Source: Chytridium lagenaria (taxonomy: Eukaryota; Chytridiomycota; Chytridiomycetes; Chytridiales; Chytridiaceae). Taken from it: DNA of 64,000 nt. Under the pieces are notes generated by a model. It saw only the letters and a program-made list of their open reading frames with translations, did no database searches and was not told where the DNA came from. Shown piece by piece: positions 1 through 64,000 of the stretch. The DNA lies in contig JAHLKC010000128.1 of assembly GCA_025449115.1 (NCBI GenBank), positions 55,299 to 119,298 on the forward strand. The letters run 5' to 3'. Each line of letters starts with the position of its first letter. The stretch's first letter is position 1. A program made the translations under genes and the position numbers.

Positions 1-128
1 ACCTCCTTCAATATCAGCTCAACCGCCACCGCCAAATCTTCTCCTTCAAGCGATTGGTACACCGACGCCAGATGTTCCTCGAAGAGCCTGTGCAGGTCGA
101 GCTCAAGGCCTGTGGCGTGTTTTATCAT
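1..128 (-). CDS. N-terminus of a second RBR-type ubiquitin ligase, cut by window edge
   Basis: Reading the minus strand from an ATG at 128 gives about 42 residues that align without gaps to the N-terminus of the RBR ligase encoded at 557-2053. Shared words include EEHLA, the exact string SLEGEDLA and a closing LLKE/ILKE. The DNA is also clearly related: both copies have the 'ctccttcaagcgat' stretch. This is therefore the 5' end of a tandem paralogue lying on the same strand, with the rest beyond the left edge. No catalytic domain is visible, so the function is inferred only from the neighbour. The start could lie further upstream, but this ATG sits close to the corresponding start of the paralogue. 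Confidence 0.6.
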   Translation of the reverse strand, partial: MIKHATGLELDLHRLFEEHLASVYQSLEGEDLAVAVELILKE

Positions 129-556
129 ACCGCCCGTGTTTTTGCTTGAATTCAACAACTCTAAGTGGCACGGTTTGCTATTCTAAAGAAAACAAAAGCC
201 AGGATATTCTTTCTTCTAGTGAATCCCTTTCACGTTTGAAGCACAAAAAAAAAACAACAAAAAAAAGCCGAGAATGAATCAAGCTCTGGAGGTCTGTGCG
301 TGCATTTGATTACAATGAGGACGTGTCAGTTCTCTTCTGTGAAGTTGTGTTGATAATTGGAATAATGTGGAATAAAGGAACTACTCGTTTTGGATATACT
401 CGTATCAACTTTGAGTCTGAACAAGAGACCTTTTTCTGATGTGAAATGCGAGAGACACGACAACTTTTGTTTTTTTTTTTAAAAAAAAAGTCAAACACTC
501 TGTTGGATGCGAAAGCAAGTGGTGGGATATTATGCAACAAGAGACTCCAAACTTTA
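129..556. other. Spacer between tandem RBR genes
   Basis: This spacer holds a poly-A run near 247 and a T10/A9 tract at about 471-490. No independent gene is seen. A minus-strand frame entering from about 570 reads as a plausible continuation of the upstream RBR RING2 domain (a Cys-containing RCDKVWS word) before drifting into low complexity. Part of this stretch may therefore be frame-shifted coding sequence or 3' UTR of that gene. Confidence 0.4.
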
Positions 557-2053
557 TCACACCGCGTAATTGACCGCGTAATTGAAGCTATTCCCACAGT
601 GACACTCCATCTCATTACACCCCCCATCCTTTTCAACGAAAAACTTGCAACTTGGACACCTCTTCCATCCACTACTAACAACCTTTGCCAAACTCTCCAC
701 GTCCTCCCTCCCAAAGTTCCCTTCCAGCCTCTGCATCTCCCTCCGAAATTGCTCGCAAGTCAACGACCCGTGACTGAGTTCATGACATCCTGCGCAAAGC
801 GTGACGCCACATTGATGACACTCGAGAACCTCAATATCAGACGACGGGTTGACCAAAGTCTGAATGGAAAGGATGGAGGAGGATGACGACGCGGATGCCG
901 ACAAAAGCGAGGTCATATGTGCGATGGAATCAGAACGCGGATGCACTGATCCCGATGACGTGTCAACAACAGACCTCAGCAGATCTCTTGTCCCCACATT
1001 AACCGGTATCCACCCTAAACACCTTCCCACGTCTCCATCATCATCCTCCGTCTCCCCCTTCCCCTTCTCATCCCTCCCAGGGCATCTCACAACCCTCCCA
1101 GACGCCTCCAAAGTCCTCCCCAGCAATCTCAAAAACCATTCCTTAGCCACCTTCAATTTCGCAATATCCCGATCCAAAACCTTTGTTCGGCATCCCTTCT
1201 CGGCGCATGTAAGGGGAAACCGCGTGGAAGGGTCTTCCGCGCAGTGACGAAGCCAGCGTGCGAAGCAGGTGTGGCAGTATTCGTGAGAGCACCCAGCGAG
1301 GCGGATGCCGGTAGCGGTGCATTCCATGCCTTGTGTGTCGGAGTATGAGGTCGCGTCGGATGATGGAGATTGAGGTAGAGAAGAGGAGGTTTGGAACTGA
1401 AGGCCGACGACTGTTTCCATACAAATGCAGCAGTTTATTATGGAGATGGAGGGGAGGTTATTAGCGATATCTTCATCCGTGACGTCGTCAACGAGGCTCC
1501 TTTTTTTTTTCTTGGCGCGATGACAGAAATGAGTAGCCGACTCTTCTGTAATCATCTCATCCTCTGACTCTTCATTATCATCCCACTCCTGCTCCTGGTC
1601 ATTTAAATATTCATCATACCAGTCATGCTCCTCAGCACTCAAGCTTTCAACCTCCTCATCCTCTGAGACTTGTTCCTGGACCTCAATATCCTCCTCCTCT
1701 TCCTCCTCCACCTCATCATCCTCTGAGACTTGTTCCTGGACCTCACTATCCTCGTCCTCTTCCTCCTCCACCTCCTCAACCACTCGCACTCGCGCGCGAA
1801 TCGTAAACGTTTGTCCACCCCCATCTCCACTCTCCTGCAAATTCCTCGCCATCTCCTCATCCATCCGAATTCTCCTCACCTCCACTCTCATCTGCGCCAC
1901 CTCCTTCAACAACATTTGAATCGCGGCCGCCAAATCCTCTCCTTCAAGCGATCGGTACATCAGCGCAAGGTGCTCTTCGTAATGTCTGTATAGGTCCAAT
2001 GCGCCGTTGGCGTGTATTGTCGAGCGGTGTTGTTTTCGCCTACGTTCAATCAT
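557..2053 (-). CDS. RING-between-RING (RBR) E3 ubiquitin ligase, C-terminus disrupted
   Basis: This is a 498-residue intronless reading frame starting at an ATG (MIERRRKQ). RBR ligases transfer ubiquitin through a thioester on a RING2 cysteine. From N to C there is a helical N-terminus, a strongly acidic Glu/Asp segment of about 80 residues with a 20-residue tandem repeat, then RING1 (CCICME, later CSHEYCHTC and CAEKGC). An IBR follows (ECHQC, CAGCHELSH), then RING2 (RCPSC, EKDGGCNEMEC, HCGNSF). The GGC cysteine is the expected catalytic residue. The usual FCY zinc ligand is FNY here, and the frame ends six residues later inside a 12-bp direct duplication. A one-base shift would restore RC and a following His at the expected spacing. 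The domain call is firm. Whether the protein is active, frame-shifted by error or decaying is open. Confidence 0.8.
   Translation of the reverse strand: MIERRRKQHRSTIHANGALDLYRHYEEHLALMYRSLEGEDLAAAIQMLLKEVAQMRVEVRRIRMDEEMARNLQESGDGGGQTFTIRARVRVVEEVEEEEDEDSEVQEQVSEDDEVEEEEEEDIEVQEQVSEDEEVESLSAEEHDWYDEYLNDQEQEWDDNEESEDEMITEESATHFCHRAKKKKRSLVDDVTDEDIANNLPSISIINCCICMETVVGLQFQTSSSLPQSPSSDATSYSDTQGMECTATGIRLAGCSHEYCHTCFARWLRHCAEDPSTRFPLTCAEKGCRTKVLDRDIAKLKVAKEWFLRLLGRTLEASGRVVRCPGRDEKGKGETEDDDGDVGRCLGWIPVNVGTRDLLRSVVDTSSGSVHPRSDSIAHMTSLLSASASSSSSILSIQTLVNPSSDIEVLECHQCGVTLCAGCHELSHGSLTCEQFRREMQRLEGNFGREDVESLAKVVSSGWKRCPSCKFFVEKDGGCNEMECHCGNSFNYAVNYAV
1651..1770 (-). repeat. Two-unit 60-bp tandem repeat coding for acidic segment
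   Basis: Units 1651-1710 and 1711-1770 are nearly identical and in frame. They encode two copies of an EVQEQVSEDxEVEEEEEE-like acidic block in the RBR ligase. The exact 60-bp period keeps the reading frame, so unit number could vary without breaking the protein. Confidence 0.8.
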
Positions 2054-2679
2054 GGCAACTACGTTTTTAGAAAGTATCTACAAAAGCTTTCCGGGGTTTT
2101 CCTCACTTCTTTCTTTCTTCCTTTCGTTTTTCCGGCTTTTTTTTTGTCTCCTACCGGGGAACAAAGCGCGTATAGCGTCAGTGATTTACAAGAGGCAACG
2201 GAAAAGAAGGCTAAACCAGAGAATAAAGACGGTTTGAGCAATGAAAAAAAGGGAGCTGGACGCAAGTCAGAGAAAAGGTACTCGTCCACAAACGAAAACA
2301 CAACTTTAATGTTCTCCAGACACCCTACGAATTATAGGATCACCCCATCTAATACATTCTGTTCGGGAAGAGATGCTTTACATTAGTCATATTACTTTAT
2401 TATTTCAACTATCTTCGATAAGCAGCCAAACAAAGGAACAGAGAATACAAGAAGAATAAAGACACCAACACTTTCAGAACCCAGCATTTTCCCAGATAAC
2501 ACGCTCAAATTTCGTATGCCGCAAAGCAGTCATCTTTATAGCTCTTTAATCGCAACGACAAGCAACCCAATCCCAATAAAAAAACACATTAAGAAAACAA
2601 AGAGAGATCTGTCCACATCATGCAAATAAATCAGGAAATACCAGCAAACACCGCATTCCCCTTTCTCGTCTTCAAAATC
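2054..2679. other. Intergenic, no gene seen
   Basis: Short A/T runs and no convincing reading frame on either strand. It is presumably the promoter of the RBR gene at its left end and the 3' flank of the small minus-strand gene at its right end. Confidence 0.4.
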
Positions 2680-3084
2680 TCACAAAATCACATCCCCAGG
2701 CATCTCGTCCTCGACAAAATTAACGTACTTCCATTTCGCTAGCTTCGCTTTACATTCACGCGCCAACGTTGCCGCCGGCATGTCTATGAAGCGTGACTTT
2801 CTCAAATGCGCAATAGATGTGACGTGTTGAGCGTTCGGACGGGTCGCGGTAGGGTCTTTCGAGGAACCGAGCCGAACGGTACTACGTTGATCTCTCAGAA
2901 ACAGCTCTACGGCAAGAGGAGTATCGTTGTTCCAAAGCTTGAGATCTTTGGAAACCCCGCCCGCCTCACTCATCGCTACACTCTGCAGCTCAACACCCAA
3001 CCTTTCCCCGTCGCAACCAAGTCGTCCTTCTCCTCCTCCTTCTGCTTTGATCCCTCCCGTCTCGACATTTTCCACTGTTTGCAT
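2680..3084 (-). CDS. Hypothetical protein, 134 residues
   Basis: I do not recognise this protein. The frame starts at an ATG (MQTVENVE) and ends at TGA. Its composition is ordinary rather than low-complexity: a Gly/Glu-rich first third, then a balanced stretch with KDLKLWNNDTPLAVE and a basic/aromatic end (LAKWKYVNFVEDEMPGD). The third-codon-position pattern looks coding, and no competing frame on the opposite strand is better. No signal peptide or membrane segment is seen. It could be the last exon of a longer gene, since an open frame continues a little upstream without an ATG. Confidence 0.4.
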   Translation of the reverse strand: MQTVENVETGGIKAEGGGEGRLGCDGERLGVELQSVAMSEAGGVSKDLKLWNNDTPLAVELFLRDQRSTVRLGSSKDPTATRPNAQHVTSIAHLRKSRFIDMPAATLARECKAKLAKWKYVNFVEDEMPGDVIL

Positions 3085-5314
3085 GCTCAGACCAACTGAT
3101 GAAATGTTCAACGATGGAATAGTGTTCTATTTTCACTTTTATTATTTCTGTATACGTTTTCGTCATCGTCTCCCATTGCTAACCAAGTTCAAACTGTGCC
3201 TCCTCCGAAAGGGTGATCTCATTTAAAAGACTGAACCCAAAAGTTTGTTGAAGCAGTCAATGCTCGTTTTAACTATGAAAGCAGGTGACGACCATGATAC
3301 ACCCGTCTTCGTAACCAACTAATTCACACGACCATCCGTTACATCCATCCTTCCCCACCCTGTCTTTAAACCCCACACGCTTACTTATGCTCCCTGTCTT
3401 GCTAACCCCCCAAACAGCGCCTTCTTAAAAACACACCCAAATCCCATCTTCCTTGGTACAATCCACACCTCCGCCAAGTCTCCTACACAACCAATACTTT
3501 CCCCGTCTTGAAAGCGGCAACGATGGGCGGCACAGTGCATATTTTCCGTTACGATGGTTCCATATTCTTTTTTTTATAAAAAAAGCCTCTCATCACGCAT
3601 GGTCCTATATTTTTCCTTTTTTTTTCCCTTTATTTTTGCCTTTATATAGTGTGTTGGAGGATTAAACTTTACGGACTTTTCCGGACTTGCCCCATAATAG
3701 AAATCATGTTTGAAACAAGAGGAAGCAAAGGGGATGGATCCGCAATTCTAATTATTTTTATTTTATGGCGTCACACAAATGTGTCCATACCCTCGGCGCC
3801 TCTTGTTTCCACGTGGGAATGTTAGCATTCAGTCTGACAACTTGAGGAGAATAAATAAATAATAAAAGTAAATTTACCAATTTTGGCTGAGAAAATACGA
3901 GACACGGCTAATGATCATCATCTGCATCATCCATCATCCGTCTCAGAATAAAAATAAATTAAATTAAATTAAATTAAAAAAGGGATAAAAAAAAATAAAA
4001 GGAAAAAAACAAAAAGAAAAAAAAGAAAAAAACAGAGCCAAAACAAAAAGTCATATTTAATAAACGTTTCAGAATTATATGATTTCAGTTCAAATAATAA
4101 ATGTATAAAATTTAAACTTGGTTGTGAAATGGTTGTTTTCCTCAACTTTAACCTATTCGTTTCTATGAGGGAAACTTACCGAGTGAGGCGTCCAAGTTGC
4201 GATCATCTCGTTTCAAAAACAATGAGATGAGGATTAAGGGGGGATATACGCCCAATATGTAAGGAATAAACATCGTATCCAACGATCTCTCAAACCCACA
4301 AGAAATAAGCTTCAAGTGTAAACAAAGTAATCAAAAAAAAAGACTTCCAGTTATTAATGGGCATATAATAATGGGTTTCAATAAGACATACACGGACAGA
4401 GAGGAATGAAGGGGGGGCAAAGTGGAGATGGAGATGGGAGGGAAGGGAACGCAACACTCTGAATCAACGGAAGCCAACGAAAAAAAAGAAGAAATAATCA
4501 GGGGGAAATAAAGCGACAAAGATAAGAAGGAGCTATGGTTTGGATGCCAGATATCATATGCATCATAAGATGAAAGAGAAAAAGAAAAGGATAACCAACA
4601 TGATACCAAAAAAAAAGAAACAAGAAATAGAAGAAAAAGAAAAGGAGATAACTAGAATAAAAACAAACACCCATCATCAAAAAAAAAAATTAACAACATA
4701 GTCCCAACCACACACAATAAAGCCCCACCATCACAACCACCACAACATCATCTTCCAAACTAAAACAATAAACAAAAAAAAGGAATAGATAAAAGCAAAC
4801 ACCACGAAAACACGCTAAACATTTAAGACGTGAACAATGTAGAAGAGAAAAAAAATCACGCCGAATAAATGTTCGCTAATAGAGCGCAATCCAAAGGCAG
4901 CTCATACAATGTCTAAATATAAAAAAGGAAAAAAGAGCGATAAGATAAAAACAAGATATATCATGAGAAAAAAAGGGGTTTCTGTCCCGCAGACGAGAAT
5001 AGAGGAAGGGTTTGGAATGCAAGTTTTGCTAAAGAAGAGAGGAAGAAACAAACAAGGGGGAAGACAAACACACCCAGACAGATAGAAATGCAATGCAAGA
5101 GAATAATAGAATGCCAGGCTTTTTCAAACGCACGCACATCAAATGAATGGAAGAAGGGGAAAAATACGCACACTAGTGATGATATGTTATGGTGGGGGTT
5201 ATAACCTCTCAAATGATAATAAAGGATCGAAAAATAACAGGGATAGGAAATAAGATGGGTTCGGGGAATATAGGGAAAAGCATAAGGCAAGACACGGAAG
5301 AGGAAGAATTGTTT
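3085..5314. other. Long A-rich spacer, no gene supported
   Basis: About 2.2 kb without a supportable gene. From about 3900 to 5260 the plus strand is strongly purine-rich (runs of A with AAAG/GAAAA), including a short (AAATT)n run near 3956-3978. Minus-strand frames here are Phe/Ser/Leu-rich artefacts of this bias. It may contain the 3' UTR of the SFP1-like gene. Confidence 0.5.
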
Positions 5315-7293
5315 TTAAACAGCCTCAGGTCCCAGTAGCGCAGCATGAGCATGCTCAATATGATACTACAGTGACAAGAAAGAAAGGGAATCAGCATCAA
5401 GCATACAATAAAAGTTAACGACGCGCAAACGATGAAAATACACACCTTGAGCCCATTCAAATTCTTGTACCTCTTCCCACACTCTGGCACAGTGCAAAGG
5501 TACGGCTTCTGGATAATGTTGTTGATCTCTGGGTCGCCAGTGTCCTCCGCGTGTCCATGAAGCACATGGTACTTCAACCCTCCAGGGTTCTTGTAAGCCT
5601 TCCCACAGCCATCAACCTTACACCTGTAAGGCCTGTCACCACCAGCGCCAGAGTTGGCAGTCACCGCGGACGACTTCGAGGCAGCTGCCGCATGTCCATC
5701 ATCAGAAGCCTCTTCCTCCTGACCAGTGGACATGAAAAACGAAGCTCCCATTGCGGCGGCGGCGGCAGCGGTAGCTTGTGCAGCCGATAGGCCACTCGTT
5801 GGTGCAGGCGAAGTCGACCCAGACCTCGCCGTCAAAGATGGAGCAGGCGACGCCGTGCGGGTAGAAGCCGACGACGACGAGCACCGAGAGCTTGCAGATG
5901 ACTTAATGAGGGGCGGCGGAGACGGTGAGTTGGTAGACGAGGCGTTGGAGGCTGCAGATGAAGAGCGGGGAGGTTGAGCGAGATGGGGCGGCGCGACAAG
6001 ATGCTGGAATTGAGGTGGCAATGGAGCTCCAGTAGGAACCAAAAACATCATCATACCCTCGGTACCAGGAGGTGGGAAAATGCCTGGAGGCGGGTGGTTG
6101 AGACCGAGAGCATTATGAAGGCTCGACACGAGAGGCCCAAAGAGCTGGTCGACAGTGGGCGGAACAACACCGTTGGGGAGACCAATGGGCGCGGGCGTCA
6201 TCATGGGCTTTGAAGGCGCAGGAGCAACAACAATAGGGACAGCGACGGGAGCGGGTGCAGAGTTGGTAGAGGCAGCGGTGGAAGCGTTGACAGCGGGAGT
6301 GGGGGTCACAGCGCGAGTGCTAGAGTTGGAATTTCTACGAGGAGTGCTGGCATCGCTGGGGACGGGAGACTCGTTGCGCCTTAGGTTAAGTGGAGAACGA
6401 AGTTGCGGCTTGGAGGTAGCAACAGGCTCGTCGTCAGCCTCAATGTCCACATCGTCCGTCTCCATGTCTACCGAGCCTTGAGCATTGTCTGAGTTGCTAA
6501 AAGGAGAAACAGGGGCGGGAGGTGAGGTCCTACTGGTATCACGGAACCGTTGCGGGGATGCGGTGCGTGATGTGGACGCACTGGTGCTCTCAAAAAGAGA
6601 GGAGGAGCGTCCAAATCCAACACCGGATGATGAGTTTACGCGACTCACGGCGGGTGAATTTGATGATGAAGAGCCTGGGCGCCGGCGGTTGACAAGAGAG
6701 AGATCGTAAGGATTCGCGGTTGACACGGGGGTGGAGTTTGAACGAGACGGGTGCGAGGGTCTGACGGACGAGAAAATGTCTTGAATGGAAATGGCGGTGG
6801 GTTGCTGCTGTTGCTGTTTTTGTTGCTGTTGCTGGAAATGAGATGGAGAGGTTGATGCAGACTGAGTCCCGCCGACGGCCTGCAAAGAGGCCGCAAGCTG
6901 CGTCCTCAAGAAAGCCATATCATCATCCTCGGCATCCTCAAGCTGCATCGCATTGCCACCAAACCCAAGAACAAGGGCATCAGCAGTACCAAGCCCAAGA
7001 CCTGGAAGAATGTCATCCATATCCATACCATCTTCATCCATGAAATGAATAGGAAGGTCATCATTGTCGCCATTTCCACTATCATCGTCATCATCATCAT
7101 CATCTTCAAACTCAGATGCTTGAACGTGACACTCTTCAATGTGCTGCAAAAGGTCGTGAAGGTTGTCAAGAACAAATCCACAGCAGTTAAAGTCTTTGCA
7201 GTATTGGTCCTCAAGCATAGCAAACTGCGCCAGGTCGCGCGATGGGCGAAGGAAGAACATGTGGAGACCTAGGAGCAAGATGGAATGCCACAT
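5315..7293 (-). CDS. SFP1: SFP1-like C2H2 zinc-finger transcription factor
   Basis: A nuclear DNA-binding protein of the fungal SFP1 family, whose known members control ribosome-protein genes and cell size. Two exons are clear: 7293-5446 (616 codons) and 5365-5315 (17 codons with stop). They are joined by an 80-nt intron (donor GTGTGT, acceptor TGTAG) that splits the last finger between GLK and YHIEHAH. The first finger is atypical, with Cys pair FCC-like spacing (YCKDFNCCGF) and HIEECH. Finger 2 is CKVDGCGKAYKNPGGLKYHVLHGH and finger 3 CTVPECGKRYKNLNGLK plus YHIEHAH. Between fingers 1 and 2 lie an Asp run, a Gln run and a long Ser/Pro/Ala-rich stretch. No frame break is needed in 632 codons. 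The start is uncertain: a TTGCTCCTAG acceptor lies just inside the chosen ATG, so an upstream exon (see 7840-8438) is likely. Confidence 0.85.
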
Positions 7294-7839
7294 TGCTAAT
7301 GATAAAAGTGGGGGAAAAGGAGAAAGAGATGCAGAACGAATTTGGTTAGAGGCAAAGTTTTTGTTTGTGGGAGATGGGTGGGATGAGATCAGCAGGGAAA
7401 CAGTTGGTGAGCAGCAAAAGGATGGATGGGGGTTCAGTTGGTTGGTCGGTGCTGGGAGATGGGATAGGGAAATGGGTCCGTTGGGCAAAGGTTGGAAGAA
7501 ATAGATGATAAAATTTTCAAGCATCCAGGGTTATTTTGGCAAAGGAACAGAGAGAGGAGGAAAAGCAAAAAAAAGAAGGGCAAGTTGTGTAAAAACAAGC
7601 AAAAGGGGGCGCTGGTGCTGGCTTCACCCAATGACGATGATAGCACCGTCAACCCAAAGTGCTTGTGTGGTGGTTGCAATGGTGGTTGGCATATGTACAG
7701 CATTTTCGAAATGCGTGTACAAAATGACAAAAAAGAGGGGGGGGAGAGAGAGTGAACTATAGAATGGCTGACATGCATGCTGTAACATCCCATTGAACGC
7801 GAACAACGGAAGATCGACTAACTAAGATGATGAATGTAC

Positions 7840-8438
7840 TCACTCTAAGAATGTATCTCTCCATGATGATTTCCCGAGTGACCTGCTCAAAGACATGGCA
7901 ATGGCCGAAGAGGAGGATGATGAGGTAGCCATTCCACCCTTAGTGGTGATAGACCGCGAGAAAGAGCCAATGATGGCCATGGCCTTGCGATAAGAGCTGC
8001 TGAGGGGGTTGGCGGAGGATGGCGGGGTGTTGCTGCTAATGTTGTTGCTGCTGTTGTTGGACGTGTGACGACTGCTGTTGTTGGTAATGATATTGGGGGG
8101 CATGGCGTGAATGGATGAGGAGGAGGATGAGGAGATCTTGAGCGAGATGGGAGCTGAAGGGCTGTGTCGTGTGCTGTTGCTGCTTAAGGTGGAGGATTGA
8201 GCTGCTTGCTGTTGGTGTAATTGCTGTTGCTGTTGTTGATGTTGGTTGTTCATTGCAGCGTTCTGCCAAATGTTCAAGTGCTGCTGTTGTTGTTGTTGTT
8301 GTTGCTGCTGCTGGTGTTGTAGGTAAGAAGCAGAAAAGGATGTTGTTGATGCTGTTAATGTTGTTGGAGAGGATGCGGAAGTTGAAGAAGTGGAGGTGGT
8401 GGAGGTGGGGGGCAGTGGAAACGGGGGGTAGATGCAAT
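7840..8438 (-). CDS. Possible 5' exon of the SFP1-like gene, poly-Gln/Ser-rich
   Basis: An open minus-strand frame with Pro/Thr/Ser-rich sequence, a run of about twelve Gln, a second Gln run, a long Asn/Ser stretch, and a non-repetitive core SYRKAMAIIGSFSRS. It stops immediately after a textbook donor (TTAGA followed by GTGAGT), so it behaves like an exon rather than a terminal frame. I infer it is the N-terminal exon of the SFP1-like gene 0.5 kb downstream. The phase to the obvious acceptor at about 7265 is off by one, which may be another single-base error. It could instead be an independent low-complexity frame. Confidence 0.35.
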
Positions 8439-9730
8439 GATAGCATCATTTATACGGAGAGGCAGAAAGTGAGTAGTAGAGTTGGAGCAGGCTCTAGAGA
8501 GGACGGTAATCGTTACTGTTGATGGGAGGATGCAATGTATGAACTCGTTCAAGTTCTCAAGGTTGTATGTGTGGTAGAGATGTTCGAGGTCTATTCTGGC
8601 AAGAGAGAGCAGCAAGTCCAAAAACCAAAAGTAAAAAGATGGGGGGGGAGGGATGGGAAGGAATATCTTTTTTGAATAATTAAAATTTTTAATTTATAAA
8701 ATTTATTTAATAAGTAATTATTATTTTATTTATTTATTTATTTATTTATTGATGTTGGGCAAGATGTTACTCAAAATATTTAATTATAATTATTTTATCT
8801 ACCTAATAATATATAATATTAATATATATAAATAATGAAGGAATGAAGTAATTGAGAAGTAATTAGTAAAAATTAATAATATTAATAATATTTATTCATT
8901 ATTATTGTAGGGCTTCCTTTTCTCAAACTCTCAACATTCTCTGTCTGTAGTACAAACTAAGTATACTTGCTTATTACCTGTGTATCTATTATGCTAATAT
9001 ATTTATTTATTATAATAATGTAATTAATAAATAATAATATAATAATAATATCCACACACACACACTCATTGGCATGAGGGAGAAAAGAAGAGAAGGAGAA
9101 GGAGAGAGAGAAATGAGAGAGAGCGAGAAAGAGGTTGCACAGTACATAAGAAAGAATAATAGTTATTTGGATCTCTGAGGTGTGTACTACATGTGTATGA
9201 CGCTCACTCTGTGCTACCTTTAATAATACTCGTCTACTTTTTTATATATACTCAAGAGTGTCCGCCCGCTTTGTTATAAATAAATTAAATAAATAATAAA
9301 TATAAATAATAAATATATATTAATAATAATAGTCTGACGTTTATAATAAGTCCTTGTTTACAAATATCCAATAATATATCCCCATAATAAATAATATCCT
9401 GCCGTGTCGATCATTTTCTTTATTCTTTACTGTCATCACAATCCTTTTCTCTTTGTTAGACACAAAACATATATATGGAGATGGGCTAGAACATCATACA
9501 AAAGACAGACAACTTGATTTCTGTTTAAAAGTGACAGGTGTTTGTTTTTATCCCTTAGAAATAAAACACACAAATATCCATATAAAGTAATAAGAGAATA
9601 ATATAATAATAATTTCACCTACATATTAAAAAAGAAAAAAGGTACAACAATGACAAAAAAACCAAAGGAATAAATGAATGACATCAAGTAATGGAAACAG
9701 CATCCACACCCCCTTCTCTTTTTTCTTATG
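8439..9730. other. AT-rich intergenic spacer with simple repeats
   Basis: Dominated by TTTATTTATT and AATAAT motifs (8660-9420), a short (CA)n near 9052 and a GA-rich tract at 9077-9136. No gene is seen. The base composition shifts sharply at both borders. Confidence 0.6.
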
Positions 9731-12700
9731 TTAAACAGGCTCAACATAGGATGATGGAAACCATCCAGAACCACTATACCCTCCTTCATACCCTCTCATC
9801 TACTCTATGTCCATGCCACCAATCCTCTGAAGGATCCCCACCTCTCCCTCCACACAGATCCACCCAAACACGATCCCCAGCTTCCATCGCAAGCTCATCG
9901 TCCATCTCGGCCGTAAAGGCAAACACAACATCTGCCTCAAATCCTACACTCCGTCCAGCTGCTTCCTCCTCATCCACATTATTCTCAGTCTGCTCCTCCC
10001 ACTCTTCCCATCCACCTCGAGACGAGTTCTCATCTTCTTCTACTTGTCTTGTCGCTGTCGTCGGTGTGGTGCCATACAGTGACGCGGTCGCTGCATCCAT
10101 CGGTTGTGCTCCGACAACCGTGATTGACACGCGTCGAGATGATGGCGCTGTCGTCTTGGGTGATGATCCGCCGCTCTTTGATGGAAATCGAAACACTCCC
10201 CCAGTGATGTCAGATCCTCCAGACACTGACCATGACAAAGCATAAAAAACGTCAGTTTTCATCAGAAAATAAAATTTTTAAATTTTAAAAATTTTTAAGG
10301 TTAAAAAAATGTGAAAACGGCAAAACTTTAAAATCTAGATGCAGGGTGAATTACCCGTTTAAAAAAGAAAGAAAGAGCAACGAGAAACTTAAAAAACCCG
10401 CCATTTTACATACCCTTACGAGATTGTTTGGGGGACAGTGTTCCTTTTGCCGACTTTGGCTGAGTGTTTCGTCGCAGCATCTCTGGTGCCTTCCAATCTG
10501 GGTTATCTAAAATAATTACAAAAAGTCAGTGTTATAATAATCGTCAGGGAGAGCCTGTCTTTCAAACTTTCAACAATAAAGCCGCAAAGCGAATCTCTAA
10601 AGAAAACCCGAAGAAAATTAAAGATACTCACCCAATACATTCATCCTCCACTCATCCAGCACACTCATATTCTCTACAATAGACCTCATCTCCCCACTCC
10701 CATCCCCTTCAAATCCTTCCCTCCATCTCCCAATCACCTCTCCCTGCGGCCACTTTGCAGAGCTCCTCGTCCCAACCACAATCGACCGTCGTTTCCCAGA
10801 GTAAGGCGAAACAGATGATCGTGTTGACAAAAAGTTCTCGGCAACAGGCTCCAGTTTGTTGCGAACCTCCATGTGCACCGACGTCTGTATCCCAACCAAC
10901 GCGATCATGACCGTGTCAAAGTATTTGAGGGCGAGACTGAGGAATTTGGGGAGCTCGTCTAGGAGTTCAGCGTGAAGAGCGAGGTATTCGTCTGCCGAGA
11001 GTTCTAAGGCTCGATCGGGCTTCTACATCATATGTGAGAAAAATATGACATGAGAAAAACTTTTTGATATCATACACAATAAACAATGAAAACCCTATAC
11101 TCACTGCATCTCCTTTCGCCTCTATCGCTCTCTTTCTCTCATAATCCAACTTCTTTTTCGCCCTCTTCTTAATTACATGCGCCAAATCCTTAAACATCTT
11201 ATCCAAAGTCTGCAGCACAGGCACAATACTCCCATTAATCTGACTCTCCTATACAACAAAAATCAGCCAAACCAACCATCTCCATCAACACCCTCACCGC
11301 TGCCTTCACTGAATTCGCTGCAAGCCATTCACAAGCCTTCCGATATTCCACCGCTACAAACTTGTACCCAGCTCCCCTGATATCATTCGATCCCATCTCA
11401 TACACTTCCTCAAATGCTTCCGCGAGTTGCATTTGACGTTCTACAAAGTCTACAGGGATTAGAGTTTGGAGATCAAAGGAAAGGGCACCTTTAATGGATC
11501 GAAGCCAGTATCGGAGTTCGTCTTTCAACATTGCAGAGACTTTTTTTGCTGAGCTCCTCAAATACCCGGACCATTTCATCGTATTGAGCGTCAATGGTGA
11601 TCTCGCCTCCTGCTCCCGTGGCTTGTTTAAGCTAATTCCCACACAAAAGATAAAGGTGAATTTTGAATCACAAATTTTAAAGGTAGTGGAGAAGGAGAAG
11701 AACGCATGGACATCCGCTGTCACTCACCTCTTGCACACCACGCGTAATCTTTTTCGTGATTCCATGCCTACGTAAAAAAAAATGCAATCACATTAGATTT
11801 AAAACATCCCCATCTCGCCCCTTCACACCCCAACTCACATCACGTTGATTTTAGACTTGCCCTCCACATACTTCTCAACCGTATCCTTCCGTTTCTTATA
11901 CTCATTGATATTCTCCGCAACCTTTTCTACATCCGTCGAGCATTTCAGTAGATTCGCATAATCAGGATCCGATGACGGTGTCTCCTTCAAAGTTGCTACA
12001 CCACAACATTAAAAACGACAACCAAGATAAAAAATATTTTTACCTTTATCAATAGAGGGTATTTTAGCACTCTTTGAACGGGTTTGATGACGAGACTGGA
12101 TAAATCCCATGCTCCAGTTTTGCCTTGAAGTTGAATTTGACATCGCTATAATTACATAATCAGAACTCAAGATACGGATTTTAAATGTTTACCTTTAGAA
12201 AATCACGAACGCTTTGCGGTGAATCCGGGCCCAGCAGCTCCCCAATCTTGGCAATTGCGGCTTCATTATTCCTGCAATAATCCGCCGTAAGCGTCTTCAA
12301 TGCCTTTGAGCTATACAAAACCCCAAAAACAAATAACGTCAGAAATACCAGTGTGGTGGAAAAAATTCAATAACTCTCACATGTTTTAAAAAGGCCTCTC
12401 CGATCATAAAAGGTTCAGATTCAGTTGCCATCTCGAGTTCACGGAGAAAGACGGTGGAGATATCGATGACGCCGTCAAGATTGAAAAAGAGAATTTTGCA
12501 GTCGGATGCACTGATTTCCCAGTTTCGGAGGCGGGTATAACATAAATCTACAAGGAAACGACGCAGAAAAAAGTAATGCATTAAAAACTGCATAAAAGAG
12601 AAAAACAAACAAAACAAACAAAAAGCAAACAAACGTGTATATTGCAAATGGGAAAAGCCAACCAAATACTTTTCAAAAGCGACCGGATAATATGGGACCT

Positions 12701-13966
12701 ACCTCTTTTAATGTATGCATATCGGCCAAAAACCTCTTCTCCGTCTCCACAATCTCTGACACAATCTTCTCCCGCTTGGAAAAAAAACTATCCGACATGG
12801 CACTCCCATCATCACTCACAACTCCACTGATATACGACGAATCCGTCGACCCCTCCCTTCCCATAGATGGCACCCCCAACAAAGGTCTCGGTGCCGCCCC
12901 ATTTCTAGATATTCTCCTCGACATATCCTCACGCCTCACAATCGATGAACGGGACTCAGTGTCGGGTTCACTGGCATATGAAGCGCGGGATTCAAGATCA
13001 TCGTCGGTTGTAGAGTGGCGGTGGGAGGGCTGCAGGGAGGGACGGGAGGGTGGTGGTGGTGGTGGTGGTTTTTTCTTGGTAGTGGGGAGATCGGAGCCTG
13101 GGCGCAGGGGGATGGAGAGGAAGGTGTGTGCGTGGATGCGGCTCTGGATCGATTAGGGGATGGTGCTTCGACGGATATGGAGACAACTCGCTTAGAGCTG
13201 CGATGCGTTCTGATACTCGATTTGATGATGGAGGTGGATCCGGTGATGATGACCGGTGTGGTATTGTTGGGGATGAAGGAGAAGAGGAGTCGTCGCTCCC
13301 AATGAAAGGGTTTGAAGCGACAGAAGTTGAACGAGAAAGGTTTGGAGTTTTTGCCAATAGATTGGCTGGTTTTGGAGCGATCGATGGTGGGGGTTTGCGA
13401 ATGGGTGTAGGAGAAACACCGTCTATTGTTCTTGCTATGCTTCCAACGGATGAAGATTTAGGGAATGTGTTTGCGGTTGATGTTTTTGGTGAAGCTACGG
13501 CGCTAAGTTGACGGGCTCTTGCTGCGACGCTTGTAACGGGTTTACCATTCACATGAGATGGAGGTGCGAGACCATTAGAGGATGGAGTGGTATCGAATAT
13601 CCGACTTAAACGGGCAACTGGCATGCGATCTTCATAAACAACCCCTGCTTCCCCGCCCTCCACATCATCCACTTCCGCAGACGACATGCTGACCCGAGAT
13701 CCTACCGACATTGAATGATTCCGCACATGATCCTTTGGCATCGATGTATGACCGTCAGAGGGTTTAGGGGAAAATGCGCTGGGTGGTATCCCCACGTGTT
13801 CGTGGATGCCGCCCCCACTGCTGATAGTGGACATTCTCTTTGTCCTCAGTTGTCCAGGTGAGCCGGTACCGGTATTTGGAGTCGCTGATGCTCCTGATCC
13901 ACGATCAAACATCTTGGCAATGTCGCTGACGCCTCGACGGCTGGTAACCGAAGGGTCGTCGGCCAT
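9731..13966 (-). CDS. Rho-GEF with DH, BAR and C-terminal SH3 domains (DNMBP/Tuba-like)
   Basis: A predicted guanine-nucleotide exchange factor, probably for Cdc42, that links membrane curvature to actin. The N-terminus (ATG at 13966, MADDPSVTSRRGVSDIAKMF) is a long Ser/Pro-rich region with a KKKPPPPPPP stretch. The DH domain begins at about 12770 (KREKIVSEIVETEKRFLADM) and includes SDCKILFFNLDGVIDIS and YANLLKCSTDVEKVAENINEY near 11930. The BAR domain spans about 11800-10850 (LKDELRYWLRSIKGALSFD, VEYRKACEWLAANS). The SH3 domain ends the protein (FTAEMDDELAMEAGDRVW, WWHG, GWFPSSYVEPV). Introns are short; one donor follows MHTLKE at about 12703. At least four one-base frame breaks are needed: about 13100, about 12525, about 11540 in a run of A, and about 9806. 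Domain order is like the C-terminal half of animal Tuba. Confidence 0.75.
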
Positions 13967-14132
13967 GCTTGCAAAACTTGGACTTCTTCAAAGCACCAAA
14001 AGACTCACACCACAAAAAAAAAACAAATTCTTCAACAAGGCAAGCCAGCATAAACACTCCAAACAACTAATAATCTAACTATTCAAGACAAGCAAACATA
14101 GGATGTTGAGACGAAAGTGAAAGAAAAAAATG

Positions 14133-15988
14133 TTATTCAAGGCTGCAGGTAAATGTTGACGATGAGCCACACGTCCCATCCCCTTCAACTGAATTATCAA
14201 TATCAGAAGGAGGAAACTCAAACGCCTTGATATGTCCATTCCCTCAAAATCACACGCCGTCAAAGGCTTGGAAAAACTTCTCCACTTTTCCTTCCCGTCC
14301 TAAACGATGCAGAATTAAACACGTAAATGCTGTACGATACAAACGGACTTGAAACGGGCCCCGTCGTAGACGCCTGCAACCTATTCCTTTGTAGATGCGC
14401 CTTCAACACCTTCTTCTCTCCACCCTCCACATGACCCGCCAGATCCTCTTCCGCATAACACAACAAGACCTATAATCTACTCCCGCGCATTTCGCGGGTC
14501 TGACACCATCGTCTTATCCCCATCCTTCCCTTACCCTCTGCAAAGAACTGATGCACGTTTTGAAACCTTGCAGAAAACCTGAAAGGCTTTCGAAAATCCG
14601 TCTCCCGCGATGCAGTCGTAACGATGGGTCTCGGAGTCTGAGCCTGCCCGTGCCCACCGTTCGTCATCTCTGCTTGCATCCAAAAGCTCTGAAGAATGGA
14701 CGCGTCAGTACAATCTTATCCCCTTTGACTTTCTCGAGGTCCGTGAACGACATGTAAGTATACCGAATCCCCGTATCAAACAGCGACATTATAACGTTAT
14801 CTTCCATCAGCTCCGCATCCGTCTGCGCACCACCAAGCGCACCGTAAAGATTGAGAAGCCCTGAAACAGCTTGATTTTTCGCTTTTAAACCTTGAGCCAT
14901 GTCTGTCGCGTTCTGGTTGCCATAATCGGGTGCAGGCGAGCCCCATCCCACCAGGTGTTCCCAGCGGCCTCGGTACCTCCTGGCTAGAACTCGACCCAAC
15001 CTTAACATCATCAGGCACCTTCCTTTTCGCCCCTCCACCCAACCTCCCAAACACAGCACTTCCCAACTCCATGTAATCGCCAAACAAACTTGATGGCCTT
15101 TTTGTCGACTCTCCACTCTCCATTGAGGCCACCACATTCCGCATGCTCCTCCTTCGTATCAACACAATACTTTTGAGAAGCTCATACCGCTCGAATTCGC
15201 TCGTCACAGCTAACACATCACACTCAATGATCCGGCGAAGCCATGAAATAGGCATCGCCGTTACAAGCTTACTTAAGCACCCCTCTTCACCCCTTGTAAG
15301 CTCTGTATTCACACATTGACAGAGATACGAGAGTATTGCAGCATGGAGGTCGGTGCAATGACTCTTCAGCAACGAGTGGTATTGATGTTCCGGACCGTAA
15401 GATGTTAAGCGGATAAGAGAACTGGACGGACGTAACGTATCCATGCTTTTAGCAAACTCCATCACATTGTCGAAGGACATTGTTGTCATGATAAGGTTGT
15501 TGCAGTAGGTCGCCAAGTCCTCCAATTCGAAAAAGCATGAAGCAGCTAGAACATTCATAAGATCCTCACTGTGGATTCTAGAGGTTCTTCCGCCTTCAGA
15601 TGAATCGTAGAGGTCCCAAAAACAACCTTTGTAGATGCGTTAAAGTTCTGGGGATAATTTGTTTGGTATGCTCACCTCGACGGACTCTTTTTGTGATCCG
15701 GGGGTCGCCGCAGAGATCTAGGGTAAGAGAATTTGATACGTCCTGATTATCAGCCATGAGGCGGGCCATGAATGGAGATTGAAGGAGAACGACCTTGTGA
15801 AGGCTTTTATAAGTGTTAGAAACAGCAACTGATGCACTTAAACATCTCACCGAAATGTCTTCCCAAGGACAACAACCTTGATGTCAGAGAACGTGGCTTC
15901 CGTCACTGTTTAAAGATCAATATGAGCATTGCTATTCTGAAACGCTACTTATGGACTTCCATATGTGGGATCTTGGGTGAGCGCTCAT
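14133..15988 (-). CDS. BTB/POZ domain protein (germ cell-less-like)
   Basis: A BTB protein, probably a protein-interaction or cullin-adaptor factor. Splicing from ATG 15988 gives MSAHPRSHIWKSIM, then TEATFSDIKVVVLGKTF, then RLHKVVLLQSPFMARLM, then GCFWDLYDSSEGGRTS and MNVLAASCFFELEDLATYC. Three small introns fit in phase, the first with the acceptor TTAAACAG. The C-terminal part contains YTYMSFTDLEKVKGDKIVLT, FWMQAEMTNG, FRFSARFQNVHQFF and SYSIYVFNSASFRTGRKSGE, and ends at TAA 14133 after a Ser/Thr-rich tail. This long C-terminal region resembles fungal germ cell-less-type BTB proteins as I recall them. Breaks of one base occur near 14940, 14702, 14480 and 14245. The BTB fold is well supported. 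The subfamily name is inference. Confidence 0.65.
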
Positions 15989-16121
15989 GATTCCGACTTT
16001 CGGACAAACCAGTCAACAAAAACAGCTCGATTTTTCTGACTTCAATATTGCGCCACTACTGCTGCAGTGCCCAAAAAACGGGATAATAGTATATTTAGAT
16101 GCGGTAGGATATATTTAGATT

Positions 16122-16990
16122 TTACTGAACAGTAACTACCCAGTCTCTTCCAACTTCCACACCTGGCTTCTTTATCACCACATTGTATTTTCCATTGGCC
16201 TCTGTGACCGAATCAAACTCCACCGACGTATCCTTTACCGAAGCCTTCACAGGCTTCTTCTTGAGACCCGCAATAATGATTCTCTCAACAGACGATCCAA
16301 TGCGTACAAGATCGGCCTCCTTGATTGCCTTGCCATCGTCAAGTATGGCTTTACGCACACCCTTGGCTGTGAGTTTATTGTCAGCGTAAGTAAAGTCGGT
16401 GAAAATGTAGCTCCCGGAAACGTATTCGAAACTCTTGCCATCATCAAGGTAGAGGGAGCCAGATGCCTTGCCCTAGAAAGGTAAAAGTCTAAGCATGATG
16501 ATACTGAATGAAATACTGTTTACCTGATTATCTAAGGCGATGACAAGGGTAAATGGATCCTTTAATGCCAGAGTTGCAGCCCTACGGATACGGTCCCTTC
16601 GAGGCACAATGCTACCTCCTTTAAGGAAGACGGGGATGGTATCAGGTGAGGTTAACGATCTTAACATCACCACTGGCAGTCGAGGCTAGCGTGTAGTAGT
16701 CGTACCATTGCTATATAAACACTTAAGCCAAAAATTGCGGTGAGAGATGGTAAATATCTTACCGCGGATGGAGGAAGGTAAACGTCGACAGAGGCAATAT
16801 CCTTTGCGACAATGGGGTGGATTAAAAGAGCGCTTCCCAGCATGAACGAATTATCAAGAGCAAACGTCTTTATGTCACGAGGGAACTCGAGCATCAAAGG
16901 GTGTATGGTAGATGTGCAGCACAATAAGTAAGATCAATCAACAATAATTAAGCAAAAGAATATAAAAGTACCAAAGAAAAAAAAAGAGGC

Positions 16991-17021
<31 letters not shown>

Positions 17022-19438
17022 CCCTTACCGCATTACAGGAACCCCAAACTCATGCGCCTCGAAAAAGAGACTGTTAAATATAAGGCATAAGCCTGTATCT
17101 ATCCCTGACTGCATTTCTGATTCTCGACGTGTACGGTTCGCCAAAAACCAAGGCTCGCGTCCTCTTGGTATCAATGTGCGCATGAGCCCTGAAGAAAGGC
17201 TGAAAGGCACCAGTCTGGTACCAACGCACCAATAGATCAGGTTCAGGGTTTCCAAAGAAACCTCCGACATCAGCACCGGCAAAAGCGAGACCGGACATGC
17301 GATAGTAAGAAGCATGGGAACGGACGCCTCAAGATGGTCCCATTTTGCGAAATTATCACCAGTCCAGATCGCACCGTAACGCTGGGTGCCGATGAAGAAG
17401 GCTCGGGAAAGGACAAAGGGACGGTCTTTATTGTTGCTGCGAAGGAGATGACCCTCTGCGGTGGCGCGGTGCTGAGTTACATAATTAGAATCTTAGTTGT
17501 TTTGGATAAAAGGACAAACCTGGAGGGCTCCATAAAGGTTGTGAACGTCACGGGTGCTCCCATCCACCAAAATGAAGGTTGTCCTTTGGCATAGTGATTT
17601 CTGGACCGTTAAACACGGAGGGCTAATTCGGTGATTAGTACGACTCTTATGTCTTAATTCACCTCATTCATATCGTTCCATGTGTAAAGAGCCTCAGTAG
17701 AACCCTATAAATATAAGACTTTAATTTGTTGTTGTCACAAGAAATAAACCATTTCAAAGCACAATAATTGAGTGAGACGGAAAAAATTACATCATAGTTC
17801 TCATACTTGAAAAGTTCGGCCCAGTACTGGCGAGCTGCAGGGTTTGAGGTAATCGAGCCCAGTTTGAGCTACCAGGCCAACACCATCCCTCGAAAACATC
17901 TCCAGAACTGGACTTTACGAAGAGATCTTTATCCTGAGCATTTTAGACACTTGGTAGGAATCCTCGCGTTTAATATGAGGGTCGATAATAGTAACCATCT
18001 AGAAGATCATTCAGTATGAAAGTAAGGAGGTCAAAAAATTACCTTACGTCCTTTTGCCGCAATCTTCTGTTGCATGTCTTTGGGAGTAGGGAACTTCAAT
18101 TTGTCCCAAGTGAAGTATTTCTTGCCGTCGGTGTGCTCAATGTCGAGCCACAAGACATCATATGGAATGTCATACTTGTCAAAGTTTGCATCAACCTCGG
18201 CAACATCCTGCTCATCGAGGTAGTTCCATCTGCACTGATGATATGCAAAGCAAAAAGCTGAGGCATAATCGGCTTTCCAGAAAGTGTGGCCAGTGTGGAA
18301 ACAGCTGCACGAGGCGAGTCGGCAACAAACAAAATGACATCGAGGACACCCGATTCCGCCATCCAATGAGAACTGGACTTAGTCTTGTCTGCACCCGCAA
18401 CCTGCTCAGAATATCATCAGCTCAGTTGAATACAAAGCATACTTTTACCTCTACATCTATCCACATTTCAGCCGCATTTACAAACAAAACACCAGCGGTG
18501 TGCTCCTGGAATGACCCATAATATAAGGAATTGAGCCGTAAAGAGCCATAGGGTTATCGAGCTCGTATTCAAACACATCAAAATTGTAAAGACGGTAAGG
18601 TTCCGAATAAATTGCAGCGGTACCGCGTGTAGACTTCAACGCATACCCAGAAGCATGCTCGGGAAGACCATAAAGGTGTTTTATGCTGCCAAATGAGATA
18701 TCGAAACCGATCGACGTAGGCCCTTTGGAATATAAGTATATATGACTGTCTGTTTTGTCACAAACCATAAGGCTTGTTGTCTTGCTTTCCAGAAAAGCTT
18801 TCTTCCCAAAGGCTCCGGCTAAGATCTTTCTTGAGGTTAAAAATCTCTTTCTCTGCATCTGAAAGTGTTGAAGAATCTTCATTCAATTCTTCCGGCGATT
18901 CTTCCTTCTTTCTCTGGTGCTCGTAATGAAGATAGCCATCCTCGTTCAACGTAATGACAGCTTTCCCTCCCTTAACAACATCCAGCTTAAAAGGCTTGTT
19001 TTGGATTATAATCTGAAGATCGCGGAAGTTTAACTTGATCTCCTTTTCAGTGGAAACAGCTGCCGACGCGGCAATCGGTTTGATTCCTTCAGGAACAAGC
19101 GCCAAATCGTCCGTCAACTCGAACCTCTTCCGTGCGCTGCTGTCCTGCTCGCTCATTCGCACGCGGACTCCATCCGTTTCTAAAAGCTGCAGGTTAAGCT
19201 CGAATACAGTGGAAGTAGATGACTCTTGGATGTGGGCAGACAACGTCCCGGCCTTCTTATCGATCTGCACTGTGGTTGGAACAAGCTCGTAGCTGGAAAC
19301 GGGATTCTTAAGATCGACCAGCTTTGCGAAGGCACGTTGCCGTACGCAGAATCCGCTCTGGTCACATCGTTTAAAGTCCTCTCGCTTCACCGCGTTGACG
19401 ATTGTGAAAAGAAGGAAGAGATTGAGCCAGACTAACAT
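16122..19438 (-). CDS. GANAB: Glucosidase II alpha subunit, GH31 (ER N-glycan trimming)
   Basis: An ER enzyme that removes the two inner alpha-1,3-glucoses from N-glycans. The start at 19438 gives a signal peptide (MLVWLNLFLLFTIVNA) followed by the family's N-terminal cysteines (DFKRCDQSGFCVRQRAF). Further family landmarks are KPYGPTSIGFDISF across a 43-nt intron (18723-18765), YHQCRWNYLDEQDV, PYDVLWLDIEHTDGKKYFTW, FEGWCWPGSS and RPFVLSRAFFIGTQRYG. ADVGGFFGNPEPDLLVRWYQ and VPVMR follow. The catalytic WNDMNE/PSVFNGPE is split after the Glu by a 40-nt intron (17623-17662) with a perfect TACTAAT branch site. The C-terminal beta-sandwich ends at TGA 16122. About eight one-base frame breaks are needed, at roughly 18507, 18246, 17923, 17870, 17552, 17294, 17087 and 16650. 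All catalytic motifs are intact otherwise. Confidence 0.9.
16991..17028. repeat. Run of 38 A within a GANAB intron
   Basis: An uninterrupted A38 on the plus strand (T38 on the sense strand) just inside the donor after VPVMR, followed by a second shorter A run. It is long for a fungal intron and prone to slippage. The recorded length is unlikely to be exact. Confidence 0.85.
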
Positions 19439-19584
19439 TTCTCGTGATACACTGAGGAACAAAGTCGAACTTTCATAGGGAAACAGATATATGATGAGAT
19501 TTTTTTTTAGAACGCGTGAAGGAGAAACCTTCAATAAAGTCGAAAAAAACAACAGGTTTATTGACTAAAATACTCTACAATCCA

Positions 19585-21378
19585 TCACCAGTAGATGGGG
19601 CTCATGGCAGAGCGAATACGAGTGTAGTCTAAAAAATGAGATTAGTAAAAAAAATATTCATGAGGGCAACGGCTTATGCCTCAATGTATCAATCATATCA
19701 AAAAAATCTTATGAAGATAGATGTCTTACCCGAGAGGGCTTCCACGGGTCCGTAGCCAACCACGGCAATTTCCCTATCGTAAACGTATTGACTAGCAACC
19801 CTGTTAACGTCCTTAACGGTAATGGACTCGATGAGGCCATCCAGCTCCCAAGGGGTGAGCCTCTTTCCGTAGGCCAGAAGCTGCTTGCCAATATCATCAG
19901 CCACAGCGTCAGTATTCTCAAGAGATGCAAGAAGAGCAGTCTTAAGCTGGTTCTTGGCCTGGAAAACCTCGGCGTCGGTGATGGTCATGGCAAGCCTGTG
20001 CCATTCCTGTTGAATGTAGTGGGTAAGGTCATCGAGATGCTGGTAGTTCTGGGCCTCGGCGTAAATTCCGAAAAGACCAGTGTCCGAGTAGGGAATGTTG
20101 AAGGACTTGAATGAATCGGCAAGGTGCCACTCGCTAACTTTTTGAGCAAGCTTCAATGAGGAGTGCTTAGCGGCAATGTGGGAGGTAGCCCAGCTGCCAA
20201 CAATTGAGTTCGCGAGGAGGAGGGGCCAAAAATCGGGGCTGGTCCATCCTGCACCCTCGACGGCAAAGGCGACGTGGGCGGTGGGGTGTGTCGAAACGAG
20301 ACACGGACATCGGATCCAAAAAGCGGGGCTTCACGATGGGAGGGGGACGCGGCATTCTTCAGAGAGCCAAAGTTGGACTCGGCAAGCTTGACGAGGGCAT
20401 CGTGGGAGACGTCGCCGGCTCCAACAAGAACGAGGCGATCGGGAGTGTAGTTAGACTTCAAAAATGCAGCAACATCAGCAGCGGTGAGACCGTTAATTGA
20501 GGCAGCAGATCCCAGGACCGTACGTCCAAGCGATGAACTTTGGAAAGCCGAACCATGAAGAATGATCAAAAACAAGAGCCTCCTTGTTTTTCTCAACGTC
20601 CGCAAGCTCGGCGATCACGTTTTTCTTCTCCTTGGCAACGGCTTCCTCACTGAGAGCAGGGTTCAAACCGCATCCGCAAGAGCCTCAACAGTAGCAGACA
20701 CATCAGAACCGAGGGATTTCGCGTAGAAGGCAGTGTGCTCACGGGTGGTATAGGCGTTGAGGGATCCACCGAGAGACTCAAATAAAGACTCCAACTCTTT
20801 AGCAGAACGCTTTGAAGATCCCTGCTTAACAGATGCATAGTAAGAAAAATCCCGAGCACGGTTGATCATGACCAAAAACATGGCGAAAACATACCTTGAA
20901 AATGAGATGTTCAAGGAAGTGGGCAACACCGTGGGTGGTGGTGGTCTCGTTGCGGGAACCAGCCTTGATCCACAGACCAACAGTGGCTGCCTTGTTGTTT
21001 GAGTTGGACTCGGTCGCAACAGTGACTCCGTTGGCCAACCGTGTGACCTTTGTTTCGGGGACATTGCCCAAGGCCTGGCGGTAACCGAAAGACACGGAGG
21101 CAGCGGAAGGAGAAGGACCGACAAGGGAAGCCGACGCGAACCTCCTGTAAAGCTGAGAAATGAAAGGAGATCAATCGACAGTACTCCCATTTGAACGACG
21201 ATATATAGCAGCCCATTCATCCAATACCACAGAAGATTCACCCATCCACAGTCCACCACAAAATTCTCTCTCTCATAGCGAATGGATAAGGAAAAAGCCA
21301 TCGTCAGAATAGAACACTCACAGGCTGCTGCGGTGCCTTGACGGCGACCAGGCGTGATGACTTCATCATGGCTGCCAT
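19585..21378 (-). CDS. PMPCB: Mitochondrial processing peptidase beta subunit
   Basis: The catalytic subunit of the matrix protease that removes import presequences. The start at 21378 (MAAMMKSSRLVAVKAPQQP) looks like a presequence, followed by a GTGAGT donor. The mature part has RLANGVTVATESNSNNKAAT, GLWIKAGSRNETTTTHG and the zinc motif HFLEH (HxxEH) with the downstream LGGSLNAYTTREHTAFYAK. The C-terminal M16 half includes NGLTAADVAAFLKSNYTPDR, FWPLLLANSIVGSWATSHIA and ASQYVYDREIAVVGYGPVEA. A last short exon gives DYTRIRSAMSPIYW and TGA at 19585. Two homopolymer insertions (extra T and extra C near 20295-20310) scramble about 50 residues unless corrected, and other breaks lie near 21090 and 20560. 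It is head-to-head with OXA1. Confidence 0.9.
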
Positions 21379-21518
21379 CGTCTCTTTTTCTTTTTTTCGA
21401 GCTTTGTACTACTCTGTATTTTGCGCTTTTTCGTTGTTATTATTATTTCAAGTATTTACTATGTGTAATAGCAGAATCATTACTACAGACAGCTGTAACA
21501 AATCTTGTTTTTTTGGAC
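21379..21518. promoter_or_regulatory. Bidirectional promoter between PMPCB and OXA1
   Basis: Only 140 bp separate the two start codons, so both promoters and 5' UTRs must lie here. The stretch is T-rich on the plus strand with TTGTTATTATTATTTC near its middle. Both genes act in mitochondrial biogenesis, which fits shared control. The assignment is by position only. Confidence 0.55.
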
Positions 21519-22824
21519 ATGTTCGGCGTTGTTCTGGGTCGCCGCGTCTTGCTGCAGGCAAGAGGGGTCGTTAGCGCGCTCAACACCCATGCACACGATG
21601 GAAGCCGAAATCGAGGGGGCTGCTTTGTCGATGATTTCGACGTATGGATTCACACCAAGCAGTCACAGGACAGAGTCACGCTCCTTTTGGTCAAGACCAA
21701 AGTCTCCAGCCGTTGATGCAAAGGACATTTCACCTCCCACTCCTTCTCCTACTCTCGACGAAACCATAACTCCGCCCTCTATACCCGAAACGACCTCTCC
21801 TTTACTGGATCCATCACTTTCAAAGGATTTTGTCGGCTCCTTGAATACCGTTCTTTCTCCAGACGTTGTCGCTCCAAGCATCAGTGCATTGACAGAGATT
21901 ACTAAGTATGGGGACCTCAAGAGCCTGGACTTTGCAACTCAAATCCCGTTGGCTTGGCTCAATCCTTGTTAGAAGCCATCTACCTTTCGACTGGCTTGCC
22001 TTGGTGGGGAACAGTGATGGCTGCTACAGTTTTGATCCGTCTTGCGCTATTTCCCATCGTTTTGAAGACGCAGGTGAATGGTGCCAAGCTTCAAAATCTG
22101 AAGCCCGTGCTGGAACCTTTGAACGAGGAGCTTGTGGCTGCTAGGAAGTTGAATGACACTCCCAAGATTCAATCCATCATTCTACGGATGCGTCAGATCT
22201 ATAAGGACTCCAACACCTCTCCATTCTCAGTTTTATGGGGACTTGTGCAGGCGCCTGTATTTCTTTCATTCTTCTTTGCGCTGCGGGGCATGGCAGAACT
22301 CCCGGTCCCTGGATTTGAAACCGGGGTTTTGGATGGGTGACAGATCTCACCCTCATGGATTCGACCTACATCTTGCCCATCGTCGCCAGCGTCACCATGC
22401 TTGCCGTTATGGAGGTATTTTTCATATACTCAAGATAGCCCAATCTTCTGACATCTTTTAGCTGGGAACTGAAGCTGGTGCGGGAATGCAGCAAGGAACT
22501 GCAGCCATGAAAACGTTTTTTCGGGCCATGATACTTCTTTTTATTCCGTTAACGGCATCATTACCATCTGTATGTGCCAAAATCGTTGATTATTCTAAAT
22601 TTTATCAGGCCATCTTCATGTACTGGGTTCCATCCAACTTTTTCACCCTCGGTCAGTTCCTGTTCTTGAGAAATCCGCGGGTGAAAAAGTTCTTTGGGAT
22701 TCCAGCTGTAAAACAAGCACAGGTCATCTCAGGATCCTCCGGAATGGCAGCCTTTAGCCCCCCATCCTACTTGACTTCGCTTCAAATGGTTCGAACGTCG
22801 GCCAAGAAGAGAGGCTCTTCTTGA
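21519..22824 (+). CDS. OXA1: Mitochondrial membrane insertase OXA1 (YidC/Oxa1/Alb3 family)
   Basis: Inserts mitochondrially made and conservatively sorted proteins into the inner membrane. The start at 21519 (MFGVVLGRRVLLQARG) is a typical presequence. Conserved core: GLPWWGTVMAATVLIRLALF, PIVLKTQVNGAKLQNLKP, SPFSVLWGLVQAPVFLSFF, then LMDSTYILPIVASVTMLAVM, GTEAGAGMQQGTAAMKTFF and MYWVPSNFFTLGQFLFLRNP, the usual five membrane segments. Two introns: one after AVME (acceptor TTTTAG), and a 39-nt one (GTATGTG...TTATCAG, about 22570-22608) that is in frame and lacks a stop. Single-base breaks lie near 21650, 21930 and in a G run at about 22325. The stop at 22824 abuts a minus-strand exon. Confidence 0.9.
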
Positions 22825-23115
22825 TTATACTATTGGTACTTGCTGTCTTTTTTTAAGGAGAGTTTTTGGATTTCTCGATGAAAGTAAATCAACATAATCT
22901 ATCCGTCCGTCTGTGACGTATTTCTTTGTTTGTCGTGTCGCTGGCGCTTTTACGTCCACCACCATCTTGTTGTCCTTTCCAGAAGACGTCTTTAGAGACT
23001 TAGTCTTGACTTCTTTGAGAGCATGAGAGGGGTCGCTCTTTCCCGCATCAGCGCTGGTAGAAGTGATTCCATCCTTCTTGAACCTTTTGGCAAACTTCGC
23101 TGACTTTCCCTCAAG
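22825..23115 (-). CDS. Unrecognised Lys/Ser-rich terminal exon, 96 residues
   Basis: A 97-codon open minus-strand frame lies between OXA1 and ABCF3, beginning right after an acceptor (CTCTAACAG) and ending at TAA exactly one base past the OXA1 stop. It reads LEGKSAKFAKRFKKDGI, then a Ser/Thr/Lys-rich middle, RQTKKYVTDGRIDYVDLL and LLKKRQQVPIV. It has no start codon of its own, so it would be the last exon of a gene whose first exon lies between 23116 and about 23200, or overlaps the ABCF3 start. The CTAACAG signal and the uninterrupted frame in a region of ordinary composition are the support. No family is recognised. The basic composition suggests a nuclear or nucleolar protein, but that is a guess. 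Confidence 0.4.
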   Translation of the reverse strand, partial: LEGKSAKFAKRFKKDGITSTSADAGKSDPSHALKEVKTKSLKTSSGKDNKMVVDVKAPATRQTKKYVTDGRIDYVDLLSSRNPKTLLKKRQQVPIV

Positions 23116-23203
23116 CTGTTAGAGTGATCTCAGAACTGAAAAACCATTCTTTCTTCGAGTCTTGTCACCGAACTTATTTCAAAAAAAAAAAAGATCTTCC
23201 AGC

Positions 23204-25794
23204 ATGACCGAGAAAGTCAGGTCACTAATCTCTAAAAAGGCCCCGAGTCTGGATGCTGACACATTCAGCTATCTTCTTGGTTACTTCGACGATTCATCAA
23301 ATGACCTAAGCGTTGATGGGCTTCAGGAATTTTTGGAGCCGTTACTTTCAGAAGGAGGTGCATCAGAAAATGAAATATCCGAGCTCTGTGCGGAGCTGGC
23401 ATCCCTTCTCGGTAATAAAAGCTCCAACGGATCAACCGACGGTGCGCGGAAACTGGAATCCTCGATCAACATGAACACAAACTCATTGGGAGCTATGGAT
23501 ATTCATGCACCAAACCGGGTCGGGGATATTCGCCATGTGATGTCTAAGGCCGGGCCAACCTCGACTACTGTCGACCAGAAGAAGCTGAGAAAGGCCGAAA
23601 TGAAGCTTGCTTCCAAACGCGCTGAAAGAGGCGATAAAGCTTTAGATATTCCTACTTGGAACCCGAATGTCAAACCGGCGATGGTTGTGAATCAGGTCAA
23701 GGTGTCTGGTGCGGAGTCCAAGTCGAAGGACGTCAAGTTTGAGAACTTTGATATTGCTTTTGCTGGAAAGAAGATTGTTACCAATGCGGATTTGCATATG
23801 ACCTATGGCAGAAGGTACGGTCTTGTAGGAAAGAACGGTATAGGAAATCCACGCTTTTAAGCCATCGCGTCTGGGTACGTTAATCGCGAGTAATTTATGT
23901 AAAGTTGACTTTAGATAGTGATCTACGTACACCAAGTCATATCCGTGTTCTTCACGTTGAGCAAGAGGTTGAACGATTTAAAATTCTTTCATTTTAATCA
24001 AATAACAGATTGCTGGTGATGACACCACTGCGTTGATTTCTGTTCTTCAGGCCGACGTGGAACGCGAGACTCTAATTAATGAGGAAAAAACAATATCTGC
24101 CAGACTTCAAAAAACATCAATTTCTGCTGAGGAAGCTGGTGCCCTCTCTGCGAGGCTCAAGGTGGTTTATGCAAAGCTTGAGGAAATGGAGGCTGATAAA
24201 GCGGAGTCAAAGTTAGTTTAATATTTGCTTCGTATCATTTTTGCATTGCGCTAATGATATTTTTTGTTTTACTTGATCATTGTTTATTATATAGAGCAAG
24301 TTCTATATTGTATGGCCTTGGATTTAGTCCGGAACAGCAGAGAGCTGCTACAAAGACATTCAGTGGTGGTTGGAGAATGGTAGATATTTCAGAAGTCTTT
24401 TTTTTAAAACATTATCTTTTAGCGCCTAGCTCTGGCAAGAGCACTTTTCTGCCGACCTGATTTGCTTCTCGCTGATGAAGTTACTAATTACCTCGAGTAA
24501 GTAACACTTCAGAAGCTTTGTTAATCTGTATACATTAGTTTCCCCGCCGTTGTCTGGTTGGAAAAGTACTTCCAGGCCTGGCCAGCCACGTTATTGATTG
24601 TTTCACACGATCGTTCCTTCCTGGATGCTGTATCGACGGATATCTTACATTTGCACAACGGAGCTTTGGATTACTACAAAGGAAACTTCATGAGCTATTT
24701 AACTGCACGGGCTGAACGGAGGAAGAATCAAATCAGAGAGTATGAAGCCCAGCTTCAGTACCGTCAGCATCTGCAAGCGTTCATTGACCGATGGCGATAC
24801 AATGCCAACAGGGCTGGTAGGATCAAAAGATAATATGGAGGGATTTTTTTGCTTACTTTCTATTAGCCCAGGCTCAAAGCAAGCTTAAGATTTTGGAAAA
24901 GTTGCCTGAACTCATTCCGCCCGCTAAGGATGATATGGGGGGTTTAGGAGAGGGTGATCTTCAATCGTACTTTAAATTTCCCGATCCCGAGAAGTTATCC
25001 CCTCCCATTCTGCAGATGAACGAAATCACTTTCAAATACCCTGGAACGGAACGTGTTATCTTGAATAATGTGTCATTTGACCTTCAAATGGATTCCAAAG
25101 TTGCTATCGTTGGACCTAACGGAGCAGGTATTTTTTAATGATATGCTTGCAATATCTCACGATGTAAAGGAAAATCGACTATGATTCATCTTTTGACCGG
25201 ATCCCACACCCCCGTTAATGGCATTTGCCATCGCCACGGACGTCTCCGGATTGGTCTCTTCTCCAGCACCACGTAGATCAACTAGAGCTCGCGCTTAGTT
25301 CTGTGCAATTCCTCACTGCTAAGTTCCCTGGAAGCACAGAGGAAGAGTACAGGCGTATTCTAGCTCGCTTCGGTCTAACAGGAACTACGGGTCTTCAACC
25401 AATTGGTACTCTGTCCGGTGGTCAAAAGTCTCGCGTGGTTTTCGCTGCAATGTCTTTACAAAATCCACATGTGCTAATTTTGGATGAGCCCACCAGTAAG
25501 CTTTTCTCTAATGTGCAGTGTTAACATTTTAGATCATTTGGATATGGACTCGATTGATGCCCTTGCGAATGCTCTTCGTGAGTTCAAGGGTGGTGTGGGC
25601 ATTGTTTCACACGATCAGCAATTCCTTGACGCTGTATGCAAAGAAGTCTGGGTTTGTGAAGGCGGCAAACTTCGATCATTTGAGGGAGCTGTAGGCGTGC
25701 AGGACGGAGTCGTTCGACAGGTATTCGTCTTTCGCGTATGATTTTCACTAAACTTGTTCAGTACAAAAAATCTCTTTTGAAGGATGATTTCTGA
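23204..25794 (+). CDS. ABC-F ATPase of the GCN20/ABCF3 type
   Basis: A soluble twin-ATPase that binds ribosomes; the yeast relative supports Gcn2 activation. The start at 23204 (MTEKVRSLISKKAPSLDADT) opens the family's N-terminal helical domain. NBD1 has GLVGKNGIG as Walker A, RVLHVEQE, then a signature region (KTFSGGWRM). Its Walker B reads LLLADEVTNYLE instead of the usual LDEPTNHLD. NBD2 is canonical: IVGPNGAG/KST split by an intron, GTLSGGQKSRVVFAAMS, LILDEPT/NHLDMDS split by another intron, and GIVSHDQQFLDAV. The linker (RRKNQIREYEAQLQYRQHLQ) is typical. About eight short introns occur. One-base losses hit Walker A of NBD1 (about 23848) and the segment after HGRLRIGLFS (about 25253). The stop at 25794 is 8 bp from the convergent NRK stop. 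Confidence 0.88.
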
Positions 25795-25802
25795 TTCCAA
25801 CA

Positions 25803-26740
25803 TCATGGCCCTGACGATACGACGTGCCCTTGATTTGTATTGAAATGTTGAACAATGTTCAAAACGTATTCTACAGTAATAGAGACCATTTCTGTAATTG
25901 TTGAGTTATCAGTGTTGACAGCAAACACATCCTTTTCGGTCTCTACTTGAATGACTCTAGCGTCATTAAAACTTGTATCGAAGTTGATATTGTTTTCCTT
26001 GCAGCCATTAGTAACGCTCCTTGGCTGTTGATCGAGGTGCTTTAAAACTGATGTGTTATATTTTTGGTATCCTTTCCACACGAAGTCATCAAAGTATCTT
26101 GGGGGATCTCGCCAAAATCCTAAACAATCATTAGAACTTTAGAGAACAAGCGCATAACATGAGAGAATTTAAGGGTATAGGAGTATCGAAAGGCTATGAG
26201 CTGTCGGTGTCAATGATACCTTCAAGAGTCACGTAACCTGTACGCGCATTACGACGGCTTTGAAGAGTCTCGTATGAAGCATGCAGGAATACCCTAATAT
26301 CCAACTCAGAATAAACTGAGGGGTCATCGTAGAGAAGAAAACCATCTACTAAAACAACCCTGATATTGCTTGGAATCAAGCTCCATCTCGCACGAAGGGT
26401 CTCAATGAGGTCTGGCGGTAAGTCACTCGCATTGATGGACGATCGATTATCTCCCAGTATCGACTCCTTAACACCAATTTGTTTTGTTTCCTTCAGCATG
26501 TCTACAAAGGCTGGCATGTTCAAGGCACCAGGGCAATCCCAATCTTGGATTCCATCTTGAACAGGGACCTCCCCATCCGTCTTGTAGAATTGGTCCTAGA
26601 TACTGATTTAGGATAATATTACCATAGCGATACTAAACCTGGTGTATGATGGGGATTTTGAGGATCGATGACAGCCATTCTGCTAGAGTACTTTTGCCAC
26701 TACACGAAGGGCCTCCGATGCCAACCAAAATGTTTCTCAT
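25803..26740 (-). CDS. NRK1: Nicotinamide riboside kinase
   Basis: Phosphorylates nicotinamide riboside to NMN for NAD salvage. The start at 26740 gives MRNILVGIGGPSCSGKSTLA with the P-loop GGPSCSGKST. Exon 2 continues DQFYKTDGEVPVQDGIQDWD (the substrate-site DxFY and WD motifs), then MLKETKQIGVKESI, SNIRVVLVDGFLLYDDP and RTGYVTLEG. After an intron it reads FWRDPPRYFDDFVWKGYQKY, which are standard NRK landmarks. The C-terminal tail of about 90 residues is longer than in yeast and has no recognised motif. The stop at 25803 is tail-to-tail with ABCF3, and the start is 54 bp from that of the CDKAL1 gene. Confidence 0.85.
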
Positions 26741-26794
26741 GTCTCACCCTCCAAAAAAAAAAAAGGAGAAGGAAACTCGAAATTCATAGGTAGC
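26741..26794. promoter_or_regulatory. 54-bp head-to-head gap between NRK1 and CDKAL1 genes
   Basis: The two ATGs are separated by only 54 bp, which includes an A12 run. At least one transcript must start inside the other gene, or both have very short 5' UTRs. No TATA box is seen. Confidence 0.45.
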
Positions 26795-28616
26795 ATGCTT
26801 GAAGATATTGAGGAATTAGTTCTGCCAGAGCCCGGCCAGCAACGTATCGGCAATTCTAAGGTGTCAAGAAAGGTTGTCAATCGTCAGTCCCGAATTGAGC
26901 CCCAAGTTCCCCAGAATGGCAAAATGAATGATTACTTTCTACCTGGACAAGGTCAAGTGTTCGTAAAGACTTGGGGATGTGGACATAATAACTCGGACGG
27001 AGAGTACATGGCAGGCCTCCTTGCGGCTCAAGGGTATGACATTATAGTCGAAGATTCGAAGAAAGATGATGCACCAGTCTGGATTTTAAACTCTTGCACT
27101 GTTAAAGGACCATCTGAAACATCCTTTTTTAATGAAGTTAAGAAAGGCCGGGCTAAGGGAAAGACAGTGATTGTTTCCGGTTGTGTTCCGCAAGGAAGCT
27201 CAAATTCGGCTGAATTGGGGAACTTAGCGTCATTGGGGTTCATCAAATTGACAGGGTGGTGGAGGTCGTCGAAGAGACGCTGAAAGGCAACATCGTCAAG
27301 TTTACAAGAGAACGTAAAGAAGTGGGAACCGACGGCCGGAAGAGAAAAATAGGTGGTGCGCCTTTGGACCTTCCCAAAGTTCGTCGTAATCCCTTCGTCG
27401 AAATTATACCCATCAATACTGGATGCTTAAATCAATGCACCTACTGCAAAACTAAACATGCTCGGGGCGATTTGGGGTCATACAGCCCCGAAGAGATTTG
27501 GGACAGGGTGCATATGGTAGCAGAAGAAGGCGTTAAAGAAATTTGGCTAACAAGCGAGGACACTGGAGCCTACGGAAGAGACCTTGATACCAACATTGTT
27601 TACCTTCTTTGGGGGATTGTGGGTATACTGGAAAAATACCCAGACGACGGTCCGATGCTTAGGATTGGCATGGTAACCTTTTGCTTCTTGCACTGTACTT
27701 AAGTATGATTTAGACGAACCCGCCATATATTCTGGAGCATTTAGATGAAATGGTGAAGGTGAGGCAAACTTCTGTAGACATCTATAATTAATTTATCATA
27801 GATACTTAATCACCCCAAAGTTTTCAGCTTTTTGCATGTTCCTGTTCAGTGTGGAAGTGATAAAGTTTTGGATGACATGAGAAGACAATACACTGTCGAG
27901 GACTTTGTAAAGGTTGTGGACACACTCAGAAACGGTGTTCCGTCATGCACCATTGCGACTGATATCATCTGTGGCTTTCCAACTGAGACAGAGGAGGATT
28001 TTGAGGGTTCAATGGAACTTTTGCGCCGTTATAAATTTAGCGTCCTTCATATTTCACAGGTACGTCTATAAGCTTTCAATGATCTCATGTTTTGCAGTTT
28101 TATGCACGACCAGGCACACCGGCAGCGCTTCTCCCTCGTGTACCATCCTCTGAGATTAAGGCGCGCTCACGAATTGCGTCTGCCTTTTTCAACTCTTACT
28201 CTACCTACGACGACCTTTTGGGCCAGACTTTAAAAGTTGTAGTCACTGAGATATCCTCCGACGGTCTCTTTTACGTTGGCCATGATAAATCCTACCGTCA
28301 GGTCCTGGTGCCTTTGCTACCAGCCCTACTGGGAAGAGTCATTCATGTCCGAGTCGTGCGCACGGGGAAATTTTTTGTGGAAGGTGAATTGGTTCCTGAA
28401 GACGAAGATACTCTTAAGATTGCTGCATCAGAATTTCAAACATCAACACCTCTCTTCGTCAATCGTGGAGGAAAATTAGTCAGGCGCGCCTTTGAGAAGA
28501 CTTTGAAAGATAAGGGGTCATCATTTCTTGGTCACAAAATCTGGTCTTTTTCACTTCCAGTTGCCGCTGCTGCTTTAGTTATATCTGTAATTATTATAGT
28601 AAAAAGAAGACTTTAA
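26795..28616 (+). CDS. CDKAL1: tRNA threonylcarbamoyladenosine methylthiotransferase (CDKAL1 type)
   Basis: Radical-SAM enzyme that turns t6A into ms2t6A at position 37 of tRNA-Lys(UUU). Order: UPF0004 domain ([38 protein letters not shown]: three Fe-S cysteines), the radical-SAM loop [15 protein letters not shown] with CxxxCxx[16 protein letters not shown], then [20 protein letters not shown] and [19 protein letters not shown]-like domain ([14 protein letters not shown]) follows, and then a hydrophobic tail ([19 protein letters not shown]) fits the tail anchor that holds eukaryotic CDKAL1 in the ER membrane. Three introns follow RIGM, DEMVK and HISQ. One G missing in a G run near 27236 breaks the frame. 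The tail anchor separates it from bacterial MtaB-like forms. Confidence 0.92.
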
Positions 28617-28674
28617 GACTTTCAGTTCTAATGTCTGATTCTTGTACACTACCCACTGTGTAACGTGAAAGAAA

Positions 28675-29361
28675 ATGAGCAACAGCGACGACAAGGTGTT
28701 CGTTCCAGAAAGAAAGGTTGAAATCCATTGAAATGGCTTCTAAATCAAGCAGAAACTTTCGATATATGATAACCCCGAGGACAAGTACGTTGTCCGTGAT
28801 GAGCCCAACGAAATTGAGCTCGCATTGCGGAAGGTTTTACTATTTCAATGTTTTGCATGCTAACTCAGGCCTGCAGACTCGCCTAACGGTCTCAAGGTTC
28901 TTCTCCGATACCAGGGTTTGGGGCACATAATACTTTCTTACGCTTATCTTTTACAGATCCAGGTTGACAGTGTGATGAGTAAATGGATTGAGACCGAAAA
29001 GAATTTCAAAAAAACACGGAACAGTTACTTTCTCCTAACGAGAAGCTACTCCCCAACATGCTTTACGTTACAATTGCTGGTTTCGCTGGTTCAATATTGA
29101 CCAAAAATCGTATGTTTGTAGGATTTGATCTCCGTTAACGACATCTTAGGCGGCTTCGCCATGCGTTTTACTGTTCCACCCATCATGACTGTCGGAGCCT
29201 TCGCATATCTTTACCCTGCTTCATCAAATAACATTTTCTCGACGACCTTATCACGCGCGAACGAGCTTGGAATTCGATTGGACTCAATCCCAACCACATT
29301 GAGTTCCATTACTTCAACAACACAAGGATCCACCAAAGATAAAGAGAGTGAAAAAAAATGA
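28675..29361 (+). CDS. MICOS complex subunit, MIC26/MIC27 (apolipoprotein O) family
   Basis: Inner-membrane protein of the mitochondrial contact-site and cristae-organising system. The diagnostic N-terminal word is LSIYDNPEDKYVVRDEPNEI, followed by an intron with TGCTAACTCAG. The segment PADSPNGLKVLL, VDSVMSKWIETEKNFKKT, then LLPNMLYVTIAGFAGSILTK (first membrane segment) and RFTVPPIMTVGAFAYLYPAS (second) match the family layout. A Ser/Thr-rich basic tail ends at TGA 29361. The start is uncertain: ATG 28675 or 28731 would serve, but either needs a one-base correction to enter the conserved frame at about 28755. It lies directly downstream of CDKAL1 on the same strand. Confidence 0.75.
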
Positions 29362-29494
29362 ACTTTTGACATTGGAAGCCTGAACTTAAGCCAGGTTTTG
29401 ACGGCAAGCAAAGATATAGTGCGATCTTTCATGATAGAAATGGTCAATATCATCGCATTTAATATATTTTAGCCAAACTTTATCGAACGCGATA

Positions 29495-30767
29495 TCATAA
29501 CTTTGCATGGGAACTATCAAGCCGGACAACAACCTTACCCCAAGTTTTCCTAGACGCCAAGTCGGCCAGGGCCGTTGGAATAGATTCCAACCCAGTGTAA
29601 TTTTTGGGGAAAACAACTGGTTTCCAATTTCCACCTCCAGGCTTCTCTTTCGAAAAAAGATCGAAAACTCCTTTCCAAGTGTCAACAGCAAGCTTCCTAT
29701 CAATGATAAACATAGGATGTAATGCATAGAATCAAACCTGTCGTTGATCGTAGTTCCTCCCCAAAAAACGCCAACGAGTGAAGCTCCTTTGAGCAAAAGC
29801 CGGTTCGAAGGCACAGCCTCAATAGCGCTTCCGGTACCAGCAAATCCTGTGTGAAGTTAGCAAAAAGACCATTTATATAAAAGCTCCAACCAACGACTAA
29901 TATGCGTCCATTAAACGCAATGCAGGCTGTATCCTTGATAAAAAAGCCAACAGGGTCGTAAATCACATCAGCGCCTTTCGCTTTGCGTCCAGGTATGGCC
30001 GCAGTAATCTTGTTAACTGTTGCTGGCCAATTCGTGTCTGTCACGTAGTTGATAACATAATCGGCTCCTTCAGCCTTTGCGATTTGACATTTCTCGTCGG
30101 AGCCTGCAGTTGCAATCACTGTAGCCCCGATATTTTTTGCAATTTGAACGGCTAATCAAGCAATAGGTCAGAAAGAAGCGAAAAGTGCATAACTTACCCG
30201 CAATGCCGACTCCGCCTGCGGCAGCATGAATTAAGCAAACATCTCCTTTTTTCAGCTGACCTCTGAAAACAATTCCCAAAAACTGGTGGGGTAAATCATG
30301 AACAGCGCGGCAGCTTCTTCATATGTCAGGTTTGGCAGGAATCCTGAATAATTGGGCGGGGGATGCTTGGACATATTCAGCGTATCCCGAAATTCCGTTT
30401 GATCCTGTTCCAAAAACACCATCCCCGACTTTGAAGTCCGCGAACTTTTCCACCAACTTTAACGACCTCACCCGCAACTTCAGCTCCAGGGATAAAGGGA
30501 AACGCGGGGCTTGGTTTGGTACTTTTCCCTGAACCTTTCTGCTGTTAGTCCAAGCTCACGAAGTTGAACGTACCATTAGAATATCAAAAAAGTTTAATCC
30601 AACGGCCTTCACTTTGACGAGAACTTCATTTTCCCCAATGATTGGAATTGGAACACTCTTGATGCTCAGCTCATCAACGCCGTTAAGCCATTTCTCAACA
30701 ACGGATGGCCTACAACATTCAGGCCAGAGAACAAATCAATAACACAACCTTCATGGTAGGACTGCAT
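29495..30767 (-). CDS. Zinc-independent quinone oxidoreductase-like MDR protein
   Basis: An NAD(P)H-dependent reductase of the medium-chain dehydrogenase superfamily. From the N-terminus: VEKWLNGVDELSIKSVPIP, ENEVLVKVKAVGLNFFD, PFIPGAEVAGEVVKVG, then the nucleotide-binding CLIHAAAGGVG, TVIATAGSDEKCQIAKAEGA, DYVINY, KGADVIYDPVG and GRILVVGW. The C-terminal VPSNRLLLKGASLVGVFWGG and GKVVVRLDSSHAKL match quinone oxidoreductases that lack structural zinc. Several short introns and at least two frame breaks are present; the exact start (30767 or 30754) is unsure. A role beyond quinone or enone reduction cannot be read from the sequence. Confidence 0.75.
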
Positions 30768-30842
30768 GACTTATCGGGGTAAATTTTTCGGCACCAAAAA
30801 ACCTATCATTTATTCGGCTTGAAATTGCCCATCACCATTTCT

Positions 30843-32690
30843 TCACACTGACTTTTGGTCATAATTGGATTTTCGAAGTTGCCATTGAATGATCTCTGCC
30901 AGATATTTTCCAACTTCCGGGGCTCGGTCTAATTCGCAACATTTTTGCAACCTCAGAGCCCTTAGAAATCATTTTAGAATCGTTAAACAACAAGATAGAT
31001 ACTAACATTTAGCAGTGGTTTAAGGTCGTGCACATTTGCAAGATTATAGTGTATAATTTCGTCGCGGAGCGGCCTCGTACTTCCGTACCAGATGGTCAAT
31101 GGCGTCTTTCTGAACTGACAGCTGCCCAAATTCAGGAGGAGGGTATATCTGCGCAATTTCCAAAGGCAAGAGATAACCATAACATTCAGGGGCCATTTTG
31201 AAGTAATTGCTTTTGATCCGGTGTATCTCTGAGACAAACTTAGCTCTCTTATGTACAATCCTAAGCCTTTGCGTGTGAACACGCCTTCTGGCATAAGCAA
31301 TGAAAATGGGATAGGTAGTGACATGACTAAGCCAGGACACAACATCAGAATCATTTGAGCTCAACTAGATAATTTAGTTCTCGAAGCTTAGTCAGATTCT
31401 ACCTTTAAAGATTTCATAATAACATGCTTTGTAACGGGGTATGTGTGGTTTTTCTCGACGTAGAAAGCCTTCCGGTATGGGAGAAAGGCACGCTGCCAGA
31501 AACAAGAAGCGACGGTCCTCACAAGAAGGCTCTTGAAAATTTAAAGCTATTCGGTTTGCGAAATTCGTGAGGATGTAATCAATCGCCAGCGATACTTTCA
31601 GTGCAAGTTCTGAATCTAATGTAGAAGGTTGATGATCACTGCTCGATGGAATCGAAAATATCAAATCAAAAAATCCGATTTGGTGTATCATTCGAAGGGA
31701 TTTGATTGCGTTGGAATCACGCATCATTTTATCAACTTCGGTGCCGACCCGTTCACGGCTTATCTTTGCAGAAAATGCCTCCTTTAAAGCTTCATCGTGA
31801 CAAGCTCGAACAATTTCCTCGTCCACCGTGAAGCCGAATCGAGATGCAAACCTTATAACACGAAGAATGCGAAGAGGATCGTCGATGAACGTTTTGAGGG
31901 CAGGCAAAGGTGTACGAACATGACCCGTCACCAAATCAGTCAGGCCTTTCCCAGTCAAATCTTCCACTTCACTTGTATGAAGGTTAAAAAATAGGGAGTT
32001 GATTGTGATATCTCTGCGAAGCGCATCTTCCTCCGGCGTTCCAAAACCCTTTAGAAAAAAGCGGGGAGGAAATCAGCTAAGCAGTGCATTCTCCCTACCA
32101 TTTTGTGGAATTCTGCTGTGATCATCGTAGATCTCCGTTCGTAGATTTCACGAAATCTATGGAATGCCCAAAGACTTTGGTAGTGGCTGTTTCCAGGTGT
32201 TTTGATCTTTCCGGATTCGATTCGATCTTTGCGATATGATGAGTTGCCAAGCCGTTCTTTTCCATATAGGCATTGACAGCAGTTGCGAAATCAAGCCCTA
32301 GCATTCTGTCCAAAGCAACGTCTAAGTCTGCACATTCTAAGCCTAGTAACTATTAGGAATGTTATGTGAATATGATTCATGATGATAATAGATAAAACAA
32401 GACTCCAGAATTACCTTATCACGGACCCATCCTCCTGCAATTCGCAAAGTGATCCGCTCATGGGATGGCTTGTTGACATTTATTTCGTTTGCAACCTCCA
32501 AAAGAACTTTGCAAATGTTGGACTCGGTGTCAGTCAAGTTGATCTTTTGCAAACGTTGCATGGAGAAGAATCTTAAATATTTGCTGGCTAACATGGATGT
32601 TGAAAAAATTCGTCTTGAGTTCGAGTTTGGAGTCAAAACGGACTCAATCTCTATGGCAGGTGCCCAATCGCAGGCGTTCAATATTTGCAT
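30843..32690 (-). CDS. CCA1: CCA-adding tRNA nucleotidyltransferase
   Basis: Adds the 3' CCA to tRNAs; the eukaryotic enzyme serves nucleus, cytosol and mitochondria. The start at 32690 gives an N-terminal extension with RRIFSTS resembling a mitochondrial signal, and internal Mets may give a shorter cytosolic form. Head domain: RIAGGWVRDK, then ADLDVALD (catalytic DxD), FGTPEEDALRRDITINSLFF and EDLTGKGLTDL. TPLPALKTFIDDPLRILRVI and RFASRFGFTVDEEI are class II CCA-enzyme motifs. The C-terminal part continues to KMLRIRP and KYLAEIIQWQLRKSN, stop 30843. Introns are short. Frame breaks lie near 32145, 31070 and 30920. Confidence 0.88.
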
Positions 32691-32790
32691 TATCGAGGGT
32701 GTATGGTTGACTGTCCAATATTCTACAAGAGGGTTTGCTGTAAATATGTGTTTATAGGATATTAGATGTATTGATAATAATAGATAACAA

Positions 32791-32998
32791 ATGCGCATGC
32801 TGATTCGGGGGCGACGCAAGAGAGACTCTTTCATGAGCTATATGCAGGCATTCAAGCCAAAATGAACGTTCCGTTTGAGAGCTTAGAAGGACTCCTCAAT
32901 ACCGTTAGCCCGGCGTATAGGGACAAATTCCAAGCACGACTTTGCGAAAATTAGAGGCGCTTGCAAAACAGGCGGAATATAGTCCAGATGAGCCTTAA
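32791..32998 (+). CDS. Small hypothetical protein
   Basis: A short plus-strand frame between the divergent CCA1 gene and convergent frataxin. It reads ERLFHELYAGIQAKMNVPFE, LLNTVSPAYRDKFQARLCE, then after a one-base loss at about 32950 LEALAKQAEYSPDEP and TAA. The composition looks like a real helical protein, but I do not recognise it. An in-frame ATG is at 32862; the upstream part may be preceded by an intron. The stop is 27 bp from the frataxin stop. Confidence 0.4.
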
Positions 32999-33024
32999 AG
33001 AAATCAACTTTCATGACTTTTTCT

Positions 33025-33565
33025 CTATGTCGACAGGCGCCCCAAAACTGTTGATAATTCTTGGCTTAATAATTGATCAAGAACCTCATTGTTCCGGAGA
33101 TTAACCCAAGAACCGTCTTGATAATCGAATCGTTTTGGACCGCTAAAAGATTAAATCCCATGCGACTAGTTGGAAAGAACCTGAGTGGTGATGATAGCCA
33201 TAATCTGCTTATTGGGTGGTTGTTTATTCACCACAAACGTTCCAGAAGTCCCTAGTTTCAATGTCAAACGCCGTCCTAAACGAGGTTGTAAGTACTTTAA
33301 CCCATGACCGCGCTTACGTTGAAGAGTAAATCAAAGTCCTCCGAATCAGCAGTATCAACGATGGCCTCAAGTTCTTCCACTAGATGCTGCATTTGCCTGA
33401 CTCCGTGTAATTATATCAATCATGTATCATTCGACTTACCGATCCGCAACTCTATTGTAATCTCTGGATCGTCAGCGTTATTTCAAAACGGTCTCTCAAC
33501 CTCTCCAAGTTGGTGGAGAAGAGGCGCCTTCCACCAACAAAATGGGACACAGCTCGTCGAAACAT
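33025..33565 (-). CDS. FXN: Frataxin
   Basis: Mitochondrial matrix protein that supports Fe-S cluster assembly on ISCU. The start at 33565 (MFRRAVSHFVGGRRLFSTN) is a classic presequence. After a GTAAGT intron come HLVEELEAIVDTADSEDFD, then GVLTLKLGTSGTFVVNKQPP, the signature NKQIWLSSPLSGPKRFDY (spliced across an intron at AG/CGG), and W with LRNNEVLDQLLSQELSTVLG. Acidic first helix, beta-sheet and NKQPPNKQIW are diagnostic. Frame breaks: one base missing before LTLKLG (about 33268) and one extra A before WLSSP (about 33203). The start lies only 20 bp from the PIG-Y start on the other strand. Confidence 0.9.
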
Positions 33566-33585
33566 TTTTTTTGATCAGTGTGTCA

Positions 33586-33894
33586 ATGTCAATCAGACCC
33601 AAAGATCCAACAGTAGTTTTGGGGCTTGCGCTTCTCGTTGCATCAAGTCTCAGTCTTGCATTCTTCCTCTATGCCGGAGTCTTCGTGAAGTTGGGGCCTC
33701 CATCTGTAAACCAAGTAAGGAAAGGACACATCTTCGATCTAACAGGCAAAGGCAGTCGAGTTCCTTAGAAACGATTACCATTACAGCTTTCTCATACCAT
33801 TACTCCCCCTATTTTACTATTTTTCATTCTTTTAAATTGGCTTGGTTTAAAACTATTTCGCCATATGTTTAATCGTTTTAAAAATACCCTATAA
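33586..33894 (+). CDS. PIGY: PIG-Y-like subunit of the GPI N-acetylglucosaminyltransferase
   Basis: A tiny two-pass ER membrane protein of the complex that makes GlcNAc-PI, the first step of GPI anchors. Exon 1 (33586-33714) gives MSIRPKDPTVVLGLALLVAS, FFLYAGVFVKLGPPSVNQ. A 36-nt intron (GTAAGG to GATCTAACAG) joins in phase to AKAVEFLRNDYHYSFLIPLL, ILLFFILLNWLGLKLFRH and a basic end, TAA at 33894. The pattern TM1, KLxPPS, then NDxYYxFLxPL and the second TM ending LKLFRH matches plant PIG-Y as I recall it. One C missing in a C run near 33818 breaks the frame. About 85 residues. It converges on the WD40 gene, 10 bp between stops. Confidence 0.7.
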
Positions 33895-33904
33895 CACGAG
33901 ACTT

Positions 33905-36900
33905 TTACGGCTCTGACGCCGTCATGTCATGCACAAAGTATTTTCTTTGTGTAAAGAACAAACCGCCAGCTCCTCCTCGTCTGATATAGTCCAACTCGGA
34001 TTGGGTTTGAATATCCATAGCACCACCGACTTCTTCCGGCGCAATGCAAAAAAACCCGCGCACTGGGGTTGTTTGTTGCAGAATGGCTTGTGCCCAGCCG
34101 GCTTACAATCGGTGAGCCGCTATTTTGCTCTTCGAAAGGCACTAACGTCACATTTTCCACTGGCATTGACTTATTCATGCGCTGAAAATGCAGAGATATT
34201 GCTCCTCGATATCCTTTTGATGCGATGTTTGTATAGAGAGGGGGGAATTTGTCTTCACCATGTAAGAAACGAAAGAATACATCTACTTACGTATTGCAGT
34301 GTTCTAAAGTTTCCCGGATGGATGGCACATGCTATGGTGGGTACCTCCAGTGAAAAGTTTGGCCGACTTTTACCCGTTTAATTCGAGGCAATGCTGGATT
34401 CCTTTTATTCGCCCGCATCTCCGCTATTTTCTCCTTCCTCTGCGCGATTCGAAACTGTCTTTCCAATTCTTTCCTTCTCATAAATTCGACTAAAGCCATT
34501 TGCCTCTCCTGCTCCATTCTAGCTTCCTCTGCTGCCCTTGATTCCCTCGCCAGTTCTCCAGCCGTTCTTGTTCCTCTTTGGCTATTTTTTTCTCTATACA
34601 TGTGACATAGAAATTGATGGCTGCAGCGAAGTCCTGCGCGCTGGGATTTTGAAGAACAATAACAGATTTTCGGCCCGCGAGGGGATCGTGATCAGCTGTA
34701 TACTCCTGAAGCATGATGTGATTGAGGAAATAATTGTATAGAGGCGAAATAAGATAATGGATAATATAAAGTAACGAAAAAAAATCAAGGAAACTAAGGA
34801 AATAAGAGAATACCTGCGGTGCCGCCTTGCTGTCAGTGGATGTCTTCACGTAGGAACCTTCATCTTCCTGAATAGCCTGAGAAAGCCCTTCCTGAAGCGC
34901 CTCAGTTATTGCCGGACGATTTACTTTCAACTGGCTTGACAATTTCACGCGGAACAAACGCCAAAGAAGAACGCCTAGAAGCTCTTCCTCCTCCCACTGC
35001 TATGGAAGCCCTTCTGCCACCTTTCACACCTTTATGTACAGGAGATGCCTCTATTTTGTGAATCGAAGGGCGTGGTTTAAACTCCTTATCGTCGTCCTTA
35101 TCCATATCATCATCTTTATCAGCGTCGTTCTTTTTGCCTCGTTCAAGCCGCCCATTATCCGAAAGCTCCTTTAGTTTCCGGAGAGCTTCAGGATCTTTGC
35201 AGGTTTTCAAAAGGTATTTCTTCAAATTTCTTCGCAGCCATGCAACTATATTATTTCTGAAATCCATAATCGCTGGCGATACCATTTGCTTAACTGTTTT
35301 CGAATCTGGTGTAGACTTCGTCAGACTTTCTACAAGAACTGCCTTTTGCGCCTTCATAATTAGATTATATTAAATGCGGCTATACCTCCTGAAAATGTTC
35401 CTCGATAGCGTCTAAAAATATTTTTGTGTCTGCTTTTGATCCTCCGAAAATAGTTAAAGCTTCTTTTGCTTTTTCTCTTTCAAATAATGAAGTTAGCCTA
35501 AACTAGGGATTATCGCATTTACTTTAATCGTGCTGAAGATGGTAAAAGTTGCATAACGAGAGTGGGTATGACCTCGGTTTGAGAGGAGCCATATTTTGCC
35601 AATGAGTCAATAAGAAGCATCCGAAGCTATTTTTTCTTAACAACTTTGTAAAAAATACCCATACCTCAATTTCTTTTTCATCTGGTTCTGTAAACATGTT
35701 TCCCTGTAAATATCTACAAAAAAGTCTGGAGCAAGACGTTGTATCGCGAAACCCAAACTCTTCAAATATCCAATTTAAATATTCCACAATCTCAATTCGG
35801 ACACTTGCTGAGGACGCTGTTCGGAAGCACTCTAATACTATTGGCATGATACTGTCTCCATTTGCGTCTACTTTAAGTTTTCTCATTTCCCTTCTGGAAG
35901 CGTTCCGCGAGCTCGTAGTCGGGTTAGGGGTTGGTGCGGTATTTGGTTGGGTTGTCGGATAAAATATCTACTCCGAGTCAACATACAAAGTTATGATACG
36001 CGGTATGATACGCAAACCTCATCTTGTGGAAACCACGAATATACTATGGCCTGCTCGACAATCTTTGGGTACTTCAAGTCTTACGCGGTTCTAAGGCAGT
36101 AGGCTTATTGAGAAGAACAGCCCCTGGTAATCTTCTAGTATAGTTATGCTCATAAGAAACATTCTCGTCATCACTTTCTTCATGAACATCTTCAACGTGC
36201 TGCTTAGGTATAGCTTCATCCACATCGACTACAGCGTCTTTCTCCTTCTCCTTCTCAATCTCTTCAACCATATGTTTCAACTTTGCCTTATATAAATCAC
36301 TTTTTTTTTTTCGTTCGTCTTCCTTTAAAGAATTTTGCTTCTCTAGCTTCTTAACGTTTCGCTTTAATACAACCTCAAGCCAGTAAAGCCTTTGTGGGTT
36401 GCTTTCCAATCGGCGACAAGTTTGAATAACACCGAGTTTGGAACTTCTCCGTCAGGTGCAATTTTTAGCTTTCCCTCTTTCCTTGCTTCATTGATTATTT
36501 CCTGAATGGTTATGCTTTCTACATCATTCTTAGTCCAAGTTATAAAATGATGTAGAAGCTTACGTCGATATTCTTTCTGAGGCGAAAAGTCTACTTTGTC
36601 TTCTTCCACTGGATAAGGAAACTGTAAAGATAAATTAAAACCCGCGAGATAATACTACCAGTGTTCTTTCCGATTGAGCAAGTGGGCTTGAGGTATGTAG
36701 GCTCAAAAATGAAATTTCAATGTCGTCCATTGAGAAGCTTAAGTCATCACCCTGAGCAGGGTGAAGCATGTCCGCTCCAACTTATCCATTCGCTCTTCGA
36801 CCGTTCTCTCAGACGCGCTTCAGCTTTAAGCTCAAGGTCTTTATGTCGCAAGTACAAATTCATTTCTTCTTGCATAACAGATTCCTATACACGTTAATAT

Positions 36901-39900
36901 CCTATACCTACAGATCACACCTGCTGGCTAAGTTCTGCATTCTCTACTTCTTTCAAGCGCTTTCGTTCTGCTAGTGCGATTTCCGGCGTTCTACCAACGC
37001 GCCAAGCCTATCAAGGAGTTGTTGAAAGGCAACCTCATGAGAGCTAGGTTTTTCCATAGCATCAACAGAACCTGAGAATGCTCTATCTGTAAGTACTCTA
37101 TCTCTCTTAGATTTTCTGGTGTTCACGGTGCGTTCCTCTTAACATCTTCGAAGGGTATAGCAAAATTCATGGACGAAAGATATTCAATCCATTTCTGCTC
37201 TGACGATAAAGCGATATGCGGTTGATGAGACATGTTAAAAGTGTTTTCGAGAACTGAATAATTTTCTTTGAAGTTGAAGCCTTCGTTAAATGAAATCGGA
37301 GGCTCAGGGGATTTTTCCTTCCTTGACGTGAGTTCAACGGTCTTGATATAACCCGGAGGAAGGTACAATGAATAACGGATGATATCGATACGGTTTTGGA
37401 TGCCTAGTAGGAGATCCCTCGAGAATTGGCAACACAGAGGCTCTCCAAAGGCTCTTGAAACTGGATTTCTCTGATAGAAAACAAAATAGATTAAATTCGT
37501 AATAGATATCGCGGGGTTGCACCTCACTAGCGAGTTATATGTATCCCATACACGAATCGTAGAATCTCGGCTTGATTGACAAATAATCCCAGTTTGCGTA
37601 CGCAGCAATAGCGGTAATAATATCAGTATGATCGTCGCTTTTGCTATGATTTGGGACAAGCCTCCAATCTTCCTTTTTTTAGAACAATTGCCGGATAGGA
37701 GACGTACCTCCTCTGTGGAGGTTAAACATGTACATGTTTACGGTCCAATCGTCTGATGTCGCACATATGTTGTTGTCCAAAACAGATATAAGTCGAGGTA
37801 TGAAATGAATTCCGATGGTGACTTTGATAGTTATAATGTCTTGAGCTAAAGGATCGACCGTTGAAATTCTAATTGCGCAATCTTGCCAAGTCAGACTCTA
37901 GACCTATATTTCCCAAACCTTCTCCTCCCGTTATAAGCAGCTGCTGTTTTAAATCCGAAATCATCTGAGTGATGCCTCCCATGTGCAACTATTATACTAT
38001 TAAAAGTGATAAAGCGGCAAAAGTAACCTGTACTCGATACGCCACAGTTCCCGAACATTATAAAAGAGAATTGACCATTATTTGTTCCAGCAAGGAAAAA
38101 ACAAATCCTCGAGATTTAATATGCTCCGGTAAGTCGCAATCAGGAGCATACTTTCCCTCATAAATAGATATACATCCTATATCCTCCTTTGCTATAATCG
38201 TATAAGAGTATAACTACGCACTAAATTACCAGACTGAGGCAACCTCCACACATTGACTACAACGCATGGGTTCAAGTTTGTCGCAATAATCCAAACCTCT
38301 CCGCTATCGACAAGGAGGAATAGTCTATCTGCACGTTTTTTTAAATAAATGAAAGGGTTATGGCCACAAACCTATCGAAGGGCAATAAACGAGGTCCTCA
38401 AGTCGATCTGTTTCTAACAAAGGTAAAGATGTAGTGATCACCTTTCCTGAAATGGGTGACATTAACCGTATCACGCCATCATCTGACCGCACAAGAACTC
38501 TAGCAAGAAGATTTGGCGATTTGTATCGAATAAGTCTGGTGACGTGAGTGCTACCAGAGTCAATTAGTTATAATAGTAGTCACTTCATACTTAATCGTCG
38601 AGAATCCAGTGTTTATCGGATTTAATGACCATACCATAATTGTGTTGCGAGTTACAATGTAAAGCTGATTATCATCCATAACTTTTAAGCTAATTGGCTT
38701 CTCTCGCAAAATGAAGGCTTAAAAAAAAATTAGATGCGCTTATGGTCAGACATACCAATACACTTCTTTAAAAGTTTTTAGATTGTACATTCGCACCGAG
38801 TAATCCAAGGCACAAGAAATAACAAGAGGTCCATATGGCAGAAAGCAATCGACGTTACGGGTTTCGTGTGCGAATTAAACTCATGAACCAAGGCATCCGT
38901 CATATTCTTCACTTTAACTATGTAGAAACAGTCGGGTGGATATCCGATAGAAGGTTACTTACTTGACCCATTTGTGCATCCCAAAATAGTGTAATGATAC
39001 ATGTCAAAATGATTCATACAGGTTATTTGCCGAAAAGATACATGGAACCATCTGTCGAGTTCTTCACCGGTTATTGCACTGAAAACCTTGAAATGTAAGA
39101 TTATTTTGTTGTATAGTGTAAATACCATTATTTTTGTATTTATAATAGCATAGACCTTGTGGTTTTTTTCGTCGATAAAGATACCGGTAATCCATTCATC
39201 CACAGGCAAACCAGTACTCACGGTAAATTTTACAGCTGGATCAATTCTCACAAGACCTCTAATATATTAGTCGTTTTTTAAGAGGCTGAAGAATTACTTT
39301 TGCATCGATCCAGTAAGAGTCCACACAGTCACCGAATGTGAGCTTGCTGTCACGATCTCGTGCGTTAAACTGTTGTATTGTATACTATTATCTGTCAGCT
39401 AGCGCAACATCCTAATATTATACTGTTGTATATGATCTTGGGTATAATGTATATTTGAAAGCTCGAATTTAGGTGTAAAAAACTGAAAATGTTACTTGAT
39501 GACTATAATGAGCCCACCTTGATCGACTTATCGTCTGAACAGCCAGCATACATGCTGAACCTAGCCAAAAAGACGCATTGAAATAAATCCGTTGATAATT
39601 TTACAACGCTCCGCGGTTTTAATGTAGCAGACCGCGCAACGTCCCATATCCGAACCGTCCTTGAATGATCAATGCAAACAAATGTATAAGGAACCACTTT
39701 GTGCACTTTTGAACCCAACGCATCCAGCTTTTCGTCCTCCTCTGTCTGTTTCTCGTTATCACTCTCAATCTCCGCCTCGTTTCTTTTCCTCCCGAATTTG
39801 TCCACGCGTCCTTCTGCGTGATGCCATGGAACTCGAGGGTGCATTGGACGCATCGAATATGATGCTTTACATTTAGCTTGTATTTAAATTGAAAGCCCTG

Positions 39901-40320
39901 ACGAATTGAAAGAGAATAGGGAATTGGCGCACTGTTGTTGAGCAGGTTAACTATATCCGGCGTTTTTTTGAGGAAGGCGGCTCTAACTGCTTTCCATAGC
40001 TCAAGAACACGTTCTCTTGGCACACGGTTGATGGGAGAGCGAAAGACGCTATTTGCTCTGCTTCCTGAGCCTGGTCGTGAACGCATCATAACGCTTTGGC
40101 GACGAGATACAGACGCTCTTCTCCCTTGCGCCAAAATTGCATCGTTTCTGTAGATTCCAGTGTTGTTTGTAACTGAAACCCGACCCTTAATCATGTTTTC
40201 TGACGTGTCACCTTGAACTGCCACTTTAACTGCCCAATAACGATCATCTCCTTTGCTCGCCTCAGAGACTCCAATACCCTCCGTATCTACTCTTTCCAGG
40301 GCAGATGCAATCATCACCAT
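33905..40320 (-). CDS. Large WD40 / coiled-coil / HEAT-like protein, possibly axonemal
   Basis: I treat this 6.4-kb stretch as one gene because reading passes from exon to exon on one strand without a terminal landmark. The start at 40320 (MVMIASALERVDTEGIGV) leads to WD40-type strands (FVCIDHSRTVRIWDVARS, CSDDKSIK, ASSHSVTVWTLTGSMQKG, IICQSSRDSTIRVWDTYN). Next come a helical and acidic coiled-coil part (KNVKKLEKQNSLKEDERKKK, MVEEIEKEKEKDAVVDVDE) and HEAT-like helices (MPIVLECFRTASSASVRIEI). Then a basic region and a Glu/Arg coiled coil (EEARMEQERQMALVEFMRRK) lead to a compact C-terminus ending at 33905. The order recalls large ciliary WD40 proteins such as the WDR87/97 group; this is inference. 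Many short introns and several one-base breaks exist. It could be two or more adjacent genes, with a possible boundary near 37100. Confidence 0.55.
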
Positions 40321-40412
40321 CTATCTATAGCAGTGTGCCCATATATTTCTGTTCAATATTTCAATTATTGCTAATGACATGAGGATCCAGGATTGCCTTG
40401 CATGTTAACACG

Positions 40413-42625
40413 ATGTTTGTCATGCACTCACTCTTTTTGCAGACAACTTACCGAAAAGCCATATCCAGAGCCGTCTCATCATCATCATTATCATCATTAT
40501 CATTAGCAGCAGCAGCATCGTCATCGTCATCGTCATCGGCATCATCGTCACTATGGCAGCCTCGAATTGGATTAGAAGTTCATGTTCAACTCGTTCTAAT
40601 TCGAAGTTATTTTCAGGTAAAAGATTTGAACATCTTTTATTTCGTTTTAATTCACGCGGGCAACAATTAGATTCCAAGTCTAGATGCTCGTCCTTTGAAG
40701 GTCCAAATGCTAATGTATCCTTGTTTGACTGCGCCTTTCCTGGGACTTTACCGGTAATTTAAGCATAGACGGATTAACTTATGATAACGACACCATAGGA
40801 AATCAACTCAGTTTGCGTGGAGCAAGCACTTAAAACTTCAATCTGCTTGTCCGCGAACGTAAACCGTGCATCAACTTTTGATCGGAAACATTACTTCTAT
40901 CATGACCTTCCCGCTGGCTATCAGATTACCCAAGAGTTTGGTAATTTTACATTATTGTATATTGAATTAACTCCTGCAGAACCTTTTGCAACTGGTGGCT
41001 TCATAGTATTGCTGGATGAAAACATGAAGCCTGCGAAAAGTATAACGATTTCGAAGCTACAACTTGAACAAGTAAAAGAGGAAGAAAAACGGCTTCAAAT
41101 TTAACGTGATTTTCGTTGGTTCTCAGGATTCTGGAAAGACGGTGGACAAAACTGGAGACGTATCACTTGTTGATTTAAATCGATCCGGTGCAGCTGTAAT
41201 GGAAATTGTGACCGAACCGGTTTTAAGGTTTGTTTGTTCCAAAAAAAGGATTAAGCATTATAGGTCGGCTGAAGAAGTTGAATTGTTTTTGAAAAAGCTA
41301 CAAAAGACACTAGAATACAATGGAATATGCGATTCGGAACAAGATGAGGTTTTAAATAATAATTTTTGTGACTTATGCTTTGAAAGAGTGCAGTTCGTTG
41401 CGACGTCAACATTTCTGTTGTCAACTCCACACATCAAGAATCCAATCGTGTGGAGTTAAAGCACCTCTCAAAAAATCTCATTGATAAAACTTGCTATAGG
41501 TCTCTTGCCTTTTACATATGTATTTTTTTCTAATTTTGTTATTGTGAATTAGATTCTGAAATTGCACGCCAAAATCCGCGTTTTGGAAAATGAAGAAGCT
41601 GTTAAACAGGAAACCAGAGGCGTGAATCCGGTATCAGGAGAGACTTTTAGGTTGAGGCGCAAGGAGAGTTCGCACGATTACAGGTTTGATGAGCAATTTA
41701 AAAGTATGGACTTGTTGTCTGACTGTTTTCTGAAGGTTTATGCCTGAGCCCGATCTACCGATTCTCTATATTACAGAGGTTTGATGCCTACATTTTACTT
41801 TTTTAACATGACAGGGGTTGATTTCCAGCGTAAAAAGCTCAATGCCGGAGCCCCTTGACTCAATAGCGCATCGGCTTAAATTTAAGTATGGATTGAATGC
41901 ATATGAGATAAACGTTTTGCTGGAGAACTACGATTCTCTTCCATTTTTTCGAGAAGGTTTTTTGGCATTTCTTCTCCGTATCGCTAAATAATATCAATGC
42001 AGATAGTTCATGGAAGAAATCCCAAAGTAGTCTCGACTTGGTATAGCTTGCCGTTTTTGGTTTTTTTGTTGTTGTTAACCTCACACAAGGATTGTAACAA
42101 ATCTCCTCGGTCTACTCAGATCAAAAGAGATATCTTTTAAAGAAAGTTACGCGACCACTGAAAACTTTGGGCAGTTGATGGATCTTTTAGCCGAGGATCA
42201 GGTTTCTGTTCGTAATTATCACCGGCTTCTCCTAACCTCGATAAAGCTTTAAGGGCGAAAGATATTTTGACCATGATACTTGATGGCGATAAGAGGACGC
42301 CCCATGAAATCGCAGTAGCAAGGAGGTGGATTCAAATAAGGAACGAAGCTGTCATCGGAGAGGCGGCGCGTGCTCTTCTTGCGGAACATCCGGAACTGGT
42401 ATAGTACTTTCGTCGCTTGAGATATTAATTATTTAAGGTGGATAAATTTCGAAAAGGCAAACGACAGCTGCTGAAGTTTTTTGCGGGGAACTTATGAAGC
42501 GTTCAAAAGGAGGGTTTGACCCGGTTATTGCCGACAGAATTCTTCGGGAACTTATTGATGGGAAAAGATTGAAGTATTATGCAATGCTGGGTTTGGTGAT
42601 GATTGGATATGTGAGCTTGATGTAG
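40413..42625 (+). CDS. GATB: Mitochondrial glutamyl-tRNA(Gln) amidotransferase subunit B
   Basis: The PET112/GatB subunit converts Glu-tRNA(Gln) to Gln-tRNA(Gln) in mitochondria with GatA and GatC/F. A presequence ([20 protein letters not shown]) is followed by Ser and Ala runs from trinucleotide repeats, then [36 protein letters not shown] and [12 protein letters not shown]. Next come [69 protein letters not shown] and MPEPDLPIL, all GatB landmarks. The C-terminal tail domain ([56 protein letters not shown]) is present and the stop is at 42625. At least seven introns occur. The start 40413 or 40422 is chosen upstream of the presequence; 92 bp separate it from the divergent WD40 gene. Confidence 0.88.
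40473..40552 (+). repeat. Trinucleotide (TCA/TCG/GCA) microsatellite in the GatB presequence
   Basis: An imperfect run of TCATCATCATTATCATCATT, three GCA and repeated TCGTCA triplets. In frame it encodes alternating Ser and Ala blocks between the presequence and the mature protein, where length variation is likely tolerated. Confidence 0.7.
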
Positions 42626-43204
42626 TGAACATCTCAATAAAACGAGATCATGGCGGCAGGTTTCGTGATCACTCGCTTCATAGTTATTTAAATTGTGTCT
42701 GTAAAGCCGCGTAACTTTGTAAGTGGTTGCAGAGGAATATTTTGTGATGATGTAATAGTCGGTTTGATAGTTCAAATCATGCGGCAAACAAGAATATTTC
42801 GGACACGTCTACACCAAGGGTACCTTACTGCCAGTTCACTCCTTAGGCGAGGTTCAGATTAGCCAAGAGTTCAATATATCAGTAGGAGAGCCGGGGCCAG
42901 AGGATGAAGCACAGTATTCTCGATTGCCTTCCGCATCCTTCTCAAAACTCGCCAAAATGCCCCCGCACGGCGTCCATAATGATTAAGATTTACAAGTTGA
43001 ACTCTTGACTTGCTGTACCTCTCTCCAGTATGAACAATATAAGCTCTACAATTTCTTAATGGAGATACCATACCATTTATTTTGCCCGTCCCTTATCCGT
43101 CGAACGTCAGTTCTGTATGACAACATATAATTTACAGATATACATCCGCATTCACAGTTCCCTACAATCTAATACATTCAGGTTGGATTACATTCATGTT
43201 GAAG
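42626..43204. other. Spacer at border of gene block and transposon island
   Basis: No gene is seen. Short frames on both strands lack codon bias and conserved words. Confidence 0.4.
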
Positions 43205-44500
43205 GGACTGTGAGATAATAAGATATCCTCACCAAGAGGCATGAATGCGTCACCTACATACACGTCGTGCCGTTATTACTATTTGTTTGTTTTTGTAATC
43301 TTCCCCTCCATTGTGAAGTTCTCTCTAGTGGCCTCCTCTACTAAGCCTTGACATACAGAGGTAGAGAACCACATTGTAGGTGACAATATTAACTCTCTGG
43401 ATGTACTCCAGAGTCGGGAATAAAGCCCTACACATCCATTAAGGGATTCAAGGATTTTTTGTGCTGTAGGGTTTCATTTGGTCATTCTACTGTCAGTAAT
43501 AAGGGAATAAAGAAGAAAGTGCCTCAAAACTAGGTCCAAAGTGAGGAGGGGAAAGGTTTTATGCAAAGGGATTCCATCCCGCTTCCAGGAATCAGGTCTC
43601 TGTTTCTGCTATTTACAACCGTTTTAAGGTGTTGTTTCTACTATCTCATCCATCCACAGGCTTCAGGGCTTCATACGTGCCGCTACTCCCACTCCAAACA
43701 TTGGATGGCGTATGTCATCAATAATATAGCAACAGACGTGGTTCTCTGACCAGGCCCTCAAAGGAGTCATGCAAATATGGCGTCTATCTACTGCTCATTT
43801 CTTCTTAGAGGTTCATCTTGGTACAAGTTGCAGTCTCTCCCGGTGACGCCATCACCTAAGCACCTGTTGGCAACATTCAATACACTATAGATAATAAAAG
43901 GGGTTGGTGAAAGCTCATCCAGAGGGCCTTCTAGGTCTTTTGGGTGAACGTATATTCTATTCAACTTTCTACAAATGATTAAACAATACATTAAGGGGAG
44001 TCAAATAACAACAACAGGCATCTCGACCAACGTGGTAGCATGTCATAAGTTGGCATACCGCGTTGACCGCCCTTCCTTCTATAAAAACCTCTCTCGTATC
44101 TATGGGGAAAACTATGAAGAACCCCAAGAGGTAAAAGAATGGAACGGGAAAAAGGAAATAATAATATTGGCACAACCTCTATATAAGCAACACATATAGT
44201 CTCACATCCATGGTCTTCAGAATCTATTTGACAGTGTCCAATGGCGTGTAATGCGAAATGGTTTTTGGTAATTCCAGCTTTTGACCCATCGTCTTGATGT
44301 AACACATAACAGCCTCTCCCCAGAATTTCTCATCAAGACTTGCGTCGCTAAGCATGCACTTTGCCTTCTCGATAAGCAACTGATTCATTCTTTCCGCGAC
44401 ACCGTTCTGCTGAGGGGTGTAGAGCATAGTGAACTGTCAAGTTATTATATAACCTCACCAAGAGGCATAAATACGTCATCTTTATTATAGTAGTTGTGCT
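43205..44500 (-). mobile_element. Degenerate copia-type relic
   Basis: Bounded by two related stretches (about 43210-43275 and 44438-44500) sharing CCTCACCAAGAGGCATRAATRCGTCA. These look like ends of an old LTR pair. Inside, the only recognisable coding is the integrase fragment at 44224-44427. A GAGGAGGGGAAAGG purine tract near 43543 resembles a polypurine tract. The rest is decayed. Confidence 0.45.
44224..44427 (-). pseudogene. Copia integrase fragment fused to a reverse-transcriptase fragment by deletion
   Basis: The first two thirds read YTPQQNGVAERMNQLLIEKA, then FWGEAV, the conserved C-terminal part of the copia integrase core, with the catalytic Glu in VAERM. The frame then jumps to TMGQKLELPK, a sequence that in the complete copia element at 49935-57195 lies about 1.5 kb downstream, in the RT domain. 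It is therefore an internally deleted remnant of a related element, not a host gene. Confidence 0.7.
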
Positions 44501-44574
44501 TAGTTTATGTTTCCTTTATCCCCCGTTCTGATGTTGTCCCCCACAGTTTTTATAGTTTTCCGGATATGAATTAA

Positions 44575-44993
44575 TGAAGGAGGTTCTTGTTTGGTTTCAA
44601 TTTCTAGTTTGTTTTACTTTTCCCGCATTCTTTATTTCACTAAGTTTATTGATGCCCCCGCACTGTTTCCTGCCTGAATTTCTGAGTTTAAATTTATTAT
44701 TCATTTTGCTGCTCATACCATTTGTGTCAGCGTTGATCCCCGCGCGTGATTTGATTAAGTTACTTTACATGTTTGTTTGTTACAATGAGGGATGAAAGGA
44801 TCATGAGACCTTTTTAGCTTGGAGTGCCACCCTCATACTTACCTGTAGTATTTTTGGAAGCTTTTAATAAGAAGTTAGTTGTCATCAGTATTATTTAGTA
44901 ATCACCTCCGGAGACCTCATCACCAATTGACATTTGTTATTATAAGTCTATTACTTATTCTGTGTATCTGCAAGAGCCCTGTCAACCCCTATA
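44575..44993 (+). mobile_element. Diverged copia LTR (family B), plus orientation
   Basis: About 420 bp whose reverse complement matches 46304-46652 over most of its length, for example AAGAAGTTAGTTGTCATCAG, the GGAGTGCCACCCTC block and TTTGATTAAGTTRCTTTACA. The order of motifs also parallels the LTR of the complete copia element (CATGAG, ATTAAnCCC, CTCCAGMGGTGAC), so this is an older relative. It ends in AGAGCCCTGTCAACCCCTAT, a decayed version of GAGCCCCGTAACCCCTACA. No partner or target duplication is seen. The left boundary is approximate. Confidence 0.6.
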
Positions 44994-45798
44994 GTTTTTA
45001 CATATAAACGGCGGTCACTAGGTCAATGTGCATGTGTGGTCGAGATGTGTGTTGTTTATTGTCAATTCCTCATGTTGATAGTTATTGTTTTTAGTTGTGT
45101 TTTTAGTGTTTATCATAAAAAGAATAAAGTTGAATAGATTTATGTTCACCCTCTGAAGACCTGGACTAGGCTATTGCACACCCCAGGCCAGGCCGCCCTA
45201 GGGGCAGTGCTTTCTCTTTCTGTTTGAATATTCAATATTGTTGCTATGAGTTCCACCAGTGGGCGCTCAGGTAAGCGCGCCACTGGGGAAGGCTGCATAC
45301 ACTTTAAACCAAGGTATGAGTCTAAGAAGGCTTGAGCCCTGGATAGACGCCTCTGTGGCATGATTCCTTCGAAAGTTTGGCTAGTATAACCACCTATGTT
45401 CTATTTCCGATGGCTATGACAGGCCTTCTAGTTGCCTGTGAGTGGGAGAGCGGCATGAGCAGAGTCCTAGGTAGATGATGTCAGATTAGAACATGTTAAA
45501 ACGGCTTACTGCGATTTGTTGCACCTTGCGGACCATCCTTCCATAGGTTCCCTCAATCCCGACAACATGATAGATTGATGGAATGTGATGGGTGATGGTT
45601 TGGGCGATGGATGGACAACCAAACAAAAGTATACAAAAGTTAATAAACGGTCTGCAGAAGCTCATTGACTGTTTTGAATTACTATAGACTGAGGGGCTTA
45701 TTGGCTCTTTTACATGATTGGCTGTTTTAGACTATGTGAAGTGATGGTACGGTATGGCAAGTAGGCCTAAATTCATGATTTCACAAATGTGCTGTTTG
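44994..45798. other. Unassigned stretch in the transposon island
   Basis: No gene or repeat recognised. Short frames such as one near 45146-45361 lack support. Confidence 0.35.
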
Positions 45799-46290
45799 TG
45801 TTGAATACTTCTTGTTCACGGGGCTCAATTAAAACAAAGTTAAACGCACTTTTGCTTGAACAACGTTTTAATTTATTTCGACTCAAAACACAAGTCTTTA
45901 AAAACTCAAACAAAACAGGCAAGTAATGAGGAAAGACAACACAAAGGTAAACCTATCGGAGACGCGTACACTCACGCGTTAAACTCTCCACTACAAAGAT
46001 AAACAAATCAGAGAGCCTTGACAGGAGCAAAGGGAATAAAGGCTAGAAGGGAATGTCCAATCACAAACAGGTAGAGTTATAATTAAACTGGCATAAAGAA
46101 AATTAACCAACCACGGAAGGTAAATCAAAGTGGGAAGTTCAAATGAGTCCAGAAAGTAAATTAGAATTCCAGTCCTCAATTCCAATGACGTGTAAATTCC
46201 AGGGCACTCTAGTGTTGCGGCTGACCCCGCGGACTAATGGTGCGAGTGATCCTGACGCGTCCTTGTGAGTCAAGTGAGCGAAACCAAACA
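45799..46290 (+). mobile_element. Solo LTR, family A, copy 1
   Basis: 492 bp starting TGTTGAATACTTCTTGTTCA and ending GAGCGAAACCAAACA. It matches two further copies at 48696-49147 and 57617-58123 along its length, sharing CACGGGGCT, CTCACGCGTTAAACTCTCC and GACTAATGGTGCGAGTGATC. TG...CA ends and the absence of internal sequence indicate a solo LTR. Its flanks (gtttg, catgg) do not match, so the 5-bp target duplication has been lost or the boundary has changed. Confidence 0.7.
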
Positions 46291-46303
46291 CATGGCATTT
46301 GAG

Positions 46304-46652
46304 TGTAGGGGTTTACGGGGCTCTTGTAATTACACAGAATAACTAATAAACTAATAATACGAATGTAAACTGGTGACAAGGTCTCCAGAGGTGACACTGA
46401 ATAATACTGATGACAACTAACTTCTTATTATTAAGCGCTTCCAAAACACTACTGGTAAAATACGAGGGTGGCACTCCTAACAAGGTCTCATGACCCGTTT
46501 ATTCCTCATTGTCACAAACAAAAAATGTAAAGCAACTTAATCAAATAACGTGCGGGGATTAACGTGGGGGGATTAACACTGACTCAAATGGTGTGAGCAG
46601 CAAAATGAATAAGAAATTTAAACTAAGAAATTCAGTGAGTAAACAGTGCATT
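46304..46652 (-). mobile_element. Diverged copia LTR (family B), minus orientation
   Basis: Starts TGTAGGGGTTTACGGGGCTC, nearly the same terminus as the complete copia element's LTR, and is the inverted counterpart of 44575-44993. It lies 13 bp from the family A LTR. The right boundary is approximate. No internal sequence is attached. Confidence 0.6.
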
Positions 46653-46705
46653 GCCGTGATACGTTTGCCATACATCGCATTGTATTGCTTTGAAGTTTCC
46701 TACAT

Positions 46706-48690
46706 TCATAATAAATTCGTATATATAAGCTTCCTACTTACCACCCATAATTGACTGCCATTCATTTCCTCCCAACCTGAAAAATCCAAAACGTCAGCAA
46801 CTCTGGCAAGAACATGTGCCTGGTCTGTCAAATAGATCATATCCGGAATTTTCCGAACCTCTTTTGCTTTCCCCTTGGATTCCGCCTTCTTAGTTGCCTT
46901 CATCTTCTTTGAAGGTTGTGGGGATTTGGGTCAACTTGATAGTATAAGCTTGATCAAATTGAAATGACAAACCCACCAGATGCTTCTTCACGGAGTCGTT
47001 TTTTCACATGAGCCTTTGTCACTGCTGCGGGGTCCTTCTTCGTTTTCGCAGTTTTCTTAGAGGAAGATTTCTACGGCTTGTCTGCCTCCTCTTCCGAATT
47101 ATAGTCTTCCGAGTCTTCTACAACACTGCGACCTAACAACGTTAGGATTAAGAGTGAAGAAAAGACTAGTATAACCCTTACCCTTACCCTTGTTAGTACC
47201 GCGCTTGACTGCTACGGTCTCCTCCTAGTCCGTCTCCTCTGCTGTCTCCTCCGCTCCTTCTCTCTCCTTCGCCTCCTCGCCAGCCTTTTCTCCTGCTGCC
47301 TCTTCCGCCACCTCCTCCGCCACCTCCTCCGTTTTACCCTCCACAGCCATCTTCCCCTTTTTTACCACGGCTTTCTCAACTGCAACTGCCTCCTCCTCCC
47401 CAATTGTCCCCAACGGTTCACTGCTGACCTCGATAGGTTTCACTTGGTAGACAGATGCAGCCTCCTCACCAGCCTTCTCTCCTGCGGTCTCCTTCGCCTC
47501 CTCGCCAGCCTTTTCTCCTGCTGCCTCTTCCGCCACCTCCTCCGTTTCACCCTCCACAGCCATCTTCCCCTTTTTTACCACGGCTTTCTCAACTGCAACT
47601 GCCTCCTCCTCCCCCGTTGTCCCCGACGATTCACTGCTGATCTCGATAGGTTTAACTTGGGAGTCAGATGCCGTTGCCTTGCTGACCTTGGCCGGGGTTT
47701 GGGGTTTGGCAGCGGGTTGAGATTTAGAGGGAGCGCTCCCCTTGCTGAGTGCAACAGCTTGAGGTTTAGCGGACGAAGCAACGACCTTATCTAACATCAG
47801 AAGTTAGTGATCGCTTTTAGATTGTATAAATATGCCAAAGTCGGGCAAACATGGCCTTGTACGCCGGCGCACGTCCGGCCCGGCCCAATACGGTCTGCAC
47901 CGGCCGCATACAAACGTAAAGAAGATGGCCCGGCCCAATACGGTCCGCACCGGCCGTACACAAACGTAAAGAAGATGAACTCACCTTTAAGTGCTTTTGG
48001 TACGGGCTTTTCTTCCTGCGGAATCTCTTCCAGCCCTAAATGTACTTTAGTCAAAGAAAAACTTCAGAAAACACTTTTGAGAACCTACCCATATAATCCA
48101 AATGCATCGTTTTATCTTCTTTCGGGTTATAAATACCATGCTTGGGAGAGAGGGATCTTGACGAAGTAGACTTCTCCAGAACTCTGCGAGCCGCATCAAT
48201 TGTAGTGTTCAATCGTTGCGGACCAACTACGTTCGCAACTTTTGAAGAAGAGAGAGCCGCGCGGAAGGTGGGATTTTGCAATACATCCAGGGCAACAGCT
48301 TGTTGGACCATGGGGTTCTCAAAGACAGCTTTGGAGTCGGCCGCCAAAGAAACAGGTTCAGTAGTCGACTCTTTCTTGCCTGGTGCAAAGAGTAACTGAC
48401 GTGACAAGTGGTTTTAGTTTATTTTGCTTTGTAACGGAGGAAAATAAAACCTAACCCAACCTTGTTTTCGGAGAATCCTACGGTTTTTGATTTTGCCGCC
48501 GCACTCGGTTCTGTGCTCCTGTTCTTCGTTGCTTCCCGCTCTTCCTTTCGTATTTCTCCCTCGTTCTTAACTTTGATCTTAAACCCCTCGTCCTCCAGCT
48601 CCTCTATGTCTTCGTCGTTGTCATAAATGACTTTCACCGCGCCATTAGGAAGAATTGTTACTCCCGTCACTTTGTTCTTCTCCGGCGGTG
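46706..48690 (-). CDS. Hypothetical Lys/Glu-rich repeat protein, 5' end interrupted by an LTR
   Basis: A minus-strand gene with several short introns. Exons read VTGVTILPNGAVKVIYDNDE and DEGFKIKVKNEGEIRKEE, then KAVFENPMVQQAVALDVLQN and TTIDAARRVLEKSTSSRSLS, then a Lys/Glu/Ala-rich exon holding two 71-residue repeats (KPIEISSESSGTTGEEE, AVEKAVVKKGKMAVEGETEE). A basic nuclear-like part and a last segment RKIPDMIYLTDQAHVLARVA, FSGWEEMNGSQLW follow. I do not recognise the family. Two in-frame TAG codons sit at apparent exon joins (about 47228 and 47071), so it is either spliced there or broken. The 5' side ends at a family A LTR starting at 48696, so the first exon or promoter is displaced. Confidence 0.45.
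47228..47653 (-). repeat. Two-unit 213-bp in-frame coding repeat
   Basis: The same block recurs at a 213-bp distance (CCACAGCCATCTTCCCC at 47341 and again at 47554), giving two 71-residue repeats that differ by a few substitutions. The period is divisible by three, so the frame is kept. Confidence 0.7.
47877..47977. repeat. GC-rich 50-bp tandem repeat in an intron
   Basis: GGCCCGGCCCAATACGGTCT at about 47877 recurs at 47927 with a few changes, each unit ending in CAAACGTAAAGAAGAT. It is far richer in G+C than the surrounding DNA, preceded by ACGCCGGCGCACGTCCGG. It lies between coding exons of the Lys/Glu-rich gene. Confidence 0.65.
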
Positions 48691-48695
48691 GAACG

Positions 48696-49147
48696 TGTTG
48701 AAGACTTGTTGTTCACGGGGCTCAATTAGAACAAAGTTAAACACACTTTTGCTCGAACAACGTTCTTGATTTATTTCGACTCAAAACGCGAGTCTTTAAA
48801 TACTCAAACAAAACGAACAAGAGGAAAGAGAACACAAAGGTAAACCTATGGGAGACGCGTATACTCAAGCGTTAAACTCTCCATTACAAAGATAAACAAA
48901 TCAGAGAGCCTTGACGGGAACAACGGGAATAGAGGCTAGAAGGGAATGTCCAATCACAGACAGGTAGAATTATAATTAAACTGGCATAAAGAAAATAAAC
49001 CAATCAAGGAAGGTAAATCAAATTGGGAAATTTAAATGAGTACAGAGAGTGAATTAGAAGTCCAGTGGGCGCGTTCGCGCTCAACTCTTACGACGCGTAA
49101 ATTCCAGAGCACTCTAGTGTTGCGCCCGACGCCGGGGACTAATGGTG
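48696..49147 (+). mobile_element. LTR family A, copy 2, truncated at its right end
   Basis: Starts TGTTGAAGACTTGTTGTTCA and follows copies 1 and 3 up to GGACTAATGGTGC, where the last 40-50 bp (GAGTGATCC to the CA end) are missing. The left edge falls right at the 5' end of the Lys/Glu-rich gene. Confidence 0.7.
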
Positions 49148-49929
49148 CTTAACTTTACCTCGTTAAGCTTCGTTTTAAGCGAAGATCGAGTCTTTGGGTC
49201 CAATTGTCGCATCCGATGTTATGCTCTTAAGCATCTGGGCGAAGGAACCCTTAAAGGCACCCTTCACTCCAGAACTTGCAGCTCATCCCGGCATTAACTC
49301 AAACTTAAGCGGTGGCAACTTCAAGAATGCTGCGATGAAAGTTAATGTAAAGCTTAACTTAATGTTTGTATATACTTTTCCCTGTACACATTGGTAGTCT
49401 TGTGATATTCCTCACGACGACTGACGGCAGGTTCGAGATGCTAACGACGGCGGATGCTGATGCAGAGGTGGAGGATTGAACTTTAAAGTCAAAGCCTTGC
49501 ATGGCACTCGCAGTCAACTTCAAAAGTATTTCTTCATTTGTAATACGGAGTGCGAAACTCAAAAACGGGCATCGGAGTCCGTGACCACCACTACTCCTGT
49601 CCATGAGTTGGTCGGGAGGTCTCGGTTGGAGCATGGACAGTACATTCTTTTTCTTTTGTCAAATTCTCTTCTTCTGGTATCGGATTTTTTTAGAATATGA
49701 TGGTATCACATGGCCCAGCACGTACGTTGACAATCTTGTTTGAAAAAGAGAACATTTGCTAAAAAAGGGCTAAAAAAATTGCTAAGTCCCTCTTGGCCGT
49801 ATCCGCATGGGTACGTCTTTCTTGACCATAACCGCACGTGTACGCCCAAAGATGTCCAATTTATTAAATATGTTTTAAACCATTTGTTATTGCAATTGAT
49901 AATTACCGAAGGATATTTAATATCGTAGC
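49148..49929. other. Unassigned stretch between LTR copy 2 and the copia element
   Basis: No supportable gene. It has AAGCTTAACTT-like motifs near 49150 and 49350 and no clear match elsewhere in the window. Confidence 0.35.
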
Positions 49930-49934
49930 CCTTT

Positions 49935-50330
49935 TGTAGGGGTTACGGGGCTCAATTGTAATTAAAATATAATGTATTAATAAAGAGAATTAAAGTATAA
50001 AAGGGTGATGGAGTCTCCAGCGGTGACAGGGAGGTAATTATACGAAACTTCCATATATTATTCTAACTACTTTCGCAATACATGTAGAGGGTGGGGATTT
50101 ACATCAGAACTCATGATCCGTAAATCCCTCCAAATTACGTATCATAAATTAAACATAAAGTAATAAAGTTAAAGGGATTAACGCATCCTCAAATGGAATG
50201 AGAAGCTTAATAAACTGATCAACTCAAAACTTAAATAACGCGTAAATAAATAGGTTCGGGGGAAAAATGACTTAGACAAAATAACGAATGTGGGTGAGTG
50301 AAACAAAATAGAAAGATGATAAACCCAACA
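49935..50330 (-). repeat. 3' LTR of copia element 1
   Basis: 396 bp, TG...CA ends, matched by 56796-57195. The adjoining minus-strand purine tract is the likely plus-strand primer. Confidence 0.93.
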
Positions 50331-50653
50331 TTCTCCCCTCAGCTTTCTAACCTTTGCAGTTTTAATCAACCACTTTAACCATCCCAAACTTTGCTCGTAA
50401 CTCTTCGAATTTCGGTCGAGGCAAAGCTTTCGTAAACAAGTCTGCAGGTTGCTCTTTCGTGTTCAGGTACTCCACGCGTATTTTCTTCGCGTTAACCCTA
50501 TCTCGTATGACGTGGAACCTTCTATCCACGTGTCGCGAGCTTTGCGATATTATCGGCGTGCTGGCGAGGGAATTTGCTGTCGTGTTGTCGCCTAAATCAC
50601 CGGAGGATCATTAAACGTATAACCCAACTCCCCCAGAAGTTGGCTGACCCATA

Positions 50654-51879
50654 TCATATGTGACGATGCTCACTAAGTGAAACATATTCAGCTTCGGCGG
50701 TAGACTGAGCCGTCGTTGCTTGCTTCTTCGTTCCCACACCACAGCTCCCCCATTCAAAGTAATTACAAATCCACTTGTTGACTTCATATGTCCGGATCAG
50801 TTTCCCATGTCGGCGTCTGCATATCCCACCAATTCCAGCTTGTCCTTTCGAGTATACTGAATGCCCAGCTGCTTCGTTTGCTGTAGGTAACCACACGTTC
50901 GGTAAAGCGCATCCCAATGCGCTGGGTAAGGGTTCTCTTGAAACCTAGCGCTCATCCCGAGCGCGAATGCTATATCAGGTCGAGTCCCAATCATCGCATG
51001 CATCAAGGATCCAGTTGTACTGTCGGTATCCTTGATTCTTCTCGTTCGTTTTCATTATCTCCCCTTCCATGTTCTTCAGGAGTTTCTTCACGGCGTCCAT
51101 TGGGGTATAGTGTAAAAGAGTTTTCGGTAATTCCAGCTTTTGACCCATCGTTTCGATGTATCTCTGCTGGAACACCACAATCTTCCCTTTTATACGATCA
51201 TAGCGACATTGCCACCCCAGGACGTATCGAAAACTTGGAGCTCTTGTACCTCGGTAACGTCTCATGAATCGTTTTTCTGATCGATCTAATTCCTCCTTGC
51301 TCGTCGACGCTTCTATGATATCATCAACGTACACTCCCTTCAAGGTGAGATCCTTGCCGTTTCGCTTGTAATAAAGACACGGATCCGCCGCTGAGCGAGT
51401 AAACTTCTCCTCGTCGACTTGGAGCGTGTTCAAGTCGGTGTTGAAACACATTGGTGCTTGAACGAGTCCGTAGAGACTCTTCATGCACAGGCACACCCAG
51501 TCTTCCTTCCCTTCAACGACGAATCCTTCAGGCTGTTCAATATATATCTCATGATCTTCCAACTTCCCATTCAAGAACGCGGTCTTGACGTCGTATTGTC
51601 GAATCTCCATGTTTTCTTGACAAGCGACCGCAAGCATCACTCTCAACGTCGCTTGCTTGATGACGGGTGCGAATTTCTCGTCATAGTCGATTCCTTGTTT
51701 TGCGAGTAACCTTTAGCAACAAATCTCGCTTTTCGTTTATCGAGATTTCCCAACTCATCTCGCTTTGTTTTGTACACCCATCCTGATTTAATAATCTTTC
51801 TCCCTTTAGGTCGGGGAACCAACCTCCATGTTCCCATCTCAACTAAACTTTTCATTTCTCCTCCATCGCTTTCCTCCAC
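50654..51879 (-). CDS. Copia reverse transcriptase and RNase H region
   Basis: RT motifs in order: SLVEMGTWRLVPRPKGRKII, KSGWVYKTKRDELGNLDKRK, IRQYDVKTAFLNGKLEDHEI (first catalytic Asp), MKSLYGLVQAPMCFN, then VYVDDIIEA holding the YVDD active site. Next are SFRYVLGWQCRYDRIKGKI and the connection segment GTRPDIAFALG. RNase H follows with VGYADADMG and STAEAEYVSLSE, the conserved Asp and Glu. Frame breaks near 51690, 50990 and 50815 separate the pieces. The region is otherwise well conserved and nearly identical to the copy at 63400-64000. Confidence 0.88.
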
Positions 51880-52337
51880 TCGTCCTTCTCCTTCCTACCC
51901 ATCGCTTCCTGGTAGGTCTTTGGTTCGTCGTCATCTTCTAACGATGCCGTGTTTGCTGATGGTCTAACCGTCCAAAACTCTCCAGGCTTCTTCTTGTTCC
52001 GTGATGACCTTCGAAGGGATGTTTCGTATGGCTCATCCAGGTCTTCACGGAAGTTTGGAACTCTTCTTCCACCGGATCGACGAACCGTAGGTGAGTGAGG
52101 TTCCTCTCTTTCTTCATCTTCATCGTCGTCGCGATCGGGTGTATGATAACTAACATTATCATCTTCGTCATCTTCAGACTCTTCGTCATTACGCCGTGTC
52201 AACTTCACTTCCACCAGAGCTTGACGAGTCTGTAGAGTAATCCGGTAAGTCTAGGTCGTTTTTCCATTCTTGAACCTCCCCTTCAAACTTTGATTCTCCC
52301 TTCTCTGCTTCCGCCGCCATTACTCCCTCGTTAAAAA

Positions 52338-53053
52338 TCACTGACTTGCTTCTAACCAACTTATTCGTTTGCAAATCCCAAAGGCGATAGCCCAGCGGCT
52401 CATACCCAACGAGAGCACACCGTCGTGCGTTAAATCTCCCTTCTTTCGTTGCTGCTTGGGTATCAAGACGAGTGCCAGGCAACCCCAACCACGAAGTCTC
52501 GACAAGTCAGGTTTCACTCCAGCGAATCTCTCAAGCGGCGTTGCATCTTGTTCGTTCGTTCGGGTTGGTGATCGGTTAATGAGGTAAGCTGCAGCCATCA
52601 CGGCTTCACCCCAAAAACGCGTTTCGAGTTTTGAAGAACTTAACATGCTTTTAGACCTCTCGTTCAAGGTCCTGTTCATCCGTTCGGCAACACCGTTCTG
52701 TTGCGGTGTGTACGGCATGGTGAAGTAAGTCGAATCCCATGCTCTAAGCACCAATCCTTCATTAGTTTGTTGTTGAATTCGCCGCCGTTGTCTGCCACGA
52801 TTTCAATGAGCTTCCTTTTGATTTTCTTCTCGGCTTCTTCTTTAAAACTTTTGATGAACTTGAATGACTCATTCTTCTTCTTGCACAGGTAAACGGTAAC
52901 GTAGTTTGTCGCGCTGTCGACGATGGTGAGGAAGTAACGTGCGCCGCCATTTGACGCGGTCTTCATAGGTCCAACGATGTCGACGTGGATTTTCTCGAGA
53001 GGCTCCTTGGCTTTCAACTCGTCGGGTTTGTCAGGAAATGATGTCCTTGTCAT
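52338..53053 (-). CDS. Copia integrase core
   Basis: The DDE core is complete: HVDIVGPMKTASNGG (first Asp), IVADNGGEFNNK (second Asp) and QQNGVAERMNRTLNERSK (Glu), with FWGEAVMAAAYLINRSPTR downstream. One frame break lies near 52740. The N-terminal zinc-binding part (WHLRMGHLGKKG and CEGCVDGK) is upstream and is present in three copies because of the triplication. Confidence 0.88.
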
Positions 53054-55953
53054 TTTCCCATCAACACAACCCTCACACAGGTAAGTGTCTCTTCATTCGT
53101 CATCTTGACCCCTTCGCTACCTTCATTAACTTCTTCACTCCCTTCTTTCCTAGATGACCCATCCGCAAGTGCCACTGGTGCGGTGTCAGAGACTTCTCGA
53201 CCTTTGCTGAGGCGTGCTTGGCTTGAATTCGATGACTTGATCAAGGTAAATGAGATTCTCTTTGCTGCTGTAGGTAACGTTGCAAGTGCTTGTGCTGACG
53301 GTTCTTTCTTTGGTTTAAGGTCGTATCCGTCGTCCTTCGGGAATATGTCAAGATCCTTCTTTCTCGCCATCCCAAGCGAGATCAGGTTCCGTCCGATGTT
53401 TGGTACGTATAACACGTTCTTGAGTATTAACGTTCCTGTTCTTTCGCCGTTTCTAATCTTCACTTCACAGTCACCAACTCCACGGGATTCAAGATTGCTG
53501 TTGTTGTCGGCAGTGCTGATGTTGCACTGGATGGAGCGGTAGTTCGACAGGATGTTGCGCTGGAACGTCATGTGGTGAGTGGCTCCAGAGTCTAACATCC
53601 ATCTGGTGTCTCTAGTCTGCGGACCGCCTTCCGAGCTCATGTTGACGGTAGGTACTGCTGCAACGAATACCACAGGATTTCCTCCGTTGTTGTTGTTCTG
53701 ATTGTTGTTTTGGTTTGCCAGGTTTGCATTAGGTCCTCGATTCCAACCACCTCGGCCTCGACCTCCTCTTCCGCGTCCTCCTCGACCACGGAAACCACCG
53801 CGACCTCTTCCACGGTAAAAACCTCTTCCTGCAGCCGCAGGTTGAGCTTGGGTTCGTTGTCTCTTTCATTTCTGTTGTCGTTATTTCTTCTCGCGCTCCA
53901 ACAGTCTCTTAAACGGTAACATAGTTTGTCGCGCTATCGACAATGGTGAGGAAGTAACGTGCGCCACCGTTTGACGCAGTCTTCATAGGTCAACGATATC
54001 GACGTGGACTTTCTCGAGAGGCTCCTTGGCCTTCAACTCGTCGGGTTTGTCAGGAAATGATGTCCTTGTCATTTTCCCATCAACACAACCCTCACACAAG
54101 TAAGTGTCATCTTCATTCGTCATCTTGACCCCCTTCGCTACCTTCATTAACTTCTTCACTCCCTTCTTTCCTAGGTGACCCATCCGCAAGTGCCACTGGT
54201 GCGGTGCCAGGGCTTCTCGACCTTTGCTGAGGAAGTGCTTGGCTTGAATTCGATGACTTGATCAAGGTAAATGAGGTTCTCTTTGCTGCTGTAGGTAACG
54301 TTGCAAGTGCTTGTGCTGACGGTTCTTTCTTAGGTTTCAGGTCGTATCCGTCGTCCTTCGGAATATGTCAAGATCCTTCTTTCTCGCCATCCCAAGCGAG
54401 ATCAGGTTCCGTCCGATGTTTGGTACGTATAACACGTTCTTGAGTATTAACGTTCCTGTTCTTTCGCCGTTTCTAATCTTCACTTCACAGTCACCAACTC
54501 CACAGGATTCAAGATTGCTGTTGTTGTCGGCAGTGCTGATGTTGCACTGGATGGAGCGATAGTTCGACAGGACGTTGCGCTGGAACGTCATGTGGTGAGT
54601 TGCTCCAGAGTCTAACATCCATCTGGTGTCTCTAGTCTGCGGACGCCTTCCGAGCTCATGTTGACGGTAGGTACTGCTGCAACGAATACTACAGGATTTC
54701 CTCCGTTGTTGTTGTTCTGATTGTTGTTTTGGTTTGCCAGGTTTGCATTGGGTCCTCGATTCCAACCACCTCGGCCTCGACCTCCTCTTCCGCGTCCTCC
54801 TCGACCACGAAAACCACCGCGGCCTCTTCCACGGTAAAACCTCTTCGTGCAGCCGCAGGTTGAGCTTGGGGTTCGTTGTCTCTTTCATTTCTGTTGTCGT
54901 TATTCTTCTCGCGCTCCAACAGTCTCTTAAACGGTAACATAGTTTGTCGCGCTATCGACAATGGTGAGGAAGTAACGTGCGCCACCGTTTGACGCAGTCT
55001 TCATAGGTCCAACGATATCGACGTGGACTTTCTCGAGAGGCTCCTTGGCCTTCAACTCGTCGGGTTTGTCAGGAAATGATGTCCTTGTCATTTTCCCATC
55101 AACACAACCCTCACACAAGTAAGTGTCATCTTCATTCGTCATCTTGACCCCTTCGCTACCTTCATTAACTTCTTCACTCCCTTCTTTCCTAGGTGACCCA
55201 TCCGCAAGTGCCACTGGTGCGGTGCCAGGGCCTTCTCGACCTTTGCTGAGGAAGTGCTTGGCTTGAATTCGATGACTTGATCAAGGTAAATGAGGTTCTC
55301 TTTGCTGCTGTAGGTAAACGTTGCAAGTGCTTGTGCTGACGGTTCTTTCTTAGGTTTCAGGTCGTATCCGTCGTCCTTCGGGAATATGTCAAGATCCTTC
55401 TTTCTCGCCATCCCAAGCGAGATCAGGTTCCGTCCGATGTTTGGTACGTATAACACGTTCTTGAGTATTAACGTTCCTGTTCTTTCGCCGTTTCTAATCT
55501 TCACTTCACAGTCCACCAACTCCACAGGATTCAAGATTGCTGTTGTTGTCGGCAGTGCTGATGTTGCACTGGATGGAGCGATAGTTCGACAGGACGTTGC
55601 GCTGGAACGTCATGTGGTGAGTTGCTCCAGAGTCTAACATCCATCTGGTGTCTCTAGTCTGCGGACCGCCTTCCGAGCTCATGTTGACGGTAGGTACTGC
55701 TGCAACGAATACTACAGGATTTCCTCCGTTGTTGTTGTTCTGATTGTTGTTTTGGTTTGCCAGGTTTGCATTGGGTCCTCGATTCCAACCACCTCGGCCT
55801 CGACCTCCTCTTCCGCGTCCTCCTCGACCACGAAAACCACCGCGGCCTCTTCCACGGTAAAAACCTCTTCGTGCAGCCGCAGGTTGAGCTTGGGGTTCGT
55901 TGTCTCTTTCATTTCTGTTGTCGTTATTTCTTCTCGCGCTCCAACAGTCTCTT
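52891..55953 (-). repeat. Tandem triplication of about 1,020 bp inside the copia element
   Basis: Units A 52891-53910, B 53911-54928 and C 54929-55953. Each runs, in element sense, from the Gly/Arg-rich tail of gag through the protease (LDSGATHHMTF) and GAG-pre-integrase zinc motif to the first integrase Asp. Both junctions have the same break, CAACAGTCTCTT joined to AAACGGTAAC, with almost no shared sequence at the crossover. Units B and C share variants (TGCCAG, CACAGGATTC, GATATCGACGTGGACT) that differ from unit A. Unit A instead agrees with the second copia copy at 61-62.4 kb (CACGGGATTC equivalent). Confidence 0.9.
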
Positions 55954-56678
55954 GCTAAGTGGCCTTTCTTTCCGCAATTGTAGCATTCTCGGTCCTCGCC
56001 GCCGCGGTGTCTTTGTTGTTGATTATTGTAGCGTCCCGCAGCGTGAGCCTGAGCGCCTTCGTTCTCTTCATTTTCTTTCTTTCTCTCTTTCAGTTTCGTT
56101 TCATGATCTAACAGTTTTCCAACGACATAGGCAAAGTCAGCCTCGGCTTTGGGTTCGTTCTCGAGGAGATTGACTATGATGTCGTATGCTTCCGGGAGGG
56201 TCGTCAAGAGGATGGAGATGTGTTGCGGGGTTGCCGTGTCTTCCCCCGCTGCCTTCAGTTGCTGAATGGTTGACGAGACCTCCGCGATGTAAGTCTTTAA
56301 GTCGTCTTCTTCTTTCATCTTCAAGTTCGTGAGTTTGCGTCTAATCGCGTTTCTGTTCGTCTGAGCCTTTCTTTCATAGGTCTCGATTATTTTATCCCAC
56401 GTCGCCTTTGCCGTGGATTCATCCCGTATCAACGGTAAGATGATGTCGTGAACTCTTGATTCGATTCTTGCTTTTGCTTTCATGTCCAGGTCTTCTTCTT
56501 CTAACCTAGTCTTCTTTTCGGCATTTGTAGGCGTGTCAACAACTGCATAGGGCGTCCAGCCCTTCTCGACGATCTTCCAAAGGCCTTTGCCTTTCAAGTA
56601 CCCGATCATGCGGTACTTCCAGATGTGGAACTGTGTCCCATCAAACATCACAGGTTTGTCGTCGCTCTCTTTCGTCAT
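55954..56678 (-). CDS. Copia gag (UBN2-type) with CCHC zinc knuckle
   Basis: Starts MTKESDDKPVMFDGTQFHIW, the typical opening of copia gag proteins, and runs unbroken through WDKIIETYERKAQTNRNAIR, TYIAEVSSTIQQLKAAGEDT and ILLTTLPEAYDIIVNLLENE. It ends at the knuckle CYNCGKKGHLARDC, where unit C of the triplication joins in the same frame (Gly/Arg-rich RGRGRGGFRGRGG). This frame stays open to about 55506, including the protease motif LDSGATHH, so gag and the first protease copy are fused. Confidence 0.88.
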
Positions 56679-57426
56679 CTTCTCGTGTTGACCGCTTTCC
56701 TTCTTTCTTGGGATGATCGCTCTTTTCTCTTTTACTCTTTGGCCCTCAAATGGATCGATTCACTCCTCCTTCCAACCAGGTGAAGTGCTACCACTTGTAG
56801 GGGTTACGGGGCTCAATTGTAATTAAAATATAATGTATTAATAAAGAGAATTAAAGTATAAAAGGGTGATGGAGTCTCCAGCGGTGACAGGGAGGTAATT
56901 ACTACGAAACTTCCATATATTAATTCTAACTACTTTTCGCAATACATGTAGAGGGTGGGGATTTACATCAGAACTCATGATCCGTAAATCCCTCCAAATT
57001 ACGTATCATAAATTAAACATAAAGTAATAAAGTTAAAGGGATTAACACATCCTCAAATGGAATGAGAAGCTTAATAAACTGATCAACTCAAAACTTAAAT
57101 AACGCGTAAATAAATAGGTTCGGGGGAAAAATGACTTAGACAAAATAACGAATGTGGGTGAGTGAAACAAAATAGAAAGATGAATAAACCCAACACCTTT
57201 AATTTATTGAAGTAAAAGTACTCAGATTACCCTTCACAATGCGTCAGCCCCAAACAGTTGTCTCCGCAATGTTTTTGAGGAAGATTTAGTGCTAAGAGGG
57301 ATTTCCAAGTAAAATTAATAGAGATAAATTATTTGCGGATACACTAAATAGAGATCCAAGTATAGACAAAAATTAATAGAGATGGGTAAATTTATCTAGA
57401 TATCGAACATCTCCGACGACGAATCC

Positions 57427-59008
57427 ATGTCCGTCGATGTAGTTTTTGCTCCCCAACAAGAGTCAAAGCTACCAAATCTGATGTTCCGGCCACCATTACG
57501 AACATCCCAGGTGGTTAAGAAGAGAGGCCGGAAGACGAATGCAGAGAAGGCAGCCTTGGAGGCTGCAGCTGAGGGGGAAACAATAATGTAAGGGAGTTCC
57601 TTTTTTCTATTACTCAAATTGAATACTTGTTGTTCACGGGGCTAAATTAAAACAAAGTTAAACGCACTTTTGCTCGAAACAACGTTCTTAATTTTTATTT
57701 CAACTCAACACACGAGTCTTTAAATACTCAAACAAAACGAACAAGTAAAGAGGAACGACAACACAAAGGTAAACCTATCGGAGACGCGTACACTCACGCG
57801 TTAAACTCTCCACTACAAAGATAAACAAATCAGAGAGCCTTGACAAGAACAAAGGGAATAAAGGCTAGAAGGGAATGTCCAATCACAAACAGGTAGAGTT
57901 ATAATTAAACTGGCATAAAGAAAATAAACCAATCAAGGAAGGTAAATCAAAGTGGAAATTCAAATGAGTCCAGAATGTAAATTAGAAGTCCAGTGGGCGC
58001 GTTCGCGCTCAACTCTAACGACGCGTAAATCCCAGAGCACTCTAGTGTTGCGCCCGACGCTGCGGACTAATGGTGCGAGTGATCCTGACGCGTCCTTGTG
58101 AGTCAAGTGAGCGAAACCCAACAACTCACACCTGTTACAACTCCTGCTCCTGCTCTTCAATGGTCGGATGAGATGACAGAGAAGCTTCTGGAGCTGCGCT
58201 TTCTCAAACACGAGAAATGTTTTGCTGATGCAAAGCAGCGCAACAGCCTCACTTTGGGTTGGGGCCGGGTTGCTAAGGACATCAATTTGATCTTCAACAA
58301 TCCTGGAGCTACTAGCGAGAAGTGCAAGTCGAAGATCAACAACTTGGTCACCCTTTACCGCAAGTTTCCAGAAAGCGGACATTAACGAAACTGGAAATAG
58401 GACTCTTACAATTCGTTGGTGGAGTACCTTCAGAACAAAGATGGCCTTGGCCAGGTTGATTTGGGTGATTCTGATAGTGGGATTTTTGGCTCGTTCTACT
58501 AATGATGACATTGGGGGTGGGGGAGGTGGAGACGGTGCATTTGACGGGTACGGTGACAGAGACGACGCGGACTCGGAGGATGTGTGTAGGGGGGGTTACA
58601 AGCCTTTTTCGCGGCAGCAGGAATACAGCACCCCAACATCCTCTGCAGCACCCTCACCTTGATTAGCATCAAACCGCTTCAGCAAGAAGCAGAAGATGGA
58701 TATGCCAGCATCAATAGCATCAATGGGGCAATCAATGCAACGAGGGATGGAATCTATGGCCACTGCTATCGCTTCTGGCAGTACTTCTCGAGTTGACGAC
58801 GTCACCAGAGCTGGTGAAAAAGGGTCAGATGGTGCAGGAAGACATGGTGGTTGGACTTAACTAAGTTAACAAAGGACTGGAAAGAGGGTTCACGAATTTG
58901 GATGCGGGGTTGAAAGAAGGATTTGCAGCGTTGAAGGATGTGACAACGAAATCTCTGGAAATTTAAAGTGCTTTATTGGAGGCCATTAAACAGTTGGGCA
59001 ATCGCTAG
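57427..59008 (+). pseudogene. Harbinger accessory SANT/Myb-like protein gene, interrupted
   Basis: Exon 1 starts MSVDVVFAPQQESKL and includes an AT-hook-like VVKKRGRKTNAEKAAL. It ends at a GTAAGG donor, and the intron contains the inserted LTR 57617-58123. Exon 2 resumes with PALQWSDEMTEKLLELRF, LTLGWGRVAKDINLIF and CKSKINNLVTLYRKF, a trihelix/SANT DNA-binding fold with its conserved Trp residues. After a one-base slip at about 58370 it reads ADINETGNRTLTIRWW, an acidic Gly-rich stretch and a helical C-terminus. In this superfamily the partner protein brings the transposase to the ends and into the nucleus. Splicing across the LTR might still work, but the frame is broken. Confidence 0.7.
57617..58123 (+). 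mobile_element. Solo LTR, family A, copy 3, nested in Harbinger intron
   Basis: 507 bp matching copies 1 and 2, ending GCGAAACCCAACA. It is flanked by the perfect 5-bp duplication ACTCA (57612-57616, 58124-58128), proving insertion followed by LTR-LTR recombination. The first two bases read AA instead of TG. Confidence 0.88.
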
Positions 59009-59105
59009 CTTCTTTGGTTTTGGAAGATAAGCTGCATTTTCAAATAAATATTGTTTTATCACATCTTGTTGTACTTTAGCTTCGTCCCATCAACTGCTCC
59101 AAGTA

Positions 59106-59824
59106 TTATCTCTGGCAGAGCCACTGGCCAGATCCTGGCCGGATGGCATGGCTGCGGATCATCCTTTTGTAGTCAACCACAATCTGTACGTTGATGGCCG
59201 GATACCCCTTCCGACAGTACCAGCCCTCATATTGATTTGGTCTTTCAATTTCGAAAAGGGAACCATCCACCGCAAGAGTAGCGTCAGGAAATCCCGCAAC
59301 CTCCTCAAAACCTCGAGCAAGTTCTTGCCATTCTTCGTATGTTGTTAGCTTGATGTACTCCTGGCGAACATGAACCAACACGTTGATGACCTGCCAAAGG
59401 TAGCGATGGGCAGATGTGTGCTCATCCCCATGAAGGCAGCAGAATCACAAAGCGAGCCACCGTGCGTCAAGTAATGCAGCGCTACTGCAAACCGCTTGCG
59501 GATTGGAAAATACGCGTTCCAATGAGGAACAGGATTCACTTGAGACCATGGACGTTCAACTACAGCAGCAATGGCATCAAAGGTCTCCTTGTTGCAGCGA
59601 AAGTACTGCCGAAACCAGCCTTTATGCAACAGCGATTGCGGATCACCATTCGCAACGTCGAACGGTGTCACTCGAATGGTCTTCTTTGTGGTATTTGGCC
59701 CTCAGTTATATCGGCCATCCGAATGAGTGGCAAGACCGACAACTGTTGCAAAGGCTGCATTGGTTACAGCCATGACGGATGCCAGCACGGCAGCGTGTTC
59801 TCTGTTTATTGATGATCGAGGCAT
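59106..59824 (-). pseudogene. Harbinger transposase (DDE_Tnp_4), C-terminally truncated
   Basis: The minus-strand frame from ATG 59824 (MPRSSINREHAAVLASVM) passes into FDVANGDPQSLLHKGWFRQY, RKRFAVALHYLTHGGSLCDS and AAFMGMSTH, the helix-turn-helix part. The nuclease fold follows: ATLAVDGSLFEIERPNQYEG (first Asp), YPAINVQIVVDYKRMIRSHA (second Asp) and RPGS. The frame stops there, so the distal part that normally carries the third acidic residue and the VERxFG-like motif is missing. One-base breaks lie near 59700 and 59385. It cannot be an active nuclease as it stands. Confidence 0.8.
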
Positions 59825-60148
59825 GGATACAAACAAGGTGAAAAACAAAAGGGAAATGCAGGAGTCGTCGGTGATGCAGCGTGATACAAGAGTGGAAATA
59901 GAGATGAATTGGACGAAATAGAGATAATTTCAAAAAAAATAGAGATGGCAGAATTATGATTGGCTGCCCGAGAGATAGAGATAAATTATTTTTTACTTGG
60001 AAATCCCTCTAACGGAGCGGAAAAAGCGCATTGCAGGCGATGCCAGAGCGTTAAACTCTGCCAATGGTACGTACGAGCATCCACTCATTGAGAGCTTTCT
60101 AATGATATAACACACAAATGCCGAACATGTCTGTCCGCATTTGGTTTT

Positions 60149-60541
60149 TGTTGGGTTTATTCATCTTTCTATTTTGTTTCACTCACCCACATTCGTTATT
60201 TTGTCTAAGTTATTTTTCCCCCGAACCTTTTGACGCGTTATTTAAGTTTTGAGTTGATCAGTTTATTGAGCTCCTCATTCCATTTGAGGAAGCGTTAATC
60301 CCCTTAACTTATTACTTTATGTTTTATTTATGATACGTAATTGGAGGGATTTACGGGTCATGAGTTCTGTGTAAATCCCCACCCTCTACATGTATTGCGA
60401 AAAGTAGTTAACATTAATATATGGAAGTTTCGTAGTATTACCTCCCTGTCACCGCTGGAGACTCCATCACTATTCTTTATAGTTTAATTCTCTTTATTAA
60501 TAATTATAATTTAATTACAATTGAGCCCCGTAACCCCTACA
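60149..60541 (+). repeat. 5' LTR of copia element 2
   Basis: 393 bp, TGTTGGG to CCCCTACA, homologous to the reverse complements of 49935-50330 and 56796-57195 but with more substitutions, for example GAGCTCCTCATTCC where element 1 has an AAGCTTCTCATTCC equivalent. Confidence 0.9.
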
Positions 60542-60642
60542 AGTGGTTGGAAGGAGGAGTGAATCGATCCATTTGAGGGCCGAAGAGTAAAAGAGAAAAG
60601 AGCATTATCCCAAGAAAGAAAGCAAGCTGTCAACACGAGAAG

Positions 60643-61370
60643 ATGACGAAAGAGAACGACGACAAACCGGTGATGTTTGATGGGACACAGTTCCACATCT
60701 GGAAGTACCGCATGATCGGGTACTTGAAAGGCAAAGGCCTTTGGAAGATCGTCGAGAAGGGCTGGACGCCCTATGCAGTCGTTGACACGCCTACAAATGC
60801 CGAAAAGAAGACTAGGTTAGAAGAAGAAGACCTGGACATGAAAGCAAAAGCAAGAATCGAATCAAGAGTTCACGACATCATCCTACCGTTGATACAGGAT
60901 GAATCCACGGCAAAGGCGACATGGGATAAAATAATCGAGACCTATGAAGAAAGGCTCAGACGAACAGAAACGCGATTAGACGCAAACTCACGAACTTGAA
61001 GATGAAAGAAGAAGACGACTTAAAGACTTACATCGCGGAGGTCTCGTCAACCATTCAGCAACTGAAGGCAGCGGGGGAAGACACGGCAACCCCGCAACAC
61101 ATCTCCATCCTCTTGACGACCCTCCCGGAAGCATACGACATCATAGTCAATCTCCTCGAGAACGAACCCAAAGCCGAGGCTGACTATGCCTATGTCGTTG
61201 GAAAGCTGTTAGATCATGAAACGAAACTGAAAGAGAGAAAGAAAGAAAATGAAGAGAACGAAGGCGCTCAGGCTCACGCTGCGGGACGCTACAATAATCA
61301 ACAACAAAGACACCGCGGCGGCGAGGACCGAGAATGCTACAATTGCGGAAAGAAAGGCCACTTAGCAAGA
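60643..61370 (+). pseudogene. Gag of copia element 2, frame-shifted
   Basis: Nearly identical to element 1 gag through WDKIIETYE, then one extra base at about 60950 shifts the frame. The downstream frame resumes MKEEDDLKTYIAEVSS and continues through CYNCGKKGHLARDC. A second shift near 61430 replaces the Gly/Arg-rich tail by a Glu/Val-rich reading (TEEEVAVVSVVEEDAEEEVE). Confidence 0.8.
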
Positions 61371-61600
61371 GACTGTTGGAGCGCGAGAAGAAATAACGAC
61401 AACAGAAATGAAAGAGACAACGAACCCAAGCTCAACCTGCGGCTGCAGGAAGAGGCTTTTACCGAGGAAGAGGTCGCGGTGGTTTCCGTGGTCGAGGAGG
61501 ACGCGGAAGAGGAGGTCGAGGCCGAGGTGGTTGGAATCGAGGACCTAATGCAAACCTGGCAAACCAAAACAACAATCAGAACAACAACGGAGGAAATCCT

Positions 61601-64000
61601 GTGGTATTCGTTGCAGCAGTACCTACCGTCAACATGAGCTCGGAAGGCGGTCCGCAGACTAGAGACACCAGATGGATGTTAGACTCTGGAGCCACTCACC
61701 ACATGACGTTCCAGCGCAACATCCTGTCGAACTACCGCTCCATCCAGTGCAACATCAGCACTGCCGACAACAACAGCAATCTTGAATCCCGTGGAGTTGG
61801 TGACTGTGAAGTGAAGATTAGAAACGGCGAAAGAACAGGAACGTTAATACTCAAGAACGTTATACGTACCAAACATCGGACGGAACCTGATCTCGCTTGG
61901 GATGGCGAGAAAGAAGGATCTTGACATATTCCCGAAGGACGACGGATACGACCTTAAACCAAAGAAAGAACCGTCAGCACAAGCACTTGCAACGTTACCT
62001 ACAGCAGCAAAGAGAATCTCATTTACCTTGATCAAGTCATCGAATTCAAGCCAAGCACTTCCTCAGCAAAGGTCGAGAAGACTCTGACACCGCACCAGTG
62101 GCACTTGCGGATGGGTCATCTAGGAAAGAAGGGAGTGAAGAAGTTAATGAAGGTAGCGAAGGGGTCAAGATGACGAATGAAGAGACACTTACCTGTGTGA
62201 GGGTTGTGTTGATGGGAAAATGACAAGGACATCATTTCCTGACAAACCCGACGAGTTGAAAGCCAAGGAGCCTCTCGAGAAAATCCACGTCGACATCGTT
62301 GGACCTATGAAGACCGCGTCAAATGGCGGCGCACGTTACTTCCTCACCATCGTCGACAGCGCGACAAACTACGTTACCGTTTACCTGTGCAAGAAGAAGA
62401 ATGAGTCATTCAAGTCATCAAAAGTTTTAAAGAAGAAGCCGAGAAGAAAATCAAAAGGAAGCTCATTGAAATCGTAGCAGACAACGGCGGCGAATTCAAC
62501 AACAAACTAATGAAGGATTGGTGCTTAGAGCATGGGATTCGACTTACTTCACCATGCCGTACACACCGCAACAGAACGGTGTTGCCGAACGGATGAACAG
62601 GACCTTGAACGAGAGGTCTAAAAGCATGTTAAGTTCTTCAAAACTCGAAACGCGTTTTTGGGGTGAAGCCGTGATGGCTGCAGCTTACCTCATTAACCGA
62701 TCACCAACCCGAACGAACGAACAAGATGCAACGCCGCTTGAGAGATTCGCTGGAGTGAAACCTGACTTGTCGAGACTTCGTGGTTGGGGTTGCCTGGCAC
62801 TCGTCTTGATACCCAAGCAGCAACGAAAGAAGGGAGATTTAACGCACGACGGTGTGCTCTCGTTGGGTATGAGCCGCTGGGCTATCGCCTTTGGGATTTG
62901 CAAACGAATAAGTTGGTTAGAAGCAAGTCAGTGATTTTTAACGAGGGAGTAATGGCGGCGGAAGCAGAGAAGGGAGAATCAAAGTTTGAAGGGGAGGTTC
63001 AAGAATGGAAAAACGACCTAGACTTACCGGATTACTCTACAGACTCGTCAAGCTCTGGTAGTGAAGTTGACACGGCGATTAACGACGAAGAGTCTGAAGA
63101 TGAGAAGATGATAATGTTAGTTATCATACACCGATCGCGACGACGATGAAGATGAAGAAAGAGAGGAACCTCACTCACCTACGGTTCGTCGATCGGTGGA
63201 AGAAGAGTTCCAAACTTCCGTGAAGACCTGGATGAGCCATACGAAACATCCCTTCGAAGGTCATCACGGAACAAGAAGAAGCCTGGAGAGTTTTGGACGG
63301 TTAGACCATCAGCAAACACGGCATCGTTAGAAGATGACGACGAACCAAAGACCTACCAGGAAGCGATGGGTAGGAAGGAGAAGGACGAGTGGAGGAAAGC
63401 GATGGAGGAGAAATGAAAAGTTTAGTTGAGATGGGAACATGGAGGTTGGTTCCCCGACCTAAAGGGAGAAAGATTATTAAATCAGGATGGGTGTACAAAA
63501 CAAAGCGAGATGAGTTGGGAAATCTCGATAAACGAAAGCGAGATTTGTTGCTAAAGGCTACTCGCAGAAACAAGGAATCGACTATGACGAGAAATTCGCA
63601 CCCGTCATCAAGCAAGCGACGTTGAGAGTGATGCTTGCGGTCGCTTGTCAAGAAAACATGGAGATTCGACAATACGACGTCAAGACCGCGTTCTTGAATG
63701 GCAAGCTTGAAGATCATGAGATCTATATCGAACAGCCCGAAGATTCGTCGTGGAGGGGAAAGAAGACTGGGTGTGCCTGTGCATGAAGAGTCTCTACGGA
63801 CTCGTTTCAAGCACCAATGTGTTTCAACACCGACTTTGAACACGTTCCAAGTCGACGAGGAGAAGTTTACTCGCTCAGCGGCGGATCCGTGCCTTTATTA
63901 CAAGCGAAACGGCAAGGATCTCACCTTGAAGGGAGTGTACGTTGATGATATCATAGAAGCGTCGACGAGCAAGGAGGAATAGATCGATCAGAAAAACGAT
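61601..64000 (+). pseudogene. Protease-integrase-RT of copia element 2, several frame breaks, partial
   Basis: Contains in order TRWMLDSGATHHMTFQRN (protease), the GAG-pre-integrase LPQQR/HLRMGHL region, integrase HVDIVGPMKTASNGGARYF, ADNGGEF, GVAERMNRTLNERSKSMLSS and RT SLVEMGTWRLVPRPKGRK to VYVDDIIEAS. Breaks lie near 61860, 62060, 62415, 62900, 63110, 63540, 63740 and 63810. The sequence ends inside RT at the window edge. Confidence 0.85.

What the first reader, a model, noticed from the sequence alone, without database searches (positions are those of the whole stretch)
52891..55953. Perfectly bounded tandem triplication of gag-tail/protease/integrase-N inside one copia element
Three units of 1020, 1018 and 1025 bp share identical junctions joining a gag zinc-knuckle break to an integrase break, with almost no homology at the join. 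The element would carry three protease motifs and three GAG-pre-integrase zinc motifs between intact LTRs with a target duplication. This suggests either a template-switch event during reverse transcription that was then inserted as such, or expansion after insertion. A retroelement with repeated protease cassettes would be unusual.
Basis: seen in the sequence. Interest (0 to 1): 0.75.

Follow-up and report, generated by a model that had tools for sequence, protein, structure and literature searches.

The report
Chimeric retrotransposon with triplicated internal segment
A jumping gene in what looks like a chytrid fungus carries the same one-kilobase stretch three times in a row, apparently because the enzyme that copied it hopped between two related templates and landed in the wrong place; it is a clear fossil of a known kind of copying error rather than a new kind of element.

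Summary
A minus-strand Ty1/copia element (49935-57195, two LTRs, 5-bp target duplication CCTTT) has three head-to-tail ~1-kb units with two identical junctions. Searches of the 41.9-Mb assembly found the junction nowhere else.

The units are not equal. u2 and u3 show no substitution between them; u1 differs from u2 by 26, while the two LTRs differ by one. u1, the integrase and part of RT (after 51424, to 53910) match a common lineage of the family; u2/u3, the RNase H region and the LTRs carry alleles rare in it. This change falls within 93 bp that contain the u1/u2 junction.

Best reading: reverse transcriptase copied two co-packaged RNAs, and a misplaced, non-homologous transfer made the duplication. 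A homologous slip added the third unit; whether before or after insertion cannot be told. The reverse order (triplication first, then a patch from the common lineage) is not excluded.

The period is 1024-1025 bp, not a multiple of three, so the junctions shift the frame: three protease motifs exist in DNA, not in one polyprotein.

An assembly error in unit number is unlikely but untested. A new variant of a known kind (template-switch chimeras), moderately interesting.

The parts
49930..49934 (.). target-site duplication CCTTT, left copy
   Evidence: empty-site paralogues
49935..50330 (-). 3' LTR (left on + strand), TG...CA
   Evidence: 1 substitution and 4 single-base indels against the other LTR
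50331..51424 (-). RNase H region (named by position) and end of RT, B-type (10 rare sites in 50331-51100, 2 at 51193 and 51424)
51425..52890 (-). rest of RT and C-terminal part of integrase, common (A) lineage; 0 rare sites
52891..53910 (-). unit u1 (integrase N part, GAG-pre-integrase, protease, gag tail), A lineage
53910..53911 (.). junction u1/u2, and place of the A/B change (bounded by 53829 and 53921)
53911..54928 (-). unit u2, B type
54928..54929 (.). junction u2/u3, same letters as u1/u2
54929..55953 (-). unit u3, B type, no substitution against u2
55954..56678 (-). gag up to the zinc-knuckle break (ORF 55506-56678 runs on into u3)
56796..57195 (-). 5' LTR (right on + strand)
57196..57200 (.). 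target-site duplication CCTTT, right copy

Best explanation
This copy was reverse-transcribed from two related element RNAs packaged together. Synthesis on a B-type RNA (LTR, RNase H region) moved to an A-type RNA inside RT (near or after 51424 on the + strand) by ordinary homologous transfer. It copied integrase and the protease segment (u1) up to the gag zinc knuckle, then jumped without homology back to the B-type RNA, landing 1 kb behind in integrase, and so copied the protease segment a second time before going on through gag. The chimeric cDNA inserted normally (target duplication, near-identical LTRs). The third unit came from a separate homologous slip between the now repeated segments, before or after insertion. 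Shown: the three units, the identical junctions, two sets of family alleles, their change at the junction, LTR and target-site anatomy. Inferred: that reverse transcription did it, the order of steps, and the source of the third unit.
For: u1 vs u2: 26 substitutions in 1014; u2 vs u3: 0 in 1017; LTR vs LTR: 1 in 396. Against 27 other copies, u1 is 1-4 substitutions from 8 of them, u2 at least 26 from each of the 27. u1 has the commoner state at all 26 differing sites; 17 of the 26 u2/u3 states occur in at least one of those 27 copies, so most are family alleles and not fresh mutations. 36 rare sites among 5834 testable; the longest rare-free run is 51424-53921, reached by 0 of 100000 shuffles. 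Its right end is at the junction. Tree: u2+u3 100/100, with copy L005 beside them at 88/88, u1 elsewhere. The family looks mosaic: 7 of 171 pairs of copies are at most 0.3% apart in one segment and at least 2% in another. Five of five paralogous host sites fetched are empty. The junction was found only here.
Against: An AU test does not reject u1+u2+u3 as one clade (p 0.139), and the fork that holds u1 is weak (63/87). No B-type donor copy is among the scored hits: the best others are 96% for u2, LTR and RNase H region and 98% for gag plus leader, gaps counted. The third unit needs a second event whose exchange point would have to fall near the unit's edge (about 93 of 1025 bp), since u2 is B-type throughout. 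Gag is only mildly B-like (7-9 substitutions in 727 to the nearest; 4 rare sites). No RNA pairing between the two break regions beyond control was found.
Confidence: 0.55

Rival explanations
1. Triplication first: an all-B element acquired three identical units by a B-to-B jump and homologous growth, and later an A-lineage stretch (RT, integrase, u1) was patched in by homologous template switching or gene conversion that ended at the end of homology.
For: Makes the likeness of u2 and u3 natural; homologous mosaicism is seen in the family; a patch can stop where homology stops.
Against: The patch must end within about 93 bp (53829-53921) at the junction by coincidence; no all-B copy with the junction was found in the assembly.
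Confidence: 0.25
2. DNA-level change after insertion: replication slippage or unequal sister exchange tripled the segment in place, and ectopic gene conversion from one of the many other copies changed u1 and its flank.
For: u2 and u3 are identical in substitutions; a second copy of the family lies 3 kb away on the same contig in opposite orientation (L010).
Against: Needs a non-homologous duplication, growth and a conversion tract of about 2.5 kb all since an insertion that left one LTR substitution. The u1/u2 divergence cannot have arisen in place by mutation alone.
Confidence: 0.12
3. Assembly expansion or chimera: the true element has fewer units.
For: The assembly has long-read-like noise: all 9 indel columns between u2 and u3 lie in runs of 2 or more; the contig ends in another copy of the family.
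Against: u1 and u2 are different sequences, so at least one junction joins two distinct units; u2 and u3 carry different indels, which a copied block would not unless corrected apart; in the 38 other places listed the 120-base junction query matches on one side only. A 3-kb array is short for long reads (inference; read type not known).
Confidence: 0.08

Closest known systems
Template-switching complex LTR retrotransposons of Triticeae (Sabot and Schulman 2007, PMC1950507; abstract and passages seen)
   Same: Chimeric element made from two RNAs in reverse transcription and inserted as such, with target duplication and matching outer LTRs
   Different: Those join two whole elements at the R region and have a third LTR inside; here an internal 1-kb segment is repeated with no internal LTR
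Homologous recombination among Onsen/Copia78 members in a transposition burst (PMC5668417; passages seen)
   Same: Mosaic daughter copies of one copia family
   Different: No internal tandem duplication in the passages seen; here one transfer is non-homologous
Retroviral non-homologous transfer and direct-repeat instability (review PMC3187697, passages; HIV-1 motif duplication model PMC12115494, passages)
   Same: Duplication by misplaced strand transfer; direct repeats change copy number
   Different: The motif duplication in the passage seen of PMC12115494 is 21 bp; here about 1025 bp, three units, in a natural fungal element

Membership tests
Ty1/copia LTR retrotransposon | two LTRs with TG...CA ends and a short target duplication | tested here: met
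   empty-site paralogues, 5 of 5 fetched
Ty1/copia LTR retrotransposon | order gag - protease - integrase - RT - RNase H, with copia-type domains | tested here: met
   Retrotran_gag_2, zf-CCHC, Pol_BBD, gag_pre-integrs (below its cut-off), rve, RVT_2 in that minus-strand order; RNase H was not tested by profile
Ty1/copia LTR retrotransposon | primer binding site matching a tRNA | not tested
   no host tRNA set compared; no tRNA gene found in the window
Template-switch chimera (Sabot and Schulman type) | target duplication plus matching outer LTRs | tested here: met
Template-switch chimera (Sabot and Schulman type) | parts from two different parent elements | tested here: met
   the AU clade test is not decisive (p 0.139)
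Template-switch chimera (Sabot and Schulman type) | third, internal LTR | tested here: not met
   the LTR repeat families (D4, D10) have two copies only, at the ends
Element with a triplicated protease in one polyprotein | repeat period a multiple of three | tested here: not met
   1025 of 1038 columns filled in more than half of 30 rows; units open end to end: 5 of 30, lengths 1025 (3) and 1024 (2); assembly noise leaves the exact period open

The most novel reading that the evidence does not exclude
The two identical junctions were made in one round of reverse transcription by repeated backward jumps between the same two sites, first A to B and then B to B, so that this copia reverse transcriptase has a hot spot that builds internal tandem arrays.
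Probability: 0.07. Interest if true: 0.55.

Novelty: new variant of a known kind. Interest (0 to 1): 0.36.

Why it matters
If the reading is right, the element is a natural record of a non-homologous strand transfer between two marked templates. Because the templates differ, the place of the jump can be read from the sequence. It bears on how often long internal duplications arise in LTR elements, and it warns that indel-noisy assemblies can show 'multi-domain' elements whose frames are broken.

Tried and rejected
Back-splicing or a circular RNA template as source of the repeated junction: read by eye, no GT/AG borders fit the two breaks; rejected. RNA pairing between the break regions: duplex energy -34.3 against a control mean of -41.4 (1353 pairs, 79% at or below the observed value), so weaker than most controls; rejected. 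Homology near the join: longest shared word 7 nt (TTCTTCT) in 40 nt, reached or passed by 460 of 4569 control pairs; weak. The same junction elsewhere: none (up to two mismatches, no indels, 120-base query, 40 of 179 candidates scored). A closer B-type copy elsewhere: none among the 40 candidates scored for u2, LTR, RNase H region and gag plus leader, of 159, 252, 207 and 152. Other copies with an internal backward shift: none seen among the 64 loci outside this element (some overlap; matches under 88% and joins with gaps over 40 bp not counted). One join is backward in number (gag to LTR start, L032) but fits a nested insertion. Found were four internal deletions (57, 235, 309 and 329 bp; the 235-bp one seen in two overlapping loci) and four joins of an LTR end to an internal position (reading these as nested insertions is mine). 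Clade test of u1+u2+u3: not rejected, told as evidence against. The mosaic count left out 8 of 27 copies (nested, gapped, cut or far off in gag); its 7 pairs share members (L030 in 4, L018 in 3), so they are not independent. One search failed on a script error; one search was run without turning minus-strand loci and is not used, one search replaced it. Paper searches for retrotransposons with internal tandem or duplicated protease segments: searches listed 4, 0, 0, 4 and 2 papers, none on this by title or abstract start; some searches were wider. This covers only the open library.

Full report
What is there. The window lies at 55299-119298 of contig C128 in a 41.9-Mb, 356-contig assembly. The best named protein matches are chytrid: gag to Dinochytrium kinnereticum at 42% identity over 58% of the query, and for a glucosidase-like host gene piece Chytriomyces hyalinus at 37%, the one hit of four that bears an organism's name. 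The host is therefore probably a chytrid fungus, which is an inference. A copia element lies on the minus strand at 49935-57195 with LTRs 49935-50330 and 56796-57195 and the target duplication CCTTT. Five paralogous host sites were fetched and all five are empty, with the flanks contiguous apart from a few substitutions and a 4-base difference beside the site. Pfam finds Retrotran_gag_2, a zinc knuckle, Pol_BBD, integrase core and RVT_2 in copia order.

The triplication. Three units of 1020, 1018 and 1025 bp stand head to tail with two letter-identical junctions. One base of microhomology at the join is chance level. The gag break falls inside the zinc knuckle, so only one knuckle exists; protease and GAG-pre-integrase motifs are present three times (motif labels recalled). 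The junction was found nowhere else in the assembly (up to two mismatches, 40 of 179 candidates scored). One search lists 42 matches to the unit, 3 of them in this element and one partial; 40 of 159 candidates were scored, so the family is larger.

The units have two origins. u1 against u2: 26 substitutions in 1014 aligned bases; u1 against u3: 27 in 1020; u2 against u3: none in 1017, only 9 single-base gap columns, all in runs of two or more equal bases, as in long-read consensus noise. The LTRs differ by one substitution and four single-base indels. Against 27 other copies, u1 is 1-4 substitutions from 8 and at most 25 from the rest, while u2 is at least 26 from each (these copies were picked by likeness to u2, so this is conservative). 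At 17 of the 26 diagnostic sites the u2/u3 state occurs in at least one of the 27 copies; copy L005 shares six of the seven between sites 649 and 913 of the unit. Most are thus alleles of the family. The tree joins u2+u3 with 100/100 and places L005 beside them at 88/88; u1 sits elsewhere, but the fork that holds it is weak (63/87). An AU test does not reject u1+u2+u3 as a clade (p 0.139).

The change of origin sits at the junction. Counting sites where this element carries a base seen in at most 10% of aligned copies gives, per segment: left LTR 3 of 396, RNase H region 10 of 768, RT 2 of 800, integrase 0 of 990, u1 0 of 1020, u2 14 of 1018, u3 14 of 1025, gag 4 of 727, 5' leader 3 of 115, right LTR 4 of 400 (seven loci of this element dropped, overlapping loci of one copy counted more than once). 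Without u3 and the right LTR there are 36 such sites among 5834; the longest free run is 51424-53921, and 0 of 100000 shuffles reach it (the shuffles place sites evenly). The last site at which u1 shows the common state against u2/u3 is 53829 and the first B site in u2 is 53921, so the change lies in 93 bp that hold the junction 53910/53911. The left change, in RT near or after 51424, leaves no structural mark. In the gag segment the B signal is weak (7-9 substitutions in 727 to the nearest copies).

Mechanism. Growth from one unit to two by plain copying after insertion would make u1 and u2 equal at birth; their 26 differences, at all of which u1 keeps the commoner state and u3 goes with u2, cannot have arisen by mutation while the LTRs gained one. 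The simplest account is reverse transcription on two packaged RNAs, with a homologous change B to A in RT and a misplaced, non-homologous change A to B from the gag knuckle to integrase. The family looks mosaic in the way such switching predicts: 7 of 171 pairs among 19 copies (8 of 27 left out) are at most 0.3% apart in one of three segments and at least 2% in another, though the pairs share members. The review PMC3187697 (passages) gives 3-12 template switches per genome per cycle for retroviruses, non-homologous recombination at least 1000-fold rarer than homologous, and copy-number instability of direct repeats. The third unit then needs homologous growth. Because u2 is B throughout, the exchange would have to fall near the unit's edge; this is why the reverse order (three B units, then an A patch that ends at the end of homology) keeps real weight. 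I could not date the third unit relative to insertion.

Coding. 1025 columns are filled in more than half of 30 unit rows. Of 30 units, 5 are open end to end in one sense frame, three of 1025 and two of 1024 bp. Neither length is a multiple of three, so the second unit is out of frame with the first. The assembled units are further broken by single-base indels: u1, u2 and u3 have 5, 3 and 5 stops in their best frame.

Known context. Sabot and Schulman (PMC1950507, abstract and passages) described inserted template-switch complexes, 2 in a table of 400 LTR retrotransposon insertions in Triticeae sequences, recognised by target duplications and an internal third LTR. This element shares the logic but has no internal LTR. 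PMC5668417 (passages) reports recombination among members of a copia family in a transposition burst. PMC12115494 (passages) models motif duplication by HIV-1 reverse transcriptase; PMC3248453 (passages) notes a copia invasion in the chytrid Batrachochytrium dendrobatidis. My searches for an internal tandem duplication in an LTR element listed none by title or abstract start.

Verdict. Real in the sequence, two parents, probably a reverse-transcription accident with a further copy-number step; a new variant of a known kind.

Noticed in passing
60149-64000: A second copy of the same copia family in opposite orientation (LTR 60149-60537, unit 61367-62382), in which the contig ends; 4 substitutions from u1 in the unit.
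   Followed up: partly
57295-60010: Perfect 20-nt inverted repeats enclosing a Myb/SANT-like ORF and a below-cut-off DDE_Tnp_4 match: a likely PIF/Harbinger-type DNA transposon (the type name is recalled).
   Followed up: partly
48698-49148 and 57619-58076: About 450-bp dispersed repeat, 93% alike between these two places, 40 places scored in the genome of 265 candidates, some pairs 4-5 kb apart: probably solo LTRs of a second LTR family.
   Followed up: partly
L005, L012, L019, L032: LTR ends joined directly to internal positions of the same family; fits insertions of family members into one another.
   Followed up: partly
49149-49934 and 57196-57300: The insertion site lies in an older dispersed sequence with five further long copies at 82-84%, all five empty at this site.
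   Followed up: yes
window and loci of the family: Close copies often differ by more single-base indels than substitutions (9 against 0 for u2/u3), which suggests uncorrected long-read noise and broken frames in the assembly.
   Followed up: partly
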